A DNA stretch of 64,000 nt from Streptomyces capitiformicae (lineage in GTDB: Bacteria; Actinomycetota; Actinomycetes; Streptomycetales; Streptomycetaceae), in assembly GCF_002214185.1 (NCBI RefSeq), contig NZ_CP022161.1, positions 4,711,767 through 4,775,766 of the forward strand, written 5' to 3'. Below, piece by piece: positions 1 through 64,000 of the stretch. Made by a program: the position numbers and the translations under genes. Within the stretch, counting starts at the first letter, position 1, and the number at the start of each line of letters is the position of its first letter. Under the pieces are notes generated by a model, which did not search any database, was not told the origin of the DNA, and saw nothing but the letters and a program-made list of their open reading frames with translations.

Positions 1-188
1 GCGCGCGCGAAGTCGAGCCCCTTCTCATCGGGCACAGTGGCTTCTGCGGCGACCGTCTTCGACTTCTTGGGCCTGGCCGCCTTCGCCCGAGAAGAACCGG
101 TGGCCGCCGCCGCTCCCGCTGCCGACTTGTCGGCCTTTGCCTTTTTCGTCTTTGGCACCCGTCCAGGGTACGGCGCCGGAACCGACAT
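1..188 (-). CDS. Hypothetical protein, N-terminal part (runs off the left edge)
   Basis: Only the 5' part is in the window. A minus-strand frame opens at ATG 188, or at GTG 158 ten codons further in, and stays open to the edge. It reads a Lys/Ala-rich, probably disordered N-terminus ([15 protein letters not shown], then [12 protein letters not shown]) followed by [10 protein letters not shown], where a folded domain seems to begin. I do not recognise a catalytic motif in this piece. It is transcribed divergently from the Ppx/GppA gene 41 bp away, so the two share a short promoter region. No strong ribosome binding site precedes either start, so the start is uncertain. The function is unknown. 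Confidence 0.5.
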
Positions 189-229
189 CGAGCACGGTGC
201 ATGGCTCCGCTGGCAGTAGCGTTCCGTAC

Positions 230-1162
230 ATGAGACTCGGTGTCCTCGACGTGGGATCGAACACGGTGCATCTGCTGGTGGTGGACGCACACCCCGGCGC
301 GCGCCCCCTGCCCGCGCACTCGCACAAGGCGGAGCTTCGCCTTGCCCAACTTCTCGACGAGGCGGGGGCGATCGGCCCCGAAGGCGTCGAGAAACTGATA
401 AGCGTCGTCCACGAGGCGCTCCAGGCCGCCGAGGACAAGGGCGTGGAGGAGATGCTCCCCTTCGCCACCTCCGCGGTGCGCGAGGCCAGCAACGCCGACG
501 ACGTCCTCGCCCGCGTCCAGGACGAGACCGGCGTCGAGCTCCAGGTCCTCACCGGCGCGGAGGAGGCCCGGCTGACCTTCCTGGCCGTCCGCCGCTGGTT
601 CGGCTGGTCCGCCGGCAAGCTCCTCGTCCTCGACATCGGCGGCGGCTCCCTGGAGATCGCGTACGGCATCGACGAGGAGCCCGACGCGGCCGTCTCGCTG
701 CCGCTCGGCGCCGGCCGCCTCACCGCCGGCTGGCTCCCCGGCGACCCGCCCGGCCCGGACGACGTCCGCGCCCTGCGCCGCCACGTCCGGGCCCAGATCG
801 CCCGTACGGTCGGCGAGTTCAGCCGCTTCGGGGCCCCCGACCACGTCGTCGCCACCTCCAAGACCTTCAAGCAGCTCGCCCGCATCGGCGGCGCCGCCCG
901 CTCCACCGAGGGCCTCTACGTCCAGCGCGACCTCAAGCGCGACGCCCTGGAGTCCTGGGTCCCCAAGCTCGCCGCCATGACCACCGCCCAACGCGCCACC
1001 CTCCCCGGCGTCTCCGAGGGCCGAGCCGGCCAGCTGCTCGCGGGTGCGTTGGTGGCGGAGGCCGCGATGGATCTCTTCGAGGTGGAGACCTTGGAGATCT
1101 GCCCGTGGGCGCTGAGGGAGGGCGTGATTCTGCGGCGACTGGATCACATGGGTACGGCGTAG
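230..1162 (+). CDS. Ppx/GppA family exopolyphosphatase / pppGpp phosphatase
   Basis: The 310-residue product has the ASKHA fold signatures of the Ppx/GppA family: the first phosphate motif [13 protein letters not shown] at residues 5-17 and the second, [13 protein letters not shown], near residues 134-146. Family members hydrolyse inorganic polyphosphate or the 5'-phosphate of pppGpp in the cytoplasm; which of the two applies cannot be told from sequence. The length (about 310) matches the short actinobacterial form made of the catalytic domains only, without the C-terminal HD domain seen in E. coli Ppx. ATG 230 was chosen because [11 protein letters not shown] starts exactly at the conserved core; the open frame extends upstream to 137 without homology. 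It may be cotranscribed with the isomerase downstream, but a long inverted repeat sits between them. Confidence 0.9.
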
Positions 1163-1193
1163 CGGCGATCCGGGGGCGCGATTGTCTGCCGGG

Positions 1194-1295
1194 TGAGTGG
1201 GGGTTGCTCGCGCAGTTCCCCGCGCCCCCTGAAGACTGAGGGCGACCCCTGGACTTTTTGGGGGCGCGAGGACCTGCGCGACCAGCCCCCGCTTA
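1194..1295. repeat. Long imperfect inverted repeat (REP/terminator-like)
   Basis: Two arms, about 1194-1229 and 1260-1295, are near-perfect reverse complements; the core 22-bp arms (1208-1229 and 1260-1281) differ at only a few positions. The core tcgcgcagttccccgcgccc recurs at 61892-61911. This short palindromic family is scattered between genes in Streptomyces in my recollection, and the fold is suited to act as a bidirectional terminator or mRNA-stabilising element behind the Ppx/GppA gene. Confidence 0.75.
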
Positions 1296-1385
1296 CCGGC
1301 ACTCGCCCGCGAAGCAAGCCTCCAACGGTGAATGGGCGCCCGGCCCCTGGCACATCCCCCCGACCTCACCCCGTAACCTGTCCCC

Positions 1386-2210
1386 ATGGCGGAGCCAGTC
1401 GTGCGAATCCCGGATGCGAAGGTCGCCCTGTCCACGGCCTCCGTGTACCCGGAGTCGACGGCGACGGCCTTCGAGATCGCCGCGCGCCTGGGGTACGACG
1501 GCGTCGAGGTCATGGTCTGGACCGACCCGGTCAGCCAGGACATGGAGGCCCTGCGCCGCCTCTCCGACTACCACCAGATCCCCATCCTCGCCGTACACGC
1601 CCCCTGCCTGCTGATCACCCAGCGGGTGTGGTCCACCGACCCCTGGGTCAAGCTCCAGCGCGCCCAGGCGGCCGCCGAGAAGCTCGGCGCGACCACGGTC
1701 GTCGTGCACCCCCCGTTCCGCTGGCAGCGCCAGTACGCGCGCGACTTCGTCACCGGGATCTGGCGGATGGCGAACGAGACGGACGTACGGTTCGCCGTCG
1801 AGAACATGTACCCCTGGCGGTACCGCGACCGCGAGATGCTCGCGTACGCCCCCGACTGGAACGTCACGAAGGACGACTACCGGCACTTCACGATCGACCT
1901 CAGCCACGCCGCGACCTCCCGCACGGACACCCTGGAGATGGTCGACCGCATGGGTGACCGCCTCGGCCATGTGCACATGGCCGACGGCAAGGGCTCGGCC
2001 AAGGACGAGCACCTCGTCCCCGGCCGCGGCACCCAGCCCTGCGCCGAGCTGCTGGAACGTCTCGCCCGCACCGGTTTCGACGGTCACGTCGTCATCGAGG
2101 TCAACACCCGCCGCGCCATGTCCAGCGCCGAACGCGAGGCCGACCTGGCGGAGGCCCTGGCCTTCACCCGGCTGCACCTGGCCTCGGCGGTACAGGTGCC
2201 CCGGCGATGA
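1386..2210 (+). CDS. Sugar phosphate isomerase/epimerase (AP endonuclease 2-like TIM barrel)
   Basis: The 274-residue protein is a xylose-isomerase-like TIM barrel. Recognisable metal-ligand strands include VVVHPPFRW near residue 100, the ENMYPW strand near residue 139, TIDLSHAA near 169, [10 protein letters not shown] near 197-206 and a terminal VVIEVNTRR near 238; the conserved His/Glu/Asp residues of these strands would bind a divalent metal. Members of this family isomerise or epimerise sugars or related polyols; the substrate here cannot be assigned. The ATG at 1386 fits the barrel start. The stop overlaps the start of the TetR-family gene by four bases (ATGA), so the two are translationally coupled, and the regulator may respond to a metabolite of this enzyme. 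Confidence 0.85.
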
Positions 2211-2824
2211 CCTCGGCCACGCCGCCCCGCCGCAGGGGGCGCCCGCCCCGTACGAAGTCGGCGGACGCCCCCGCCGCCCGCGACCGCATCCTGGCGGCGG
2301 CCCGGGAGGAGTTCTCCGAGCGCGGCTACGACAAGACGTCCATGCGCGGCATCGCCAAGGCCGCCGGGGTCGACTCGGCGCTCGTACACCACTACTTCGG
2401 CACGAAGGAGCAGATGTTCGAGGCGGCGGTGGAAGTCGCCTTCTCGCCGGTACTGAGCGTCAGGGACTCCGTCCTCGAAGGCCCCCTCGACGGCGTGGGC
2501 GAGCGCCTGACCCGTACGATCTTCGGCTTCTGGGAGAACCCGACCACCCGCAAGCCGCTCCTCGCCGTCGTCCGCTCGGCGGTCAACCACGAGGCCGCGG
2601 CCGCCGTCTTCCGCCGCTTGCTCGCCACGCAGTTGCTGTACCGCATCGCCCGCCGCCTGGACCTCCCGGACGCGGAACTCCGGGCCGAGCTGGCGGCGGC
2701 GCAGTTGGTGGGGGTGGCGATGCTGCGGTACGTGATCAAGGTGGAGCCGTTGGCGTCGGCGGATCCGGAGCAGATCATCGCGAGGATCGCACCGGTGGTG
2801 CAGGGGCACCTGACGCTGCCCTGA
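2207..2824 (+). CDS. TetR/AcrR family transcriptional regulator
   Basis: The 205-residue protein starts with a basic tail ([10 protein letters not shown]) followed by a TetR helix-turn-helix, with the recognition part [19 protein letters not shown] near residues 51-69. The C-terminal two thirds are helical and form the ligand-binding and dimer domain. It is a cytoplasmic DNA-binding protein, usually a repressor. It overlaps the upstream isomerase gene by four bases and so is cotranscribed with it. The next gene, ilvD, starts 117 bp downstream with its own strong ribosome binding site. The ligand and target genes are not evident; autoregulation of this small operon is the simplest guess. Confidence 0.92.
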
Positions 2825-2941
2825 CCCGCAGTCGAAAACCGAGACACGCATCCCGCATTCCGGACATCATGTCCAACCCCTGGATGACCGGCGTAGGCTC
2901 GACCTCAGTCATAACTCTCTGAAGGAGCGAGGCGAGCGACG

Positions 2942-4795
2942 ATGCCCGAGCTGAGGTCCCGCACAGTCACCCACGGCCGCAACATGGCGGGCGCCCGCGC
3001 CCTTATGCGGGCCTCCGGTGTACCGGGCGCGGACATCGGCCGCAAGCCGATCATCGCGGTGGCGAACTCCTTCACCGAGTTCGTGCCGGGCCACACCCAC
3101 CTCCAGCCGGTGGGCCGGATCGTGAGCGAGGCCATCCAAGCCGCCGGAGGCATCCCCCGCGAGTTCAACACGATCGCCGTGGACGACGGCATCGCGATGG
3201 GCCACGGCGGCATGCTGTACAGCCTCCCCTCCCGCGACCTGATCGCGGACAGCGTGGAGTACATGGTCGAGGCCCACTGCGCCGACGCCCTGATCTGCAT
3301 CTCCAACTGCGACAAGATCACCCCGGGCATGCTGAACGCGGCCCTGCGGCTCAACATCCCGACGGTCTTCGTCTCCGGCGGCCCCATGGAGTCCGGCCGC
3401 GCCACGCTCGTCGACGGCACGGTCCGTACGCTCGACCTGGTCGACGCGATCTCCGACGCCGTGAACGACAAGATCTCGGACGAGGACATCCTCCGTATCG
3501 AGGAGAACGCCTGTCCGACCTGCGGCTCCTGCTCCGGCATGTTCACCGCCAACTCGATGAACTGCCTGACCGAGGCCATCGGCCTCTCCCTCCCCGGCAA
3601 CGGCTCGGTCCTGGCCACGCACACGGCCCGTAAACAGCTGTACGTCGACGCGGCCACCACCGTCATGGACATCACCCGCCGCTACTACGAGCAGGACGAC
3701 GAGACGGTCCTCCCGCGCTCGATCGCGAGCTTCGCGGCCTTCGAGAACGCCATGGCCCTCGACATCGCCATGGGCGGCTCCACCAACACGATCCTGCACC
3801 TGCTGGCCGCCGCCCAGGAGGCGGGCGTCCCCTTCGGCCTCGCCGAGATCGACGCGGTCTCGCGCCGCGTGCCCTGCCTGGCGAAGGTCGCGCCGAACGT
3901 CGCCAAGGACCGCACGTACTACATGGAGGACGTGCACCGCGCCGGCGGCATCCCGGCCCTGCTCGGCGAACTGCACCGCGCGGGCCTGCTCAACGAGGAC
4001 GTGCACTCCGTCCACAGCCCCTCCCTCGCCGACTGGCTGAAGACGTGGGACGTGCGCGGCGGCTCCCCGTCCCCCGAGGCGGTCGAGCTGTGGCACGCGG
4101 CCCCCGGCTGCGTCCGCTCCGCCGAGGCCTTCTCCACGTCCGAGCGCTGGGAGTCTCTGGACGACGACGCCGAGGGCGGCTGCATCCGCTCCGCCGAACA
4201 CGCGTACTCCAAGGACGGCGGCCTCGCGGTCCTCAAGGGCAACCTCGCCGTCGACGGCTGCGTGGTGAAGACGGCGGGTGTCGACGAGTCGATCTGGACG
4301 TTCGAGGGCCCGGCGGTCGTCTGCGAGTCGCAGGAAGAGGCCGTCCAGAAGATCCTCATGAAGCAGATCACGGAGGGCGACGTCGTCGTCATCCGTTACG
4401 AGGGCCCCAAGGGCGGCCCCGGCATGCAGGAGATGCTCTACCCGACCTCGTACCTCAAGGGCCGCGGCCTGGGGAAGTCCTGCGCGCTGATCACCGACGG
4501 CCGCTTCTCCGGCGGCACCTCCGGCCTCTCCATCGGCCACGCCTCCCCGGAGGCGGCCGGCGGCGGCACGATCGCCCTCGTCGAGGACGGCGACCGCATC
4601 CGCATCGACATCCCGAACCGTTCGATCGAGCTCCTGGTCGACGAGGCCGAGCTGGCCCGCCGCGAGCAGGCCCTGAACGGCGTCTACGCCCCGAAGAACC
4701 GGGACCGCAAGGTCTCGGCCGCGCTGAGGGCGTACGCCGCGATGGCGACCAGCGCCGACAAGGGCGCGGTGCGGGACGTCAGCAAGCTGGGCTGA
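2942..4795 (+). CDS. ilvD: Dihydroxy-acid dehydratase
   Basis: The 617-residue protein matches IlvD/Edd dehydratases along its whole length. It dehydrates 2,3-dihydroxy-isovalerate and 2,3-dihydroxy-3-methylvalerate to the 2-keto acids in valine, isoleucine and CoA-precursor synthesis. Cys123 in SNCDKITPG and the CPTCGSC motif at 191-197 are the expected iron-sulfur cluster ligands, and the C-terminal [15 protein letters not shown] segment is the usual active-site loop. The start at 2942 follows a GAAGGAGCGAG ribosome binding site at about 2921-2931, rather far from the ATG, so a weakly coupled start is possible. A hairpin terminator at 4819-4872 separates it from the convergent kinase gene. 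Confidence 0.97.
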
Positions 4796-4818
4796 GGCGA
4801 TCGGCTGGTTCCATCGGT

Positions 4819-4872
4819 TGACATGGCCGAGGGCCGTTCCCGTACGGCGGGGAGCGGCCCTCGGTCGTGTCA
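4819..4872. terminator. Bidirectional hairpin terminator between ilvD and the kinase gene
   Basis: Arms of 18 bp at 4819-4836 and 4855-4872 pair with two mismatches that are G-U compatible on one strand; the loop is 18 nt. The two flanking genes converge, so the hairpin can serve both. Confidence 0.75.
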
Positions 4873-4882
4873 CCAGCTCATG

Positions 4883-7096
4883 TCACCAGTTCGCCGGATC
4901 GCTCCCGTCCACCCCGAACACGGTTCCGTCCGGCGCGGACGAGCAGATCCGTCCCTCGATGAGGACGGGCTCGGGCAGCGCGGCCGCGACCCTGTTCGTG
5001 GCGCCGAGCCGCACCGGCGTCTCCCCGCTGAGCTTCCCCTTGCCGGCGTCCAGCGCGAGCAGCCGCCCGTCCACGGCGGTGAAATACACATGCCGGTCGT
5101 CGGCCATCGGCGTCGAACCCCGCAGCACTCCCGTCTCGGCCCGCCACAACTGGTCGCGCGTCTCCATGTCGACGGCCACCAGCGTCCCGCCGACCCCCAG
5201 CAGATACACGACGTCGCCCCGCACCGCCCCGCTCGCCTGTTGGACCGGTGCGGGCAGTGCGACCCGGACCGAGGCCTTGGTGCCGGGGTCGTAGCGGACG
5301 ACGCCCACCGCGTCGCCGTGGATACCCCCGCCGGCGGCGAGGAAGAGAGCGCCGTCACGGGCCCCGACCGGCTCCAGGGTGCCCTTCAGCCGCGCCTCCC
5401 ACCGCATATCCCCGGTGTCCGGGTCCACCGCGGTGATCCGCGTCCGGGCTCCGGAACCGTCGTCGGCGATGCTCGCGATGTACGCCAGGCCGTGCCCCTG
5501 GAACGAGGTGAAGTACGCCTCCGGCTGCCCCGGGATCCGACGGCTCCACTTGGTGTCGCCGGTGGCGCCGTCCACGCCGGTCACCGTCCCGTCGGCGGAG
5601 GTCAGCAGCAGCATGCCGCCGACATACCGCTGGCCGCCGTACGCGGACAGGTCCCGCTGCCACCGCACCTTGCCGCTGGCCGGGTCGAGCGCCTGCAACC
5701 GCCGGCCCGCGTCTGTCAGTACGTGCACCAGCCCACCCGACACGACGGGCGGGCCACTGGTCACCGCCGCGTCCGCCTCGGCGACGGTATGCCGCCACAG
5801 CACGCCGCCGTCCGCCGGATCCACCGCGGAGACCAGCCCCGGCTGCGCACACAGCAGCTTGCCCGCCCCGTACGAGCACTGCGGCGCACCGGTCTTCTTG
5901 GGCGCCGGCTTGGTGGCCCAGGGCTCGAGGACGGGCGCGGCGGCCCCGGCCCTGGTCGCCCGGGGCGTGGCACCGACCCCGTCCGCACCGCCGTCACCCC
6001 CGATCCACTGCACCGAGGCGAACGCCCCGCCCGCGGCGAGCACCAGCGCCCCGGCGACGAGGGCGGCGCGTGTGCGGAGGCGGGGACGACGGGGCTGGTC
6101 CCCGGGCGGGTTCAAGGGCGGGGACGCCGGGGGAGGCGGGCTGATGTCGGCCGCGGCCGGAGGCCCGCCCCAGCTGCCCGCCCGTCCCTTGCGGTCCGGC
6201 CGTTGTGCCCCGTCCGCCCCGTCCGTCCCCTCCGTCCGCTGCGTCGGTATGAACGCCTGGGTGTCGTACGAGGCTGCCACGGACCGCAGTTCGTGCATGA
6301 GCTCGTCCGCCGTGGGCCGGTCCTCGGGCTCCTTGGACAGGCACGCCCGGACGAGCGGCGCGAGGTTCTCGGGTACGCCAGTGAGGTCCGGCTCGTCGTG
6401 GACGACCTGGTAGGCGACGACGTAGGGACTGTCGGAGTCGAAGGGTCCGCGTCCGGTCGCCGCGTGCACGGTCACCGAGCCGAGGGCGAAGATGTCGGCG
6501 GCGGGCCCGACTTCCCGGGGCCGCCGGAACTGCTCGGGCGCCATGAACGGGGGAGTGCCTATCAACTTCCCCGTCTCGGTCCGCAGTTCGCTGTCCTTCG
6601 GCCGGGAGATCCCGAAGTCGATGACTTTGGGCCCGTCCTCGGCGAGCAGCACGTTGCTCGGCTTGAGATCCCGGTGCACCACGCCCGCCCGATGGATGTC
6701 GCGCAACGCCTCCGCCAGCCCGGCCATGAGGCGGCGCAACTGCCCCGGTGCCATCGGCCCGTTCCGCTTGACGTGCTCGGCGAGCGTGGGACCCGGAATG
6801 AAGAGGGTGGCCATCCAGGGCCGCGCGCTGTCGGTGTCTGCGTCGACGACCGGCGCGGTGAAGGCACCGCTCACCCGCCGCGCCGCGGCCACTTCCTGTC
6901 TGAACCGTCCCCTGAACTCGGGGTCCTTGGCGAACTCGGCATGCACGACCTTCACCGCGAGCCGCAACCCTGAGGTCGAGGTCGCGAGATGCACGATCCC
7001 CATGCCACCCGAACCCAGACACGACTCCAGACGGTACTGACCGGCGTACTCGGGAAGTTCCGCTTCCGCTCCCGACCCGGTGTCCCGTCGTGCCAT
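4883..7096 (-). CDS. Membrane Ser/Thr protein kinase with PQQ-repeat sensor domain
   Basis: The 737-residue protein has a cytoplasmic kinase domain (about 20-275) with the Gly loop GSGGMG at 28-33, Lys49, HRDLKPSN at 141-148, DFG at 160-162 and APEQF at 186-190, so the catalytic residues are intact. A Pro/Gly-rich linker follows, then one transmembrane helix at about 344-364. The extracytoplasmic part carries repeated PQQ/quinoprotein-type beta-propeller blades with motifs such as VDPADGGVLWRH, LDPASGKVRW and VDGATGDTKWSRR. This layout is that of AfsK-like and related streptomycete kinases, in which the propeller presumably senses an external ligand. It converges on ilvD and diverges from the SH3 protein gene. 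The substrate is unknown. Confidence 0.95.
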   Translation of the reverse strand: MARRDTGSGAEAELPEYAGQYRLESCLGSGGMGIVHLATSTSGLRLAVKVVHAEFAKDPEFRGRFRQEVAAARRVSGAFTAPVVDADTDSARPWMATLFIPGPTLAEHVKRNGPMAPGQLRRLMAGLAEALRDIHRAGVVHRDLKPSNVLLAEDGPKVIDFGISRPKDSELRTETGKLIGTPPFMAPEQFRRPREVGPAADIFALGSVTVHAATGRGPFDSDSPYVVAYQVVHDEPDLTGVPENLAPLVRACLSKEPEDRPTADELMHELRSVAASYDTQAFIPTQRTEGTDGADGAQRPDRKGRAGSWGGPPAAADISPPPPASPPLNPPGDQPRRPRLRTRAALVAGALVLAAGGAFASVQWIGGDGGADGVGATPRATRAGAAAPVLEPWATKPAPKKTGAPQCSYGAGKLLCAQPGLVSAVDPADGGVLWRHTVAEADAAVTSGPPVVSGGLVHVLTDAGRRLQALDPASGKVRWQRDLSAYGGQRYVGGMLLLTSADGTVTGVDGATGDTKWSRRIPGQPEAYFTSFQGHGLAYIASIADDGSGARTRITAVDPDTGDMRWEARLKGTLEPVGARDGALFLAAGGGIHGDAVGVVRYDPGTKASVRVALPAPVQQASGAVRGDVVYLLGVGGTLVAVDMETRDQLWRAETGVLRGSTPMADDRHVYFTAVDGRLLALDAGKGKLSGETPVRLGATNRVAAALPEPVLIEGRICSSAPDGTVFGVDGSDPANW

Positions 7097-7270
7097 GGGC
7101 TACCCCCGTGCTGTTTTCGCCGCTCAGACGACGCTCGGAGCCTAGTCGATGACCCGTAGGGGACAGAGGCGGCTTGCTGGTCCACCTGTGCGAAGAACGC
7201 GCAGGTGTGCGTGATTTGATTCCGGGGTATCAATGCGTCCCCATGACTGTCATGGGGGTTCGACACGGGT

Positions 7271-7330
7271 TTCACAACGGCGCTCAACGGCGCTCAACGG
7301 CGCTCAACGGGGTTCAACGGGGTTCAACGG
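7271..7330 (+). repeat. Tandem 10-bp repeat array upstream of the SH3 gene
   Basis: Six decamers in a row: one diverged copy, three copies of cgctcaacgg and two of ggttcaacgg. The array ends at the ribosome binding site of the gene starting at 7344, so it lies in the promoter or 5' leader. The period is close to one helical turn. Confidence 0.85.
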
Positions 7331-7343
7331 GGGGAGTTTTTCC

Positions 7344-7691
7344 ATGTCCATCGACCATGTCGAAGAGATCACGGGCGACGGCGAAGAGGAGCAGACGGCG
7401 ACGCCGTCGACGACAGCCGCGACCGCCACGGTGACCGCAGCCGTCCACTACTACTCGGTCGCCCCCGGCGTCCGAGTCAACGTCCGCAGCGGTCCCAGCA
7501 CCAGCTACAGCATCGTCCGCGTCCTCGCCGAGGGCGCCACGGTCCCGATCTACTGCCAGACACCCGGCCAGACCATCTCCGGCCCCTACGGCACGACCAA
7601 CCTCTGGGACAACATCGCCGACGGCCAGTACATCTCCGACGCGTACGTCTACACCGGCAGCGACGGCTATGTGGCGGGACGCTGCGGCTGA
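7344..7691 (+). CDS. Small SH3 domain protein
   Basis: The 115-residue product has an acidic, Thr/Ala-rich N-terminus (GDGEEEQTATPSTTAATATV) and a bacterial SH3 type 3 domain from about residue 36: the strand VRVNVRSGPSTSYSIVRVL is the family hallmark, followed by GATVPIYCQTPGQ and DGQYISDAYVYTG. Such domains usually bind peptidoglycan peptides or wall polymers. Two Cys residues (in IYCQT and the terminal GRCG) could form a disulfide. No clear signal peptide is visible, which is odd for this domain; export by another route or a cytoplasmic role cannot be excluded. ATG 7344 follows a GGGGGGAG site with 7-8 nt spacing. A strong terminator follows at 7712-7746. Confidence 0.85.
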   Translation: MSIDHVEEITGDGEEEQTATPSTTAATATVTAAVHYYSVAPGVRVNVRSGPSTSYSIVRVLAEGATVPIYCQTPGQTISGPYGTTNLWDNIADGQYISDAYVYTGSDGYVAGRCG

Positions 7692-7711
7692 GGCCGGCGC
7701 CGAGGCTGTGG

Positions 7712-7746
7712 CCTGGTCAGGGGCCGAGAGTCGGCCCCTGACCAGG
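7712..7746 (+). terminator. Intrinsic terminator of the SH3 gene
   Basis: A perfect 16-bp stem (7712-7727 with 7731-7746) and a 3-nt gag loop lie 21 bp after the stop codon. It ends just before the GTG start region of the next gene, so it also insulates that gene. Confidence 0.9.
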
Positions 7747-7766
7747 AGCCAGCCATAATCGGACCC

Positions 7767-8264
7767 GTGAGCGACGAGCAGAACGGCGGCACCCAGACGA
7801 CTCCGGCAGGCCCCCGCCCCGAACCCATCCGCTTCTTCGGGACGACCTGGCTGAACCACGACGGCAACTACGCGACCCGCCGCGCGACCGTGTCCGTCGG
7901 TTCGCTCGCCGCCGTGGCCGTCTCCTGCCTGGTGCTGCGCCTCGCGTACGAGGGCCTGCGACTCGCGGCTGTCGGCGGCTTCGTCATCGTCGTGGTCGTC
8001 GTCATGTTCGCGATCTGCACCGCCCTGGCCTTCGGCCACACCTGGGGTTCGTTCACCAAGCGCCCCGACCCGGCCCGCCAGTCCTCCCTCCGCGGCCTCC
8101 TCACCATCGGCTTCGTCGGCTCCCTCACCGCCTACTTCCTCCGCTCCCTCAAGGAGGCCCCCGGCGAGTCCCTCCACCGCGAGGAATACGAGACGGCCCG
8201 CACCCAGTACGAGCGCCGCACCGCCAAACGAACCGGCAACCCGGCGAAGCGCCGCCGCGCCTAG
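7767..8264 (+). CDS. Small integral membrane protein of unknown function
   Basis: The 165-residue protein begins at GTG 7767. After a hydrophilic N-terminus (about 45 residues, including EPIRFFGTTWLNHDGNY) it shows hydrophobic segments near 46-64, 67-90 (very Val-rich) and a weaker one near 111-126, then a basic, charged C-terminal tail (RTQYERRTAKRTGNPAKRRR). It is therefore a 2-3 helix membrane protein with a cytoplasmic basic tail. I do not recognise a named family. It converges on the MerR-type gene and their 3' ends overlap by four bases. Confidence 0.75.
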   Translation: MSDEQNGGTQTTPAGPRPEPIRFFGTTWLNHDGNYATRRATVSVGSLAAVAVSCLVLRLAYEGLRLAAVGGFVIVVVVVMFAICTALAFGHTWGSFTKRPDPARQSSLRGLLTIGFVGSLTAYFLRSLKEAPGESLHREEYETARTQYERRTAKRTGNPAKRRRA

Positions 8265-9010
8265 TCGTTGTCGGCGCCGAGCCCCAGGTAGTGGCTGAGG
8301 TGCGTGGCCGCGTCGAGCATGGCGAGGCCACGCGCGGTCAGCTTGCGCTGCCAGTCGTCCAGGGCAAGGGACAGTGTCTCGGTGCCCCCGGCCGTGCGGA
8401 TCTGCTCGACCACGGTGGCGATGTGCTCCAGCTGATAGCCCCCGCGCCTGAGGAGATGGGCGAGCTCGGCATCGCGGATGTCGCCCGCGCGGAAGACGCG
8501 GTATCCCGTGCGCGGGTCCCGTGCGGGGGTGAGGATGCCGGCCTCTTCCCAGTTGCGCAGGGTCGCCGGGGTGACATCGAGCTGATGGGCGAGTTCGCCG
8601 ATGGTTCGCGCGGCGAGGTCCCTTGATCGTCCCGAAACGGCGTCCTGCCCGGTCCCGGTCTCAGCGCCGGTCTCGGACTCCGCCGTCAGATGACCCACCG
8701 CTCTGCGTACCGCGTCCAGGGTCTCCCGATCGCGGAGCAACTGGCTGTGACCACGGTCGATGATCGTGAGGGCGTCATCGAGTTCGCCCTGCTGGAGCGC
8801 GTTCATGATCCGGCCACCGGCCGAGTGGCCGTGGCCCGCGACGAGGGCGAGGTACGCGCGGAGCGCCGCCGCATGCACCTCGGTGTAGATCCGGTACCCA
8901 CTGCGCGTGCGCTCGGCGGGCGGGATGAACCCGTCCCGCTCGTAGTTGCGGACCGCCTGGGTCGAGATGCCGTGCTCACGCGCGAGGTCGGCAGGGCGCA
9001 GGGTTTTCAC
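8261..9010 (-). CDS. Regulator with two MerR-type DNA-binding domains
   Basis: The 249-residue protein contains two MerR winged-helix domains in one chain: residues about 3-70 (LAREHGISTQAVRNYERDG, then PPAERTRSGYRIY) and about 130-200 (GELAHQLDVTPATLRNWEEAG, then PARDPRTGYRVF). Ordinary MerR proteins have one domain plus a dimerising coiled coil. A two-domain monomer could bind both operator halves alone; proteins of this TioE-like type exist in actinomycetes. It is divergent from an erythromycin esterase family gene 103 bp away, whose promoter region has a 13-bp palindrome, so control of that gene and of itself is likely. No Cys metal site is seen, so the ligand is probably organic. Confidence 0.88.
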   Translation of the reverse strand: MKTLRPADLAREHGISTQAVRNYERDGFIPPAERTRSGYRIYTEVHAAALRAYLALVAGHGHSAGGRIMNALQQGELDDALTIIDRGHSQLLRDRETLDAVRRAVGHLTAESETGAETGTGQDAVSGRSRDLAARTIGELAHQLDVTPATLRNWEEAGILTPARDPRTGYRVFRAGDIRDAELAHLLRRGGYQLEHIATVVEQIRTAGGTETLSLALDDWQRKLTARGLAMLDAATHLSHYLGLGADND

Positions 9011-9113
9011 GAGTTTGAGACTTTACGCCACGAGACAGTGTCCAGAGCTACCAAAGCCTTGGCAAGGCCTTCCCAAAGCCTCAACCGAGCTTTCAAAGAT
9101 ACGATTGAGGCCC
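9011..9113. promoter_or_regulatory. Divergent promoter region with 13-bp palindrome
   Basis: The 103-bp spacer between the tandem-MerR gene and the esterase gene contains the palindrome gccttggcaaggc at 9056-9068 inside a longer run in which ccaaagcct occurs twice (9051 and 9073). MerR proteins bind dyads placed between -35 and -10 elements, so this is the candidate operator. Confidence 0.5.
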
Positions 9114-10313
9114 ATGAGTCAGGACATCCGAGACTTCGTGACCTCGTCGTGCGACCTGTTGGCCCTGGGTGAGCCGACGCACCGTGAACCGGCCTTCGCA
9201 TGGGTCCGAAACGAACTGTTCGTGCAACTCGTCGAGCACGGCTTCCGATCCATCGCCCTCGAAACCGACCGCGTCGCCGCGCTCACCGTGAACGACTTCG
9301 TCCAGGAGGGGATCGGCACCCTCGACGCGGTCATGACCGAAGGCTTCTCCCACGGCTTCGGACAACTGGACGCCAACAGGCACCTGGTCGCATGGATGCG
9401 CGAGTACAACCAGAACCAACCCCCGACGGAACGCCTCACCTTCCACGGCTTCGACGCCCCCATGGAAACCACCAGCGCCCCCAGCCCCCGGCGGTACCTC
9501 GAACACGCCCGCGACTACCTCACACGCGACCTCGCCCTCGCCGCCGACGCGGACCTCGCCCTCGCCCTCGATCTGGACGTCGACTTCGCGAGCCTCCTCG
9601 GCGACGACGAACGATGGAGCCGCCAAGAGGCGGTCTGGCACGCGGCCATGTCGGTCGGCGCCACGCCCGAGGCCGAGAAGCTCCGATCCCTCGCGGACGA
9701 CATGCTCACCTCGCTCTACGCCCGCGCACCACAACTGATCGCGTCGACCTCCCGGGCCGAGTGGCGCCGAGCCAAGACCCACCTCACGGCCGGCCTCGGC
9801 CTGCTCCGCTACCACAAGCAGGCATCACAGCGCATCGAGGAAGCCGCACGCATATCCAGCCTGGGCGCCACCCGGGACGCGCTGATGGCCCAGAACCTCC
9901 TCGACATCCGAGCCGTCGAGGCCCACCGGGGCCCGACCCTGCTCTTCGCACACAACGTCCACCTCCAGCCAACCCTGATCACCATGCCCATGGCGGACAT
10001 GGTCACCAACTGGTACGGCGCCGGCGACATCATGAAGTCGCTGTCGGACGAGCACCACACCTTCGTCGCCGGCAGCCTCGGCCGGAACGAGACGTTCGGC
10101 CTGCGAGAACCCGAACCGGACACCTACGAGGGCTTCCTGCAGCGCCGTATCACGCCATGGGGCCTGACTACGACGACCACGTTCCCCTCTTCCGCCCGCA
10201 CCCGCACCGACCCCACCCCGGAACAGGGCTACTTCCCTCTCGACGAGGCGACCCTCGCCGGGGCGGACGCGATCCTGCACATCAACGACGGCCCAACCAT
10301 CACCACGCCCTGA
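9114..10313 (+). CDS. Erythromycin esterase family protein
   Basis: The 399-residue protein resembles the EreA/EreB and succinoglycan-esterase-like superfamily, with the N-terminal catalytic signature LLALGEPTHREPAF near residues 16-29 and the later strands SIALETDRVA, FHGFDAP and GPTLLFAHNVHLQ. Family enzymes open macrolide lactones by a Glu/His-assisted hydrolysis, but most genomic members have unknown substrates. ATG 9114 has a short GAGG site four bases upstream; the longer frame from 8946 overlaps the divergent promoter and is rejected. Control by the adjacent tandem-MerR protein is likely from the divergent arrangement. A weak GC-rich hairpin follows the stop. It may give low-level macrolide resistance; that is inference. 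Confidence 0.85.
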   Translation: MSQDIRDFVTSSCDLLALGEPTHREPAFAWVRNELFVQLVEHGFRSIALETDRVAALTVNDFVQEGIGTLDAVMTEGFSHGFGQLDANRHLVAWMREYNQNQPPTERLTFHGFDAPMETTSAPSPRRYLEHARDYLTRDLALAADADLALALDLDVDFASLLGDDERWSRQEAVWHAAMSVGATPEAEKLRSLADDMLTSLYARAPQLIASTSRAEWRRAKTHLTAGLGLLRYHKQASQRIEEAARISSLGATRDALMAQNLLDIRAVEAHRGPTLLFAHNVHLQPTLITMPMADMVTNWYGAGDIMKSLSDEHHTFVAGSLGRNETFGLREPEPDTYEGFLQRRITPWGLTTTTTFPSSARTRTDPTPEQGYFPLDEATLAGADAILHINDGPTITTP

Positions 10314-10793
10314 CAGGCCGGCGGGACCCCAAGGGGCGTGCTCCTCCCGGAGGTTGGGGACACGCCCTCTCCCGCACACTCCCCACCCGGCGACCATGTC
10401 CCCATGACGACCCCCTACCGTTCCTGTGGACTGAGCAGAAGCGAGTCCACTCTGCCGCGCGCCCCGAACGGTCTTGGGCGTACTGGTCCCCGGCGTACTC
10501 GACCCCGGGGCGGCGACACGGATCGTGTCCGTGGTCCGGGCCCGGGAGGCCCCCGCGGCCGGAGGCCGCTGATGAACGCTGCCCTACGCGACCTGGCCAG
10601 GTGGGTACGGCCAGAGGCGACGGGGAGGCCCCGAACCATCACTCCGGTGGAGCGGGGGCCCCGCACACTGGCGCCGTACCCGGCGTCCCGGATCGCACGA
10701 TCCCCGTAGCCCGAACGGCCCAGGACGCCGCAAGCACAGAAGCCGACCATCACACGATCGAGTCGAACCGTCCTCGTTCACGCTTCCTCGTGA
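10314..10793. other. 480-bp stretch without a supported gene
   Basis: Open frames exist on both strands because of the high GC content, but none shows a recognisable domain, a plausible ribosome binding site and wobble-position GC bias together. An imperfect hairpin (agggcgtg type arms near 10335 and 10370) may end transcription of the esterase gene. The stretch leads into a decayed methyltransferase gene, so it is probably eroded coding DNA. Confidence 0.5.
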
Positions 10794-11152
10794 GCAGCTG
10801 GCAACCCCTCTCACACCGCCCGAGCCCACTCCTTCAACGCGGCCGCAGCCCAGTACGCGGCGAATCGCCCCTCCTACCCACCCGCCCTCCTGGACACCAT
10901 CGAAGACCTGGCCGCCCGTCCCTTCCACGGCTCACGAACGGTCGACATAGGCGCCGGCACCGGCATCGCCGCGAGGTCTCCCTGGACACCCACCTGGCCA
11001 ACATCGCCAGCCACTCGGCGTTCCTCGTCCTGGGTGAAGAGGCCACCGCCGAGTTCCTCACCGAGGAGCGAGCCCACCTCCGATGGCTCTTCCCTACCGA
11101 AACCATCGAAGAGACCTACGACGTAGACCTACTGGTGGCCATCCGCCCCTGA
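10794..11152 (+). pseudogene. Decayed class I SAM-dependent methyltransferase
   Basis: Two pieces in different frames belong to one methyltransferase family. The first (about 10821-10970) reads SFNAAAAQYAANRPSYPPAL and the SAM-binding motif TVDIGAGTGIA. The second (about 10978-11152) reads THLANIASHSAFLVLGEE and ends in YDVDLLVAIRP, the usual C-terminus of that family. The middle, roughly 120-150 residues, is missing and the junction changes frame. The first piece has no start codon; an in-frame TGA lies at 10791-10793. The last 37 bp overlap the 3' end of the opposite SulP gene. It is a deletion remnant, not a working enzyme. Confidence 0.8.
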
Positions 11153-12720
11153 GCCCCCAGCCGCTCCAGCTTCTGCCCCTCCAACCCCTCCCGACTGTCT
11201 CCGCCCGTCCCCGCAAGGCCCCCGCGACCGACCTTATCCGGCCCTGCCGGCCCCTCAAGCTCGCCCTTCTCACCCACCGTGCCGCTCTCCTGAACGCGCC
11301 CAGCCCTCCAGGCCGCCAAAGCCGCCGCACACGCGTGATCCACATGCCGCAACCCGCCCAACTCCAGCCGCACATCCCGGTCTTGGGGCACCCCCTCCAA
11401 CGCGTCCAGCAACTTCGGCAACCGCAGGAACGTCGCGTTCCCGACCACACGCACCACCACTCCCGCGTTCCCCTGGTCCTCGGTCTCGACCTGCACATGG
11501 CTGATGTCCCACGCGGTTTTCGCCACGGCCAACGCGAGCCCCACCAACACGCCTTCGAACAGATTCCAGGCCACGATCGCCAGGGCCGTGACCCCGAGGA
11601 CGACCACCTCTCCGCGATGCCGCCCTCGCCACAACACCACCAGCTCCCGTACGGGCACGAGCTTGCACCCCGCATACACCAGCAGCCCGGCCAACGCCGC
11701 CACCGGAATCACTTCGAGCACCCCGGGCAAAAGGGCCGCGAACACCAGCAACCACACCCCGTGCAGCACCCGCGAGGCCTTGGTCCGTGCCCCCGCCCGC
11801 ACGTTCGCCGCACTCCGTACGATCACCGCGGTCATCGGCAAGGCCCCGAGCACCCCACACACGACGTTCCCGGCCCCCTGCGCGACCAGTTCCCGGTCGT
11901 AGTCGGTCCGCGGCCCGTCATGCAGCTGATCCACGGCCGCCGCACTGAACAACGACTCGGCGGACGCGATCAGCGCGAACGCGAGCACCGTCCCTACGAC
12001 CCCCATCTGCGAGAGCAACGCCAGATCATCGACCGACGGCACCCGCACGGCCTCCAGCAACCCCTGCACCTCGACCCGCCGGACCCCCAGGTCGAACACC
12101 CCGGTCACCACGGCCGCACCCCCGACTGCCACCAACGGCGCCGGCACGAAACGCGCCCCCCGACGCCATCGAGGCCACACCACCAGTACGACGACGGTCG
12201 CGCCCCCGACCGCGAGGGCAACGGGATCCACAGCCCCCGGCAACGAACCGAGTCCCGTGACCTTCTCGACCGCACCTCCCCCGGGCGCGGCAACGTCCCC
12301 CATGGCGTACACCTGCCCCGCCACCAGCACCAGCCCGATCCCGGCGAGCATCCCCTGCACCACGGCCACGGACACCGCCCGGAACCACCGCCCGAGCCGC
12401 AACACCCCCAACCCGAGCTGCACCACTCCGGCCCCGAGCACCAGCACACCCAGCGCCGACAGCCCATACGTCCGTACGGCCTCGTACACCAGCACCGTCA
12501 ATCCGGCCGCCGGCCCGCTGACCTGCAGACTGCTCCCGGGCAACCCCCCGACGACCAGCCCACCCACGATCCCGGTGACCAGCCCCAACTCGGCGGGTAC
12601 TCCCGACGCCACCGCGACCCCGACACATAAGGGCAACGCCACAAGAAAGACGACGAGCGAGGCGGCCAACTCCCCCCGCCACAAAGAGTGAAGTCGAAAT
12701 GGGTTTGAGGCATTACGCAT
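11116..12720 (-). CDS. SulP family inorganic anion transporter with STAS domain
   Basis: The 534-residue membrane protein begins RNASNPFRLHSLWRGELAAS and has the SulP signature region (VALPLCVGVAVASGVPAE, then GLVTGIVGGLVVG and SGPAAGLTV) and about 11-12 hydrophobic helices to residue 400. A short C-terminal STAS domain follows (VVVRVVGNATFLRLPKLLDAL, LGGLRHVDHACAAAL), then a low-complexity tail. The family carries sulfate, bicarbonate or other anions across the plasma membrane. ATG 12720 is preferred over GTG 12732 because the GGAGG site sits ten bases before it. That site is buried in a hairpin (12721-12735). It overlaps the end of the decayed methyltransferase on the other strand. The ion carried is not determined. 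Confidence 0.92.
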   Translation of the reverse strand: MRNASNPFRLHSLWRGELAASLVVFLVALPLCVGVAVASGVPAELGLVTGIVGGLVVGGLPGSSLQVSGPAAGLTVLVYEAVRTYGLSALGVLVLGAGVVQLGLGVLRLGRWFRAVSVAVVQGMLAGIGLVLVAGQVYAMGDVAAPGGGAVEKVTGLGSLPGAVDPVALAVGGATVVVLVVWPRWRRGARFVPAPLVAVGGAAVVTGVFDLGVRRVEVQGLLEAVRVPSVDDLALLSQMGVVGTVLAFALIASAESLFSAAAVDQLHDGPRTDYDRELVAQGAGNVVCGVLGALPMTAVIVRSAANVRAGARTKASRVLHGVWLLVFAALLPGVLEVIPVAALAGLLVYAGCKLVPVRELVVLWRGRHRGEVVVLGVTALAIVAWNLFEGVLVGLALAVAKTAWDISHVQVETEDQGNAGVVVRVVGNATFLRLPKLLDALEGVPQDRDVRLELGGLRHVDHACAAALAAWRAGRVQESGTVGEKGELEGPAGPDKVGRGGLAGTGGDSREGLEGQKLERLGAQGRMATSRSTS

Positions 12721-12735
12721 GAGGTGACGCACCTC
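12721..12735 (-). promoter_or_regulatory. Hairpin covering the Shine-Dalgarno of the SulP gene
   Basis: The sequence gaggtgacgcacctc is a perfect dyad (6-bp arms, 3-nt loop). In the mRNA the GAGGTG arm contains the Shine-Dalgarno sequence and the CACCTC arm directly touches the AUG at 12720. Either an RNA hairpin hiding the ribosome binding site or a protein operator is possible. Confidence 0.55.
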
Positions 12736-13100
12736 CGGCAGTCAACGGTCAAATCAACAGGAGTGCCCGACAGGAGATGACGCGGTCCCGCGCCGGGGGA
12801 GGGGCCCGGCGAACGAGCACAAGAGCTCACAACGGAGACCGCCACACACCACCGCGGCGATTAGACGAGGCCCTACGACCACGCTCTGCAACCAATTGTC
12901 ACTCAAAGCGAGCAGTGGCGGCACCCCTTTCTCGCCCTCGTTGACGGCGGCGGATGCGCACACCCCCGGAATCCCGCCTTCCGATCACCCCGTCGCGCGC
13001 CCCGCGCCCCTCGCCACCCCCACCACGCCCCTCCCGCTCCCGCACCCCTGCAGCCCCGGCCCGCCTGTGGTCCTTGACGCTCCACCGAAGCCGACGCATT
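12736..13100. other. Intergenic region between the divergent SulP and ABC genes
   Basis: About 365 bp hold the promoters of two divergent units. I see no supported gene. The stretch is unusually rich in short C/A runs; the only ordered signals are the hairpin at its left end and the palindrome at its right end. Confidence 0.4.
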
Positions 13101-13118
13101 ATTCATCACATGATGAAT
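13101..13118 (+). promoter_or_regulatory. AT-rich palindrome overlapping the ABC ATPase start codon
   Basis: ATTCATCA and TGATGAAT are perfect 8-bp arms around a CA centre, and the ATG codons at 13110 and 13113 lie within it. It stands out in GC-rich DNA and there is no Shine-Dalgarno upstream, so the transcript may be leaderless and the site an operator. Confidence 0.5.
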
Positions 13119-13913
13119 TACTCGCAGAAGAAGCCTCCACCGCCCCCCACGCCCGCCATCCAGGCCGACAGCCTCACCGTCATCCGAGGCCCCCGCACGG
13201 TTCTCCGGAGCCTCGACTTCGCGGTACCCCACGGCCAGATCACCGGCCTCCTGGGCCCCTCCGGCTGCGGCAAGTCGACCTTGATGCGAGCGATCGTCGG
13301 CACCCAGGCCAAGGTCACCGGAACCCTGCAAGTCCTCGGCCACCCCGCGGGCGCCCCCGCCCTCCGCTCCCGCATCGGCTACGTCACCCAGGCGCCCTCC
13401 GTCTACAACGACCTGACGGTCCGCCAGAACCTCGCCTACTATGCCGCGATCCTCGACCCCGGCCGCACCGCCACCGAACGCCGCCACGAGAACGTCACCC
13501 GAGCCATCGCCGACGTGGACCTCACCTCCCACGCCGACACACTCGCCGGCAACCTCTCCGGCGGCCAACGCAGCCGCGTCTCCCTGGCCGTGGCCCTCCT
13601 CTGCACCCCCGAACTCCTGGTCCTCGACGAACCCACCGTCGGCCTGGACCCGGTCCTCCGCCGCGACCTCTGGGACCTCTTCCACACGATCGCCACCCAG
13701 CGCCGGGCGACGCTCCTGATCTCCTCCCACGTCATGGACGAGGCCGAGCGCTGCCACCGCCTCCTCCTGATGCGCGAAGGCGAGATCCTCGCCGACGACA
13801 CCCCCGAGGCCCTCCGCACCCGCACCCACGCGGAAACAGTCGAGGCAGCCTTCCTGCACCTGGTGGACGAGGCGACCGCCACCGACGCACCCCACAAGGA
13901 GCCGGCACGATGA
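13110..13913 (+). CDS. ABC transporter ATP-binding protein (drug/lipid exporter type)
   Basis: The 267-residue protein has Walker A GPSGCGKST at 49-57, a Q-loop in YVTQAPS near 91-97, the signature LSGGQ at 149-153, Walker B LLVLDEP at 169-175 and the switch His in SSHVMDEAE near 200. It energises the ABC-2 permease encoded directly downstream with a four-base overlap (ATGA), and the pair would export a drug, lipid or polymer. The start is ATG 13110 or 13113; the frame is open upstream to 12954 but without family similarity. The start lies inside an 18-bp palindrome and lacks a good ribosome binding site. The substrate is unknown. Confidence 0.93.
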   Translation: MMNYSQKKPPPPPTPAIQADSLTVIRGPRTVLRSLDFAVPHGQITGLLGPSGCGKSTLMRAIVGTQAKVTGTLQVLGHPAGAPALRSRIGYVTQAPSVYNDLTVRQNLAYYAAILDPGRTATERRHENVTRAIADVDLTSHADTLAGNLSGGQRSRVSLAVALLCTPELLVLDEPTVGLDPVLRRDLWDLFHTIATQRRATLLISSHVMDEAERCHRLLLMREGEILADDTPEALRTRTHAETVEAAFLHLVDEATATDAPHKEPAR

Positions 13914-14707
13914 CCCCCACGAAGAACGCGCACGCACCCGCACCCCCGGCCACGTCCCGCCCGAGAGCCCTCAACCACTCTCGTACGACGGCCACGGCGG
14001 CCCGAGTCCTCCGCCAACTCGGCCACGACCCCCGCACGATCGCCCTGCTCCTCCTCATCCCGTGCGTGATGCTGTTCCTGCTCCGCTACGTCTTCGACGG
14101 CAGCCCACGCGTCTTCGACTCCATCGGCGCCTCACTCCTCGGCATCTTCCCGCTGATCACGATGTTCCTGGTCACCTCGATCGCGACCTTGCGCGAACGC
14201 ACCTCCGGCACCTTGGAACGCCTCCTCGCCATGCCTCTCGGCAAGGGCGACCTCATCGCGGGCTACGCCCTCGCCTTCGGCACGCTCGCGATCATCCAGT
14301 CCACACTCGCCACAGGTCTGGCGGTCTGGTTCCTCGACCTGGACGTCACCGGCTCCCCCTGGCTCCTTCTCGTCGTCGCCCTCCTCGACGCCCTGCTGGG
14401 CACCGCCCTCGGCCTCTTCGTCTCGGCCTTCGCCGCCTCCGAGTTCCAGGCCGTCCAGTTCATGCCGGCCGTGATCTTCCCCCAACTCCTCCTCTGCGGC
14501 CTCTTCACTCCCCGCCCCGACATGCACCCCGCCCTCGAAGCCCTCTCCAACGTCCTCCCCATGTCCTACGCGGTTGACGGCATGAACGAGGTCCTCCTCC
14601 ACACCGACATGACCGCCAACTTCATCCGAGACGCCGCGATCGTCGCCGGCTGCGCCCTCCTGGTCCTCACCTTGGGAGCAGCAACCCTGAGGCGCCGAAC
14701 GACGTAG
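13910..14707 (+). CDS. ABC-2 type transporter permease
   Basis: The 265-residue membrane protein has an N-terminal cytoplasmic segment (about 35 residues, Pro/Arg-rich) and about six hydrophobic helices. The stretch ERTSGTLERLLAMPLGKGDL after the second helix is characteristic of ABC-2 permeases of the daunorubicin/nodulation type, and NVLPMSYAVDGMNEVL before the last helix is also typical. Its ATG overlaps the stop of the ATPase gene, so the two subunits are coupled. Together they make a simple exporter, perhaps for self-resistance; no biosynthetic genes adjoin it. The frame continues upstream to 12896 only by chance. Confidence 0.92.
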   Translation: MTPTKNAHAPAPPATSRPRALNHSRTTATAARVLRQLGHDPRTIALLLLIPCVMLFLLRYVFDGSPRVFDSIGASLLGIFPLITMFLVTSIATLRERTSGTLERLLAMPLGKGDLIAGYALAFGTLAIIQSTLATGLAVWFLDLDVTGSPWLLLVVALLDALLGTALGLFVSAFAASEFQAVQFMPAVIFPQLLLCGLFTPRPDMHPALEALSNVLPMSYAVDGMNEVLLHTDMTANFIRDAAIVAGCALLVLTLGAATLRRRTT

Positions 14708-14921
14708 CTACGCCTAGCTGCGGGCAGTCGTGCCGCTGGGGCGATGGGGGAGGGTGGGCGCAGCGGCACCTCGGAGCGCCGAGTTGCGCGCCCCTCCGCC
14801 CGGCCTCACCCGCCGGGCACCTGTCCAGGCCACATCCCGCCCACCGGACACCAAAGCCACCCCCCGCCCCCTGATGCGAGGATGACCCCAGGACGACGCA
14901 CCCCCGGAGGGCACCCGCACC

Positions 14922-15734
14922 ATGACCCAGAAAGTCGCAGTCCTCGGCACCGGCAAGATCGGCGAGGCCCTGCTCAGCGGCATGATCCGAGCCGGCTGGG
15001 CCCCCGCGGACCTCCTGGTCACCGCCCGCCGCCCCGAACGCGCCGAAGAACTACGCACCCGCTACGGCGTCACCCCGGTCACCAACCCCGAGGCCGCGAA
15101 GACCGCCGACACCCTGATCCTGACGGTCAAGCCCCAGGACATGGCCACCCTCCTCGACGAACTCGCCCCGCACACCCCCGCCGACCGCCTGGTCATCAGC
15201 GGCGCGGCGGGCATCCCCACCTCCTTCTTCGAAGAGCGCCTGGCCGCAGGCACTCCAGTCGTCCGTGTCATGACGAACACCCCCGCCCTCGTCGACGAGG
15301 CCATGTCCGTCATCTCCGCCGGCAGCCACGCGAGCGAGGCCGATCTCGCGCACGCCGAGGAGATCTTCGGCGCCGTGGGCAAGACGCTCCGCGTCCCCGA
15401 GTCCCAGCAGGACGCCTGCACCGCCCTCTCAGGCTCGGGTCCGGCGTACTTCTTCTACCTGGTCGAAGCCATGACCGACGCGGGCATCCTCCTCGGCCTG
15501 CCCCGCGACAAGGCCCACGACCTCATCGTCCAGTCCGCCATCGGCGCGGCCACGATGCTCCGCGACAGCGGCGAACACCCCGTCAAACTCCGCGAAAACG
15601 TCACCTCCCCCGCAGGTACGACGATCAGCGCCATCCGCGAACTCGAGAACCACGGGGTGCGCGCCGCGCTGATCGCCGCCCTGGAGGCCGCGCGCGACCG
15701 CAGCCGCGAGCTGGCCTCCGGCAACAACAGCTGA
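14922..15734 (+). CDS. proC: Pyrroline-5-carboxylate reductase
   Basis: The 270-residue protein has the N-terminal Rossmann motif VAVLGTGKIGEALLSGM for NAD(P)H and the family signature of the C-terminal helical domain, LSGSGPAYFFYLVEAMTDAG near 170-190, with LRENVTSPAGTTISAI near 225-240. It makes L-proline from 1-pyrroline-5-carboxylate in the cytoplasm. The length is normal. The start at ATG 14922 fits the Rossmann strand. It converges on trpS, and a shared terminator fills the 39 bp between them. Confidence 0.97.
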   Translation: MTQKVAVLGTGKIGEALLSGMIRAGWAPADLLVTARRPERAEELRTRYGVTPVTNPEAAKTADTLILTVKPQDMATLLDELAPHTPADRLVISGAAGIPTSFFEERLAAGTPVVRVMTNTPALVDEAMSVISAGSHASEADLAHAEEIFGAVGKTLRVPESQQDACTALSGSGPAYFFYLVEAMTDAGILLGLPRDKAHDLIVQSAIGAATMLRDSGEHPVKLRENVTSPAGTTISAIRELENHGVRAALIAALEAARDRSRELASGNNS

Positions 15735-15743
15735 CCTCGCTTG

Positions 15744-15772
15744 CAGCGCCGCTCGCTCAGCTGGCGGCGCTG
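15744..15772. terminator. Bidirectional terminator between proC and trpS
   Basis: Arms cagcgccgc (15744-15752) and gcggcgctg (15764-15772) pair perfectly over 9 bp with an 11-nt loop. It lies between the two convergent stop codons and touches that of trpS. Confidence 0.8.
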
Positions 15773-15773
15773 T

Positions 15774-16769
15774 TCAGGCAGCCAACAACCCGATCGCCCG
15801 ATACGCCGCATCCACCCTCGGCCGAGCCATCTCTCTGGCCTTCTCCGCACCCAACCGCAACACCCCCTCCACGTACGCAGGATCCGCGCACAAGTCCTTG
15901 TGCCTCTCCTGTACGGGCCTGAGGAGCTCGACCACGGCCTCTGCGGTGTCCTTCTTCAAAGCTCCGTACGATTCATATACACCGCTCAGGTCCTCGGGGT
16001 TCCCGCCCTCGCACGCCGCGAGGATCTCCAGCAGATTGGCGAGCCCGGGCCGCCCTTCCCGGTCGTAGACGACATCCCGCCCACTGTCGGTCACGGCCCG
16101 CATGATCTTCTTCCGCACCACGTCCGGCTCGTCCAGCAGATAGACGATTCCCGGCCCCACGTCGTCCGTCTTCCCCATCTTCGAAGTCGGCTCCTGCAGG
16201 TTCATGACCCGAGCCCCGACCTTCGGATGCGTCGCCCGCGGCACGACGAACGTGTGCCCGTACCGCTGGTTGAACCGCACCGCCAGATCCCGAGTCAGCT
16301 CCACATGCTGCGTCTGGTCGTCACCCACCGGCACCTCATCGGTCCCGTACGCCAGGATGTCCGCCGCCATCAGCACGGGATACGTCAGCAACGACAGCCG
16401 GACACTCCCACCCCGCTCCCGTTCCCGCGCGGCCTTCTCCTTGTACTGGATCATCCGCCGCATCTCGCCGTCGCTGGCCACGCACTCCAACAGGTACGAC
16501 AACCGCGCGTGCTCATCCACATGACTCTGTACGAAGACGGTGCACAGCTCCGGATCCAACCCCGAGGCCAGCAACAACGTCGCCGCCTGCCGACTGAGCC
16601 TGCGCACCCGCGCCGGATCGTGGTCCACGGTCAGCGCGTGCAGATCCACGATGCAGAACAGCGCATCCGTCCCGTGCTGATCGACCTCGGCCCACCGCCG
16701 TACGGCTCCCAGGTAGTTCCCGAGCGTCAGATGCCCTGTCGGCTTGATCCCGCTGAAGACCCGCGTCAT
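15774..16769 (-). CDS. trpS: Tryptophanyl-tRNA synthetase
   Basis: The 331-residue class Ic synthetase has the HIGH-equivalent region in FSGIKPTGHLTLGNYLGA at residues 5-22, the substrate-binding DLHALT and DILAYGTDEVPVGDDQTQH regions, and the KMSKS-equivalent loop TSKMGKTDD near residue 195. It charges tRNA-Trp. Its mRNA leader encodes a 13-residue peptide with two adjacent Trp codons followed by four mutually complementary segments, so expression should rise when charged tRNA-Trp is scarce. To my knowledge such ribosome-mediated attenuation has been reported for an auxiliary, indolmycin-resistant TrpRS of Streptomyces coelicolor; the presence of the same leader suggests this is that auxiliary form. 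It converges on proC. Confidence 0.96.
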   Translation of the reverse strand: MTRVFSGIKPTGHLTLGNYLGAVRRWAEVDQHGTDALFCIVDLHALTVDHDPARVRRLSRQAATLLLASGLDPELCTVFVQSHVDEHARLSYLLECVASDGEMRRMIQYKEKAARERERGGSVRLSLLTYPVLMAADILAYGTDEVPVGDDQTQHVELTRDLAVRFNQRYGHTFVVPRATHPKVGARVMNLQEPTSKMGKTDDVGPGIVYLLDEPDVVRKKIMRAVTDSGRDVVYDREGRPGLANLLEILAACEGGNPEDLSGVYESYGALKKDTAEAVVELLRPVQERHKDLCADPAYVEGVLRLGAEKAREMARPRVDAAYRAIGLLAA

Positions 16770-16833
16770 CTCTCATCCTCCTGGTCAGGACCGCCGCCAC
16801 CTGCCGGCCGTCCCCCTGGAGGGAGATACGAGA

Positions 16834-16893
16834 ACGGCCGCCGGGGCGGCGGCCGTCGAGTGCATACGTGAGCACGGCCGCCGTCAGGCGGCC
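16834..16893 (-). promoter_or_regulatory. Ribosome-mediated transcription attenuator of trpS
   Basis: Read along the mRNA (minus strand): segment 1, GGCCGCC at 16893-16887, overlaps the last leader codons; segment 2, CGGCGGCCGT at 16883-16874; segment 3, ACGGCCGCCG at 16856-16847; segment 4, CGGCGGCCGT at 16843-16834. Segments 2 and 4 are identical, so 3 can pair with either: 2:3 is the antiterminator, 3:4 is a 10-bp perfect terminator stem with a 3-nt loop, and 1:2 blocks 2. A ribosome stalled on the Trp codons would cover segment 1 and free segment 2. Confidence 0.9.
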
Positions 16894-16925
16894 CACCACT
16901 GCTGGTGACACGTACGCGTAGTCAT
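16884..16925 (-). CDS. Leader peptide of trpS (Trp-Trp attenuator peptide)
   Basis: A 13-residue frame, MTTRTCHQQWWAA, starts at ATG 16925 and stops at TGA 16886-16884. Two adjacent TGG codons at positions 10-11 lie exactly where a stalled ribosome would mask segment 1 of the attenuator. Trp is a rare residue, so a Trp-Trp pair in so short a frame directly upstream of trpS is unlikely by chance. The peptide itself need have no function. The ribosome binding site is weak (a GAGG about 17 bases upstream). Confidence 0.88.
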   Translation of the reverse strand: MTTRTCHQQWWAA

Positions 16926-16966
16926 GGGGGCCAGGCTACGCCTCGGAGGTACCGCCCGGCAGCGAG

Positions 16967-16995
16967 TTGACACACCCAGGGCCGATCCGTAGTGT
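16967..16995 (+). promoter_or_regulatory. Consensus-like sigma-70 promoter, plus strand
   Basis: TTGACA at 16967-16972 and TAGTGT at 16990-16995 are separated by exactly 17 bp. It points rightwards, away from trpS, into the rRNA-leader remnant, and probably belonged to the upstream promoter set of the lost rRNA operon or to the small frame at 17013. Confidence 0.6.
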
Positions 16996-17012
16996 TCTCC
17001 GAGTTGTCCGAC

Positions 17013-17174
17013 GTGAGCGCCGACCCTCGGTCGGTCCCCGGACAGCATTCCGCAGGTAACCACCAACAATCGACGACCCGTCGTCGTGCTGTTGGCATGC
17101 GTATTTACGGAATGAGGAATCCGCGTTCGAAAGGACGCAGCCCCCGATTAGCTCGGGAGCTCGGAATCCGCTAA
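17013..17174 (+). CDS. Small basic open frame of doubtful status
   Basis: A 53-codon frame from GTG 17013 (open also from GTG 16992, which lies inside the promoter -10 element) ends in a very basic tail, RNPRSKGRSPRLARELGIR. No ribosome binding site or family is recognised. It lies in what seems to be the upstream part of an rRNA promoter region, so it may be chance. Confidence 0.2.
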   Translation: MSADPRSVPGQHSAGNHQQSTTRRRAVGMRIYGMRNPRSKGRSPRLARELGIR

Positions 17175-17388
17175 AGTCTCACTCGTCGGAACGGCCCAAC
17201 AGCCGTGAAGACAAGCCCCGCTGACTGGGAATCAGGACCGAAAGGATCTGATAGAGTCGGAACCGCCGGAAAGGGAAACGCGAAAGCGGAAACCTGGAAA
17301 GCATCGAGGAAATCGGATCGGAAAACGATCTGATAGAGTCGGAAACGCAAGACCGAAGGGAAGCGCCCGGAGGAAAGCCCGAGAGTAA
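17168..17388 (+). promoter_or_regulatory. Orphan rRNA operon promoter/leader region (no rRNA follows)
   Basis: The sequence reproduces, as far as I remember it, the conserved region upstream of 16S rRNA in Streptomyces rrn operons: gctaaagtctcactcgtcgg at 17170, and two copies of gatctgatagagtcggaa at 17245-17262 and 17327-17344 spaced 82 bp apart, each containing a TAGAGT -10-like element, followed by the gaccgaagggaagcgcccgg leader segment near 17351. In intact operons the leader continues towards 16S; here it stops at cccgagag (about 17385) and switches to intron sequence. The promoters may still fire. Confidence 0.75.
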
Positions 17389-17469
17389 GCTCGCACGTCC
17401 GGTTCGGAGGGAGGCCACGCGGAAAAGGATCAGCTCGCAGCTGGTACCTCGCCGCGTGGCCGACCCTAC
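17386..17469 (+). mobile_element. 3' end of a group II intron (domains V-VI remnant)
   Basis: ctcgcacgtccggttc at 17390-17405 is the 3' strand of a bacterial domain V, with the gagtaagctc tip before it; its 5' strand has been replaced by rRNA leader. Domain VI follows: GGCCACGCGG (17413-17422) pairs perfectly with CCGCGTGGCC (17452-17461), with an inner CAGCT/AGCTG helix. The sequence ends GACCCTAC, a usual intron 3' end, at about 17469. The rest of the intron and its reverse transcriptase are absent, so it is dead. It had inserted into the transposase gene that follows. Confidence 0.65.
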
Positions 17470-17962
17470 GAAGAAGCTCCACAAGCAGCTCAAATCCCTT
17501 CCCTGGAAGCAGATCCCGCTGCAGGGCCGCACCCACGACACCGGCCACGGACGCGGTGAGATCCGCTGCATCAAGGTGTGCACGGCGAACAGCCTGCTCT
17601 TTCCCGGCGCCCGCCAGGCCATCCAGCTCAAACGCCGCCGAATGGACCGCAAGACCGGCAAGGTCAGCATCAAGACCGTCTACGCGGTCACCAGCCTCAC
17701 TGCGGAACAGGCCACACCCGCCGAGCTCGCTCGGCTGATCCGCAGCCACTGGAAGATCGAAGCCCTGCACCACGTCCGAGACGTGACGTTCGCCGAGGAC
17801 GCCTCCCAGCTGCGAACCTGCTCCGCACCCCGCGCCATGGCGACCTGGCGCAACCTCGCCATCGGCGCCCTTCGCCTCGCCGGGAAGAGCAGCATCGCCG
17901 CTGGCCTCCGGCGCAACGCCCGCGACGCCAGCCGACCTCTCGCCCTCCTCGGACTCACATGA
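17470..17962 (+). pseudogene. ISAs1-type transposase, C-terminal part
   Basis: About 164 residues match the C-terminal half of ISAs1-family (H-repeat) DDE transposases: [35 protein letters not shown], the block [20 protein letters not shown] containing the catalytic Glu, then [20 protein letters not shown] and a terminal LALLGLT. The N-terminal half with the first Asp residues is missing; the frame is entered directly from the group II intron end, which marks the insertion point. Without its first catalytic residues the protein cannot transpose. Confidence 0.85.
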
Positions 17963-18001
17963 TCACGAAACGGACGTCACGCGACTACGCTGAAGCCCTG
18001 G
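17963..18001. mobile_element. Probable right end of the ISAs1-type element
   Basis: The stretch after the transposase stop ends in cgactacgctgaagccctg (17983-18001), which resembles the terminal inverted repeat of ISAs1-family elements as I remember them. The matching left end is not in the window because the 5' half of the element is lost. Confidence 0.4.
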
Positions 18002-18160
18002 TGAGGGCCCACCAGCACTTCACATCTCAGGCTGGGTCGTCTGTGGGCCGTCGAAGGGCGGCCCCACAGTGACCAACGATGGCCATCAACGACCTTTCGC
18101 TCATCGTCCTGCCTTGCACCGACGTTGAGCTCACGAGGTTGCTCCACAGCCGCATCACTA
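18002..18160. other. Unassigned DNA between the IS end and the synthetase fragment
   Basis: No supported gene. It lies between two fossils and shows no match, by eye, to the flanking genes. Confidence 0.4.
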
Positions 18161-18243
18161 CCTCCGCAACAATCGGCAGGAGTGGGAGGAGTACCGCTGC
18201 GAGGTGACGGGTTCGAGCTGCGGAACAACCTGCCGGTGCTGTA
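18161..18243 (+). pseudogene. C-terminal fragment of a glutamine synthetase gene
   Basis: These 83 bp correspond to the last 27 codons of the glutamine synthetase gene at 26715-26798 in this window, in inverted orientation, with about six substitutions and one base missing. It reads LRNNRQEWEEYRCEVTG, then after a one-base frameshift near 18211 FELRNNLPVL and TAA. Similarity stops abruptly at cctccgcaac on the left and at the stop codon on the right. It cannot be expressed as a protein of its own. Confidence 0.85.
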
Positions 18244-18285
18244 AGCAGTTCAGGGCAGCCGCGAGCCACAGTGCGCAAGCAGAGA

Positions 18286-18321
18286 AGCAGCCCGCCGACG
18301 GGGGAAGATCGGCGGGCTGCT
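18286..18321 (-). terminator. Strong terminator downstream of panB
   Basis: Perfect 13-bp arms, agcagcccgccga (18286-18298) and tcggcgggctgct (18309-18321), with a 10-nt loop, lie 37 bp after the panB stop. It can also stop transcription entering from the scar region. Confidence 0.88.
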
Positions 18322-18358
18322 GTGGTGGTGCCGCAGTGGCTCGGTGGGCCCGGAGGCC

Positions 18359-19225
18359 TCAGTGGACGGAGTGCTCCTCCAGGGGGAACGTACCGCCGAC
18401 GACGTCCTCGGCGAAGGCCTTGGCCGCGCCGGTCATGACCTCGCGGAGATTGGCGTACTGCTTCACGAACTTCGGTACGCGGCCGCCGGTCAGGCCGAGC
18501 ATGTCGGTCCAGACCAGGACCTGTGCGTCCGTCTCGGGGCCTGCCCCGATGCCGACCGTCGGGATGTGCAGCACCCGCGTGACCTCGGCTGCCAGCTCCG
18601 CCGGGACCAGCTCCAGGACCACCGCGAACGCGCCCGCGTCCTGGACGGCCTTCGCGTCGCGCAGCAGCTGTGCCGCTGCCTCCTCGCCCCGGCCCTGCAC
18701 GCGGTAGCCCATCGCGTTGACGGACTGCGGGGTGAGGCCGATGTGGGCCATGACCGGGATGCCGGACTCGACGAGGAGCCGGATCTGTTCGTGCGACCGC
18801 TCGCCGCCCTCCAGCTTGACCGCGCCGACGCCCGCTTCCTTCACCAGCCGGGTCGCCGAGCGCAGCGCCTGCACCGGACCCTCCTGGTACGAGCCGAAGG
18901 GCAGGTCGCCGACGATCAGGGCGCGGCTGGTGCCCCGTACGACGGCCGCCGACAGCATGGTCATCTCGTCGAGGGTGACGGGCACGGTCGTGTCGTACCC
19001 GAGGTGGCAGTTGCCCGCCGAGTCGCCGACGAGCATGACCGGGATGCCGGCCTCGTCGAAGACGGACGCGGTCATCGAGTCGTACGCGGTGAGCATGGGC
19101 CACTTCTCGCCGCGCTCCTTGGCGAGGGCGATGTCGCGGACGGTGATACGGCGCGTGCCCTTGCCCCCGTACAGCGCCTTGCTGCCGTCGGAGGGCTTCG
19201 TCTGGGCAGCCGAAAGCTGCGTCAT
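18359..19225 (-). CDS. panB: 3-methyl-2-oxobutanoate hydroxymethyltransferase
   Basis: The 288-residue TIM-barrel enzyme transfers a hydroxymethyl group from methylene-tetrahydrofolate to 2-oxoisovalerate, making ketopantoate for CoA synthesis. Visible motifs: [22 protein letters not shown] (first strand and Lys), [17 protein letters not shown] with the metal-binding Asp, [17 protein letters not shown] and the [10 protein letters not shown] strand, and [14 protein letters not shown] near the C-terminus. Some 20 extra residues precede the usual core. ATG 19225 has a GAAGGAG site. It is monocistronic with a strong terminator. Its substrate comes from the pathway in which ilvD (2942) acts, though the genes are not linked. 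Confidence 0.97.
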
Positions 19226-19388
19226 GGCTACAGCTCCTTCATGTCATCTCGAGGCGCCCTTACGGCGTCCCCGGACCAGCTCCATGGTGGCACCTCGTGC
19301 CAGAGAGGGCCAGGGGAAGGGAGGCGCTGTGACCGTTCAGGCACCGGCACGGAAGGCCACTTGCACGTAAGGCACGGGTAAAGATTTA

Positions 19389-19411
19389 CGATACGAGACG
19401 GTGCCGTATCG
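19389..19411 (+). promoter_or_regulatory. TetR-type operator upstream of the MFS gene
   Basis: CGATACG (19389-19395) and CGTATCG (19405-19411) are perfect 7-bp arms with a 9-bp spacer, 22 bp before the MFS start codon and within the likely promoter. The TetR gene downstream of the exporter is the natural partner. Confidence 0.6.
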
Positions 19412-19433
19412 AAATGGCCTTACGATCGACCGT

Positions 19434-21011
19434 ATGACTACCGCAGTCCCTGACTCCCGGATACCAGCGGCGGTGCATCGGCGTCGCTGGGTGATTCTCG
19501 GTGTGCTGATGCTGAGCCTGGTGATCGTGGTGCTCGACAACTCGATCCTCAACGTCGCCATCAAGACGATCTCGACCCCGGAACCGACCGGCCTCGGCGC
19601 CACGCAGAGCGAACTGGAGTGGGCGATCAACGCCTACACGCTCGTCTTCGCGGGGCTGCTGTTCACCGCGGGCCTCCTCGGCGACAGGCTCGGCCGCAAG
19701 CGGGTGCTGCTCGGCGGTCTCGTCGTCTTCGGCATCGGCTCGGCGCTGGCCGCCGAGTCGGGCTCGCCGGCCGAACTCATCGCGTTCCGCGCGATGATGG
19801 GCCTCGGCGCCGCCTTCGTGATGCCCGCCACGCTCGCCGTCCTGATGCACGTCTTCGAGCGCGAGGAACAGCCGAAGGCCATCGGGATCTGGGCGGGCGG
19901 GGTCGGCCTCGCCATCGCCATCGGGCCGATCACCGGTGGTGTGCTTCTCGACCACTTCTGGTGGGGTTCGGTCTTTCTGATCAATGTGCCGATCGTCGTC
20001 CTCGCGGTGGGGCTGATGGTGTGGCTGGTACCTGATTCCCGCGACCCGAATCCCGGGCGGATCGATCCCGTCGGTGTGCTGCTGTCCGTCGTCGGGCTCG
20101 TCCTGCTCGTCTACGGCATCATCAGGGGCGGCCAGCTCGCCGACTTCACCGATGTCACGGTCCTCGGGACCATCGCGGCCGGTCTCGCGGTCCTTGCCGC
20201 CTTCGTCGTGTTCGAGAAGCGCAGCGACCATCCGTCCATCGACATCACGTTCTTCAAGAACAAGGTCTTCTCGGCCGCCATCGGCGTCATCGGCCTGGTC
20301 TTCTTCGCCCTGATGGGCGTGACGTTCTTCTCCGTCTTCTACACCCAGACCGTACGCGGCTACTCGCCGCTCCAGACCGGCCTGTTGATGCTGCCGCTGG
20401 CCGTCGCGCAGCTCGTGTTCGCGCCGCGTGCCCGCCTCGTCGTCGACCGCTTCGGCAACAGCGCGGTGTGTACGACGGGCATGCTGCTGATCGCCGCGAT
20501 GCTGGCCGCGTTCGCCGTGCTGGACGCGGACACGCCGATCTGGGTCCTCGAAGTGATCTTCTTTGTCATGGGCGCGGGCATGGCCCACGTCATGACCCCG
20601 CTGAGCGTCGTCATCATGCAGGCCCTGCCCCGGGAGAAGGCGGGCTCCGCGTCCGCGCTCAGCAACACCTTCCGTCAGGTCGGCGGAGCCCTCGGTATCG
20701 CCGTACTGGGCTCCGTGCTGTCGACCGCCTACCGCGGCGGTATCGAGGGCGAGCTGCCCGCCGGCGCCCCGCACGCCGCCGCCGAGTCCATCGAGGCCAC
20801 CCTCGGCTTCGCCGCCCGCCTCGGTCAGCGGGGCGAGGCCCTGGTCGGCCCGGCCCACGACGCCTTCCTGCACGCCATGCACGTCACCGCGCTGTGCGGG
20901 GCGGGCATCGCCGCCGTCGGGGCGGTGGTCATGGCGCTGTTCCTGCCGGGGAGGACGAACACCGGCCAACGGGAGGAGAAGGAGGCGGAATTGGTGGCCG
21001 CCGACCGTTGA
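19434..21011 (+). CDS. MFS drug exporter (DHA2, 14-helix type)
   Basis: The 525-residue membrane protein has about 14 hydrophobic helices. Motif A between helices 2 and 3 reads [16 protein letters not shown] and the first helix carries [12 protein letters not shown], both typical of the EmrB/QacA branch; a motif-C-like [15 protein letters not shown] lies in helix 5. It would export amphipathic drugs or antibiotics using the proton gradient. ATG 19434 is preferred to 19401 because the longer start would lie within the promoter and overlap the operator region. A TetR regulator gene follows 150 bp downstream in the same direction, which together with the operator suggests substrate-induced expression. 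Confidence 0.93.
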
Positions 21012-21045
21012 TCTTCGGCCACCGAGGCCGTACCGGGCGCCCTTG

Positions 21046-21120
21046 ACCGCCGTATGCGGGATCGCTGTACACGAGATCGCTGTACACGAGATCGCCGTAT
21101 GCGGGATCGCCGTACACGAG
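21046..21120. repeat. Five tandem 15-bp repeats
   Basis: Units at 21046, 21061, 21076, 21091 and 21106 alternate between two variants, atcgctgtacacgag and atcgccgtatgcggg types; units 2 and 3 are identical. The array lies between the MFS gene and its regulator and could carry several regulator half-sites or be a plain minisatellite. Confidence 0.9.
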
Positions 21121-21160
21121 GGAGAATCGCCCCGCACGACGACAGAGAGTGGAGTGGACC

Positions 21161-21799
21161 GTGAGCCTCGTCGACAGCCGGGCCGGAGACACCGGGGATG
21201 AGCGGGTCGTCAGCCCGGTACGGGGGCGGCCCCGGAGCGAGGCCGTGGAGCGTTCCATCATCGAGGGCGCGATGAAGCTCCTCGAAGAGGGCGTACCGCT
21301 CGCGGAGTTGTCCATCGAGCGGGTGGCCCGCACCGCCGGCGTCGGCAAGGCCACCATCTACCGCCGCTGGAGCGGCAAGGAGGAACTCTTCCTCGACGTG
21401 GTGCGCACCGCCGAGCCCCCGGACCCGGTGCTGCCCGGTACCTCGATGCGTGACGACCTCGTGGTGCTGCTCGAAGCGACGCGCCAACGCGGACTCCTCA
21501 ACCGGTCGTCGGCGATCCTGCACAACGTCTTCGCCCAGATGAAGAGCAGCCCCAAGATCTGGAACGCCTATCACGCCACTGTCGTCGCCCCGCGCCGCCA
21601 GGCCGGGACCGACGTGCTGCGCCGCGGACAGCGCGACGGCGAAATCCGTGCCGACGTGGACATCGACCTCATCGGCGACCTGATCTTCGGCCCCATGCTC
21701 GTTCGCACGATCATGCGCCCGGACGCGGATCTCCCCGAGGATCTCGCCCAGCGGATCGTCGACACGGCGCTCGAAGGGCTGCGTCCGCCTGCGAGGTGA
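21161..21799 (+). CDS. TetR/AcrR family regulator of the adjacent exporter
   Basis: The 212-residue protein has an N-terminal flexible segment (SLVDSRAGDTGDE), the basic RGRPRSEAVE leader, and a helix-turn-helix with IERVARTAGVGKATIYRRWSGKEEL near residues 49-73, a textbook TetR recognition helix. The C-terminal TetR_C-like ligand domain includes VVAPRRQAGTDVLRRGQRDGEI. GTG 21161 is chosen over GTG 21149 because GGAG sits six bases before it. It lies in the same direction as the MFS exporter, and the dyad at 19389-19411 is the likely operator. The inducer is unknown. Confidence 0.92.
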   Translation: MSLVDSRAGDTGDERVVSPVRGRPRSEAVERSIIEGAMKLLEEGVPLAELSIERVARTAGVGKATIYRRWSGKEELFLDVVRTAEPPDPVLPGTSMRDDLVVLLEATRQRGLLNRSSAILHNVFAQMKSSPKIWNAYHATVVAPRRQAGTDVLRRGQRDGEIRADVDIDLIGDLIFGPMLVRTIMRPDADLPEDLAQRIVDTALEGLRPPAR

Positions 21800-21941
21800 G
21801 TCACATCCCAATGTGCACGTTTCGTTACAGACCTCAACGCCCTTCGCGCCGGTTCGGAACTCCGAACTGCGACTTGTTCGTCCTCGTGCCTGTACGGCCG
21901 CCGTGGGCGGCAGGATCGACGGCCATCATCCCCTAGGGTCT

Positions 21942-22127
21942 AGGGGGTGTTGGAGAGTCCCGTGCGGTGCCCGCGGCGCCCGGCACACACCTCGCCGCAC
22001 CGGCCAAAGACCCGAGTAGCTCCGCTACGAGGGCCTTCGTCCGGCACACCGAGGGCACGCACCGGCTGTGACACCAGCCGCTGCCGCGGCGGGCGTGGGC
22101 ACCGCACGGGACTCTCCGACACCCCCT
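21942..22127. mobile_element. MITE-like element with 33-bp terminal inverted repeats
   Basis: Arms 21942-21974 and 22095-22127 are reverse complements with two mismatches, enclosing about 120 bp that has a smaller hairpin (gtagctccgctac near 22016) but no coding potential. Size (186 bp), long terminal inverted repeats and location in a 372-bp gene-free gap fit a miniature element. No clear target duplication is seen. Confidence 0.55.
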
Positions 22128-22171
22128 CGACGCGGGGGGACGATGGTGCACGGCAGGTTGTGAGGCGAGGT

Positions 22172-23233
22172 ATGGCGCAGGCGTACATGACGGAGACGGG
22201 CGGCGGCGGCATGGGGCAGGGCCGCGAAGGATCCCGGCTTCGGCGCCTGCTCGCTCGGTGGTTCGGTCGCTTGTTCGGCGGTTGGAGAGGGGACCGGCGG
22301 ATCTGGCGGCGCGGGATCGTCGTCGCGGTCCTCGCGCTCCTCATCGCGCTGGTGATGGTGCTGCACGCCCAGGTTCCCAACGCGGTCGGCAACCTCGGCA
22401 GCCTGACCGAGACGTTCCTGCCCTGGCTGGGCGTGGCGATCCCGCTGTTGCTGATCCTCGCGCTGGTCCGCAAGTCGGCGACCGCGCTGATCGCGATCCT
22501 CGTCCCGACGATCGTCTGGCTGAATCTGTTCGGCGGACTCGTCACCAGCAAGACCGGCGGCGGCGGCGACCTCACCGTCGTCACCCACAACGTCAACGCG
22601 GAGAACACCGACCCCTCCGGTACGGCCCGCGACGTCGCCGCCTCCGGCGCGGACATCGTGGCCCTGCAGGAGCTGGCCGAGACCGCGGTGCCGGTGTACG
22701 AGAAGGCGCTGGCGGCGACGTACAAGTATCACAAGGTCGTCGGCACCATCGGGATGTGGAGCAAGTACCCGATGGGCGGCACCAAGGCCGTCGACATCAA
22801 GCTGGGCTGGGCGCGCGCCATCCGCTCGGCGGTGACGACGCCGGAGGGACCGGTCGCCGTGTACGTCGCCCATCTGCCCTCGGTGCGGGTGAAGCTGGAG
22901 GCCGGGTTCACCGCCCGCCAGCGCGACAAGAGCGCCAACGCCCTCGGTGAGGCCATCGCCGACGAACCCATCCAGCAGGTCGTCCTCCTCGGCGACCTCA
23001 ACGGCACGATGAACGACCGCGCCCTCAACGCCGTCACCGCCCAGATGCGCTCCACCCAGGGCGCCGCCGGCGACGGCTTCGGCTTCAGCTGGCCGGCGTC
23101 GTTCCCGATGGCCCGTATCGACCAGATTCTGGTCAAGGGCATGGAACCGATGGCCTCGTGGACCCTGCCCGAGACGAGCAGCGATCACCTGCCGGTGGCG
23201 GCGCGGGTGACGATCGACACGTCTGGGGGCTGA
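22172..23233 (+). CDS. Membrane-anchored endonuclease/exonuclease/phosphatase family protein
   Basis: The 353-residue protein has a basic N-terminus, three hydrophobic segments (about 50-66, 84-101 and 105-120) and then an EEP-fold domain: VVTHNVNAEN near residue 137, IVALQELAE, a VYVAHLPS strand, VVLLGDLNGTMND with the catalytic Asp-X-Asn, and the terminal SSDHLPVAARV with the Asp-His pair. These are the metal-binding and catalytic residues of the DNase I-like superfamily, so it is probably a phosphodiesterase or phosphatase facing outside. The substrate may be DNA, lipid or sugar phosphate. ATG 22172 is used; ATG 22187 is an alternative. A 12-bp repeat array follows the gene. Confidence 0.88.
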   Translation: MAQAYMTETGGGGMGQGREGSRLRRLLARWFGRLFGGWRGDRRIWRRGIVVAVLALLIALVMVLHAQVPNAVGNLGSLTETFLPWLGVAIPLLLILALVRKSATALIAILVPTIVWLNLFGGLVTSKTGGGGDLTVVTHNVNAENTDPSGTARDVAASGADIVALQELAETAVPVYEKALAATYKYHKVVGTIGMWSKYPMGGTKAVDIKLGWARAIRSAVTTPEGPVAVYVAHLPSVRVKLEAGFTARQRDKSANALGEAIADEPIQQVVLLGDLNGTMNDRALNAVTAQMRSTQGAAGDGFGFSWPASFPMARIDQILVKGMEPMASWTLPETSSDHLPVAARVTIDTSGG

Positions 23234-23255
23234 CGGGGCTGTCGGGGCCTTGGGA

Positions 23256-23303
23256 ATGGTCGGCGGGATGGTCGGCGGGATGGTCTGCGAGCTGGTCGGC
23301 CGG
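23256..23303. repeat. Four tandem 12-bp repeats
   Basis: Two identical units atggtcggcggg (23256, 23268) and two diverged units (23280, 23292) lie 22 bp after the preceding stop codon. Confidence 0.85.
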
Positions 23304-23467
23304 GAGAGTTTGTTCAGGCGGTGAACACGCAAGCGGATGACCGCCGGTCCTCCCGTGTTCTCTTTGAACTGCTCTCCACGGGAAAGCATCCCGGGCGAAG
23401 AGACCGGGGCTTGGCTCAGGGAGCACTTCGAGGGTGATCCGGAGTGGGACGGGTGATCGGGGGCGGG

Positions 23468-24022
23468 TCAGCCGGTGGGGCGTGTCGGGTTCAGGGATCG
23501 GGCGAAGTCGGCGAGGTTCCGGAAGTCGTCCTCGCGCATACCGATCCTCGGGTTGACATGGTGCAGAAGCGCCTGGGCGCGGTGGCGGGCAGTCACGTAC
23601 GCATGGTCCCGCTCGCTCTGTTCGTCGTCGACCCAGGCGAAGGGACGGCCGTCGGCGTGGTCCACCAGGAGTGCGGTCTTCCAGTGGACCCCGTCAGGGC
23701 GCTCCTGGAACAGGGCGTCGCCGAAGTCCACGAAGGGGAGTTCGGGAAGGCCGAGCACCGGGGCGATCCACCGGTTGGCCTCCGCCATCCATGTGGTCGC
23801 CCAGCACAACTCGTAGTCGAGCCGGAGCAGGGCGCGGCCGTGCTCGGGGTTGAGCCAGACCCGCAGAGGCCGCCGCCGGCGCGAGAGTCCTCCGTACTCG
23901 TCAGGGCTTCGGCCTTCCAGGGGGACTCTGAGCGTGGTGTAGCCGTCGGGGCGCCTTTCCGGCTGGGCCGCGTACGGGTTGAGGGGTCCGTCCACGTCGA
24001 GAAACAGCAGCGGTCGGCTCAT
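23468..24022 (-). CDS. HAD-fold hydrolase-like protein
   Basis: The 184-residue protein opens with the HAD motif I, PLLFLDVDGPLNPY (Asp-X-Asp at 9-11), and later has WATTWMAEANRWIAP and a C-terminal PFAWVDDEQSERD that supplies the acidic motif IV. Members of this small HAD group are conserved in actinomycetes with unknown substrate, likely a phosphate ester. The cap domain is minimal. It is followed on the same strand, upstream, by the maleylpyruvate-isomerase-like gene with a 103-bp gap, so it may have its own promoter. Confidence 0.85.
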   Translation of the reverse strand: MSRPLLFLDVDGPLNPYAAQPERRPDGYTTLRVPLEGRSPDEYGGLSRRRRPLRVWLNPEHGRALLRLDYELCWATTWMAEANRWIAPVLGLPELPFVDFGDALFQERPDGVHWKTALLVDHADGRPFAWVDDEQSERDHAYVTARHRAQALLHHVNPRIGMREDDFRNLADFARSLNPTRPTG

Positions 24023-24125
24023 GGTGTCCCCCGGTTCGGCTCATTGTCGGCTGCGCCGGTGGCAGCGTAGCCGCGGCGCGTTGTTCGTAAACGGTTGTTC
24101 GTAGACGGTTGTTCGTAGACGGCTG

Positions 24126-25001
24126 TCAGTAGATGACGGATACGATCTCGCAGACGGCCTCGGCGAGGCGCCGCTCGCCCTCTACGCGGGCGCGGCCCAG
24201 GGCGGCGGCAGGATCGATGCCCCGACTGCACAGACGCCAGGCGGTCTCCGAATCCAGGCGTACCGAAGCAGTCGGCTCGGCGCCGGGCGGTTCTGACAGG
24301 GACCAGCCGTCCGCTGTGGCCGTGGCGGTCCAACTGCCGCCGGCCGGCCCCTCGACGATCACCTCGACCTGGGTCCCGGCAGACGTGGGCGTGTTCCGCA
24401 GGGTGTGGGGCAGGGCCCGCATGAAGGTGTCCAGGACGGTGGACAGGGCGTGCGGTTCCGGGTCGGTGGCGTGACCGAGGGCATGGCGGATCTGTTGGCG
24501 GTGGGTCCAGTACTCGGTGAACTCCCGGGCGATGTCCAGCCAGGCCGGCGCCGGGTCGACTCCCGCCCATGACACCCCCAGGGCAGGAGCCTCCAGGTCG
24601 GCCGTGGCGAAGCGGGCGGCGAGCTCGGCCCCGGCCGTCTCCAGGGCGTCGATGAGCGAAGCGGGGCTGTCGTCGGCGCGGAGGTCCACCCATTCCTGGT
24701 TGGTGCGGTGGATGAACTCCTCCACCGACTCGCCTGGCGCGAAGACCCGCTCGTATCCGCCGTATTCGCTCGGAGCGTGACCGAGGCGGCCGTAGATGTC
24801 GCCGAGGACGTGGGCGGCGACGTCACGCACCGTCCAGCGGGGGAGCGCCGGCCTGCTCCAGTCGGCGGGCCGCAGCTCCCGCAGGGTGTCGAGCAGGGCC
24901 TCCAGCTCGGGACCGAACAGGGCGCGTGCGTCGATGGGGGCGCCCAGCCAGGAGGTGCTGGACACGCCTTTGGAGACGTTGGACTCGGGAGTCATGGCCA
25001 A
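24126..25001 (-). CDS. Maleylpyruvate isomerase family, mycothiol-dependent enzyme
   Basis: The 291-residue protein has the DinB-like four-helix bundle of the MDMPI family at its N-terminus (LRELRPADWSRPALPRWTVRDVAAHVLGDIYGR, here split in meaning around the conserved W-T-V-R-D-V-x-x-H motif whose His binds metal), a second His-containing helix (TEYWTHRQQIRHALG near 165-180), and a C-terminal SCP2-like half. Family enzymes use mycothiol, the actinobacterial thiol, in isomerisation or conjugation. The start is ATG 25001 or 24995. It diverges from the pyridoxamine-oxidase-like gene 65 bp away. The substrate is unknown. Confidence 0.87.
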   Translation of the reverse strand: MAMTPESNVSKGVSSTSWLGAPIDARALFGPELEALLDTLRELRPADWSRPALPRWTVRDVAAHVLGDIYGRLGHAPSEYGGYERVFAPGESVEEFIHRTNQEWVDLRADDSPASLIDALETAGAELAARFATADLEAPALGVSWAGVDPAPAWLDIAREFTEYWTHRQQIRHALGHATDPEPHALSTVLDTFMRALPHTLRNTPTSAGTQVEVIVEGPAGGSWTATATADGWSLSEPPGAEPTASVRLDSETAWRLCSRGIDPAAALGRARVEGERRLAEAVCEIVSVIY

Positions 25002-25066
25002 AGCTTGTCAGGAGATGAGTTTCCGGATCCGGCGGAGTCTGCCCTTCTGACAGGAAGGGGCACCCC

Positions 25067-25576
25067 ATGCCGAACACCCCCCAAGCCCATCTCGACCTCC
25101 GCTACAGCGACTCCGCCGCCACCGCACCCCCCTGGCCGGAGGCCGAGGCATTGCTCGCCGAGGCCGAACTGTTCTGGATCTCGACAGTACGGCCCGACGG
25201 CCGCCCCCACGTCACGCCCCTGCCCGCGGTGTGGTCGGACGGCGCGCTGCACTTCTGCACCGGCCCAAAGGAGCGGAAGGCGAAGAACCTGGCCGGGAAC
25301 CCGCACGTCGTACTCACCACCGGCACGAACACCTGGGACAAGGGTTACGACCTCGTGGTGGAGGGCGAGGCCATACGCGTGGCCGACGACGACAGGCTGC
25401 GCGAACTGGCCGCCGCGTGGGAGACGAAGTACGGCAGTTTCTGGCACTTCGAGGTACGGGAAGGGTATTTCCACCACGGTCCGGGCCACGCCCTCGTCTT
25501 CGCGGTGGCGCCCCGCACGGTTTTCGGCTTCGGTAAGGGAGAGCCGTTCAGTCAGACGCGGTGGCGGTTCGGCTGA
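25067..25576 (+). CDS. Pyridoxamine 5'-phosphate oxidase-like flavin/F420-binding protein
   Basis: The 169-residue split-barrel protein has the family strands ELFWISTVRPDGRPHVTPLP near residues 33-52, DGALHFCTGPKERKAKNLA and NPHVVLTTGTNTWDKGYD, matching small actinobacterial PNPOx-like proteins that bind FMN or F420. They reduce or bind varied small molecules; the substrate cannot be named. A GGAAGGGG ribosome binding site precedes ATG 25067. The VOC gene follows 39 bp downstream in the same direction, so the two may be one operon. Confidence 0.88.
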   Translation: MPNTPQAHLDLRYSDSAATAPPWPEAEALLAEAELFWISTVRPDGRPHVTPLPAVWSDGALHFCTGPKERKAKNLAGNPHVVLTTGTNTWDKGYDLVVEGEAIRVADDDRLRELAAAWETKYGSFWHFEVREGYFHHGPGHALVFAVAPRTVFGFGKGEPFSQTRWRFG

Positions 25577-25615
25577 CATCCGATGGCATCCGACGTGGAT
25601 AGAGGAGTCATATCC

Positions 25616-26062
25616 ATGGACTTCACGCTCGAAGTGATCCCGCTGCCCGTGAGCGACATCGACCGCGCCCGGGACTTCTACCGGGACAAGGTCGGCTTCC
25701 ACGTCGACATCGACCAGGAGGTCATGCCCGGCATGCGCATCGTGCAGCTGACACCCCCGGGCTCCGGCTGCTCGATCGCCCTGGGCGACTCCATCTGGGA
25801 GATGGCCCAGGGCCCCAAGCCTGCCCCCGGCTCCTACCATGGCCTGCAACTCTGCGTCGCCGACATCAAGGCGGCCCACGCCGAACTCGTCGAACGCGGC
25901 CTCGACGTCTCCGAACCCGTCCAGTACGCCCCCGACGACGGCGCCACCTTCATGTACTTCAAGGACCCGGACGGCAACGGCTGGGCGATCCAGGAGTACC
26001 GCCGCCGCGCCACCGAACCGCTCCGCCAGGTACTGGCCGATCTGGCCGCACGGCAGCAATAA
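25616..26062 (+). CDS. VOC/glyoxalase superfamily protein
   Basis: The 148-residue protein has the two beta-alpha-beta-beta-beta modules of the vicinal oxygen chelate fold: IPLPVSDIDRARDFYRDKVG at the start and a second module ending YFKDPDGNGWAIQEY, whose Glu is a usual metal ligand. Glyoxalases, dioxygenases and antibiotic-binding proteins share this fold, so the activity is open. ATG 25616 has a GAGGAG site eight bases upstream; the longer frame from 25583 is not favoured. It follows the PNPOx-like gene closely. Confidence 0.9.
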   Translation: MDFTLEVIPLPVSDIDRARDFYRDKVGFHVDIDQEVMPGMRIVQLTPPGSGCSIALGDSIWEMAQGPKPAPGSYHGLQLCVADIKAAHAELVERGLDVSEPVQYAPDDGATFMYFKDPDGNGWAIQEYRRRATEPLRQVLADLAARQQ

Positions 26063-26074
26063 GAACCCCGCACG

Positions 26075-26575
26075 TCAGACGGCCCCGGACGCGGTGTACT
26101 GACAGCCCTCGAGGCGCCGGTACCACCACACGTGATGGGGGCGCCACTCCCGCCGGGCGTCGGCGAACGGGTCCGGCAGGGTGCGCGCGAGGTAGACGGC
26201 GTCCAGGGCCGCCACCAGTCGTCCCAGCTCGGCGCGGGCCCGCGGGGGCAGGTTCCGCACGGCCGCGTCGAGCATGGCACGGGCGTGTCTGACGTCCCGG
26301 AGTTCACAGCCACGGCAGGAGCAGCCGTCCGCGTACGGATAGCGGGGCCGGCGTCCCGGCGGCCGGAGGAAGGCCCGGTACCGCCGCAGCGCGTGGTCGG
26401 TGACGCCGGGGAAGACGTAGTAGTCGGTGGAGAGCGCCTCGTACCGGTGGATGGCGAGGCTGGTACGGGCCGAGAGGCCGTGGACGCGGTCCGGGGCGGG
26501 GCTGTCCCAGCGCTGTGGACGGTGGTGTCGAGGCTGCTGTGCGGCGCGCAGCGCGCCGGGCCGCTTACGCGGCAT
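26075..26575 (-). CDS. Hypothetical protein with Cys-rich motif
   Basis: The 166-residue basic protein has no family I can name. It contains a CSCRGCELRD motif near residues 87-96, suited to bind a metal or cluster, preceded by RPRYPYADG and followed by a helical segment (MLDAAVRNLPPRARAELGRLVAALDAVY), and ends with HHVWWYRRLEGCQY. The frame has normal codon bias, and the gene lies between the VOC gene (convergent) and glnA2 (same strand). The start is uncertain; several in-frame starts exist up to 26575. Confidence 0.65.
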   Translation of the reverse strand: MPRKRPGALRAAQQPRHHRPQRWDSPAPDRVHGLSARTSLAIHRYEALSTDYYVFPGVTDHALRRYRAFLRPPGRRPRYPYADGCSCRGCELRDVRHARAMLDAAVRNLPPRARAELGRLVAALDAVYLARTLPDPFADARREWRPHHVWWYRRLEGCQYTASGAV

Positions 26576-26635
26576 CGGCCTTTCGTCGGTGTGCGGTCAT
26601 GGAGATCATCATGCCGGTACCGGCGGGGCAGGCGG

Positions 26636-26664
26636 AAGGGGAGCCCGCACACGGGGCTCCCCTT
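26636..26664 (-). terminator. Terminator downstream of the glutamine synthetase gene
   Basis: Perfect 11-bp arms aaggggagccc (26636-26646) and gggctcccctt (26654-26664) with a 7-nt loop, about 50 bp after the stop codon. Confidence 0.85.
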
Positions 26665-26714
26665 CACAATCCGTCGCTGCGGAACAAGGGCCTTACAGCA
26701 GCCTTACCGCAGCC

Positions 26715-28076
26715 TTACAGCACAGGCAGGTTCTTCCGCAGCTCGAACGCCGTCACCTCGGAGCGGTACTCCTCCCACTCCTGCCGCTTGTTGCGGAGGA
26801 AGAAATCGAAGACGTGTTCGCCGAGGGTCTCGGCGACGAGGTCGCTGCGTTCCATGAGGGTCAGGGCCTCGCCGAGGTTCTGGGGGAGGGGCTCGATGCC
26901 CATCGCGCGGCGCTCGGCGTCCGAGAGGGCCCAGACGTCGTCCTCGGCGCCCGGCGGGAGCTCGTAGCCCTCCTCGATGCCCTTGAGGCCGGCGGCCAGG
27001 AGCATCGCGTAGGCGAGGTACGGGTTCGCCCCGGAGTCCAGGGAGCGGACCTCGACCCGTGCCGAGCCCGTCTTGCCGGGCTTGTACATCGGGACGCGGA
27101 CCAGGGCGGAGCGGTTGTTGTGGCCCCAGCAGATGTACGAGGGGGCCTCGCCACCGGCGCCCGCCGTGCGCTCGGAGCCGCCCCAGATGCGCTTGTAGGA
27201 GTTGACCCACTGGTTGGTGACCGCGGCGATCTCGGCGGCGTGCTTCAGCAGGCCCGCGATGAAGGAGCGGCCGACCTTGGAGAGCTGGTATTCGGCGCCG
27301 GACTCGTAGAACGCGTTCCGGTCGCCCTCGAAGAGCGAGAGGTGCGTGTGCATGCCCGAGCCCGGGTGCTCACTGAACGGCTTCGGCATGAACGTCGCCT
27401 GGACGCCCTGCTCCAGCGCCACCTGCTTCATGACCAGGCGGAACGTCATGATGTTGTCCGCCGTCGAGAGGGCGTCGGCGTAGCGCAGGTCGATCTCCTG
27501 CTGGCCCGGCGCGCCCTCGTGGTGGGAGAACTCGACCGAGATGCCCATCGACTCCAGCATGGTGATCGCCTGGCGGCGGAAGTCCATGCCGACGTTGTGC
27601 GGGGTGTGGTCGAAGTAGCCCGAGTAGTCGGCCGGGGTCGGCCGGGAGCCGTCCGTCGGCTTGTCCTTCAGCAGGAAGAACTCGATCTCGGGGTGGGTGT
27701 AGAAGGTGAACCCCAGGTCGGAGGCCTTGGCCAGGGCCCGCTTCAGGACATAGCGCGGGTCGGCGAAGGACGGGGAGCCGTCCGGCATGAGGATGTCGCA
27801 GAACATACGGGCGGTGCCCGGGGCCTCCGCGCGCCACGGCAGGACCTGGAACGTCGACGGGTCCGGCTTGGCGATCATGTCGGACTCGTACACCCGGGCG
27901 AAGCCCTCGATGGCCGAGCCGTCGAAGCCGATGCCCTCGTCAAACGCCTGTTCCAGCTCGGCAGGGGCCACGGCCACGGACTTCAGGAAGCCCAGCACGT
28001 CCGTGAACCACAGGCGTACGAAACGGATGTCGCGCTCCTCCAACGTACGGAGCACGAACTCCTGCTGCTTGTCCAT
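26715..28076 (-). CDS. glnA2: Glutamine synthetase, type I family (GlnA2-like)
   Basis: The 453-residue protein is a type I glutamine synthetase fold with an N-terminal beta-Grasp domain (FVLRTLEERDIRFVRLWFTD) and catalytic domain carrying GFDGSAIEGFARVYESD, the metal-binding EIEFFLL near 130, the GPGQQEIDLRYADAL region, and GSGMHTHLS near 270. The NKRQEWEEYRSEVTAFEL tail lacks the NLYDLP-type adenylylation segment of housekeeping GlnA. This resembles the actinobacterial GlnA2 paralogue which, in Streptomyces, has been linked to polyamine glutamylation rather than ammonium assimilation; that link is from family knowledge. ATG 28076 is well placed. A degraded inverted copy of its last 83 bp sits at 18161-18243. 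Confidence 0.93.
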   Translation of the reverse strand: MDKQQEFVLRTLEERDIRFVRLWFTDVLGFLKSVAVAPAELEQAFDEGIGFDGSAIEGFARVYESDMIAKPDPSTFQVLPWRAEAPGTARMFCDILMPDGSPSFADPRYVLKRALAKASDLGFTFYTHPEIEFFLLKDKPTDGSRPTPADYSGYFDHTPHNVGMDFRRQAITMLESMGISVEFSHHEGAPGQQEIDLRYADALSTADNIMTFRLVMKQVALEQGVQATFMPKPFSEHPGSGMHTHLSLFEGDRNAFYESGAEYQLSKVGRSFIAGLLKHAAEIAAVTNQWVNSYKRIWGGSERTAGAGGEAPSYICWGHNNRSALVRVPMYKPGKTGSARVEVRSLDSGANPYLAYAMLLAAGLKGIEEGYELPPGAEDDVWALSDAERRAMGIEPLPQNLGEALTLMERSDLVAETLGEHVFDFFLRNKRQEWEEYRSEVTAFELRKNLPVL

Positions 28077-28469
28077 CTTCCGCTTCCACCTATTCCTTGC
28101 TGGTCAGGCCGCCTGCTCCCGAGCGACGGGAGACGATCGGGCACCTGAGCATCACACCACAACACCATTTCGTGCGCGTTGCGCACCTTGATCGGGAAAC
28201 CGACCTCGGGCTGAACGCCCGGCGTACGGCAGGTGTACCGCTGGCTCTGTTGCTCTACCACTGCCCTATCGCTCTGCCGCCCATCTTGCCTGCTCGCGCC
28301 GACATCCGTAACGCCTGTGTCATTGTCCGGGCATTGTCCGGGCGACGGGGCGGGTCAGTAGGGGGAGCATGGGAGGCGGGATCCCTCGTTTACGAGAGGG
28401 AGCGGATCAAATTACGATCAGCTGGTCCGACCGTCCCATCCGCCTCATCCCCCACTAAGGACTCACGCC
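28077..28469. other. Divergent intergenic region between glnA2 and the DUF3105 gene
   Basis: About 390 bp without a supported gene. It contains the promoters of two divergent genes, and a perfect 11-bp direct duplication, cattgtccggg, at 28321-28331 and 28332-28342. An AT-richer patch (tcaaattacgatc near 28410) just upstream of the DUF3105 gene may hold its -10 element. Confidence 0.5.
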
Positions 28470-29132
28470 ATGGCCGCCAAGAACAACAGCAGCGCGGCGC
28501 GCAAGGCGCGCATCGAGGAGATGCGCCGTGCCGAGCGCTCCCGAGAGCGCCGGAACCGGATCCTCACGATCGGTGCCAGCGTGCTGATAGTCGGCGGCCT
28601 CGTGGTGGGCGGTACGGTCCTCATCCAGTCCCAGACCGACGACAGCGGCAGCAACTCGGCGAGCGACTCCAAGGCCGCGGGCAAGTGGAAGACCGGCTCG
28701 GACGGCGTGAAGACCTGGAGCACCAAGCTCTCCCAGAACCACGTCACGAAGAGCGTGGACTACCCGATGGAGCCCCCGGTCGGCGGCGACCACAACCCGG
28801 CCTGGCAGAACTGCAACGGCGACGTCTACGACAAGGCCATAAAGAACGAGAACGCCGTCCACTCCCTGGAGCACGGCGCGGTCTGGGTGACGTACAACAG
28901 CAAGGCCTCCGACGCCGACGTCAAGGCGCTCGCGGAGAAGGTCAAGAAGACCCCGTACACGCTGATGAGCCCGGTCGACGACCAGAAGGACCCGATCACG
29001 CTCAGCGCGTGGGGCGCGCAGCGCACGATCACGAGCGCCACGGACCCGAACCTCGACAAGTTCTTCGAGAAGTACGTCCAGGGCAAGCAGACTCCCGAGC
29101 CGGGTGCTGCCTGCACCAACGGCGTCTCCTGA
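28470..29132 (+). CDS. DUF3105 family membrane-anchored protein
   Basis: The 220-residue protein has a basic N-terminus (KARIEEMRRAERSRERRNR), one transmembrane helix at about 31-52 (ILTIGASVLIVGGLVVGGTV) and an exported domain. The motif PMEPPVGGDHNPAWQNCNG near residues 99-117 and HSLEHGAVWVTYN near 131-143 are the hallmarks of DUF3105, with conserved His and two Cys (NCNG and the terminal GAACTNG) that probably form a disulfide or bind metal. The next gene is DUF305, a common neighbour in actinomycetes, and the pair may act in metal or redox handling at the cell surface. ATG 28470 follows AAGGA by seven bases. A heptamer array separates it from DUF305. Confidence 0.9.
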   Translation: MAAKNNSSAARKARIEEMRRAERSRERRNRILTIGASVLIVGGLVVGGTVLIQSQTDDSGSNSASDSKAAGKWKTGSDGVKTWSTKLSQNHVTKSVDYPMEPPVGGDHNPAWQNCNGDVYDKAIKNENAVHSLEHGAVWVTYNSKASDADVKALAEKVKKTPYTLMSPVDDQKDPITLSAWGAQRTITSATDPNLDKFFEKYVQGKQTPEPGAACTNGVS

Positions 29133-29137
29133 CGACA

Positions 29138-29228
29138 GACGGCTGACGGCTGACGGCTGACGGCTGACAACTGACAGCTGACAGCTGACAGCTGACAGCT
29201 GACAGCTGACAACTGACAACTGACGGCT
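29138..29228. repeat. Thirteen tandem 7-bp repeats
   Basis: The array is four gacggct, one gacaact, five gacagct, two gacaact and one gacggct, without interruption (91 bp). It begins six bases after the DUF3105 stop and ends 53 bases before the DUF305 start. Unit number is likely to vary between strains by slippage. Confidence 0.95.
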
Positions 29229-29281
29229 AACGACAGCGGCCCGGTGACGACTGACGACTGCGGCCTGGCACAGTGGGGAAC

Positions 29282-29992
29282 ATGAAGCACATCGGTTGGA
29301 TCGCCTCCGGTGCCGCGGCGGTGCTCGTCGCGGCCGGAGCGATCACCTACGCGGTCGCCGACGGCGACGACTCAGGGCTGGACGCCCCCGCCGCCGACTC
29401 CGCGGACGCGGGGTTCGCCCGGGACATGGCCGTCCATCACCAGCAGGCCGTCGAGATGTCGTACATCGTGCGGGATCGCACGGACGACGAAGAGGTCCGG
29501 CGGCTCGCGTACGACATCGCGCAGACGCAGGCCAACCAGCGCGGCATGATGATCGGCTGGCTCGACCTCTGGGGCCTGCCGAAGGTGTCCTCGGACAAGC
29601 CGATGGCCTGGATGGGCATGGGCGACATGGCCTCCGGCGAGGACGGCGCCCTGATGGCCGGCATGGCGACCAACGCCGAGATGGAGAAGCTGGGCACGCT
29701 CAACGGCAAGCAGGCCGAGATCTTCTTCCTCCAGCTGATGACCGACCACCACAAGGGCGGCATCCACATGGCGGAGGGCTGCGTCTCCAAGTGCACGGTC
29801 GGCGTCGAGAAGAAGCTCGCGCAGGGCATGGTCAACGGCCAGGAGTCCGAGATCGCGCTGATGACGGGGATGCTCAGGGAGCGGGGGGCCGCGCCCAGGT
29901 CGTCCTCCGGGGAGTCCGGAGACGCCTCGACGGATGAGCCGAGCCCGTCCGCGTCGACGTCAGCGACGACCGAGGAACACGAGGGGCACTGA
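29282..29992 (+). CDS. DUF305 family exported protein
   Basis: The 236-residue protein has an N-terminal membrane helix or signal (IASGAAAVLVAAGAITYAVA) and the DUF305 ferritin-like core: FARDMAVHHQQAVEMSYIV near residues 46-64 and a second HH block, LQLMTDHHKGGIHMAEGCV near 150-168. The paired His residues are thought to bind metal, often copper. The C-terminus is a Ser/Thr/Glu-rich tail. ATG 29282 follows GGGG by five bases; GTG 29273 is also in frame. A HAD hydrolase gene starts four bases after its stop and is probably cotranscribed. Confidence 0.9.
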   Translation: MKHIGWIASGAAAVLVAAGAITYAVADGDDSGLDAPAADSADAGFARDMAVHHQQAVEMSYIVRDRTDDEEVRRLAYDIAQTQANQRGMMIGWLDLWGLPKVSSDKPMAWMGMGDMASGEDGALMAGMATNAEMEKLGTLNGKQAEIFFLQLMTDHHKGGIHMAEGCVSKCTVGVEKKLAQGMVNGQESEIALMTGMLRERGAAPRSSSGESGDASTDEPSPSASTSATTEEHEGH

Positions 29993-29996
29993 ACTC

Positions 29997-30659
29997 GTGC
30001 TGCCCGGCCCCGGCAAGTGTGTCCTCTTCGACGTCGACGGCACGTTGATCGACGCCGTGGACAACCAGCGCCGGGTCTGGGGCACGTGGGCGGGGCGATA
30101 CGGCCTGGACGCGGCCGACGTCTACGGGGTGGCCCTGCGGACGCGGCCGATGGAGACCTTCGCGGAGGTGGCTCCGGACCAGGACCCGGGGGAGTGCCTG
30201 GCCCTGCTGCACGAGTTGGAGGACGAGGATGTCCGGTCCGGCGTCTACGGGGCCTTCGCCGGCGCGGCGGAGCTGCTCAGGGCCCTGCCGCCGCGGTCAT
30301 GGGCGCTGGTGACCTCGAACTACGAGCACCGGGTGCGGGGACGGTTCGCGCGTACGGGGCTGCCGGTCCCGCCCGTCCTCGTGGACGCCGCCGCGGTGGA
30401 CGAGGGCAAACCGTCGCCCGTGCCCTATCTGCTCGCCGCCGAGCGGCTCGGCGTCCGGCCCGAGGACTGCCTGGTCATCGAGGACGCCCCCTCCGGAGTC
30501 GAGGCGGGACTGCGGGCCGGCATGACGGTATGGGCGGTCAACACCCCGACTCCGGCACCCGGCGTACACCGCCACTTCCCGACCCTCAGCGAAGCGGCTC
30601 CGGAGATCCTCGCCTTCGCCCGCTCGCGGACCGGCGCTTCTGCCAGGTACTCCAGCTAG
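29997..30659 (+). CDS. HAD family phosphatase (beta-phosphoglucomutase-like)
   Basis: The 220-residue protein starts LPGPGKCVLFDVDGTLIDAV, with the DXDGT nucleophile motif at residues about 12-16. It has a helical cap, ALVTSN as motif II, a Lys in DEGKPSPVPYLLAAERLG as motif III, and CLVIEDAPSGVEAGLRAGM as motif IV. It probably removes phosphate from a small sugar phosphate. GTG 29997 is preferred: it follows GAGGGG and lies just after the DUF305 stop; the frame is open upstream but overlaps DUF305 coding sequence. Confidence 0.88.
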   Translation: MLPGPGKCVLFDVDGTLIDAVDNQRRVWGTWAGRYGLDAADVYGVALRTRPMETFAEVAPDQDPGECLALLHELEDEDVRSGVYGAFAGAAELLRALPPRSWALVTSNYEHRVRGRFARTGLPVPPVLVDAAAVDEGKPSPVPYLLAAERLGVRPEDCLVIEDAPSGVEAGLRAGMTVWAVNTPTPAPGVHRHFPTLSEAAPEILAFARSRTGASARYSS

Positions 30660-30678
30660 GCTCATGGCCGTACGACCT

Positions 30679-30756
30679 TGATCGGATTGATCGGCTGATC
30701 GGCTGATCGGCTTGATCGGGCTTGATGCGAACGCTTGATGCGAACGCTTGATGCGA
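30679..30756. repeat. Compound short-repeat tract upstream of glnE
   Basis: Five gatcgg cores spaced 8-9 bp (30679-30719) are followed by two perfect copies and one partial copy of the 13-mer cttgatgcgaacg (30721, 30734, 30747). The tract ends at the glnE ribosome binding site. Confidence 0.85.
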
Positions 30757-30769
30757 CGGGAGGCCAGGG

Positions 30770-33700
30770 ATGATGGCGCCGGGGCGCAGGAGCAGCACGT
30801 TCACGCGACTGCTGCGGCACGGTTTCACCGACCCCTCGGCCGCCGAGCGGCTGCTCGAGAGCGTCGAACTGACGGCCGTACGGAACGATCCGGTGCTGTT
30901 GCACGCGCTGGGTGCCACCGCCGATCCGGATCTGGCGCTGCTGGGCCTCGTACGGTTGCTGGAGGCGCAGCCGGACCATACGGCGCGGCGGGAGGTGCTG
31001 GACACGCTGATAGCGGCCAAGCCGCTGCGTGACCGGCTGCTGGGTGTGCTGGGCGCCTCGGCGGCGCTCGGGGACCATCTCGCGCGCCACCCGCATGACT
31101 GGCGGGCGCTGGTGATGTACGAGCCGGAGGACCTGCACCCGGGCATCGAGGAGTTCGAGCGGGGCCTCGCCGAGGCCACCGACCCGGTGTCGCTGCGGGT
31201 GGCGTACCGCCGCTGTCTGCTCTCGATCGCCGCGCGGGACGTGTGCGGTACCACCGATGTCGCCCAGGCGGCCGCCGAGCTCGCCGACCTCGCCACCGCC
31301 ACCCTCCGCGCCGCCCTCGCCATCGCCCGTGCCGCCGCGCCCGAGGACGCGGCCCAGTGTCGGCTCGCGGTGATCGCGATGGGCAAGTGCGGAGGCCATG
31401 AGCTCAACTACGTCTCCGACGTCGATGTCATCTTCGTGGGGGAGACCGCGGACGGGGCCGACGAACAGAAGGCCATCCGCGCCGCCACCCGCCTCGCCTC
31501 GCACATGATGCGGATCTGCTCCGAGACGACGGTCGAGGGGACCATCTGGCCGGTCGACGCCAATCTGCGCCCCGAGGGGCGCAACGGCCCGCTCGTACGG
31601 ACGCTCAGCAGCCATCTCGCGTACTACCAGCGGTGGGCGAAGACCTGGGAGTTCCAGGCGCTGCTCAAGGCCCGGCCGGTCGCCGGGGACCTCGAACTGG
31701 GGGAGGAGTACGTCGCCGCGCTCGAACCCCTCGTCTGGAAGGCGGCCGAGCGGGAGAACTTCGTCGCCGACGTGCAGCGCATGCGGCGCCGGGTCGTCGA
31801 GAACATTCCGGTCGCCGAGGTCGACCGCCAGCTGAAGCTGGGGCCGGGCGGGCTGCGGGACGTCGAGTTCGCCGTGCAGCTGCTCCAGCTCGTGCACGGC
31901 CGCGCGGACACCTCGCTGCGCAGCGGGACCACCCTCGACGCGCTCGGCGCCCTCGCCGCCGGCGGATACGTGGGCCGCGCCGACGCCGCCCAGCTCGACG
32001 CCGCCTACCGTTTCCTGCGCTCCATGGAACACCGCATCCAGCTGTACCGCCTGCGCCGCACCCACCTCGTCCCCGACGACGAGACCGACCTGCGGCGCAT
32101 CGGACGCTCGCTCGGTCTGCGCACCGAGCCGGTCGCCTATCTGCACCGCGAGTGGCGGCGCCACGCGGCCGTCGTACGACGGCTGCACGAGAAGCTCTTC
32201 TACCGCCCGCTCCTCGACGCCGTCGCCCAACTCGCATCCGGCGAGACCAGGTTGAGCGCCGACGCGGCCCGTGAACGCCTCGTCGCCCTCGGTTACGCCG
32301 ACCCGGCCGCCGCCCTGCGCCACCTGGAGGCGCTGGCCTCCGGCGTCTCCCGCAAGGCGGCCATCCAGCGGACGCTCCTGCCCGTCCTCCTTGGCTGGTT
32401 CGCGGACTCGGCCGACCCGGACGCCGGACTCCTCAACTTCCGCAAGGTGTCGGACGCGCTCGGCAGGACCCCCTGGTACCTGCGCCTGCTGCGCGACGAG
32501 GGAGCCGCCGCCGAGAACCTCGCCCGCGTGCTCTCCGCCGGACGCCTCGCCCCCGACCTACTGCTGCGCGCCCCCGAGGCCGTCTCCCTGCTCGGCGACG
32601 GGGACGGCGGTACGGGTGGTGTCGGCGGTGCCGGTGGCGCAGGCGGTGCCGGTGGCGCCGGCGGGCTCGAACCCCGCGAACGCGCCCCCCTGGAACAGGA
32701 GATCCTCGCCGCCGTCCGCCGCGCCGACGACGCCGAACAGGCGGTCACGGTGGCGCGCGGCGTACGCCGACGCGAGCTGTTCCGTACGGCCGCGAGGGAC
32801 ATCGTCGGCTCCTACGGCACTGAGTCGTCCCCGGCCGCGGCCGACCAGGGGGCGCTGGTGGACCTGGTGGGCGGCGCGGTCTCTGACCTCACGGCCGCGA
32901 CCATCGCGGGGACCCTGCGGGCCGTCGTGCGCGACGGCTGGGGGGACACCCTGCCCACCCGTTTCGCGGTCATCGGCATGGGCCGCTTCGGCGGCCACGA
33001 ACTGGGATACGGCTCCGACGCCGACGTCCTCTTCGTCCACGAACCCCGGGAGGGTGCCGACGAACAGGAGGCGGCCCGCGCCGCCAACACCGTCGTCGCC
33101 GAGATGCGCCGTCTGCTCCAGATCCCCAGCGCCGACCCGCCGCTGCTGATCGACGCGGACCTGCGCCCCGAGGGCAAGTCCGGGCCGCTGGTGCGGACGC
33201 TGAAGTCGTACGAGGCGTACTACCGCCGGTGGTCGCTGGTGTGGGAGTCGCAGGCCCTGCTGCGGGCCGAGCCGGTCGCCGGGGACGAGGATCTGGGCCG
33301 CCGTTTCGTCGAACTGATCGGCCCTCTGCGCTACCCGCAGGGCGGGCTCGGCGACGACGCGGTACGCGAGATCCGCCGCCTCAAGGCCCGTATGGAGTCC
33401 GAGCGCCTGCCGCGCGGCGCCGACCCCACGCTCCACACCAAGCTCGGGCGGGGCGGTCTGTCGGACGTGGAATGGACCGTGCAGCTCCTGCAGCTCCGGC
33501 ACGGCTGGCGTGAGCCGGGGCTCAGGACGACCCGCACCCGCGCGGCACTGGCGGCGGCGTGCGCGGCCGGCCTGGTGAGCGCGGAGGACACGGCCGTGCT
33601 GGACGAGGCGTGGGTCCTGGCCACGCGGGTCCGTAACGCGGTGATGCTGGTGCGGGGGAGGGCGGGCGACACGTTCCCCTCCGGGGGGCGGGAGCTGGCC

Positions 33701-33817
33701 GCGGTGGGCCGCTACCTGGGCTACGGCCCCGGCCGCGTGGGCGACATGCTCGACGACTACCGCCGCACCACGCGCCGGGCGAGGGCCGTGGTGGACGACC
33801 TGTTCTACGCCGACTGA
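30770..33817 (+). CDS. glnE: Bifunctional glutamine synthetase adenylyltransferase / deadenylase
   Basis: The 1015-residue protein has the two nucleotidyltransferase domains of GlnE: the N-terminal deadenylase centre IAMGKCGGHELNYVSDVDV near residues 202-220 and the C-terminal adenylylase centre VIGMGRFGGHELGYGSDADV near 732-751, each with the G-G-H-E-L and D-X-D motifs intact. Conserved DANLRPEGRNGPLVRTL and DADLRPEGKSGPLVRTL follow each. It adds or removes AMP on glutamine synthetase according to nitrogen status. Between the halves is a Gly-rich stretch (about 608-633) of GGAGGAGGAGG type that looks like a recent repeat expansion. The start ATG 30770 or 30773 follows GGGAGG. Confidence 0.97.
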   Translation: MMAPGRRSSTFTRLLRHGFTDPSAAERLLESVELTAVRNDPVLLHALGATADPDLALLGLVRLLEAQPDHTARREVLDTLIAAKPLRDRLLGVLGASAALGDHLARHPHDWRALVMYEPEDLHPGIEEFERGLAEATDPVSLRVAYRRCLLSIAARDVCGTTDVAQAAAELADLATATLRAALAIARAAAPEDAAQCRLAVIAMGKCGGHELNYVSDVDVIFVGETADGADEQKAIRAATRLASHMMRICSETTVEGTIWPVDANLRPEGRNGPLVRTLSSHLAYYQRWAKTWEFQALLKARPVAGDLELGEEYVAALEPLVWKAAERENFVADVQRMRRRVVENIPVAEVDRQLKLGPGGLRDVEFAVQLLQLVHGRADTSLRSGTTLDALGALAAGGYVGRADAAQLDAAYRFLRSMEHRIQLYRLRRTHLVPDDETDLRRIGRSLGLRTEPVAYLHREWRRHAAVVRRLHEKLFYRPLLDAVAQLASGETRLSADAARERLVALGYADPAAALRHLEALASGVSRKAAIQRTLLPVLLGWFADSADPDAGLLNFRKVSDALGRTPWYLRLLRDEGAAAENLARVLSAGRLAPDLLLRAPEAVSLLGDGDGGTGGVGGAGGAGGAGGAGGLEPRERAPLEQEILAAVRRADDAEQAVTVARGVRRRELFRTAARDIVGSYGTESSPAAADQGALVDLVGGAVSDLTAATIAGTLRAVVRDGWGDTLPTRFAVIGMGRFGGHELGYGSDADVLFVHEPREGADEQEAARAANTVVAEMRRLLQIPSADPPLLIDADLRPEGKSGPLVRTLKSYEAYYRRWSLVWESQALLRAEPVAGDEDLGRRFVELIGPLRYPQGGLGDDAVREIRRLKARMESERLPRGADPTLHTKLGRGGLSDVEWTVQLLQLRHGWREPGLRTTRTRAALAAACAAGLVSAEDTAVLDEAWVLATRVRNAVMLVRGRAGDTFPSGGRELAAVGRYLGYGPGRVGDMLDDYRRTTRRARAVVDDLFYAD

Positions 33818-33844
33818 GTTTCCCCGCCCCCGCAGCCCCTGAGG

Positions 33845-34084
33845 ATGGGAATGGGGGCGGCGGGGGCGAGACTCAGGTCTGCGTTCGCGGGAGCGCCCCG
33901 GGGCAGCATCTTCGACGGCGCCCTGCTCGTCCTCGACAGCGCTCAGGCGGCCGAGGCCACCGAGATCCTGGGAGCCCGCCGCGTGATCCCCGTTCACTGC
34001 GCCAGCCGGGGCCACTTCACTGAGGGGCGGGACGACGTGACCGCCGCCTTCACCGCCGCAGGCATGGCCGACCGACTGGAGTGA
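33845..34084 (+). pseudogene. C-terminal remnant of an MBL-fold metallo-hydrolase
   Basis: From about residue 20 the 79-codon frame reads LVLDSAQAAEATEILGARRVIPVHCASRGHFT in sense (shown in two overlapping parts: LDSAQAAEATEILGARRVIP and VIPVHCASRGHFTEG), which is the tail of UlaG-like metallo-beta-lactamase-fold proteins, ending TAAGMADRLE. The N-terminal metal-binding HxHxDH region is absent, and the first 20 codons are unrelated. It is a fragment left after deletion. Confidence 0.65.
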
Positions 34085-34096
34085 GCTGAGCCAGGG

Positions 34097-35005
34097 CTAG
34101 ACCTTCACCGGCTCCAACCGCCGCGCCCCATCGCCCCCAGCCACCTGCTGAGGCAGCGCGTGCGGCAACGCCCCGTACCAGGTGCGGGCCACCGTGTAAC
34201 CGAAGGCGAGGCACAGCATGCCGCCCACCGCGTCGAGCCAGAAGTGGTTGGCGGTGGCGACGATGACGACCAGGGTCAGCGTCGGGTAGAGCAGGCCCAG
34301 TACCCGCACCCATGGCACCGAGGCCAGCGCGAAGATCGTCAGGCCGCACCACAGGGACCAGCCGATGTGCATGGAGGGCATGGCCGCGTACTGGTTCGAC
34401 ATGTTCTTCAGGTCCCCGGAGGCCATGGAACCCCAGGTCTGGTGGACGAGGACCGTGTCGATGAAGTTCTCGCTGGTCATCAGGCGGGGCGGGGCCAGCG
34501 GATAGAAGTAGTAGCCGACCAGGGCCACCGCGGTCGTCGAGAACAGCACCAGACGCGTCGCCGCGTAACGACCCGGATGACTACGGTAGAGCCACACCAG
34601 GACACCGAGCGTGACGACGAAGTGCAGTGTCGCGTAGTAGTAGTTCATGCCGACGATGAGCCATGTGACCGAGTTCACTGCGTGATTGACCGTGTCCTCG
34701 ACGGCGATCCCGAGATGGTGCTCCACCTTCCAGATCCAGTCGGCGTTGCGGAACGCCTGGGCCTTCTGCTCCGGCACCGCGTTACGGATCAGCGAGTACG
34801 TCCAGTAACTCACCGCGATCAGCAGGATCTCGAACCAGAAACGAGGGCGACGCGGAGTCCGCAGCCGCTGAAGACAGCCCTTCTCCGCCTGCTCCGCCTG
34901 CTCCGCCTGCTCCGCCTGCTCCGCCTGCTCCGGCGCATCCGTGACCGACCGGGGAGCGGCCTGCTCCCGGCCTTCCTGCAGTGTCGTCACGGTCGAGTCA
35001 CCCAT
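34097..35005 (-). CDS. PAP2 superfamily membrane phosphatase / phosphotransferase
   Basis: The 302-residue protein has an N-terminal hydrophilic part with a perfect EQA repeat (five units, encoded by 9-bp tandem repeats at about 34881-34931), then about six membrane helices. PAP2-like residues are seen in YPLAPPRLM, AAMPSMHIGWSLWCG (the SxxxH motif) and ATANHFWLDAVGG, which supply the catalytic His pair. This arrangement is typical of actinobacterial inositol phosphotransferase or lipid phosphatase relatives. The start is uncertain: ATG 35005 (MGDSTVTTLQ) or ATG 35032, nine codons earlier; neither has a well-spaced ribosome binding site. It lies behind malR on the same strand. Confidence 0.87.
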   Translation of the reverse strand: MGDSTVTTLQEGREQAAPRSVTDAPEQAEQAEQAEQAEQAEKGCLQRLRTPRRPRFWFEILLIAVSYWTYSLIRNAVPEQKAQAFRNADWIWKVEHHLGIAVEDTVNHAVNSVTWLIVGMNYYYATLHFVVTLGVLVWLYRSHPGRYAATRLVLFSTTAVALVGYYFYPLAPPRLMTSENFIDTVLVHQTWGSMASGDLKNMSNQYAAMPSMHIGWSLWCGLTIFALASVPWVRVLGLLYPTLTLVVIVATANHFWLDAVGGMLCLAFGYTVARTWYGALPHALPQQVAGGDGARRLEPVKV

Positions 35006-35149
35006 GGGCACAGAGTTTGCCAGAAAAGCCATACCCCACCGATCATCCTCTGGTCGGGTTCAATCCGCACGCTCGTCGGGGTACGCCACAGGGTTCCCTA
35101 CTTCGCACGTATTGCACCGTCCCCCGTTCTCTCCCTCTTGAGGACGAGT

Positions 35150-36295
35150 TCAGGAACGAGTGCGTTCCACCAGAGAACCGAGAGAACCAGGGGCCGAAGC
35201 GGTCGACCCGCGCACCACCAGTTCCGGCATGAACACGAACTCGCTGTGCGGGGCGGGCGTCCCGCCGATCTCCTCCAGCAACGTACGCACCGCCGCCTGC
35301 CCCATGGCCGGGACCGGCTTGCGGATCGTCGTCAGCGGTGGGTCCGTGAAGGCGATCAAGGGGGAGTCGTCGAAGCCGACCACCGAGATGTCCTGCGGGA
35401 CCTGCAGACCCCGCTGACGTGCCGCCCGGATCGCACCGAGCGCCATCATGTCGCTCGCGCACACCACCGCCGTACAGTCCCGGTCGATGAGCGCCATGGC
35501 CGCCGCCTGGCCGCCCTCCAGGGTGTAGAGGGAGTGCTGGACGAGCTCGGACTCGACGTCCGCGGCGTTCAGTCGCAGCTGGTCCTGCATCGTACGGACG
35601 AAGCCCTCGATCTTGCGTTGCACGGGAACGAAGCGCTTCGGGCCGAGGGCCAGCCCTATCCGGGTGTGACCGAGCGACACCAGATGCGTCACCGCCAGGT
35701 TCATCGCCGCGCGGTCGTCCGGCGAGATGAAGGGCGCCTGCACCTTGGGGGAGAAGCCGTCCACCAGCACGAACGGCACGCCCTGCGCCCGCAGTTGCTC
35801 ATAGCGCTGCATGTCCGCGGAGGTGTCCGCGTGCAGACCGGAGACGAAGATGATGCCGGCGACCCCGCGGTCGACGAGCATCTCCGTCAGCTCGTCCTCC
35901 GTGGACCCACCAGGGGTCTGGGTGGCGAGGACCGGGGTGTAGCCCTGCCGGGTCAGCGCCTGGCCGATGACCTGGGCCAGGGCCGGGAATATCGGGTTCT
36001 CCAGCTCCGGGGTTATCAGGCCCACCAGGCCCGCGCTGCGCTGCCGCAGCCGTACCGGCCGCTCGTAGCCCAGGACGTCGAGGGCGGCGAGGACTGACTG
36101 GCGGGTGGTCGCGGCGACGCCCGGCTTCCCGTTCAGGACGCGGCTGACAGTCGCCTCGCTGACCCCCGCCTGGGCTGCGATGTCGGCAAGCCGTGTGGTC
36201 ACAGCACCGGACTGTACCGGCCAGGTCTCCGCTTGCCCACCGGCCCGGCGCCGGGTGCGGGCGGGGGTGCGGCCCGCTGCGGGCTGCTGCGTCAT
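35150..36295 (-). CDS. malR: LacI family repressor of the maltose operon
   Basis: The 381-residue protein has an N-terminal extension rich in Arg/Ala, then a LacI helix-turn-helix, TRLADIAAQAGVSEATVSRVLNGK split over about residues 34-57, with VSEATVSRVLNG as recognition and hinge region, and a periplasmic-binding-protein-like effector domain (VGLITPELENPIFPALAQVI; AIPPVGFDDSPLIAFTDPPLTT-like C-terminal strand). It is divergent from malE, as MalR is in Streptomyces, where it represses maltose and amylase genes. ATG 36295 follows CGAGGGA; the longer frame to 36409 overlaps operator-like DNA. GCAAG-type dyads in its own promoter and at malE suggest autoregulation. Confidence 0.93.
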   Translation of the reverse strand: MTQQPAAGRTPARTRRRAGGQAETWPVQSGAVTTRLADIAAQAGVSEATVSRVLNGKPGVAATTRQSVLAALDVLGYERPVRLRQRSAGLVGLITPELENPIFPALAQVIGQALTRQGYTPVLATQTPGGSTEDELTEMLVDRGVAGIIFVSGLHADTSADMQRYEQLRAQGVPFVLVDGFSPKVQAPFISPDDRAAMNLAVTHLVSLGHTRIGLALGPKRFVPVQRKIEGFVRTMQDQLRLNAADVESELVQHSLYTLEGGQAAAMALIDRDCTAVVCASDMMALGAIRAARQRGLQVPQDISVVGFDDSPLIAFTDPPLTTIRKPVPAMGQAAVRTLLEEIGGTPAPHSEFVFMPELVVRGSTASAPGSLGSLVERTRS

Positions 36296-36383
36296 CGCGG
36301 TCCCTCGTGATTCTGGTCGGTGTCCGGTGCCCCGCGTCCGCAAGGCGCTGACGGGGTGATGATTCCCGCCGCCGCAAGGGATG

Positions 36384-36406
36384 GCAAGAGCTTGCAGAGT
36401 CTTGCA
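36384..36406. promoter_or_regulatory. LacI/MalR-type operator near malR
   Basis: GCAAGAGCTTGC (36384-36395) is a dyad with 5-bp arms, followed by a second cttgca at 36401-36406. The half-site matches the one at malE and at the amylase gene, about 90 bp upstream of the malR start. Confidence 0.6.
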
Positions 36407-36409
36407 CAC

Positions 36410-36541
36410 CGTTCCCGTATGCGTTGATCACCGCTCCCGTATGCGTTGATTACCGCTCCCGTATGCGTTGATTACCGCTCCCGTATGCGTTGATTACCGC
36501 TCCCGTATGCGTTGATTACCTCTCCCGTATGCGCTGATCAC
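36410..36541. repeat. Six tandem 22-bp repeats in the malR-malE control region
   Basis: Units start at 36410, 36432, 36454, 36476, 36498 and 36520. Units 2-5 are identical (core cgctcccgtatgcgttgatt); units 1 and 6 differ at two or three bases. Two helical turns per unit would put equal sites on one DNA face, as in iterons. No frame runs through it with coding bias. Confidence 0.95.
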
Positions 36542-36601
36542 CTGGGAATAGGGGCGTCCGGGTGATCTCGCACAGGTCACGACGGGGTAACCATCCGCGT
36601 T

Positions 36602-36624
36602 TCTTGCACTTTTTTGCTGCAAGA
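36602..36624 (+). promoter_or_regulatory. MalR operator at malE
   Basis: TCTTGCA (36602-36608) and TGCAAGA (36618-36624) are perfect 7-bp arms with a 9-bp T-rich spacer, about 170 bp before the malE start. It resembles the TCTTGCAGCAAGA dyad at the amylase gene (50336). Binding by MalR would block the malE promoter. Confidence 0.7.
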
Positions 36625-36792
36625 CCTTTCGCGCCGCTTACATCGCTGTTACGTTCGGCCACGCCCGGCGGCGTCCCCCACTCTCGAACCGACTCGAGCG
36701 GGAGGGGCCCCATCGGCGCGGCCGGCACTCGGCAGCAGCGGCGGACGGGGCCCTCTGCCCAGCACACGGGCTTTCACCCTCAAGGAGATCTC

Positions 36793-38064
36793 ATGCGGCG
36801 TGGCATAGCGGCCACCGCGCTGGTGGCGTCGATCGCCCTCACGGCGACGGCCTGCGGCGGAAGCGACAGCGGCGACTCGGCCGACGGTCCGGTCACCATC
36901 ACCTGGTGGGACACCTCCAACGCCACCAATGAGGCACCCACGTACAAGGCCTTGGTCAAGGAGTTCGAGGCCGCCAACAAGGACATCAAGGTCAAGTACG
37001 TCAATGTGCCCTTCGACCAGGCACAGAACAAGTTCGACACCGCCGCCGGAGCCTCCGGCGCCCCGGACGTGCTGCGCTCCGAGGTCGGCTGGACCCCCGC
37101 CTTCGCCAAGAAGGGCTTCTTCGCGCCGCTGGACGGCACCGAGGCTCTCGCGGACCAGGACAAGTTCCAGGACAACCTGATCAAGCAGGCCCAGTACGAG
37201 GGCAAGACGTACGGTGTCCCGTTCGTCACCGACACCCTCGCGCTGGTCTACAACAAGGAGCTCTTCGAGAAGGCCGGCATCACCGAGGCCCCGAAGACCT
37301 GGGACGACCTGAAGAAGGCCGCCGCCACCATCAAGGACAAGACCGGCGTCGACGGCTACTGGGGATCCACCCAGGCCTACTACGCCCAGTCCTTCCTCCA
37401 CGGCGAGGGCACCGACACCGTCGACGCCGCCGGCAAGAAGATCACCGTCAACTCCGCCGAGGCCAAGAAGGCGTACGGCACCTGGCTGAGCCTCTTCGAC
37501 GGCAAGGGCCTGCACAAGGCCGACACCACCGCCGACGCCTACGCCCACATCCAGGACGCCTTCGTCAACGGCAAGGTCGCCGCGATCATCCAGGGCCCCT
37601 GGGAGATCACGAACTTCTACAAGGGCAGCGCCTTCAAGGACAAGGCCAACCTGGGCATCGCTACCGTCCCGGCCGGCTCCACCGGCAAGGCGGGCGCCCC
37701 GACTGGCGGCCACAACCTCTCCGTCTACGCCGGCTCGGACAAGGCGCACCAGGAGGCGTCGCTGAAGTTGGTCAACTTCATGACCTCGGCGAAGTCCCAG
37801 GAGACCATCGCCCTGAAGAACTCCACGCTGCCCACGCGCGACGACGCCTACACCGCCGAGGTCAAGGCCGACCCGGGCATCGCCGGCTACCAGACCGTCC
37901 TCGCCGTCGCCCAGCCGCGCCCGGAGCTGCCCGAGTACAGCTCCCTGTGGACCCCGCTCGACACCGAGCTGCTGGCCGTCGCGGGCGGCAAGGAGCCCCT
38001 GGACAAGGGCCTGAGCAACGCGGAGACCGCGATCGCCAAGCTGGTCCCGGACTTCAGCAAGTGA
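36793..38064 (+). CDS. malE: Maltose/maltodextrin-binding lipoprotein
   Basis: The 423-residue protein starts with a lipoprotein signal peptide ending in TATAC, with the lipidated Cys at residue 21 after a basic MRRG and a hydrophobic core, so it is anchored outside the membrane. The mature part is an extracellular solute-binding protein family 1 fold: VTITWWDTSNATNE, FDTAAGASGAPDVLRSEVGW, YGVPFVTDTLALVYNKELF, GKVAAIIQGPWEI. It captures maltose or maltodextrins for MalFG. ATG 36793 follows an AAGGAG site six bases upstream; the frame is open to 36562 but reads leader DNA. It heads the malE-malF-malG-aglA run. Confidence 0.96.
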   Translation: MRRGIAATALVASIALTATACGGSDSGDSADGPVTITWWDTSNATNEAPTYKALVKEFEAANKDIKVKYVNVPFDQAQNKFDTAAGASGAPDVLRSEVGWTPAFAKKGFFAPLDGTEALADQDKFQDNLIKQAQYEGKTYGVPFVTDTLALVYNKELFEKAGITEAPKTWDDLKKAAATIKDKTGVDGYWGSTQAYYAQSFLHGEGTDTVDAAGKKITVNSAEAKKAYGTWLSLFDGKGLHKADTTADAYAHIQDAFVNGKVAAIIQGPWEITNFYKGSAFKDKANLGIATVPAGSTGKAGAPTGGHNLSVYAGSDKAHQEASLKLVNFMTSAKSQETIALKNSTLPTRDDAYTAEVKADPGIAGYQTVLAVAQPRPELPEYSSLWTPLDTELLAVAGGKEPLDKGLSNAETAIAKLVPDFSK

Positions 38065-38070
38065 CCCCGA

Positions 38071-38120
38071 GTGGCCGCCGCACCCGCCTTGTGTCTTCGG
38101 GGGACGGGTGGGGCGGCCAC
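38071..38120 (+). promoter_or_regulatory. Intercistronic hairpin between malE and malF
   Basis: gtggccgcc (38071-38079) pairs with ggcggccac (38112-38120), and inner cacccg/cgggtg segments extend the stem. In binding-protein transport operons such a structure often protects the first gene's mRNA and lets fewer polymerases through, giving more MalE than MalFG. Confidence 0.6.
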
Positions 38121-38179
38121 CGGCCTCCACCCAGGCCCAGCCCTCGATCTCCCAGTGATCTTCCAGAAGGTGTCGAACG

Positions 38180-39184
38180 ATGACAGTCGCCATCGACCGC
38201 GCGACCGGCAAGCGCCGCGGTGAGCCGAGCGGGCGCCCCGGCCCGCTGACGCGTCTGAAGAACGGGTACCAGCGCTACTGGTACGCGTACGCGATGATCG
38301 CCCCCGTGGTCGTCGTGCTCGGCGTCCTCGTGGTGTACCCCCTGGTACGCGGCTTCTACCTCACCCTCACCAACGCCAACAGCCTCAACTCGGCGCGCAG
38401 GATCGGCGTCAACGAGATCGAGGCCACCTACGAGTTCATCGGCCTGGACAACTACGCCGACATCCTCTGGGGCCCGACCTCGTACGACCGCTTCTGGTCG
38501 CACTTCATCTGGACGATCGTCTGGACCGCGCTCTGCGTCACCCTGCACTACGTCATCGGCCTCGGCCTCGCGCTGCTGCTCAACCAGAAGCTGCACGGCC
38601 GCACCCTCTACCGGCTGATCCTGGTCCTGCCCTGGGCGGTACCCACCTTCGTCACCGTGTTCGGCTGGCGGTTCATGCTCGCCGACGGCGGCATCATCAA
38701 TGCCGGCCTCGAAACGCTGCACCTGCCGACACCGCTGTGGCTGGAGGACACCTTCTGGCAGCGGTTCGCCGCGGTCATGGTCAACACGTGGTGCGGGGTG
38801 CCGTTCATGATGGTCTCGCTGCTCGGCGGCCTCCAGTCCATCGACACCTCGCTGTACGAGGCCGCCGAGATGGACGGCGCGAGCGCCTGGCAGCGCTTCC
38901 GGTACGTCACCCTGCCGGGCCTGCGAACCGTCAGCTCCACCGTCGTACTCCTCGGCGTGATCTGGACGTTCAACCAGTTCGCCGTCATCTTCCTGCTGTT
39001 CGGCGACACCGCGCCCGAGGCGCAGATCCTTGTGACCTGGGCGTACTACCTGGGCTTCGGGCAGCAGCCGCGTGACTTCGCGCAGTCGGCGGCCTACGGC
39101 ATCCTGCTGCTGGCCATCCTGATCGTCTTCACCTCCGTCTACCGCCGCTGGCTGAACCGCGATGAGCAGCAGCTCGCGATCTGA
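38180..39184 (+). CDS. malF: Maltose ABC transporter permease
   Basis: The 334-residue membrane protein has about six helices and the binding-protein-dependent permease loop EAAEMDGASAWQRFRYVTLP near residues 235-254, the EAA motif that contacts the ATPase. It forms the inner-membrane channel with MalG for sugar delivered by MalE. No ATPase gene is nearby; in Streptomyces the shared ATPase MsiK, encoded elsewhere, serves several sugar transporters. The start ATG 38180 follows GAAGG. The malG start lies 14 bases after its stop, so the two are coupled. Confidence 0.95.
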   Translation: MTVAIDRATGKRRGEPSGRPGPLTRLKNGYQRYWYAYAMIAPVVVVLGVLVVYPLVRGFYLTLTNANSLNSARRIGVNEIEATYEFIGLDNYADILWGPTSYDRFWSHFIWTIVWTALCVTLHYVIGLGLALLLNQKLHGRTLYRLILVLPWAVPTFVTVFGWRFMLADGGIINAGLETLHLPTPLWLEDTFWQRFAAVMVNTWCGVPFMMVSLLGGLQSIDTSLYEAAEMDGASAWQRFRYVTLPGLRTVSSTVVLLGVIWTFNQFAVIFLLFGDTAPEAQILVTWAYYLGFGQQPRDFAQSAAYGILLLAILIVFTSVYRRWLNRDEQQLAI

Positions 39185-39197
39185 GGCAGGAGCCACC

Positions 39198-40127
39198 ATG
39201 AGCACGACCAGTACGAGCACTGTTGAGACCACGGCTCCGGCGGGCCGCCGTACGACCGCGGACCCGGGCCCGGCCGCGCCCCGCAGGCAGCGGCGGCGGG
39301 GCGAGGTCGGCTTCGCGGGCGCCTTCGTCTCCCACGCGATCCTCACCGGGGCGAGCCTGGCCGCGCTCTTCCCGATCGCCTGGCTGGTCTACCTGTCCCT
39401 CGGCCCGGACAAGGACGACTACCTCCACCCCGAGCGCATCTTCGGGAAGATGACGTTCGACAACTACACGTTCGTGCTCCAGAAGACCTCGTTCTTCGAC
39501 TGGCTGATCAGCACGCTCGTCGTCTCGCTCGGCACCACGATCATCGGCGTCCTGATCGCCGCCACCACCGGCTACGCGGTCTCGCGCATGCGCTTCCCGG
39601 GCTACCGGAAGTTCATGTGGGTACTCCTGGTCACACAGATGTTCCCGGTAGCCGTACTGATGGTGCCGATGTACGAGATTCTCTCCGAACTCCAGCTCAT
39701 CGACAGCTACCTTGGTCTCATCCTCGTCTACTGCTCGACGGCCGTGCCGTACTGCGCCTGGCTGCTCAAGGGTTACTTCGACACGATCCCGTTCGAGATC
39801 GACGAGGCGGGACGCGTCGACGGGCTGACCCCCTTCGGCACGTTCGCGCGGCTGATCCTGCCGCTCGCCAAGCCGGGGCTGGCGGTCGCCGCGTTCTACA
39901 GCTTCATCACCGCGTTCGGGGAGGTCGCCTTCGCCTCGACGTTCATGCTGTCGGACACGAAGTACACCTTCGCGGTCGGCCTGCAGAGCTTCGTCAGCGA
40001 GCACGACGCCCAGCGCAACCTCATGGCCGCCACCGCGGTACTGGTCGCGATCCCCGTCTCCGCGTTCTTCTACGTGGTGCAGAAGAACCTGGTGGCCGGC
40101 CTCACGGCGGGTGGCACCAAGGGCTGA
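39198..40127 (+). CDS. malG: Maltose ABC transporter permease
   Basis: The 309-residue membrane protein is the MalG partner, with about six helices, an N-terminal hydrophilic segment of some 45 residues, and the EAA loop DEAGRVDGLTPFGTFARLILP near residues 198-218 (written here only in part as motif EAGRVDG). ATG 39198 follows AGGAG by six bases; ATG 39162 in the same frame overlaps malF and is rejected. A hairpin (40145-40166) lies between it and aglA. Confidence 0.94.
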   Translation: MSTTSTSTVETTAPAGRRTTADPGPAAPRRQRRRGEVGFAGAFVSHAILTGASLAALFPIAWLVYLSLGPDKDDYLHPERIFGKMTFDNYTFVLQKTSFFDWLISTLVVSLGTTIIGVLIAATTGYAVSRMRFPGYRKFMWVLLVTQMFPVAVLMVPMYEILSELQLIDSYLGLILVYCSTAVPYCAWLLKGYFDTIPFEIDEAGRVDGLTPFGTFARLILPLAKPGLAVAAFYSFITAFGEVAFASTFMLSDTKYTFAVGLQSFVSEHDAQRNLMAATAVLVAIPVSAFFYVVQKNLVAGLTAGGTKG

Positions 40128-40144
40128 CGCCCACCCCTGTGACT

Positions 40145-40166
40145 CCCGTACGCCTTGCCGTACGGG
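40145..40166 (+). promoter_or_regulatory. Hairpin between malG and aglA
   Basis: cccgtacg (40145-40152) and cgtacggg (40159-40166) are perfect 8-bp arms with a 6-nt loop. It may weakly terminate or process the transcript between transport genes and the glucosidase. Confidence 0.55.
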
Positions 40167-40292
40167 TGGCGGCCGCGGTGTCCATCCGACCCCGCTGTCA
40201 CCGCGGCCGCCTCGTCAACCGACGACCCGAGACACCGAAGTCCGAGAATGCCCCCAACTCCGTTACGAACTCCCTTACGTACCAAGGACGTC

Positions 40293-42011
40293 ATGAGCCA
40301 GCACTCTGCCGCCGACCCGGCCGACAACTCCGCTCTCGCCACCGTCGCCTCCCGCCGCGACTGGTGGCGCGACGCGGTGATCTACCAGGTCTATCCGCGC
40401 AGCTTCGCCGACAGCAACGGCGACGGCATGGGCGACCTGGAGGGCGTACGTTCCCGACTCCCGTATCTGCGTGATCTGGGCGTCGACGCGGTCTGGCTGT
40501 CGCCCTTCTACGCCTCCCCGCAGGCGGACGCCGGCTACGACGTGGCCGACTACCGCGCCGTCGATCCCATGTTCGGCAACCTGCTGGACGCCGACGCCCT
40601 GATCCGCGACGCCCACGAGCTGGGCCTCAGGATCATCGTCGACCTGGTGCCCAACCACTCCTCGGACCAGCACGAGTGGTTCAGGCGGGCGGTGGCGGAG
40701 GGCCCGGGCTCGCCGCTCCGCGACCGCTACCACTTCCGCCCGGGGAAGGGGGTCGACGGCGAACTCCCCCCGAACGACTGGGAGTCCATCTTCGGCGGCC
40801 CGGCCTGGACCCAGGTGGAGGATGGCGAGTGGTACCTCCACCTCTTCGCCCCCGAACAGCCCGACTTCAACTGGGAACACCCGGCGGTGGGCGATGAGTT
40901 CCGCTCCATCCTCCGCTTCTGGCTGGACATGGGCGTGGACGGCTTCCGCATCGACGTGGCCCACGGCCTGGTGAAGGCGGACGGCCTCCCCGACCTGGGC
41001 GCCCACGACCAGCTGAAGCTGCTGGGCAACGATGTCATGCCGTTCTTCGACCAGGACGGCGTGCACGAGATCTACCGCGAATGGCGGGAGGTCCTGGACG
41101 AGTACGCGAACAAGAAGGGGCCCGAAGGGCCTTCCGCAGAAGGGCGGTGGTGGGAGACGGGAGGGCGCATTTTCGTGGCGGAGGCCTGGACCCCGACGGT
41201 CGAACGCACGGCGAACTACGTCCGCCCCGACGAACTCCACCAGGCCTTCAACTTCCAGTACCTGAGCACGGAGTGGGACGCGGCGGAACTTCGAGTCGTC
41301 ATCGACCGCACCCTGGACGCCATGCGCCCGGTGAACGCCCCCGCGACCTGGGTGTTGTCGAACCACGACGTAACCCGCCACGCGACCCGCTTCGCCAACG
41401 AACCGGGCCTGGGCACACAGATCCGCCTGGCCGGCGACCGCGAACTGGGCCTGCGCCGCGCCCGCGCCGCCTCGCTCCTCATGCTGGCACTACCGGGTTC
41501 GGCGTACGTCTACCAGGGCGAGGAGCTGGGCCTCCCCGACGTCGTCGACCTCCCGGACGAGGTCCGCCAGGACCCCGCGTTCTTCCGCGGCGCCGGCCAG
41601 GACGGCTTCCGCGACGGCTGCCGGGTCCCGATCCCGTGGACGCGGAGCGGTTCGTCGTACGGCTTCGGCGAGGGCGGCTCCTGGCTCCCGCAGCCCCCGG
41701 AATGGGCCGACCTGAGCGTCGAGGCCCAGACGGGCGAGCCGGACTCGACCCTGGAGCTCTACCGCACCGCACTTGCCGTACGGCGGGAACAGCCGAACCT
41801 CGGCGCGGGCGACTCGGTCGAATGGCTGAAGGCTCCGGAGGGCGTCCTCGCCTTCCGCCGGGGCGACTTCGTATGCGTCGCCAACACGACGGGGGAGGCG
41901 GTCCGGATTCCGGCGTATGGCGACGTCCTGATCGCCAGCGGCGAGGTGACTGTGGTGGACGATGAGGCGAAGCTGCCGGGGGACACGACGGTGTGGTGGG
42001 CGACGGCCTGA
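40293..42011 (+). CDS. aglA: Alpha-glucosidase (GH13 family)
   Basis: The 572-residue protein is a cytoplasmic GH13 enzyme starting with DWWRDAVIYQVYPRSFADSN. The catalytic residues are in place: nucleophile Asp in GFRIDVAHG near 221, acid/base Glu in FVAEAWTP near 297, and Asp in VLSNHDVTRH near 360. It cleaves glucose from maltose and maltodextrins imported by MalEFG. No signal peptide is present. ATG 40293 has an AAGGA site five bases upstream; the longer frame from 40155 is not supported. It ends the maltose operon at a terminator (42073-42097). Confidence 0.94.
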   Translation: MSQHSAADPADNSALATVASRRDWWRDAVIYQVYPRSFADSNGDGMGDLEGVRSRLPYLRDLGVDAVWLSPFYASPQADAGYDVADYRAVDPMFGNLLDADALIRDAHELGLRIIVDLVPNHSSDQHEWFRRAVAEGPGSPLRDRYHFRPGKGVDGELPPNDWESIFGGPAWTQVEDGEWYLHLFAPEQPDFNWEHPAVGDEFRSILRFWLDMGVDGFRIDVAHGLVKADGLPDLGAHDQLKLLGNDVMPFFDQDGVHEIYREWREVLDEYANKKGPEGPSAEGRWWETGGRIFVAEAWTPTVERTANYVRPDELHQAFNFQYLSTEWDAAELRVVIDRTLDAMRPVNAPATWVLSNHDVTRHATRFANEPGLGTQIRLAGDRELGLRRARAASLLMLALPGSAYVYQGEELGLPDVVDLPDEVRQDPAFFRGAGQDGFRDGCRVPIPWTRSGSSYGFGEGGSWLPQPPEWADLSVEAQTGEPDSTLELYRTALAVRREQPNLGAGDSVEWLKAPEGVLAFRRGDFVCVANTTGEAVRIPAYGDVLIASGEVTVVDDEAKLPGDTTVWWATA

Positions 42012-42072
42012 GGATGTCGTAGGGAGCGGTTGCCGCGGGTGCCTGCGGCGTTCGAGGCAGGGCAGACGGGAA

Positions 42073-42097
42073 GCCCCGACCAGTGAATGGTCGGGGC
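42073..42097 (+). terminator. Terminator of the maltose operon
   Basis: Perfect 10-bp arms gccccgacca (42073-42082) and tggtcggggc (42088-42097) with a 5-nt loop, 61 bp after aglA. It also marks the left edge of the accessory island. Confidence 0.85.
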
Positions 42098-42239
42098 CGG
42101 TCCCATTCGGTGCCGCCCGGTGCTCGGCCACGATGTATGCCGGACGCTGATGAGGCCACTGTCGAATCCGGCCCGTCGTTGTCGGTGGCTCCCTCTACCC
42201 TCAGGCGGAGACAGCTTTACCGCTGTGAAGGGGGAGCAG

Positions 42240-44291
42240 ATGCACAGCCGCCAGCCCGTACCCGCCAAGTCGTGGCGCGACCGGAGTAACTCGCTCGGCT
42301 ACATCCAAGGTGGCACGGAGGCTCAGGCGGATCTGCTGCGACAGGTGCTCGTTCAACTACCGTGCGACGGCGAGGAATCGCTGGAGTGGCGGACACCAGA
42401 GGGGAAGTGCGTCAGTGCCCGCTGCGAGGACTTGTGCCGGCGGGTGCTCTCTGCTCCAGGCCTCGCCGAGAGGTCGGACGAATCTCAGTGGCAGCCGAGC
42501 GCCTACGCCACGCAATGGCTGGAGAACAAGGACAACTCCTTCCTGGCCGCTCACCTGCATGCCCATGTGAAGTTCTTCGGCGAACTCCTTCTGGCGATTG
42601 GGGACCAGACAAAGCACGCGGACTTGTTGAAGGTGGCGACGGAGGCATACGGGCTGAACTGGACAAGCCTGTCACCCGTGCGAGACCGTACGGGGTGGCT
42701 CAGGAGCCTGGGGATGATCGAGCTGTGGGGCCAGCGGGTCGTCAGGACCGAACTGGGGGACGCTCTGTTGGAAGTCCTCCAGCTTTGCCCACCCGAGAGC
42801 GCCCGCGGAGAAGGGGAAGAGGCCGACGAGCCGGACGGCGGCGGGGACGAGGAGCTGGCATTCTTTGGCGATTCCCTGCAGTTGGAGCAGGTCGACCTGA
42901 GGAACCGCCGCGCTCTGATCGGCTACATCCCTCGGGGAAATGCTTCCGACAGCCGCGACGGGGACTCGACCCTGACCGCGACCGCCGCCCTGCGCAAGCT
43001 GGTCGCCCTGTTGGGCGACGGCACGGGCCTTGAGGAGTTCGGCGAGCTGTGCGGCAGCGAGTTCGGCATCAGCAAGAAGTCCTTTATCACGATGATGCAC
43101 GCCCTGCGGCACACGGGACTCGTCGAGCAAACGTCGTTCAACCGCTTCGCACCGAGTGAGCACGCGCACCGAGTCGTTGATGAGGGGAACGAGAGGCTGC
43201 TCGCCGCGAATCTGCATATGAGGTATCTGTTCTTTGGCGAGATCCTGCGCCATTTGGACAAGCCCGCGACCACCTCGACGTTGGTGGCCGTAGCGAAGGA
43301 GACATATGGCTACATGCAGGCCTCGAACGGAGAGGTTCGTCTCAGACTTGCCTTCCTACAGGACGCGGGTCTCGTAGAGCGAGTGGACTGGCAGCGGTTC
43401 CGTGTTACTGCGGCTGGACGGAGTTTCGCGAAGAGCCTGACTCTTCAGCTGCCAGTCGAAGCAGAGCCAGAGACAACCGATTCCTCAGGACCTCAAGATG
43501 CGCCCCCTTCTCCGATGCCCGAGACGGTCATCGCCCAGCTGCGGGAGTACGGCAATGTCGGGACGGACAGCCGGGAGTTCGAGGAGGCTGTCAGCCGCGC
43601 CTTCTCCTTCCTCGGATTCAAGGCCGAGCACCTCGGGGGCGCGGGCCGCACGGACGTCCTGTGTATCGCGCAACTGGCCGCGAAGGACCGATATCGGATC
43701 ATCGTGGACGCGAAAAGCTCAGGGAACGGGCAAGTTGCCGAGGCCAGCGTCAAGTTCGACGCACTGCGCGACCACAAGCGCAAGCACAAGGCCGATCACG
43801 TGGTCGTCGTGGGACCGGAATTCGCTCCACGGCTCAAGAACTGGGCGGCGGAGAACGAGGTCATCCTGCTACGCATCGAGGACCTCGCCACCCTGCTCGA
43901 CCACCACTCGCGAAACCCGATGCCCCTCACCGAGCTACGGGACGCCTTCTCCCGCATCGACACGTTCAGCGACGACCTGACCGAGCGGTATCAGGGGCTG
44001 GAGCGGCGCTCGCTGCTGATGCGCAGAATCATCGATCTGGCCTTCCAGGAAGCTGTGGACGAGGACCCGGTCGACGATGGGTACATCAGCGTCGAGAACA
44101 TCATCTATGCCTTGCGGAAGGAGGTCACCCCACGCCCGTCTCGGCAGGAGGTGGACGAGCTGATCGCGTTCCTGTCGAGCCCTGTCGTGGCCGCGCTGGA
44201 ATCCACCAAGGGCCGCCACAAGTTGATCGACTCGCCCCGGAACATGGCGCTACGCCTGGCCTGTCTGGGTGGCACCATCGCCATTAATTGA
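42240..44291 (+). CDS. PD-(D/E)XK (Mrr-like) nuclease with duplicated N-terminal domains
   Basis: The 683-residue protein has two homologous blocks: about 95-183 (SFLAAHLHAHVKFFGELLLA, VRDRTGWLRSLGMIELWGQR) and about 315-403 (RLLAANLHMRYLFFGEILRH, VRLRLAFLQDAGLVERVDWQ), each probably a winged-helix unit. A third region (425-520) is restriction-endonuclease-like: EFEEAVSRAFSFLGFKAEHL, then GRTDVL near 467 and RIIVDAKSSGNG near 485-496, giving a D...DAK active site. The C-terminus (520-683) is unassigned and helical. It may cut modified or foreign DNA. ATG 42240 follows GAAGGGGGAG. It stands alone; no methyltransferase is adjacent, and codon use is slightly less GC-biased than in neighbours, consistent with transfer. 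Confidence 0.85.
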   Translation: MHSRQPVPAKSWRDRSNSLGYIQGGTEAQADLLRQVLVQLPCDGEESLEWRTPEGKCVSARCEDLCRRVLSAPGLAERSDESQWQPSAYATQWLENKDNSFLAAHLHAHVKFFGELLLAIGDQTKHADLLKVATEAYGLNWTSLSPVRDRTGWLRSLGMIELWGQRVVRTELGDALLEVLQLCPPESARGEGEEADEPDGGGDEELAFFGDSLQLEQVDLRNRRALIGYIPRGNASDSRDGDSTLTATAALRKLVALLGDGTGLEEFGELCGSEFGISKKSFITMMHALRHTGLVEQTSFNRFAPSEHAHRVVDEGNERLLAANLHMRYLFFGEILRHLDKPATTSTLVAVAKETYGYMQASNGEVRLRLAFLQDAGLVERVDWQRFRVTAAGRSFAKSLTLQLPVEAEPETTDSSGPQDAPPSPMPETVIAQLREYGNVGTDSREFEEAVSRAFSFLGFKAEHLGGAGRTDVLCIAQLAAKDRYRIIVDAKSSGNGQVAEASVKFDALRDHKRKHKADHVVVVGPEFAPRLKNWAAENEVILLRIEDLATLLDHHSRNPMPLTELRDAFSRIDTFSDDLTERYQGLERRSLLMRRIIDLAFQEAVDEDPVDDGYISVENIIYALRKEVTPRPSRQEVDELIAFLSSPVVAALESTKGRHKLIDSPRNMALRLACLGGTIAIN

Positions 44292-44455
44292 GGGAACGGT
44301 CGCCCGGGTCGCCGCCTCGGCGGCGGGACGCCGGCACAGGCAGATCACTGCCCTCCAAGCTCAGGAGGCCGTCACTGGGCTACTGCAGTTATGGCGCTTC
44401 TGATGGCTCGTGCTGGGGTGGTTGGATCAGCGCTTGCACTCGACAAAGGCGTCTC

Positions 44456-45040
44456 ATGGTGCGGCCACATGGGCTCACGGACGCGCAGTGGCAGAAGATC
44501 GAGCCGTTATTGCCCGCCAACGGCAAGCTCGGCGGGCAGTGGGCCGATCACCGCAGGGTGATCAACGGGGTGTTGTTCCCGGCCCGTACGGGTGCGCCCT
44601 AGCCGGATCTGCCCGAGGTACGGGCCCCCGGCGGACCACTTACGAGCGGCATCGCCGCCGGTCGGCGGACGGTACTGGTGGTGGATCCTGACGAGTTACA
44701 GATTGAGGCTGACACCGCCGACCCTGGCGTTGGCGTTGGCGTTGGCGTTGGCGTTGGCCAAGGCTGTCGCGCAGGAGAGCGGACAGCGCATACAGAAGGG
44801 GCGGTGAACATCGACTCCACTTCCTATTCCTACCGGGCTCACCAGCATGCGGAGGGGGCCCGTCGCCAGCCCTCGCGCGACTTCCCGCGAAAGGGAGCTG
44901 GTGCGTGTGTGGAGGCCGAGGGCCGGGAGGGGCTGAGGCGCTCACGGGGTGGACTGACCAGCGAGGTCCACATGCTGTCCGATGCTCGGGCCCCCGCTGG
45001 CCTGGCAGACGTCCGCTGGAGTGCGCATTGTCACCGCGGA
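44456..45040 (+). pseudogene. Decayed IS5-family transposase
   Basis: The N-terminal piece (44456-44602) reads GLTDAQWQKIEPLLPANGK and HRRVINGVLFPARTGAP, then stops. Beyond it, in another frame, come TYERHRRRSADGT and LQIEADTADP, a hexamer repeat, then VNIDS (first catalytic Asp), YRAHQHAEGARRQPSRDFPR and SRGGLTSEVHMLSDARA. The C-terminal part with the other catalytic residues is gone. At least two frameshifts, a repeat expansion and a 3' truncation make it nonfunctional. Confidence 0.8.
44726..44755. repeat. Five tandem ggcgtt hexamers inside the decayed transposase
   Basis: Five perfect ggcgtt units lie within the IS5-type pseudogene; read in frame they give Val-Gly repeats that have no place in the transposase family. 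Confidence 0.9.
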
Positions 45041-45200
45041 CCCGGTCTGGAGGGCGGCGCGGTCGGCCGGGGGCCGCGCCGCCGGATGGTTCACGAGCGC
45101 ACCAGATCGAGCGGGAATAGGGGGTCTGGGACCGTATGCTGCTCACCGATCTCGGGTCGAGGGTTGCACATGACAGGGCAGCCCAGGCATTGGAAAATGG

Positions 45201-45224
45201 ACCGCTCCCATATACGGGGGCGGT
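45201..45224 (-). terminator. Terminator of the SLOG-like / XRE operon
   Basis: accgctccc (45201-45209) pairs with gggggcggt (45216-45224) with one G-U pair; on the minus strand the stem is followed by CCATTTTCC. It starts four bases after the SLOG-like gene's stop. Confidence 0.75.
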
Positions 45225-45227
45225 CTT

Positions 45228-45704
45228 CTACTCGCGCGTCGCCCCCTCCGGCCACAACACGTGCACCGGGACCCCGTTCTGCTGGGCATAGGACACCACG
45301 TCGGCGGTGCCGCCGTAGCCCCATGCCGGTTTGCCGTCCCATACGGCGAGTAGTTCGTCGGACAGGCCGACGAGGATCTCGCTGCCTGCCATGTGAGCCT
45401 GAGAATCTGAGGCTGTCATGTCGGTGTGGTGTACCTCTGTCGCGTGGCGCAGCAGGTCGTCATAGACCGGCCAGTGAGCTTCGGGCAGGTTCTTGCGGTA
45501 TTGCTCGGCGGGTACTACGACTTCCAGGCTTCCCCCGTGCTTGAGTACCGCCTCCGCAAACCATGAATCCGGACCGTCGGCGATGCAGGAGATGCCGATC
45601 AACTCGGTTGGGTTCAAGTCGCGAATGGCTTCTTCGAGGAGTTGACGGACCTGCCGCTCGACTTCTCGGCTTAGCCCGCGATGGCCGGTGATCCCTACTC
45701 GCAT
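45228..45704 (-). CDS. SLOG/Rossmann-like small protein
   Basis: The 158-residue protein starts RVGITGHRGLSREVERQV and has GISCIADGPDSWFAEAVLKH, VVVPAEQYRKNLPEAH, a central SEILVGLSDELLAVWDGKPA and GGTADVVSYAQQNGVPVHVLWPEG. The G-I-T-G-H-R start and the G-G-T-A-D turn resemble the LOG/DprA-like nucleotide-binding (SLOG) fold. Members occur in signalling and conflict systems and sense or cleave nucleotides; the exact role is unknown. It lies 12 bases after the XRE-TPR regulator gene, in one operon, next to the RiPP genes, so a link to that pathway or to signalling by the regulator is possible. Confidence 0.7.
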   Translation of the reverse strand: MRVGITGHRGLSREVERQVRQLLEEAIRDLNPTELIGISCIADGPDSWFAEAVLKHGGSLEVVVPAEQYRKNLPEAHWPVYDDLLRHATEVHHTDMTASDSQAHMAGSEILVGLSDELLAVWDGKPAWGYGGTADVVSYAQQNGVPVHVLWPEGATRE

Positions 45705-45716
45705 GGACTGCTCCTC

Positions 45717-46955
45717 CTACAGGTAGACGCCGTGAAGGCGTTCATCGAAGTCACGGACCACCTTGGGTGGTGATGTCAGGGACAGGGATCGGCGTACCGC
45801 GCGTGAGCGTTCTACGATTCGGCCGGAGCGGTACTGGAGACCTGTATCCAGCGCTCTGGACGCCAGGGCGAAGGCGGCCTCGATTCTTCCGGCCGCGAGG
45901 TGGCCGGCGGCCAAGTCCAGGACAAGCAAGGCCCGTTGTTTCGCGTGGCCGGAGGTCAGCGCTGCGATGTCATCGTTGAGGACCCAGTCCGCGAGGCCCA
46001 AGCGGGCGCCGCAGGTGACACGGCATGAGGCCACCTTGTTCGCGTCGAACTGGAAGACCCATGGCCATGGTGGCGGATCTTCGTGCCTGATCTTCTCCGC
46101 CACGGCCCTGCTCCGCGTCAGTGCTCGGTCAGTGGCACGCTCGTCGCGACTCGCCGCATGGGCCAGCGCTTCGACGGAGCACAGCCATGCATCAGCCACT
46201 GCCGGCCGTTGCTCGCCCAGATATCGCCGTGCACTGCGCGCGAGGTTGAGTGCCTGTGCACCGTTCCCTGCGTGCGCTTCGAACTGCGCCAGGCTGCCTG
46301 CTTGATATGCCGCGAGCAGCTGATCCTGTGCGGCGCGCGCCGCCCGGATCGCCGAGCCGTACCAAGAGCGTGCCGACCCGTAGTCGCCCATGTCCCAGGC
46401 CAGCCACGCCGCCAGACTCGCTGCCTCACTACCTACGGCAGCCAACCGGGGACGTTGTCCGTCATCGGCGACGTCCCGCGTCACGTTTTGGATCAGCCGG
46501 ATGTGTGCATGGACAGCCTCGGCGAGATCACGTGACGGCGTCGAGCTGTCGAGTCTGCGATATGTTGCGGTGTTCAGCCGGAGGGCTGCTGCCTGGTTTC
46601 CCGTAGCGTCCCCGTTCGCGGCAATGCTCAGTATTGGGCTGGTCGCCGTCGCGGCCACACCACCTAGAAATGCACGTCGCTCCACTTGCTCAAATCCATT
46701 TCGCACCGTGCGTTGTTCGGCCAGTCCGACCATCCGGAGGGGGATGCCGAGATGGGCTGCTACCGCAGCCAGGGTGTCCCTGCTGTATGAACCAGTCCCG
46801 CGCTTCTCCAGTCGGGAGATCGCTGATTGCGAGAGCCCGCATGCCTCGCCCAACTGCTTCTGAGTCATGCGAGCTTCCTTCCGAACCAGCTCGATGACCC
46901 TTCCGTAGTCGCCTCTGCGAGACGCGTCGCTGATCGCCGGCGACTGCCAGTTCAT
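45717..46955 (-). CDS. XRE-family regulator with helical repeat (TPR-like) domain
   Basis: The 412-residue protein has a helix-turn-helix, TQKQLGEACGLSQSAISRLE near residues 31-50, then a region (about 90-115) with ERRAFLGGVAATATSPIL, and a long helical C-terminus that looks TPR-like: GDYGSARSWYGSAIRAARAA, GNGAQALNLARSARRYL, GRIEAAFALASRALDTGLQY. Such regulators are common beside actinobacterial RiPP and differentiation genes; the repeats may bind a peptide or protein partner. It is divergent from the HATPase gene and precursor operon, with 259 bp of promoter DNA between, so it is the likely regulator of the RiPP cluster. Confidence 0.9.
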   Translation of the reverse strand: MNWQSPAISDASRRGDYGRVIELVRKEARMTQKQLGEACGLSQSAISRLEKRGTGSYSRDTLAAVAAHLGIPLRMVGLAEQRTVRNGFEQVERRAFLGGVAATATSPILSIAANGDATGNQAAALRLNTATYRRLDSSTPSRDLAEAVHAHIRLIQNVTRDVADDGQRPRLAAVGSEAASLAAWLAWDMGDYGSARSWYGSAIRAARAAQDQLLAAYQAGSLAQFEAHAGNGAQALNLARSARRYLGEQRPAVADAWLCSVEALAHAASRDERATDRALTRSRAVAEKIRHEDPPPWPWVFQFDANKVASCRVTCGARLGLADWVLNDDIAALTSGHAKQRALLVLDLAAGHLAAGRIEAAFALASRALDTGLQYRSGRIVERSRAVRRSLSLTSPPKVVRDFDERLHGVYL

Positions 46956-47214
46956 CGGCTTCTCCCCACGCTACGAGCCTCGACCCACAATGCCACGAAT
47001 CCGTACTCGTACCCGCACGGTGCATATCCGCATGCAAGTACCGCGTCAGCTGATGTTCCCATGTGGATTCGGGGCGTTGACTGTCTGTCAGCCGCCGTGC
47101 GCAAGGGGCGGCAGCAACAGCCGCTGCACGTCTGGCGGTTGTCAGTTCCGAGGCCCTTTCCCTGATCTCCGTCGGGGCTGGAGTCGCAATTCCGACCGCA
47201 GAGGAGCAGTCCTC
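46956..47214. promoter_or_regulatory. Divergent promoter region of the RiPP cluster
   Basis: The 259-bp spacer contains a possible -35 TTGACT near 47081 with cagccg- and ctgtctgtcag-type short repeats around it, and no supported gene. Both the XRE gene and the HATPase-precursor operon must be controlled from here. Confidence 0.45.
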
Positions 47215-47715
47215 ATGATCCGCCGAGCCCGGATTGCCGTAACTGGTGCCCCGTCCGCTGTCGCCTTCGCAAGAGACCGTGTCATAACGCAGATTCGGGC
47301 GTGGGGTGTGCGGCTTGGCGAAGAGGGACAGGAAGCGATCAAGCTTGTCGCTTCCGAGCTGATCACAAACGCTGTCGTCCATGCTTCGGGCCTCGTCACC
47401 GTGGGGCTCTACCTCAATTGGGAACGGCTGCTCTTGGTCGTCCACGACTGCAACCCCGCTCCGCCGAGGCCTCGGGTCACCACGGAGGACGACGAAGGCG
47501 GCCGCGGCCTGGTCCTCGTCGAGCTTCTCGCCGCACGGCATGGCTGGGAAGCGACGAAAAACGGCAAGAAGGTCTGGGCGGAGTTCGACGTACCAGTGCC
47601 CACGCCAACCGCACGCGTACACGTTGGGGCTCTCCGCGCTCGTATGCGTGCCGCGATCCCGTACGCCTTCGAGTACGTCATTCCGGAGCGCTGTGCACGA
47701 GTGCCCGGCTTGTGA
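47215..47715 (+). CDS. HATPase_c (anti-sigma-factor kinase-like) protein
   Basis: The 166-residue protein has the GHKL ATP-binding motifs: N box ELITNAVVHA at 48-57, G1 in VVHDCNPAPP near 75-84, and G2 DEGGRGLVLVELLA at 93-106. There is no phospho-acceptor His, so it resembles RsbW/SpoIIAB-type regulators, which are very common in Streptomyces. It lies 22 bp before the RiPP precursor gene in the same direction and has a GAGGAG site before ATG 47215. It may regulate the cluster or belong to a wider switch with the XRE regulator. Confidence 0.88.
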   Translation: MIRRARIAVTGAPSAVAFARDRVITQIRAWGVRLGEEGQEAIKLVASELITNAVVHASGLVTVGLYLNWERLLLVVHDCNPAPPRPRVTTEDDEGGRGLVLVELLAARHGWEATKNGKKVWAEFDVPVPTPTARVHVGALRARMRAAIPYAFEYVIPERCARVPGL

Positions 47716-47737
47716 ACCACCTACCAAGGAGGCACCC

Positions 47738-48049
47738 ATGTTCGCCCACTCGGATCGGCTCCCCAGCGGGACGCCACTGCCGAATGGCATCAGTACCCCC
47801 ACACCGTGGGGTCTGCGGCGCATGGCGCCGTACCCGGCCTTTGCGCCTTCGTACGCCCGTGTCGAACTGGAGCCGGTGACACAGACCGGGCGCTACTTCG
47901 ACGCTGCCGGGCAGGTCATGGAGATGCCCGGACACGGGACCAGTACGGGCACCAACCCCGCGACCAACACCGGCAATCCCTCCGACGGTGCTGGTCCCGG
48001 TGGTGGCGGTGGCGGGGACCAGGACACGGGGAACGATAGCGACCAGTGA
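47738..48049 (+). CDS. Precursor peptide of an ATP-grasp-modified RiPP (graspetide type)
   Basis: The 103-residue peptide has a leader segment PTPWGLRRMAPYP (21-33) followed by YARVELEPVTQTGRYFDAAG, which matches, as I recall, the GRASP_targ family of ATP-grasp-modified peptides in actinomycetes. The core-like C-terminus is rich in Thr/Ser (GTSTGTNPATNTGNPSDG, 67-84) and, after a Gly-rich hinge (84-93), in Asp (GDQDTGNDSDQ). Thr/Ser hydroxyls and Asp side chains are the donors and acceptors for macrolactone bonds made by the ATP-grasp enzyme encoded next. A perfect AAGGAGG site precedes ATG 47738. Its stop overlaps the start of that enzyme gene. Confidence 0.88.
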   Translation: MFAHSDRLPSGTPLPNGISTPTPWGLRRMAPYPAFAPSYARVELEPVTQTGRYFDAAGQVMEMPGHGTSTGTNPATNTGNPSDGAGPGGGGGGDQDTGNDSDQ

Positions 48050-48996
48050 GTGACATGGGTTCGGTGCTGGTCGTCACCAATCTGGACGACCCCACGACCG
48101 ACCTGGTGATTGAAGAACTGCACGGCCGGGGTGTCCCGGTCGTGCGGTTCGACTCCGGGGACTTCCCGAGCACCCTGTCGTTCGCGGCCACTATCACGTC
48201 GTACGGGATGGAGGGGGCGCTGACCACGCCAACGCGTACGGCGGACCTGTCGCGAGTTCGATCTCTGTACTACCGCAGGCCCTCCGGGCTCACGTTCCCC
48301 CATCTGGACCATCAGACGGCCCGCTTCGCTGTTACACAGGCCCGTTACGGCCTCGGGGGCGTCATGGCTGCGCTGCCCGGTTGCCTGTACGTCAACCACC
48401 CGCATCGCATCGGCGACGCCGAGTTCAAGCCGTCCGGGCTTGCCGCCGCAGCCGCCTGCGGATTCCGGCTTCCGCCCACCCTGGTCACTTCTGACCCTGA
48501 TGCCGCTCGCGCTTTCATCAAGGCCCACGGGTCCGTGATCTACAAACCGCTGTCCACTCCGCTGTACCGGATCGACGGCGTCTCCTGCACGGTGGAGGCA
48601 CGAGAGGTCACTGCGGACGAGATCGACGACGCGGTGGCCGGTACCGCTCATCTCTTTCAGCAGCGGATCGACAAGACCGGTGACGTGCGTGTGACCGTCA
48701 TCGGCGATCAGGTGTTCTGCATCCGCATCGACTCGGATCTCCTGGACTGGCGTACCGACTACTCGCGGCTCCGGTACAGCGTGGTGGAACCACCGTCAGG
48801 CATCTCCGAAGCCCTACGCGCCTATCTCGATCACTTCAGGCTTGTCTTCGGTGCTTTCGACTTCGCGGTGGACCGCCAGGGGCAATGGTGGTTCCTGGAG
48901 TGCAACCCCTCCGGGCAGTGGACGTGGCTGGAACCGGAGACCGGGCTGCCGATGGTGGCGGCGATGGCAGACCTCCTGGAGAGGAAGACGGGATGA
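48046..48996 (+). CDS. ATP-grasp peptide ligase (RiPP maturase)
   Basis: The 316-residue protein is an ATP-grasp enzyme of the peptide-maturase group: N-terminal SVLVVTNLDDPTTDLVIEEL, a central KPSGLAAAAACGFRLPPTLV, ATP-binding Lys in VIYKPLS near 165, acidic GDVRVTVIGDQVFCIRID, and the metal-binding WFLECNPSGQWTWLE at 282-296. It would activate Asp/Glu side chains of the precursor with ATP and join them to Thr/Ser or Lys. GTG 48046 overlaps the precursor's stop (GTGA); ATG 48055 is an alternative. The methyltransferase gene overlaps its end by four bases. Confidence 0.93.
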   Translation: MSDMGSVLVVTNLDDPTTDLVIEELHGRGVPVVRFDSGDFPSTLSFAATITSYGMEGALTTPTRTADLSRVRSLYYRRPSGLTFPHLDHQTARFAVTQARYGLGGVMAALPGCLYVNHPHRIGDAEFKPSGLAAAAACGFRLPPTLVTSDPDAARAFIKAHGSVIYKPLSTPLYRIDGVSCTVEAREVTADEIDDAVAGTAHLFQQRIDKTGDVRVTVIGDQVFCIRIDSDLLDWRTDYSRLRYSVVEPPSGISEALRAYLDHFRLVFGAFDFAVDRQGQWWFLECNPSGQWTWLEPETGLPMVAAMADLLERKTG

Positions 48997-50117
48997 ATGA
49001 CAAGGAGCTGAGGGTACGGCTCGTCGAGCGACTGGCCGACAGTGGACATCTGCGCACGATGCCATGGCGGGAGGCCGTGTCTGCCGTGCCGCGTCACGAG
49101 TTCCTGCGCGGGGGTTTCTTCCAGCAGGTTGACGGCTCGACGCCTACGGCATGGGCGCCGGTCATGCCGGACGATCCGCGGTGGCTGGAGGGGTGTTATG
49201 AGGACGCCTCCTTGGTGACGCAGATCGCCGGGACGATCGTGCCCGGGGATATTCGTGGGGAGATCATGCGCGCTCCCACCTCGTCGAGCACCATGCCCGG
49301 CCTCGTCGTGCGCATGCTCGAAGACCTCGAAGTCGATGACGGCCACCGGGTCCTGGAAATCGGCACGGGTACTGGATACTCCACAGCCCTCATGTGCCAC
49401 CGACTCGGCGACGACATGGTGACGTCCGTCGAGGTCGACGAGAGCGTGTCGACCCGTGCCCGTATCGCGTTGGGGCAGTGCGGGTTCACACCGAACCTGA
49501 TCGTCGGCGATGGCCTTGCCGGGTACAAGGACGGGGCGCCTTATGACCGGGTGATCGCCACCTGTGGACTCCTCACCGTCCCAGGCGAGTTGATCGAGCA
49601 GACTCGCCCCGGCGGGACCATCCTCGTCACGCTCTGCGGATGGCTGTACGCATCCGAACTGGCCCGCCTCACCGTCCACGAAGACGGCACCGCATCCGGT
49701 CGGTTCCTCGGCGGACAGATCTCCTTCATGCTTGCCCGGCCGCAACTGCCGCCTCCGCTCGGATTGCTCCCCGATCTCGACGAGGGCGACGAACATCCCG
49801 CATTGATCGGTGCCGATGTGATCAACGACTGGAACACCCGGTTCGTCGCGCAACTCGCCGCCCCGGGCGCCCAGCACGTCAGCCTGAACCGCGACGACCG
49901 CACAGAGCACCTCTTCCTCGACGTCGACAGCGGCGCATGGGCCGTACTTTGGGGGAAAGGGGGCCAGTGGACGGCCCGGCAGGGCGGACCGTCCCGCATC
50001 TGGGACGCCATCGAGGCGCGCGTCAGCCGGTGGCGCGCTGCCGGGGCACCGCCGGTGGAGCGGTTCCAGATCGTGGTCAACGCCGATCGCCCGTCGATCA
50101 CCTGGCCCGGCGGCTGA
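48993..50117 (+). CDS. PIMT-like O-methyltransferase of the RiPP cluster
   Basis: The 374-residue protein has a class I SAM motif RVLEIGTGTGYSTALMC near 119-135 and the signature of protein L-isoaspartate methyltransferases, RAPTSSSTMPGLVVRMLEDL near 93-112. The C-terminal 150 residues (after GGTILVTLCGWL) are specific to the ATP-grasp-associated form. In known relatives (for example the fuscimiditide type) such enzymes methylate an Asp of the ATP-grasp product, which then closes to an aspartimide. ATG 48993 overlaps the ligase stop, so the genes are coupled. A terminator follows at 50155-50182. Confidence 0.92.
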   Translation: MNDKELRVRLVERLADSGHLRTMPWREAVSAVPRHEFLRGGFFQQVDGSTPTAWAPVMPDDPRWLEGCYEDASLVTQIAGTIVPGDIRGEIMRAPTSSSTMPGLVVRMLEDLEVDDGHRVLEIGTGTGYSTALMCHRLGDDMVTSVEVDESVSTRARIALGQCGFTPNLIVGDGLAGYKDGAPYDRVIATCGLLTVPGELIEQTRPGGTILVTLCGWLYASELARLTVHEDGTASGRFLGGQISFMLARPQLPPPLGLLPDLDEGDEHPALIGADVINDWNTRFVAQLAAPGAQHVSLNRDDRTEHLFLDVDSGAWAVLWGKGGQWTARQGGPSRIWDAIEARVSRWRAAGAPPVERFQIVVNADRPSITWPGG

Positions 50118-50154
50118 AGGCTCCCGTCGTAAGACCTTTCTCCTGTTTTTAGAT

Positions 50155-50182
50155 GGCCTGCAACCCATGCCGGTTGCAGGCC
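50155..50182 (+). terminator. Terminator of the RiPP operon
   Basis: Perfect 11-bp arms ggcctgcaacc (50155-50165) and ggttgcaggcc (50172-50182) with a catgcc loop; a tttttag stretch lies just before it. It marks the right end of the accessory island. Confidence 0.9.
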
Positions 50183-50335
50183 CTTCGTCATCACTGCGTC
50201 TCGTCGTAGCAGGTAACACCGCCTCAACTCCCCTTCTCCTGAAGAGATTTCGCGTGCATGAAGAAGGTGTGTCCAAAGGGTTGACCGGTCAACAAGTGGG
50301 CTCGTACCTTCCTGTCGGTTGAAAATTTTCAGCCA

Positions 50336-50348
50336 TCTTGCAGCAAGA
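50336..50348 (+). promoter_or_regulatory. MalR-type operator at the alpha-amylase gene
   Basis: TCTTGCAGCAAGA is a perfect 13-bp dyad (6-bp arms, A centre), 60 bp before the amylase start. The half-site TCTTGC is shared with malE. Reg1/MalR-type control of Streptomyces amylases acts at such sites. Confidence 0.75.
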
Positions 50349-50408
50349 ATCGGCAACCGATCTTGCCTGAACCCTCACTGGAACCCCTTCAATGGAGAAG
50401 GACCCCAC

Positions 50409-51791
50409 ATGGCCAGCAGAACCCTCTCCGGTGCGCTCGCGCTCGCCGCGGCCGCGTCGATCGCGCTCGTCGTCCCCGCCGGCAGCGCGTACGCCTCCCC
50501 GCCCGGCGCCAAGGACGTCACCGCCGTCCTGTTCGAGTGGAACTTCGCCTCGGTCGCCAAGGAGTGCACCAACACCCTCGGGCCGAACGGCTACGGGTAC
50601 GTCCAGGTCTCCCCGCCGGCCGAGCACATACAGGGCTCGCAATGGTGGACCTCGTACCAGCCCGTCAGCTACAAGATCGCCGGACGCCTCGGTGACGCCA
50701 CCGCTTTCAAGAGCATGGTCGACACGTGTCACGCGACCGGCGTCAAGGTCGTCGTCGACACGGTCATCAATCACATGTCCGCAGGCAGTGGGACCGGCAC
50801 CGGCGGCTCGTCGTACACGAAGTACAACTACCCCGGCCTGTACTCGTCGTTCGACTTCGACGACTGCACGGCCACCATCAGCGACTACACCAACCGCACG
50901 AACGTCCAGAACTGCGAGCTCGTGGGGCTCGCCGATCTGGACACCGGCGAGGACTACGTCCGCTCGGCCATCGCCGGGTACATGAACAGCCTCCTCGGCT
51001 ACGGCGTCGACGGCTTCCGTATCGACGCGGCCAAGCACATCCTGGCCGCCGACCTGGCCAACATCAAGTCCCGCCTCAGCAACACCTCGGTCTACTGGAA
51101 GCAGGAGGCCATCTACGGCAGTGGTGAGGCCGTGCAGCCGAGTGAGTACACGGGGAACGGCGACGTGCAGGAGTTCCGTTACGCCTTCGACCTCAAGCGG
51201 GTCTTCAACAACGAGAACCTTGCCTATCTGAAGAACTACGGCGAGGGCTGGGGCTACATGAGCAGTGGCGTCTCCGGGGTCTTCGTCGACAACCACGACA
51301 CCGAGCGCAATGGCAGCACCTTGAACTACATGGACGGCGCCAACTACACGCTCGCCAACGTCTTCATGCTCGCCTACCCGTACGGCGCCCCCGACATCAA
51401 CTCCGGCTACGAGTTCTCCTCCATCGACGCCGGCCCACCCAACGGCGGTACCGTCAGCGCCTGTTGGCAGGACGGCTGGAAGTGCCAGCACGCCTGGCCG
51501 GAGATCATGCGCATGGTCGCCTTCCGCAACGCCACCCGGGGCGAAGCCGTCACCAACTGGTGGGACAACGGCGCCGACGCCATCGCCTTTGGACGTGGCA
51601 GCAAGGGCTACGTCGCCATCAACCACGAGTCGAGCAGCCTCAGCCGTACGTACCAGACGTCCCTTCCGGCCGGCGCGTACTGCAACGTGCAGAACAACAC
51701 GACGGTGACCGTGAACAGTTCGGGTCAGTTCACCGCAACCCTCGGCGCCAACACGGCCCTGGCGATCTATGCGGGGAAGTCCAGCTGCTGA
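50409..51791 (+). CDS. Secreted alpha-amylase (GH13)
   Basis: The 460-residue enzyme has a Sec signal peptide ([22 protein letters not shown], cleaved after about residue 29) and a GH13 catalytic domain of the streptomycete/animal type: [29 protein letters not shown] (region I), GFRIDAAKH with Asp near 205, KQEAIYG with Glu near 233, and [10 protein letters not shown] with Asp near 297. A short C-terminal beta domain ends in [19 protein letters not shown]; the starch-binding CBM20 seen in many relatives is absent. It digests starch outside the cell to feed MalEFG. ATG 50409 follows GAGAAGGA; the longer frame to 50319 is rejected. A MalR-type dyad lies upstream. Confidence 0.96.
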
Positions 51792-51805
51792 GCCCGACAC
51801 CAGCT

Positions 51806-51850
51806 GAAAGTACTTTCCGTTACTTTCAAGCCTCTTGCTGAAAAGCTTTC
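51806..51850 (+). promoter_or_regulatory. Promoter-region dyads of the second amylase gene
   Basis: GAAAGTACTTTC (51806-51817) is a perfect 12-bp palindrome; 16 bases later tcttgctgaaaagc gives an imperfect TCTTGC half-site like that of MalR operators. The region lies about 100-60 bp before the TTG start. Confidence 0.5.
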
Positions 51851-51912
51851 GGCGGCGATACGGTCGCGCGGGGTCGGACCCGAAGAGCCGTACACCGCAA
51901 GGAGTCCACGTC

Positions 51913-54900
51913 TTGATACCGAGATGGCCGGTGCCGTCGAGCCGCCGTACCGCCCACGCTGGACGAGTGGCCGCAGTCACCGTGACCGCGCTGACCGCGG
52001 CGCTCGTCCAGCCCCTGGCCGCCGGAGCCGCGACCCCGCCCGCACCCCCGTCCGACGCGGAGCTGGCCGCCGAGCCCGCCCGTCACGACCTCACCCGGGA
52101 GCAGTTCTACTTCGTCCTGCCGGACCGTTTCGCCAACGGTGACAAGGCCAACGACAAGGGCGGACTGACCGGCTCGCGCCTCGCCACCGGGTACGACCCC
52201 ACCGACAAGGGCTTCTACCAGGGCGGCGACCTCAAGGGCCTGACCAACCGGCTCGACTACATCAAGGGCCTGGGCACCACGGCCCTCTGGCTCGCGCCCC
52301 TCTTCAAGAACCAGCCCGTCCAGGGCACCGGCGAGAACGCCTCCGCCGGCTACCACGGGTACTGGATCACCGACTTCACCCAGGTCGATCCGCACTTCGG
52401 GACGAACAAGGACCTGGAGACCCTTATCTCCAAGGCGCACGCCAAGGGCATGAAAGTCTTCTTCGACGTCATCACCAACCACACCGCCGATGTCGTCGAC
52501 TACGAGGAGAAGTCCTATGACTATCTGTCGAAGGGGGCCTTCCCTTACCTGACGCAGGACGGTGAGCCCTTCGACGACGCCGACTACGCCGACGGGACCA
52601 AGACCTTCCCGAAGGTCGACCGGGACTCCTTCCCGCGTACACCCGTCGTCCCGGCCGCGAAGAAGGACCTCAAGGTCCCCTCCTGGCTCAACGACCCCAC
52701 GATGTACCACAACCGGGGCGACTCCACCTGGGCCGGTGAGTCCGCCACGTACGGCGACTTCGTCGGGCTCGACGACCTGTGGACCGAGCGTCCCGAGGTC
52801 GTCGAGGGCATGGAGAAGATCTACAAGAGGTGGGTCAGGGACTTCGACATCGACGGCTTCCGGATCGACACCGTGAAGCACGTCAACACCGAGTTCTGGA
52901 ACCAGTGGGCCACCGCCCTCGACGCGTACGCGGCGAAGAAGGGCCGCGACGACTTCTTCATGTTCGGCGAGGTCTACTCGGCGGACACGTCCGTCACCTC
53001 CCCGTACGTCACCCAGGGCCGACTCGACTCCACGCTGGACTTCCCCTTCCAGGACGCGGCACGCTCGTACGCCTCCCAGGGCGGCAGTGCGCGGAAGCTG
53101 GCCGCCGTCTTCGGGGACGACTACAAGTACACGACCGACAAGGCCAACGCGTACGAGCAGGTCACCTTCCTCGGCAACCACGACATGGGCCGGATCGGGA
53201 CCTTCCTCAAGCAGGACGACCCGAAGGCCACCGATGCCGAACTGCTCGCCAAGGACAAGCTCGCCAACGAACTGATGTTCATCAGCCGGGGCAACCCCGT
53301 CGTCTACTACGGCGACGAGCAGGGCTTCACCGGCGCGGGCGGCGACAAGGACGCCCGCCAGACGCTGTTCGCCTCCAAGGTCGCCGACTATCTCGACGAC
53401 GACCAGCTCGGCACCGACCGCACCCACGCCACGGACGCGTACGACACGAGTGCGCCGCTCTACAAGCAGATCAGTGCTCTCGCCAAGCTCCGCAAGGCCA
53501 ACCCCGCCCTCGCCGACGGCGTCCAGACCGAGCGTTACGCGGAAGACGGCGCGGGCATCTACGCCTTCTCCCGCACCGACGCCAAGACCGGCACCGAGTA
53601 CGTCGTCGCCTTCAACAACGCGGACGACGCCAAGGCGGCGACGTTCGCGACCGGTTCGGCAGGGATGACCTTCAAGGGGGTCTACGGCACGACCACGAAG
53701 GTGAAGAGTGACTCGGATCGGAGGGTGACCGTCACCGTCCCGGCCGGCTCGGCGATCGTCCTCAAGGCCACCGGCAAGCTCGCCCGGCCCGCCACCAAAC
53801 CGTCCGTCACCCTCAAGGCCCCGGCCGCCGGCGCCACCGGCACCGTCGACATCACCGCCGATCTCGACGGCGGACAGCTCAACCGCGTCGTCTTCGCCGC
53901 CCAGATCGGCAACGGCAAGTGGCGGACCCTCGGCTCCGCCGACCACGCTCCGTACCAGGTCACCCAGACCATCGGCGAGCACGTACCGGCCGGAACCGCC
54001 CTGCGGTACAAGGCAGTTGTGATCGACTCGGCCGGACGTACGGCGAGCGCCACGGCCACCTCCACCACCGGCACCCCGCCCGCCCCCGAGCTCCCGACCG
54101 CCTCCTCGCGCGACTACGCGATCGTCCACTACAAGCGCGCGGACGGCGACTACACCGACTGGCGGCTGTACGCGTGGGGCGACATCGCCGACGGCGAGGG
54201 GACGACCTGGCCAGAAGGGCACGACTTCATCGGCCGTGACGCGTACGGCGCCTTCGCCTACGTCAAGCTCAAGCCCGGCGCCTCGAACGTCGGTTACCTC
54301 GTCATCGACAAGGACGGCAACAAGGACGTCTCCGCCGACCGTTCGATCGACGTGACGAAGACGGGCGAGATCTGGGTCGAGCAGGGCAAGGAAGCCGTAC
54401 TGACGGAGAAGCCCGACTACCCCGCCCAGGACACGTCCAAGGCCGTCCTCCACTACCATCGCGCCGACGGGAACCACGACGGCTGGGGCCTGCACGTCTG
54501 GACCGGCGCCGCCAACCCGACCGACTGGTCGAAGCCCCTGGAGCCGGTGCGGACCGATGCCTATGGCGCGGTCTTCGAAGTGCCGCTCAGGGACGGTGCC
54601 ACCAGCCTCAGCTACATCATCCACAAGGGCGACGAGAAGGACCTCTCCAGCGATCAGTCACTCGACCTCAAGGCCAATGGCCACGAGGTGTGGCTGCTCG
54701 GCGGCCAGGAGAAGTACCTGCTCCCGCAGCCGACCGGTTCCGCCGCCCTCGATCTGACCACCTCCCAGGCGATCTGGATCGACCGCGACACCCTCGCCTG
54801 GAACGGCAACGACACCGCCGCCTCCACTCAACTCCTCTCGTCCCGCACCGGCTCGATCAAGGTCACGAACGGCACCCTCACCAGCACCGACGAGCGCTGG

Positions 54901-55176
54901 CTTCGCCTCACCAGGTCGACCCTCACCGACGCCCAGAAGGCCAAGTACCCGCACCTGGCGTCGTACACCGCCTGGACCGTCGACCCACGCGACCGCGACC
55001 GGGTCCGCGAGGCCCTGCGCGGCCAACTCGTCGCCTCCCAGCGCGCCGCCAACGGGGCGGTCCTCGCGGCGACGGGCGTGGACTCTACCGTCAGGAACGC
55101 GTCGTACGAAGCGGAATCGGCCACGTTCGCCGTTCCGGGGCGGACCGTGGCGGTATTCGCACGATCCGACCGGTAG
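51913..55176 (+). CDS. Secreted amylase with pullulanase-associated domains, apparently C-terminally shortened
   Basis: TTG 51913 follows AAGGAG by eight bases and opens a signal peptide (VAAVTVTALTAALVQPLAAG). The 1087-residue protein has a GH13 domain with EQFYFVLPDRFANGD, GYHGYWITDF, Asp near 317 in GFRIDTVKH, Glu near 352 in FMFGEVYS and Asp near 423 in FLGNHDMG. Two CBM41/PUD-like domains follow (about 734-830, AIVHYKRADGDYTDWRLYAW; about 842-940, AVLHYHRADGNHDGWGLHVW), then a pullulanase N2-like region. In longer relatives a second, pullulanase GH13 domain comes next; here the sequence jumps near residue 1053 (NGAVLAATGV) to VDSTVRNASYEAESATFAVP, which looks like the extreme C-terminus. 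Debranching activity is therefore probably lost. Confidence 0.88.
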   Translation: MIPRWPVPSSRRTAHAGRVAAVTVTALTAALVQPLAAGAATPPAPPSDAELAAEPARHDLTREQFYFVLPDRFANGDKANDKGGLTGSRLATGYDPTDKGFYQGGDLKGLTNRLDYIKGLGTTALWLAPLFKNQPVQGTGENASAGYHGYWITDFTQVDPHFGTNKDLETLISKAHAKGMKVFFDVITNHTADVVDYEEKSYDYLSKGAFPYLTQDGEPFDDADYADGTKTFPKVDRDSFPRTPVVPAAKKDLKVPSWLNDPTMYHNRGDSTWAGESATYGDFVGLDDLWTERPEVVEGMEKIYKRWVRDFDIDGFRIDTVKHVNTEFWNQWATALDAYAAKKGRDDFFMFGEVYSADTSVTSPYVTQGRLDSTLDFPFQDAARSYASQGGSARKLAAVFGDDYKYTTDKANAYEQVTFLGNHDMGRIGTFLKQDDPKATDAELLAKDKLANELMFISRGNPVVYYGDEQGFTGAGGDKDARQTLFASKVADYLDDDQLGTDRTHATDAYDTSAPLYKQISALAKLRKANPALADGVQTERYAEDGAGIYAFSRTDAKTGTEYVVAFNNADDAKAATFATGSAGMTFKGVYGTTTKVKSDSDRRVTVTVPAGSAIVLKATGKLARPATKPSVTLKAPAAGATGTVDITADLDGGQLNRVVFAAQIGNGKWRTLGSADHAPYQVTQTIGEHVPAGTALRYKAVVIDSAGRTASATATSTTGTPPAPELPTASSRDYAIVHYKRADGDYTDWRLYAWGDIADGEGTTWPEGHDFIGRDAYGAFAYVKLKPGASNVGYLVIDKDGNKDVSADRSIDVTKTGEIWVEQGKEAVLTEKPDYPAQDTSKAVLHYHRADGNHDGWGLHVWTGAANPTDWSKPLEPVRTDAYGAVFEVPLRDGATSLSYIIHKGDEKDLSSDQSLDLKANGHEVWLLGGQEKYLLPQPTGSAALDLTTSQAIWIDRDTLAWNGNDTAASTQLLSSRTGSIKVTNGTLTSTDERWLRLTRSTLTDAQKAKYPHLASYTAWTVDPRDRDRVREALRGQLVASQRAANGAVLAATGVDSTVRNASYEAESATFAVPGRTVAVFARSDR

Positions 55177-55302
55177 GGCGCTAACTTGTTGGGTGGTGCA
55201 GGTGGGAGAGGGCCTGCGCCACCCTGCGCCACCCGAGCCGCCAGGCCAGGGACAAGCCGTAGTGTCCCCGTTCCCCGTTCCCGGGCATCCCGCGAGAGCC
55301 TC

Positions 55303-56931
55303 ATGAGTCTCATGGCCGACGAAGCAAGCACCACGGTCCTGGTGGTCGACGACGCGGCCGCCAGCCGTTACGCGATGGGCGCGGTGCTGCGCCGGGCCGG
55401 GCACAACGTCGTCCCCGTCGCCAGCGCCCGCGAGGCGCTCACCGAACTCGACCTGCGGCTGCGCTCGGGAGCCCTGCCCGACGTGGCCCTCGTCGACGTC
55501 GGCCTGCCCGACATGAGCGGCTTCGAACTCTGCCGCCTCCTCAAGGCCCAGCCCCCGATGGCCGCCCTGCCCGTGGTCCACTTCTCCGCGGCGGCCGTCG
55601 CCCCCAGCGACCGCTGCCGGGGACTGGACGCGGGCGGCGAGGCCTATCTGACGGTGCCCGCCGAACCCGAGGAGATCCAGGCGGTCGTACGGGCCGCCGT
55701 GCGCGGCGCCCGGATGCGCAACGACGCCGAGGCCCTCGTACAGCGGCTCACGCTCCTGTCCGAGACCATCGTCGACGTCCAGGCCGCCCGCACCCTGGAG
55801 GAGCTGGCCGGCGCCGCCGCCGAGGGGGCCGCCCGGCTCACCCGGTCGCCCGCCGCCGTGTTCGTGCTCGGCGAGGACGGCGACCTGTACAGCGGCACCT
55901 CCCGGGCCAGGGCCCGCACCACCCTCCCCGACGCCGGCGCGCACGAGGCCGTGGCCCGGCTCATCCGGCGCCTCACCGACGGCAACCTTGGGCCGCACGA
56001 CACCGTCGTCCCCGCGCCCCTGTGGCCGCCGGGCTTCTTCCGGCCCGGCGTCACCGAGGACGCCCGTCTGGTGCTGGCCCGCACCGAGGGCGGCGCCCCC
56101 GTGTGCGTCGCCACGCCCGTGGGCGGTATACGCACCGCGTCGGCCGACACCGCCGGGCTCGTCGCCCGGCTCGCCCAGGCCACCGCGCTGGCCGCGCAGC
56201 CGCTGCTCATGTACCAGGTCGAGCGCCATGTCGCGCTCACCCTCCAGCACAGCTTCCTGCCCAAGCGGGTGCCGGAGTTCCCCGGCCTCGAAGTCGTCGT
56301 CCGCTATGTGCCGGCCTCCCGGCAGACCGAGATCGGCGGAGACTTCTACGCGGCCGTCTCCACCCCCGACGGCATCCTCACCGCCGTCGGCGACGTCGTC
56401 GGACACTCGCTGGAGGCGGCCACCGTGATGGTCGAGATCCGGCACGCCCTGCGCGCGTACGCGGTGGAGGACGCCGACCCGGCGGAGGTCGCGCGGCGGC
56501 TCGACCGGATGCTCCAGCACTACCACCCCGACGTCACCGCCACGGTCTGTCTCGCCCTGGTGGAGCCGGACAGCGGGCGCGTCCGGATCGCCAACGCGGG
56601 CCACATACCGCCGCTCATCGTCCATGAGGCCGGTGGCGCCGAGTATGTGCAGGCCGCCGGGCCGCTCCTCGGGCTCGGCCTCGAACGGCCCGAGCCGACG
56701 GAGAGGGTGCTCGGGCCGACCGACCGGCTCCTCATGGTCACCGACGGGCTCATCGAGACCCGGGGGATCGACCTGTCGTTCTCCCTGGAGCAGCTGCGGG
56801 CCGCCGCGACGGACGCCCCGCTGGGGATGGACTCGCTGTGCGACACACTGCTGCACTGCTTCGGGCGGGACCGGGAGGACGACATCGCGATGTTGGCGTT
56901 GCGGCTGCGGTTAGACATCTCAGGGTGCTAG
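55303..56931 (+). CDS. SpoIIE-type PP2C phosphatase with receiver-like domain
   Basis: The 542-residue protein has an N-terminal response-regulator receiver fold (TTVLVVDDAAASRYAMG; phospho-acceptor-like Asp near 65 in ALVDVGLPDMSG), a GAF-like middle (about 150-310), and a C-terminal SpoIIE/PP2C domain with QTEIGGDFYAAVSTPDG, AVGDVVGHSLEAATVM and DDIAMLALR carrying the metal-binding Asp residues. Such proteins dephosphorylate anti-sigma-factor antagonists in Streptomyces stress and development circuits. ATG 55303 or 55312 is the start; the weak GAGAG site supports 55303. The upstream frame to 55186 is noncoding. No partner kinase is adjacent. Confidence 0.92.
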   Translation: MSLMADEASTTVLVVDDAAASRYAMGAVLRRAGHNVVPVASAREALTELDLRLRSGALPDVALVDVGLPDMSGFELCRLLKAQPPMAALPVVHFSAAAVAPSDRCRGLDAGGEAYLTVPAEPEEIQAVVRAAVRGARMRNDAEALVQRLTLLSETIVDVQAARTLEELAGAAAEGAARLTRSPAAVFVLGEDGDLYSGTSRARARTTLPDAGAHEAVARLIRRLTDGNLGPHDTVVPAPLWPPGFFRPGVTEDARLVLARTEGGAPVCVATPVGGIRTASADTAGLVARLAQATALAAQPLLMYQVERHVALTLQHSFLPKRVPEFPGLEVVVRYVPASRQTEIGGDFYAAVSTPDGILTAVGDVVGHSLEAATVMVEIRHALRAYAVEDADPAEVARRLDRMLQHYHPDVTATVCLALVEPDSGRVRIANAGHIPPLIVHEAGGAEYVQAAGPLLGLGLERPEPTERVLGPTDRLLMVTDGLIETRGIDLSFSLEQLRAAATDAPLGMDSLCDTLLHCFGRDREDDIAMLALRLRLDISGC

Positions 56932-56954
56932 GACACGGGGTGGTCACCATATCC

Positions 56955-57190
56955 GTGTTTGGGGACACATCGATGCCGAATGCAGAAACCCCGGGTCCGG
57001 CCATGTGCGCCGTCACTCTTCCGGGTCCGCAGCCCAGGTCCGCGACCGGTCCTCGGTCAGATGCCTGCACCAGCTCGGCGAAGGCGATCAGCATCGAGCG
57101 AGAGAGGTAGTCCAGCTCAGACGGCGTCTTGACGAGGGCGACGTAGTCGTGGGCCACGGTGTCGTATGACTCCCGGACCGCAGCGAGGTA
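56955..57190 (-). pseudogene. N-terminal fragment of a SAM-dependent methyltransferase
   Basis: The minus strand reads PYLAAVRESYDTVAHDYVAL, KTPSELDYLSRSMLIAFAEL and the SAM motif PVADLGCGPGRVTAHMAG, then AFGIDVSPNTD, after which similarity ends near 56955. The usual start codon upstream of PYLAAV is lost (an ATA/CAA context is found). Only about a third of the gene remains. Confidence 0.75.
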
Positions 57191-57226
57191 CGGCCGTTCT
57201 TGAGTTATCTCAGGGGCGGTTGACGA

Positions 57227-57270
57227 GATCCCGACCGATCATCGCGATCGGTCGGGATCTTTGTCGTTTT
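57227..57270 (+). terminator. Strong intrinsic terminator in the decayed region
   Basis: gatcccgaccgatc (57227-57240) and gatcggtcgggatc (57246-57259) are perfect 14-bp arms with a 5-nt loop, followed by tttgtcgttttt. The gene it served on the plus strand is not recognisable; it may come from a lost mobile element. Confidence 0.85.
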
Positions 57271-57465
57271 TCGGGGTCCGTTCGAGCCTGTTCGGGGTGG
57301 TGGATGGCGGCGGTCGGTAGGTTTCGTCGTGTTGCTGTCCTGGCCCGTCGCGTTGAGCGCATCCCGGCCAGCCCCGGGGTGCCGGGGTAGGTGACCACGA
57401 GTGGTCTCCACCCGCGCCGGAGTCGAGACGTCCTCCCCGATCGCGGCAGCGTTCTTCTTCGCCTT

Positions 57466-57771
57466 TTATCGCCTGCCCAGCGGTGGCCAGCAACGACAGC
57501 ATCCGCCGCCGCCCCTCTTCCCAACCAAGCGGCCCCACCGGCCCCGGCGGCGTTTCGGAGACTGCTGGGCGCCAGCCTCTTCAGACCCCGGCGTGGGTGG
57601 ATCTGCCGCTTCGCCCGCTTGCGGGACGTCGGGGGCTTCAGGGGCGCCTGGCGTCCCGATGTCTGCAGGTAGGGACTCCAGCGTCTCCTGCACCTGCCAG
57701 AGCCTCACCACACGGTAGGAGCCGCAGCCACAAGATCGCACGAGCTGTCCGTCACCGACCGCAAAGGACAA
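57466..57771 (-). CDS. Hypothetical small protein, doubtful
   Basis: A 101-codon minus-strand frame starts SFAVGDGQLVRSCGCGSYRV and VVRLWQVQETLESLP, which has the look of a real protein (three Cys close together, mixed residues), then turns into a Pro/Ala/Glu-rich tail and a basic, Gly/Cys-rich end. I recognise no family. It lies among fragments, so it may be intact, truncated or chance. Confidence 0.3.
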   Translation of the reverse strand: MSFAVGDGQLVRSCGCGSYRVVRLWQVQETLESLPADIGTPGAPEAPDVPQAGEAADPPTPGSEEAGAQQSPKRRRGRWGRLVGKRGGGGCCRCWPPLGRR

Positions 57772-57886
57772 CTTGCTCAGCGACTACGCCACCGCCTGGC
57801 TCGGATACATCGACGGCGCGATCGAGCGGGCGCTCGTCACGGCGAGCCGGATTCGGGTGCAGCTGGCGGGGCGCACTGCGTCCTAG
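57762..57886 (+). pseudogene. Unidentified C-terminal gene fragment
   Basis: The plus strand reads KDNLLSDYATAWLGYIDGAI and ERALVTASRIRVQLAGRTAS before a TAG stop at 57884-57886. The mix of residues suggests the tail of a real helical protein, but there is no start and no upstream continuation in frame with similar quality. The family is not recognised. Confidence 0.35.
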
Positions 57887-57896
57887 TTGTGAGTAC

Positions 57897-58109
57897 TCAG
57901 GACGTCGGCGCTGCCCGATGCGGGCTGTCGCCGTGTTCGGCCAGGAGGGCCAGGAGGGCCAGGAGCTTGCTGTAGCCGGCCGCGTCATCGCTAATGCGGG
58001 CCTTGGCGAGCAGGGTGCCGGTGTCGTCGACGAGGGCGACGTCGTGGTGACGCTCCGCCCAGTCGATGCCACAGAACACGGTCAAGCTGTCCTCCCAGAT
58101 CCAGCCCAT
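57897..58109 (-). pseudogene. IS110-family transposase, N-terminal fragment
   Basis: The minus strand reads VFCGIDWAERHHDVALVDD, with the first catalytic Asp of the DEDD transposases of IS110, and TGTLLAKARISDDAAGYSKL. After LLALLALLAEHGDSP (with a duplicated LLAL unit) it degenerates and stops. The remaining 300 or so residues are missing. Confidence 0.8.
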
Positions 58110-58686
58110 TTGTGCAAGTCACGAGTACATGCGGGTCACGCGGCGCCCTGATCCCAGGACTCTTCGGTCCGCCATCTCAGTAGCCGTTCGCGACACCAGC
58201 GCACCCCAGGGGCTCGATCTGTCTGCAGAGCTCACGGCTCGCGGATGGAACAAGAGGTCGACCCTGGGGCGGGCTCGCGCCGTGACGATCAACGTCCGGC
58301 CGGCCACCGCGAGTTTCGCGGTGATCACGGAGACGCCGGGCTGTGCCGCTCTTGACAGAGGCCTCGAAGGGCCCGGGGAAACGAAGGCATCAGCCCGGCG
58401 CTCGCGTCATCACCGCGAAGCACGGACAGTGGCGGACTCCGTGACGGTGGCGAAGGCGCCGGGCCTCGCCGCTCTAACCGGAGGCCTCGCGGGCCAGGTT
58501 GACTTCAGGCGTTGCCCGACACCCACGTCACCGCACGGAACCCACCTGGGTGGACAGCGGCACCAGTCTCAGAGCGGGTCTCAAGGACCGGAGAGGGCCA
58601 AGGCGTACCGCTGTCCGTCGTAAGCCGCTCGCCGGGCCTTGCGGGCGCCGGTCCGAGCCGCTTACACCCTGGATTAGGGTGACCTC
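58110..58686. other. Gene-free region with an imperfect direct repeat
   Basis: No supported gene in about 575 bp. Two related segments of about 37 bp lie at about 58341-58378 and 58460-58497, sharing gccgggc, gccgctct and gaggcctcg cores. The left part is probably the flank of the IS110 fragment; the right part holds the promoter of the CHMI-family gene. Confidence 0.45.
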
Positions 58687-59043
58687 ATGCCGCAGATCAC
58701 TGTTGATTACTCCTCTGTCCTTACTGATGGCTTCGACCGGGCCGGCTTCGCTCGGGCCCTGCACGAGGAAGTCGTACGGACGGCTGCCGCGAAGCCGGAA
58801 GCGTGCAAGACGCAGTTCCGGGCGACCGAGGGCACCACGGTCGGTCCCGACGTGACAGGGCACGCGATCGTGCACGTCTCGCTCGGGCTGCTCGCGGGGC
58901 GGACCGATGAGACCAAGGTGACGCTGACCGAGAACGTGCTCGGGCTGCTTCGGGAGTACGTGAAGGTGGGGGAGGGGCTGGCGCTGCATGCGTCGGCGGA
59001 GGTGCGGGACCTTGATCCCTCCTACCGGAAGTTCGACGCGTAG
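58687..59043 (+). CDS. 5-carboxymethyl-2-hydroxymuconate isomerase family protein
   Basis: The 118-residue protein starts MPQITVDYSSVLTDGFDRAG; the N-terminal Pro after Met removal is the catalytic base of this tautomerase-fold family. It also has RATEGTTVGPDVTGHAIVHV and VSLGLLAGRTDETKVTL, as in CHMI proteins. The classical enzyme works in homoprotocatechuate degradation, but no pathway neighbours exist here, so the substrate may differ. Its last 22 bp overlap the end of the convergent TetR gene. Confidence 0.87.
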   Translation: MPQITVDYSSVLTDGFDRAGFARALHEEVVRTAAAKPEACKTQFRATEGTTVGPDVTGHAIVHVSLGLLAGRTDETKVTLTENVLGLLREYVKVGEGLALHASAEVRDLDPSYRKFDA

Positions 59044-59696
59044 CCCTGATCGTCAGCGATCGTCTCGTCAGACACCATTCTGCGAAGTATCGCCGCCATC
59101 TCCTTGTCGTACGCGGCGCTCACGGTCATCAGGGACGCGAAGTCGTGGACCAGCTTGGTCTCCAGCTCCTCCCTCGGGATGCGGCGGCCCTCCAGCCAGA
59201 TCAGGGCCGCCGACTCGACGAGGGAGATCCAGGAGCGGACGACGAGTTCCAGGCGGGCCGGTGGGTTCGTGACGTCGAGGTGCGTAAGGATCTGGACATA
59301 CGCGGCCTGGCGTACGCCGTCGATGAGGGTGTTCGTACGGGAGGAGCCGACCCCCGGGCCGCCGCGCAGCAGGGCGGAGAAACCCGGGCCGTGGTCGTCG
59401 ACGAAGTCGAAGTAGCGGCGCATGACGCGCAGCAGGCGCGCGCCCAGCGGACCCTCGCGGGGCTCGACGAAACGGTCCGCGAGATCCTCGGCGGCGCGCT
59501 TCAACGCGGCCTCGTACAGGCTGAGTTTGCCCGGGAAGTAGTGGTAGACGAGCGGCCGTGAGATACCGGCCGCCGTCGCTATCTCGTCGATCGAGACCTC
59601 ATCGGGCGAGCGGCTGCTGAAGAGTTCGAGGGCGACGCCGATCAACTGCTGCCGCCGCTCCTCCACACCCATCCTGCGGCGCACACCGGTAGCCAT
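59022..59696 (-). CDS. TetR/AcrR family regulator
   Basis: The 224-residue protein has a TetR helix-turn-helix, SIDEIATAAGISRPLVYHYF near residues 35-54 followed by PGKLSLYEAALKRA, and a large C-terminal ligand domain (RVMRRYFDFVDDHGPGFSAL; VRSWISLVESAALIWLEGRR). ATG 59696 or the internal MGVEERR start are both possible. Targets are not evident; it is convergent with the CHMI-family gene and separated from the sigma-like gene upstream by a 16-bp repeat array. Confidence 0.92.
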   Translation of the reverse strand: MATGVRRRMGVEERRQQLIGVALELFSSRSPDEVSIDEIATAAGISRPLVYHYFPGKLSLYEAALKRAAEDLADRFVEPREGPLGARLLRVMRRYFDFVDDHGPGFSALLRGGPGVGSSRTNTLIDGVRQAAYVQILTHLDVTNPPARLELVVRSWISLVESAALIWLEGRRIPREELETKLVHDFASLMTVSAAYDKEMAAILRRMVSDETIADDQGYASNFR

Positions 59697-59751
59697 GCGA
59701 ACACTTTACCGATTGATTCCGGCCTCTCATGGCCGATCGAGCAGGGGCGTG

Positions 59752-59809
59752 CAGAGGCCGTGGTGTGCAGAGGCCGTGGTGTTCAGAGGCCGTGGTGTTC
59801 AGAGGCCGT
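59752..59809. repeat. Tandem 16-bp repeats (3.6 copies)
   Basis: Units of cagaggccgtggtgtt type start at 59752, 59768, 59784 and 59800 (partial). The last units overlap the stop codon (59799-59801) of the sigma-like gene, so the array began within its 3' end. Confidence 0.9.
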
Positions 59810-61721
59810 TGATCTCCCGGCCGTTCGCCAAGGTGCCCTTCAACTCCGCCCGTACGCCGTCCTCGGCGGGTACGGCCAGCAGGTTGCCCGGGGACGAGCC
59901 GTTCACGCCGCCGGTCAGTTCGAGGGAAACGGTGTCCTTGCTGCCGGCGGCGAGCAGGTAGGAGTCGCCCGTCGCGGACTTCCACGGGGCGGCGGCCAGG
60001 ACGTGGGGTGCGGTGGGACCGCAGGTCGGAACGTCGTCGGCGGTCGCGGTCACGTAGGCGCCGCGGGCGGTGCGGAACTGGGCCAGTACCCGTGTCCCCG
60101 CGCCCCGCCAGGTCTCGGCCCGGGTGCACACCCAGTCGGCGTTGCCGCTCGCGTCGGGCAGCGGTTGCCGGGCGAACTGCCAGGCGTTCACCGTGCGTAC
60201 GCCCTGCGACCGCACGGCGGCCAGCGAGCAGGCGAAGGGCGCCCAGGTGGCCGGCGCGCCGGTGGCCTCCCGGCCAGGGGAGGAGGACGGGCGTCCGGCG
60301 GTGAGATGCGCCGGGGTCACCTCGGACAGGTCGGTCAGCAGCCGCGTGCGTCCCGCGGCGTCGGTCAGCTGGAGCACCTCCCACGACGTGCACGCGCCGG
60401 TACGCACCGCCGGACTCGCGAACGGCTCCGTCACCCCGTCCTTCGACAGCGCGAGCGCCGACACCTCGCCCGTGGGCCGCGTCAGATCCCGTACGGCCGC
60501 CTCGCGCACCCAAGGGGCCGTCAGATAGCGGACGTTGCCGTCGGTCCGGCCCACCACGAGGGCGCTCGCGCCGGCGCCGGTCGCGCCGTCGGCCCGGGTC
60601 AGGTCGAGGGCGGCGACGGTGGTGCCATCGAGGGGTTCGGCGTAGCGGGCGACGCGGAAACCGTCGTACGCCATGACCACGCGGACGTTGTCGACCTTGC
60701 CGGCGTAGAGCAGTTGGGGCGGGCCGGGCGGAGGGCCGGCGGGGGTGCCGAGGGTCACGGAGACCTGGACGGACTCGCCGGGGCGGGCCCATACGGCGAG
60801 GGCGCGCCGGAGCAGTGCCTTGTCGGCGGTGAGGTCGCCGCGCGCGGGCCAGGTCGAGAAGTCGGTGCGGCCGGTCGCCTGCCAGGCGGTGGCCGCCGCC
60901 GTCGTCAACCTGCCCGGGTCCAGGGCGGCTTGGGCTGCCGGGTTGCGGGCGTATGGGGGTGCCGCCGCGTCGTCGGGGCCCCACGCGTCCCCGGGCAGCC
61001 CGAGGACCGCCCCGCACACGACCAGTGCGGCCGTGCCGGCCAGCGCGGCCCGCACATGCTGGCGGCGGCGCATCAGATCGGTCGGGCGGGCGTGCAGCGA
61101 ACACGGGTCGAACTCGGGGGAGGCCAGCAGGGCGTACAGCTGCGACGGCACGGAGTTCGCCTCCGTCAGCGCGGCCGCCGGGTCCTCGACGCCGGCCTCC
61201 TCCAGCAGGGTCCTGGTCGCCGGGTCGGGGAGCTTCTCCAGGCCGCGCAGTACGTAGGCGGCGCGGGCAGGGGAGGAGAGGGCCGACAGGCGCTGGTCCA
61301 GGGCGAGTTCGTCGGCGCCGCCCGAGCGGGGGAACAGGCGCAGCCCCCACACCTGCGGCAGCAGGGGCGGCAACTGCGACCGCTTCGGCCAGGACTTGCG
61401 GCGCGGGGGGAGGCCCGCCTCCAGCGCGGTGCGCACGACCTGGAGGCGGATGTAGGCGTAACCCGGGTTGCGCTCCCGGCCCGTCGCCTGCGCCGGGATC
61501 AGGGACGTCGTCGTGCGGCCCCTCGGCAGTGCGCGCTGCGTGAGCGAGTGAGCCGTCAGCACGCGGCGGTTGCGGCCCAGCGTCGGGGGCAGCGTGAGGT
61601 ACGCGAGGCGGACCAGGCGAGGGTAGTGCTCGACGAGCGCGGCCTCGGCCTGCTCGACGTCCACCGCCGACTCCTGGACGCGGGAAGGTGCGGGGCGCGG
61701 GGCGACATCCTGTGACTGCAC
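59799..61721 (-). CDS. Sigma-factor-like / membrane fusion protein of unknown function
   Basis: The 640-residue protein has an N-terminal cytoplasmic region (about 20-200) that resembles a degenerate ECF sigma factor: AALVEHYPRLVRLAYLTLPP as a region-2-like helix and ARAAYVLRGLEKLPDPATRT as a region-4-like part. One transmembrane helix follows at 224-243 (RAALAGTAALVVCGAVLGLP), then a 390-residue exported domain with repeated VVGRTDGNVRYLT- and VVMAYDGFRVARYAEP-type strands that looks like a beta-propeller or sensor. A sigma-like module covalently joined to a membrane sensor is unusual; it may act as a membrane-bound regulator. The start is ATG 61721. The family is conserved in streptomycetes by my recollection, with no known function. 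Confidence 0.8.
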   Translation of the reverse strand: MQSQDVAPRPAPSRVQESAVDVEQAEAALVEHYPRLVRLAYLTLPPTLGRNRRVLTAHSLTQRALPRGRTTTSLIPAQATGRERNPGYAYIRLQVVRTALEAGLPPRRKSWPKRSQLPPLLPQVWGLRLFPRSGGADELALDQRLSALSSPARAAYVLRGLEKLPDPATRTLLEEAGVEDPAAALTEANSVPSQLYALLASPEFDPCSLHARPTDLMRRRQHVRAALAGTAALVVCGAVLGLPGDAWGPDDAAAPPYARNPAAQAALDPGRLTTAAATAWQATGRTDFSTWPARGDLTADKALLRRALAVWARPGESVQVSVTLGTPAGPPPGPPQLLYAGKVDNVRVVMAYDGFRVARYAEPLDGTTVAALDLTRADGATGAGASALVVGRTDGNVRYLTAPWVREAAVRDLTRPTGEVSALALSKDGVTEPFASPAVRTGACTSWEVLQLTDAAGRTRLLTDLSEVTPAHLTAGRPSSSPGREATGAPATWAPFACSLAAVRSQGVRTVNAWQFARQPLPDASGNADWVCTRAETWRGAGTRVLAQFRTARGAYVTATADDVPTCGPTAPHVLAAAPWKSATGDSYLLAAGSKDTVSLELTGGVNGSSPGNLLAVPAEDGVRAELKGTLANGREINGL

Positions 61722-61814
61722 GTTCAGCAGAACGAGCGAATGGTCCGATGGTCACCTTGCCGCTCCGCTCGGGTGGGGCGGGGCGCCCAGTAGCTCGGGG
61801 GTGCGGTTTGTATG

Positions 61815-61874
61815 GCGGGTGCGGGTGCGGGTGCGGGTGCGGGTGCGGGTGCGGGTGCGGGTGCGGGTGCGGGT
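61815..61874 (+). repeat. (gcgggt)10 hexamer array with G-quadruplex potential
   Basis: Ten perfect gcgggt units are followed by gggtgggtggggg. The plus strand has many GGG runs with 1-3 nt loops, the pattern of G-quadruplexes. It lies about 95 bp upstream of the sigma-like gene's start on its template side and behind the GH89 gene. Confidence 0.95.
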
Positions 61875-61891
61875 GGGTGGGTGGGGGCTTG

Positions 61892-61925
61892 TCGCGCAGT
61901 TCCCCGCGCCCCTGAAGGGGCGCGG
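61892..61925 (-). terminator. REP-like hairpin, probable GH89 gene terminator
   Basis: ccgcgcccct (61904-61913) and aggggcgcgg (61916-61925) form a perfect 10-bp stem with a GA loop. The adjoining tcgcgcagttccccgcgccc is shared with the inverted repeat at 1208-1227. Confidence 0.8.
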
Positions 61926-61955
61926 TGCACCCGCCGACGTTCAGGCACCCCCGAG

Positions 61956-64000
61956 CTACTGGGCGACCATCCACCTACTGAACTCGACCGTCCCCCGCGC
62001 CCCGCTGCCCCCATTCGTCGCACTCATGAACAGCCCCACGTCCTGCGCCCCGGCAGCCGCCCCCGGCACGCTCACGGACGCCACCACCCGCCAGCTCGCG
62101 CCCTCGTCCGTGGAGCACTCACCCGTGTACGCCCCGGCCCCCGTCCGCGTCAGCCGCAGCATCACCGGCGCCTTGATCCCCGTGATCCGGCGGTACGTGT
62201 CCAGCGTCCCGTCCCCCGTGCTGTCGTAGGACAGGACCACCCCGTTCGCCGGAGTGACGGCGAGATTCAGGAAGCCCGGCGAACCGGCCGTGCCGAGCCT
62301 GTTGCGCACGATGATCCCGGCCCGCGCCCAGTTCCCCGTCGCGGCCTGCGCGTCGACGCGGAGGGTCGCCGAGACCCCGTCGGCCAGGGCCCCCGCCCGG
62401 TACGCGGTGCCGAACTCCGTCGTGCCCCGCCAGAGGTCCGCCCCTGCCCCGTCGATCGCGAGACGATCGCCCAACTGACCGAAGACGGCACCGTTGTTCG
62501 TGTACGTACGCCACTTTGCGTCCAACGGCCCCGCCTCGAACAGCGTCCCGTCGAAGCGGCCGTTCACCCGGTCCTCGCCGCGCGGCCCGTACTGGACGGT
62601 GATCGTGTAGGGGAGCGGGCGCAGAGGGCGGTCCAGCGGGGCCCCGGGGGCATCGGCGCGCCAGCGGACCGTGCCCGAGCCGGCGGCCGGGACGGTCGCG
62701 ATCGACGTCGGGCCGTCCGGTTCGGCCGTACCGTCGAAACCGGTGAGGGCGAAATCCACCCGCCCTGTCGCCCGCAGCCCGTTCACATTCCGGAACTCCG
62801 CCGACACCCGCGCGCTTCCGCCGGGCGGCATCACCGGCGGTTCGGCCGTGACGGTCAGGTTCCCCTGGTACGGCGCCCGCGCCAGCACATCCCGCACTCG
62901 CACCGCCGACCCGTACGCGTCCCCCACCGGCCGCAGCGGATAGTCCTTCCGCTCCCGGGTCCACGGCTCCTCGAACGCGAACCAGTCCACGGCCGCCGGA
63001 GCGGTCCCGGTGGCGAGCGCGTCCTCCAGGCTGTCGAGCCACTTCTGCCAGCGCGGGACGTAGAAGTCGGCCATGAGGCCGTTCCACTCCCGGTTGCCGT
63101 ACTCGTGGAGGTCGCCGGTGTCGGACGTGGCCCGCCCGCCCCACACCGTGATCAGGACCTTCGCCGTGCGTTCGAACTCCGCCCGCTCGGCGTCGTTCGT
63201 GGCGAGCAGCCGCGCGTCGTTCAGCCACGGGCCCAGCAGGAACGCGGCGTTCGCGCCCGTGACCTCGTCCGACAGCCGCATCAGCCGCAGCCAGAGGGTG
63301 GACAGGGCGCGGAAGGTCTCCAGGTCCCCCCGCTGGTACGCCGCCCGCAGCTGCGGCAGGTACTGGCGGCTGCGATGCGCGAGCGCCTGCCGCGCCACAT
63401 CCACCACGTCGTACCGGTAGGCCGCGTTGCCCCGCAGCCCGCCGGCCACCCCCAGCAGCCCGGCGAGGGCCGCGTCGAAGCGCCCGGGGTCGTACGTCAG
63501 CGTGCGCGGCGCGTACTCGGCGGCGCGGTTGGCGGCGAGGTGGGGGCGGGCGCAGAAGAGGGAGTCGTGGGGGTCGCTGCGTTCGACGGCCTGCTGCTGG
63601 TACGCGGTGTCGTGCAGCGCCCGCCACGCCTTGCGCGCCGAGTCGTCGCGGCCGCCGTAACGGAAGTCCGCGTACGACGAGAACCAGGCCGCCCGGTCGA
63701 GCTTCGCCGGGCTCCACGCCAGTTCGGAGAAGAGCTCGAAGGCGGCCGGGTCCCGGTCCGTGGCCTCCGGCATGAACGCCGTACCGGCCAGCGCGCTGTC
63801 CGCCTTGTCCCGCCAGGCGAAGAACTTCTCGTTCCAGAGGTGCGCACGGGCCCCGATCGTCGTCCGGCCGCCGAAGTTGGGGATCGTGCCGAAGCAGTAC
63901 GGGGTGCCGCCCCAGTCGCGTTCGCGGTCGGTGACGCTCGTGTAGCGGTCGGAGACGCCGTCGACGATCAGCATCCTGGACTTGTCGATGGCGTCGAGGA
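61956..64000 (-). CDS. Alpha-N-acetylglucosaminidase-like glycosidase (GH89), C-terminal part
   Basis: The gene enters from the right edge; about 681 C-terminal residues are present. The left (N-terminal) part here has DWGGTPYCFGTIPNFGGRTT and WNEKFFAWRDKADSALAG, then AWSPAKLDRAAWFSSYADFRYGG in parts, and WGGRATSDTGDLHEYGNREW, all typical of GH89 (NAGLU) enzymes, which remove terminal alpha-linked GlcNAc. After the catalytic part come a CARDB/NPCBM-like beta region (PPVMPPGGSARVSAEFRNVN) and a C-terminal concanavalin-type domain (YRAGALADGVSATLRVDAQA, SPGFLNLAVTPANGVVLSYD). The stop TAG lies at 61956-61958. It is probably secreted; the signal peptide is outside the window. Confidence 0.88.
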   Translation of the reverse strand, partial: LDAIDKSRMLIVDGVSDRYTSVTDRERDWGGTPYCFGTIPNFGGRTTIGARAHLWNEKFFAWRDKADSALAGTAFMPEATDRDPAAFELFSELAWSPAKLDRAAWFSSYADFRYGGRDDSARKAWRALHDTAYQQQAVERSDPHDSLFCARPHLAANRAAEYAPRTLTYDPGRFDAALAGLLGVAGGLRGNAAYRYDVVDVARQALAHRSRQYLPQLRAAYQRGDLETFRALSTLWLRLMRLSDEVTGANAAFLLGPWLNDARLLATNDAERAEFERTAKVLITVWGGRATSDTGDLHEYGNREWNGLMADFYVPRWQKWLDSLEDALATGTAPAAVDWFAFEEPWTRERKDYPLRPVGDAYGSAVRVRDVLARAPYQGNLTVTAEPPVMPPGGSARVSAEFRNVNGLRATGRVDFALTGFDGTAEPDGPTSIATVPAAGSGTVRWRADAPGAPLDRPLRPLPYTITVQYGPRGEDRVNGRFDGTLFEAGPLDAKWRTYTNNGAVFGQLGDRLAIDGAGADLWRGTTEFGTAYRAGALADGVSATLRVDAQAATGNWARAGIIVRNRLGTAGSPGFLNLAVTPANGVVLSYDSTGDGTLDTYRRITGIKAPVMLRLTRTGAGAYTGECSTDEGASWRVVASVSVPGAAAGAQDVGLFMSATNGGSGARGTVEFSRWMVAQ

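Follow-up and report, generated by a model that had tools for sequence, protein, structure and literature searches.

A probable graspimiditide gene cluster in Streptomyces capitiformicae and its predicted ester map

According to the accessible text of a review (PMC13001092), graspimiditide clusters number 962 to 1432, all four characterised relatives adopt a stem-loop form whose loop contains the methylation site, and their role in biology has yet to be discovered; as a product type they are functionally unexplained. In fuscimiditide (ThfA/ThfB/ThfM), as described in the available portions of three sources (PMC13001092, PMC13003496, PMC12291112), the Thr donors come first, followed by the loop aspartimide and finally by the Asp acceptors. 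Two esters only, Thr3-Asp22 and Thr7-Asp18, staple its 22-residue core around a 10-residue loop, and their position sums are equal (T3+D22 = T7+D18). Amycolimiditide (AmdA/AmdB/AmdM; available portions of the same sources) is a similar stem-loop with four nested Thr-Asp cross-links, a 29-residue core and an aspartimide in its 10-residue loop, the methyltransferase acting after cross-linking; those portions do not mention a link from a side chain to the peptide end. The imiditides and type I pamtides share the aspartimide-making PIMT homologue, yet are presumably linear and lack an ATP-grasp enzyme, the imiditide clusters consisting of a precursor and a PIMT homologue only (PMC13001092, accessible text). 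The SsfA/SsfB/SsfM system of Streptomyces sp. F-3 likewise combines precursor, ATP-grasp and PIMT genes, and the accessible part of its paper tells of a connectivity that was tried and left without solution (PMC10787088).

The cluster described here lies in a window of 64,000 nucleotides from Streptomyces capitiformicae, and most likely encodes a ribosomal peptide that forms a hairpin stapled by several ester bonds, after which one Asp is altered. Its precursor, ATP-grasp and PIMT genes all exceed the curated NCBIfam cut-offs of one three-gene system (TIGR04186/04187/04188), an observation far beyond chance in view of the scores of 88 versus 25, 444 versus 350 and 462 versus 380 bits, respectively. 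The precursor peptide of the TgmA type (103 aa; 47738..48049, + strand) is read from an ATG start at 47738 to a stop that ends at 48049, and matches TIGR04186 at 88.1 bits and PF14408 at 63.7 bits (cut-off 25 in both cases). It is followed by an MvdD-like ATP-grasp graspetide synthetase of the TgmB type (316 aa, GTG start; 48046..48996, + strand; TIGR04187, 444 bits, cut-off 350), which carries the motifs KPLS, DVR and ECNPSG and has 9bou, CdnC and AMdnB as PDB relatives. The third gene codes for a PIMT/PAMT-type O-methyltransferase of the TgmC type (374 aa; 48993..50117, + strand; TIGR04188, 462 bits, cut-off 380; PF01135, 87.6 bits), with a C-terminal extension, the motif EIGTGTG at 122 and WRAAGAP, a WxxxGxP motif, at 347. 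The two gene overlaps, precursor/ATP-grasp and ATP-grasp/PIMT, amount to exactly 4 bases each. The synthetase, the adjacent precursor and the PIMT homologue with its extra domain and WxxxGxP motif are the features of a group 13 graspetide, and we hold with high confidence that the cluster belongs to these graspimiditides, an already known type of Streptomyces natural product. The genes, families, conservation and register are observed here, and the order of steps, the ester connectivity and the aspartimide site are drawn from the characterised relatives.

An earlier note on this DNA had described an ATP-grasp RiPP system with a PIMT-type methyltransferase, its three genes overlapping by four bases behind a HATPase gene; the coordinates confirm this layout, and the family scores show that the system was correctly identified. 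Its label of "graspetide/imiditide-like" stands in the first half and is loose in the second, since imiditides are presumably linear products of a precursor and a PIMT homologue only. In this cluster an ATP-grasp gene overlaps the precursor gene, and it is not a member of the imiditides or type I pamtides.

The predicted core of the peptide, HGTSTGTNPATNTGNPSDGAGPGGGGGGDQDTGNDSDQ, comprises residues 66-103 (47933..48046, + strand) and was delimited by conservation and register in homologues; the leader spans approximately residues 1-65, the boundary having been picked by alignment. The predicted donors are T68, T70, T72, T76 and T78, the predicted aspartimide site is D83-G84, and the predicted acceptors are D94, D96, D100 and D102, followed by the C-terminal Q103. 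All of these Thr and Asp residues, as well as S69 and S82, occur where the earlier note had placed them, and its Gly hinge (residues 84-93) is indeed Gly-rich, forming part of a predicted 15-residue loop that holds D83-G84. The spacing is compatible with four nested esters, T70-D102, T72-D100, T76-D96 and T78-D94, although sequence alone is no proof of nesting; we infer this connectivity from fuscimiditide, amycolimiditide and SsfA. The four pairs share a constant sum (T+D=172), which was equalled in 5 of 1000 half-wise shuffles, and T68 falls into the same register with the C-terminal carboxylate, exactly one position past the last residue. Across 95 distinct cores, which are related and not independent, the register reached p <0.01 in 34 and p <0.05 in 59. 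When donor halves of one clade were combined with acceptor halves of another (two distinct cores being left unclassed), true and false pairings were not separated, as exemplified by A donors with D acceptors (4.66) versus A with A (3.75), owing to the high Thr density of the cores. With the core peptide alone as query, the PDB yielded no hit up to an E value of 10.

The conservation of this pattern was followed in 113 related loci, of which L002, L003 and L078 were dropped for want of a core of the graspimiditide type and L051 and L085 because their tails read as frameshifted, leaving 108 loci with the 95 distinct cores. Fifty-five of these cores end in D-x-D-Q, and every one of them keeps Thr at core positions 3, 7, 11 and 13, Thr or Ser at position 5, all four Asp residues and the C-terminal Gln. 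The alignment check proposed by the earlier note for the Thr/Asp positions thus held. The loop between the stem halves varies from 8 to 16 residues with the stem kept, and includes an Asp in 53 of the 55 (the two exceptions being L035 and L104), which takes the form of Asp-Gly in 48. S69 and S82 are conserved in the 26 distinct 38-residue cores, yet stand outside the register of the predicted stem. By tblastn, TgmA was matched in 109 of the 113 loci, TgmB in 113 and TgmC in 106, the first two counts being so by construction because the loci were fetched via the ATP-grasp or the precursor; the loci without a TgmC match are L002, L003, L006, L029, L057, L083 and L112. Of the 77 named loci with a TgmC reading, 66 have the WxxxGxP motif and 11 lack it. 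The distances of TgmA and TgmB are closely correlated (r=0.91 over 28 loci; none of 2000 permutations was as high).

Side-chain esters followed by aspartimide formation, as the earlier note had proposed, are taken as the right reading of the cluster. By analogy with the characterised relatives, TgmB would bind the precursor leader and, with ATP, turn the Asp side chains of the C-terminal region into acyl phosphates. Thr hydroxyls of the N-terminal half of the core would then attack these to give nested omega-esters, presumably zipping outward from the loop in the order T78-D94, T76-D96, T72-D100 and T70-D102, with both the order and the connectivity modelled on those relatives. A fifth ester might plausibly join T68 to the carboxylate at the C-terminus, that of Q103. 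TgmC may subsequently recognise the finished hairpin and methylate D83 in the 15-residue loop, whereupon the methyl ester would close onto the nitrogen of G84 to form an aspartimide, with possible opening to isoAsp; this site, too, is predicted from the relatives.

The fifth ester has a suggested counterpart in SsfA: the accessible part of its paper describes a stretch of 12 final residues that contains no Glu and just four Asp, and gives methanolysis of up to five-fold, a suggested C-terminal linkage, a GluC fragment 63-97, a further fragment 66-97, and Asp81-Gly82 and Asn83 (PMC10787088). These reported facts agree at each point with the reading frame of locus L061, whose TgmB is 75% identical to that of this cluster and whose frame has Leu, not Met, where residue 1 would be; it is from the reported positions, and not from the SsfA sequence, that we infer an L061-type sequence for SsfA. 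If so, it shares with the present peptide the numbering T68, T70, T72, T76 and T78, the D-x-D-x-x-x-D-x-D-Q tail, an Asp-Gly modification site and the suggested fifth link to the C-terminus, and differs in a 9-residue loop with its site at D81, compared to 15 Gly-rich residues and D83 here.

Several other readings of the cluster have to be weighed. The earlier note held that the order of donors, linker and acceptors departs from known ones and that the topology may be new; crossed or parallel esters would indeed be suited by the palindromic spacing (2-4-2), which serves parallel as well as mirror pairing, and the accessible text on the maturase ThfB reports its promiscuity (PMC12291112). In 85 of the 95 distinct cores, mirror and parallel pairing score equally, and parallel is ahead in three (L030, L032, L109), so that the direction of nesting is taken from published structures. 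Mirror pairing leads in seven of the ten cores without a tie, and in the accessible text of the review the four characterised relatives, the connectivity of SsfA aside, are all depicted as stem-loops that are methylated within the loop. Since fuscimiditide is already so ordered and amycolimiditide is a similar stem-loop, a new topology was rejected as the leading reading and is regarded as very improbable. Hardly any credence is given to the view that the PIMT has an ordinary role in protein repair and stands by chance beside a graspetide pair: it has the PIMT domain, yet its TIGR04188 score, its C-terminal extension and WxxxGxP motif, its overlap with the ligase gene and the TgmC matches across the related loci all argue against it. 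A closer question, a sub-case of the main explanation and not exclusive of it, is whether cross-linking stops at the four Thr-Asp esters and leaves the C-terminus free, with T68 conserved for a role in structure or in processing of the leader. Amycolimiditide, as described, has four esters, and the C-terminal link of SsfA was put forward as a suggestion, from methanolysis and MS/MS, in the accessible part of its paper (PMC10787088). On the other side, T68 and the terminal Gln are invariant in the 55 D-x-D-Q cores, T68 sits exactly one position past the last residue in the register, and 37 of the 40 distinct cores lacking D-x-D-Q terminate in Asp; the four-ester form is accordingly rated at slightly less than an even chance. 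The same near-balanced, tentative weight is given to the fuller joint reading, namely that the peptide would fall within a large sub-branch of Streptomyces graspimiditides that are pentacyclic, the carboxylate of the peptide's own C-terminus taking the place of the missing fifth Asp and locking the tail to T68 with no free end. In that reading a fixed five-rung stem would carry a freely varying loop (8 to 16), the constant-sum rule would give the connectivity of SsfA, and the operon would stand under exchangeable NsdA-family regulators.

The apparent operon begins with a HATPase_c_2 (anti-sigma-like) protein of 166 aa (47215..47715, + strand; PF13581, 40.9 bits), whose gene ends 22 bases before that of the precursor. 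It is probably regulatory and not specific to the graspetide system: as a candidate part of the system it was rejected, being found in 17 of 64 named tgm loci and 4 of 20 other tgm windows, compared with five of the 40 random windows and four of the 20 LanC windows, with no significant enrichment (lowest p 0.07). The range marked by the earlier note started at this gene, which is present but is no specific partner, and left outside the better supported neighbour, an NsdA-family HTH-TPR regulator of 412 aa that is divergent from the operon (45717..46955, - strand; NF053720, 214 bits, cut-off 75) and separated from it by an intergenic region of 259 bases (46956-47214). Upstream and divergent NsdA-family genes were seen in 30 of the 64 named related loci, and the family was also present in 8 of 20 further tgm windows; among the controls, none of the 40 random windows and one of the 20 LanC windows had it, a comparison in which the profile, seeded with three tgm-locus proteins, may favour tgm windows. 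Among four HTH-TPR proteins compared with NCBIfam, those of the window, L105 and L037 passed the NF053720 cut-off and that of L080 had no match. The HATPase and NsdA counts leave out 16 of 80 named loci, which are shorter than 12.7 kb; the named loci and random windows are from different genomes, the 20 further tgm windows (14 kb) and 40 random controls (13 kb) from the same 20 genomes, and the LanC windows from some of those 20 plus genome G000. Twelve bases downstream of the regulator gene lies its companion, a SLOG-fold (YpsA/DprA/LOG-like) protein of 158 aa (45228..45704, - strand), whose best AlphaFold model has a pLDDT of 86.6 (five models, 86.6 to 41.6) and by Foldseek resembles YpsA (2nx2, E 1.4e-5); tblastn matched it in 7 of the 113 loci.

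The enrichment of this divergent neighbour near tgm loci relative to controls makes it attractive to regard the regulator as an RRNPP-like quorum-sensing receptor and the peptide as its signal, and the weak fold matches of the TPR-like model include PlcR-PapR and Rap. These matches are to generic TPR proteins, none reaching E 0.001, and the co-evolution of receptor and adjacent peptide, chosen here as the mark of an RRNPP system, was not seen. NsdA distances follow neither those of TgmB (Mantel r=0.10 over 30 loci, a value reached in 195 of 2000 permutations) nor those of TgmA (r=0.10, 28 loci; 171 of 2000), and exceed 0.6 in 4 of 8 locus pairs with a TgmB distance below 0.15, the regulators having been swapped. 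A peptide sensor is thus considered unlikely and was rejected; the strong association with an ever-changing regulator would rather point to general developmental or nutritional control than to a dedicated peptide receptor.

The present work describes one more probable graspimiditide of a known system, with the claim of a new ring topology not supported. With this cluster the graspimiditides gain a branch whose loop is long and rich in Gly and whose predicted ester map is clear and testable; the map also yields a prediction for the connectivity of SsfA, earlier attempted without solution. The link to NsdA-family regulators offers a handle for switching on such clusters.

The tgm cluster lies in a host genome of 10.99 Mb on a single contig. 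The DNA reads as an operon of a HATPase gene (47215-47715) and the genes for the precursor TgmA (47738-48049), the ATP-grasp ligase TgmB (48046-48996) and the PIMT-like methyltransferase TgmC (48993-50117), with an overlap of 4 bases at each junction within the last three, as the earlier note had described. Its assignment to an ATP-grasp RiPP with a PIMT also holds, as all three proteins exceed the NCBIfam cut-offs of one described system: TIGR04186 for the precursor (88 bits, cut-off 25), TIGR04187 for the ATP-grasp (444 bits, cut-off 350) and TIGR04188 for the PIMT (462 bits, cut-off 380), with Pfam in agreement (PF14408, PF01135). The accessible text of a review (Zhu and Link, PMC13001092) names the products of such clusters graspimiditides or group 13 graspetides, gives cluster counts by three groups of 962, 1326 and 1432, and lists four characterised members: fuscimiditide, amycolimiditide, albusimiditide and SsfA. 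The cluster is a known kind of system, and the observation is sound. The family is common: a search of 295 genomes from the genus found TIGR04186 precursors in 214 (211 above cut-off). The window's own genome codes for three ATP-grasps of the TIGR04187 family, one slightly under the cut-off. The two outside the window (loci L002 and L003) accompany short precursors that end in HFDD, with the tail TTSTAGSxTHFDD, and tblastn gave no TgmC match within ~1.5 kb on either side; both represent a graspetide type other than that of the window.

Comparison with 113 related loci yielded a core (precursor residues 66-103 in the window) from 110; with two of frameshifted reading dropped, 108 loci gave 95 distinct cores, of which 55 (65 loci) end in D-x-D-Q. 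The conservation of Thr and Asp positions among homologues, proposed earlier as a check, was evident in all 55: core positions 3 (T68 in the window), 7, 11 and 13 are always Thr, position 5 is Thr in 41 and Ser in 14, and the four Asp and the final Gln are kept throughout. The loop Asp is kept in 53 of the 55, as Asp-Gly in 48, and the last residue is Asp in 37 of the 40 distinct cores lacking D-x-D-Q. In one core (L035, Streptomyces olivaceus NRRL B-3009) the modification site has Asn-Gly instead of Asp-Gly, with a TgmC match present; Asn-Gly can give the same succinimide through deamidation. Elsewhere, the precursor of L104 (Streptomyces albus NRRL B-1811) lacks the loop Asp and its ATP-grasp match is shortened, and the precursor tails of L051 and L085 are out of frame; these defects may reflect decay or assembly error.

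The suggestion that the order of donors, linker and acceptors is unlike known cases, and the ring topology perhaps new, could not be upheld. According to the accessible portions of PMC13003496 and PMC12291112, fuscimiditide carries the esters Thr3-Asp22 and Thr7-Asp18 with an aspartimide within the loop, and amycolimiditide resembles it as a stem-loop whose four esters are nested and built from the loop outward; the order of hydroxyl donors, loop and Asp acceptors, common to both and to the window, was therefore already known. With 15 residues, the Gly-rich loop of the window exceeds the length of 10-12 that the available text of PMC12291112 states for graspimiditides, yet the difference is one of degree, since the same text reports complete modification by ThfB where the loop had 4 to 12 residues, and activity at lower efficiency where it had 24 or 72. 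Among the 55 D-x-D-Q cores the loop from T78 to the first acceptor spans 8 to 16 residues, and 15 in 26 of them.

In the window core, donor and acceptor positions add up to 172 for T70-D102, T72-D100, T76-D96 and T78-D94, and four such rungs were reached in 5 of 1000 shuffles with the halves shuffled separately. Across the family, this register gave p < 0.01 in only 34 of the 95 distinct cores (p < 0.05 in 59), and spacings outside the D-x-D-Q class often still meet a constant sum (e.g. L105-L108). Cores recombined from a donor half and an acceptor half of different clades showed no consistent fall in score, and mirror (nested) against parallel pairing ended in a tie for 85 cores, with mirror better in 7 and parallel in 3. 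The nested direction would thus be drawn from the solved relatives, sequence data alone being no proof of it.

In the same register, T68 would need an acceptor at 104, one past the last residue, which would be the C-terminal carboxylate. The accessible text of PMC10787088 reports up to five-fold methanolysis of SsfA fragment 63-97, although there are only four Asp, with no Glu, in the last 12 residues; its authors proposed that the C-terminal carboxylate may serve as acceptor, and attempted to determine the connectivity without success. The SsfA positions in that text match the reading frame of locus L061, whose residue 1 is a Leu codon, at every point checked: E62 (GluC), K65 before fragment 66-97 (taken as tryptic), D81-G82-N83, and four Asp without Glu in the last 12. 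Because of this fit we infer, from reported positions and not from the SsfA sequence, that SsfA is of the L061 sequence type.

Upstream of the operon and divergent from it, on the minus strand, lie genes for a 412-aa HTH-TPR regulator of the NsdA family (45717-46955) and a 158-aa protein with a SLOG-like model (45228-45704). Neighbours were compared in the 64 loci (out of 80) that span 12.7 kb or more and in 20 further tgm windows from 20 other genomes, against 40 windows ~300 kb off in those same 20 genomes and 20 windows at LanC genes. An NsdA-family regulator was present in 30/64 and 8/20 of the tgm sets versus 0/40 distant and 1/20 LanC windows, and was upstream and divergent in all 30 positives of the 64-locus set, the set in which orientation was tabulated. 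Counting all proteins of at least 230 aa that belong to the NsdA family or have an HTH gave 46/64 and 14/20 versus 1/40 and 4/20; the HTH profile alone gave a weaker contrast (34/64 and 11/20 versus 4/20 for LanC; p 0.0084 and 0.024). The NsdA family has at least 15-46 matches per genome in 21 genomes (up to 50 candidates scored in each), but by our estimate this abundance alone would lead one to expect such a gene in only a small percentage of 13-kb windows. HATPase enrichment near tgm, against distant and LanC windows, was not significant. HATPase, HTH-DUF5753 and TPR proteins beside graspetide ATP-grasps were already listed by Makarova et al. (PMC8939145), the available part of which calls the TPR role unclear; a search mostly outside subscription journals found no literature link between NsdA and graspetides.

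The NsdA-family regulator probably does not sense the peptide specifically. TgmA and TgmB distances correlate (r=0.91, 28 loci, 0/2000 permutations as high), whereas those of the regulator give r=0.10 versus both TgmB (30 loci, 195/2000 permutations as high) and TgmA (28 loci, 171/2000). In L038, L040 and L045, TgmB is ~90% identical and the regulators just ~17-24%; the regulator is kept in the close pairs L041-L047, L046-L048, L069-L094 and L087-L092. Its companion gene differs by locus, being GNAT-like in several (20.6 bits in one representative, cut-off 20.7) and SLOG-like or another small protein elsewhere. The regulator, which is swapped between loci, and its variable companion (SLOG, GNAT-like or others) may form a general regulatory module. 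Modelled with AlphaFold from 7 sequences (pLDDT 77.7, remaining models 67-72), the regulator of the window is predicted to be helical throughout with TPR-like pairs, and a fold search with the model returned only generic TPR matches, none under E 0.001. The 158-aa companion has a predicted SLOG-like fold (best match YpsA, E 1.4e-5, then DprA and LOG), with confidence varying widely over five model versions, and no Pfam match above cut-off; tblastn matched it in 7 of 113 loci (L038, L041, L043, L047, L061, L072, L085).

Streptomyces ureilyticus (L043) carries the same six genes in identical order, with a precursor 95% and a regulator 89% identical, and, further downstream beyond intervening genes, an amylase 83.5% identical to that of the window. 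From these shared features we infer that the cluster is a unit inherited at one chromosomal region in the two species. By eye, a secreted alpha-amylase gene (50319-51791) and a pullulanase-like gene (51835-55176), both on the plus strand, lie directly downstream of the cluster, and a short open frame at 44391-44602, which we take by eye to resemble the start of an IS5-type transposase, suggests an old insertion beside it. With the topology claim set aside, two things are left: a modest and testable refinement, in the form of a predicted five-rung stem with a side-to-end link, and a regulatory association.
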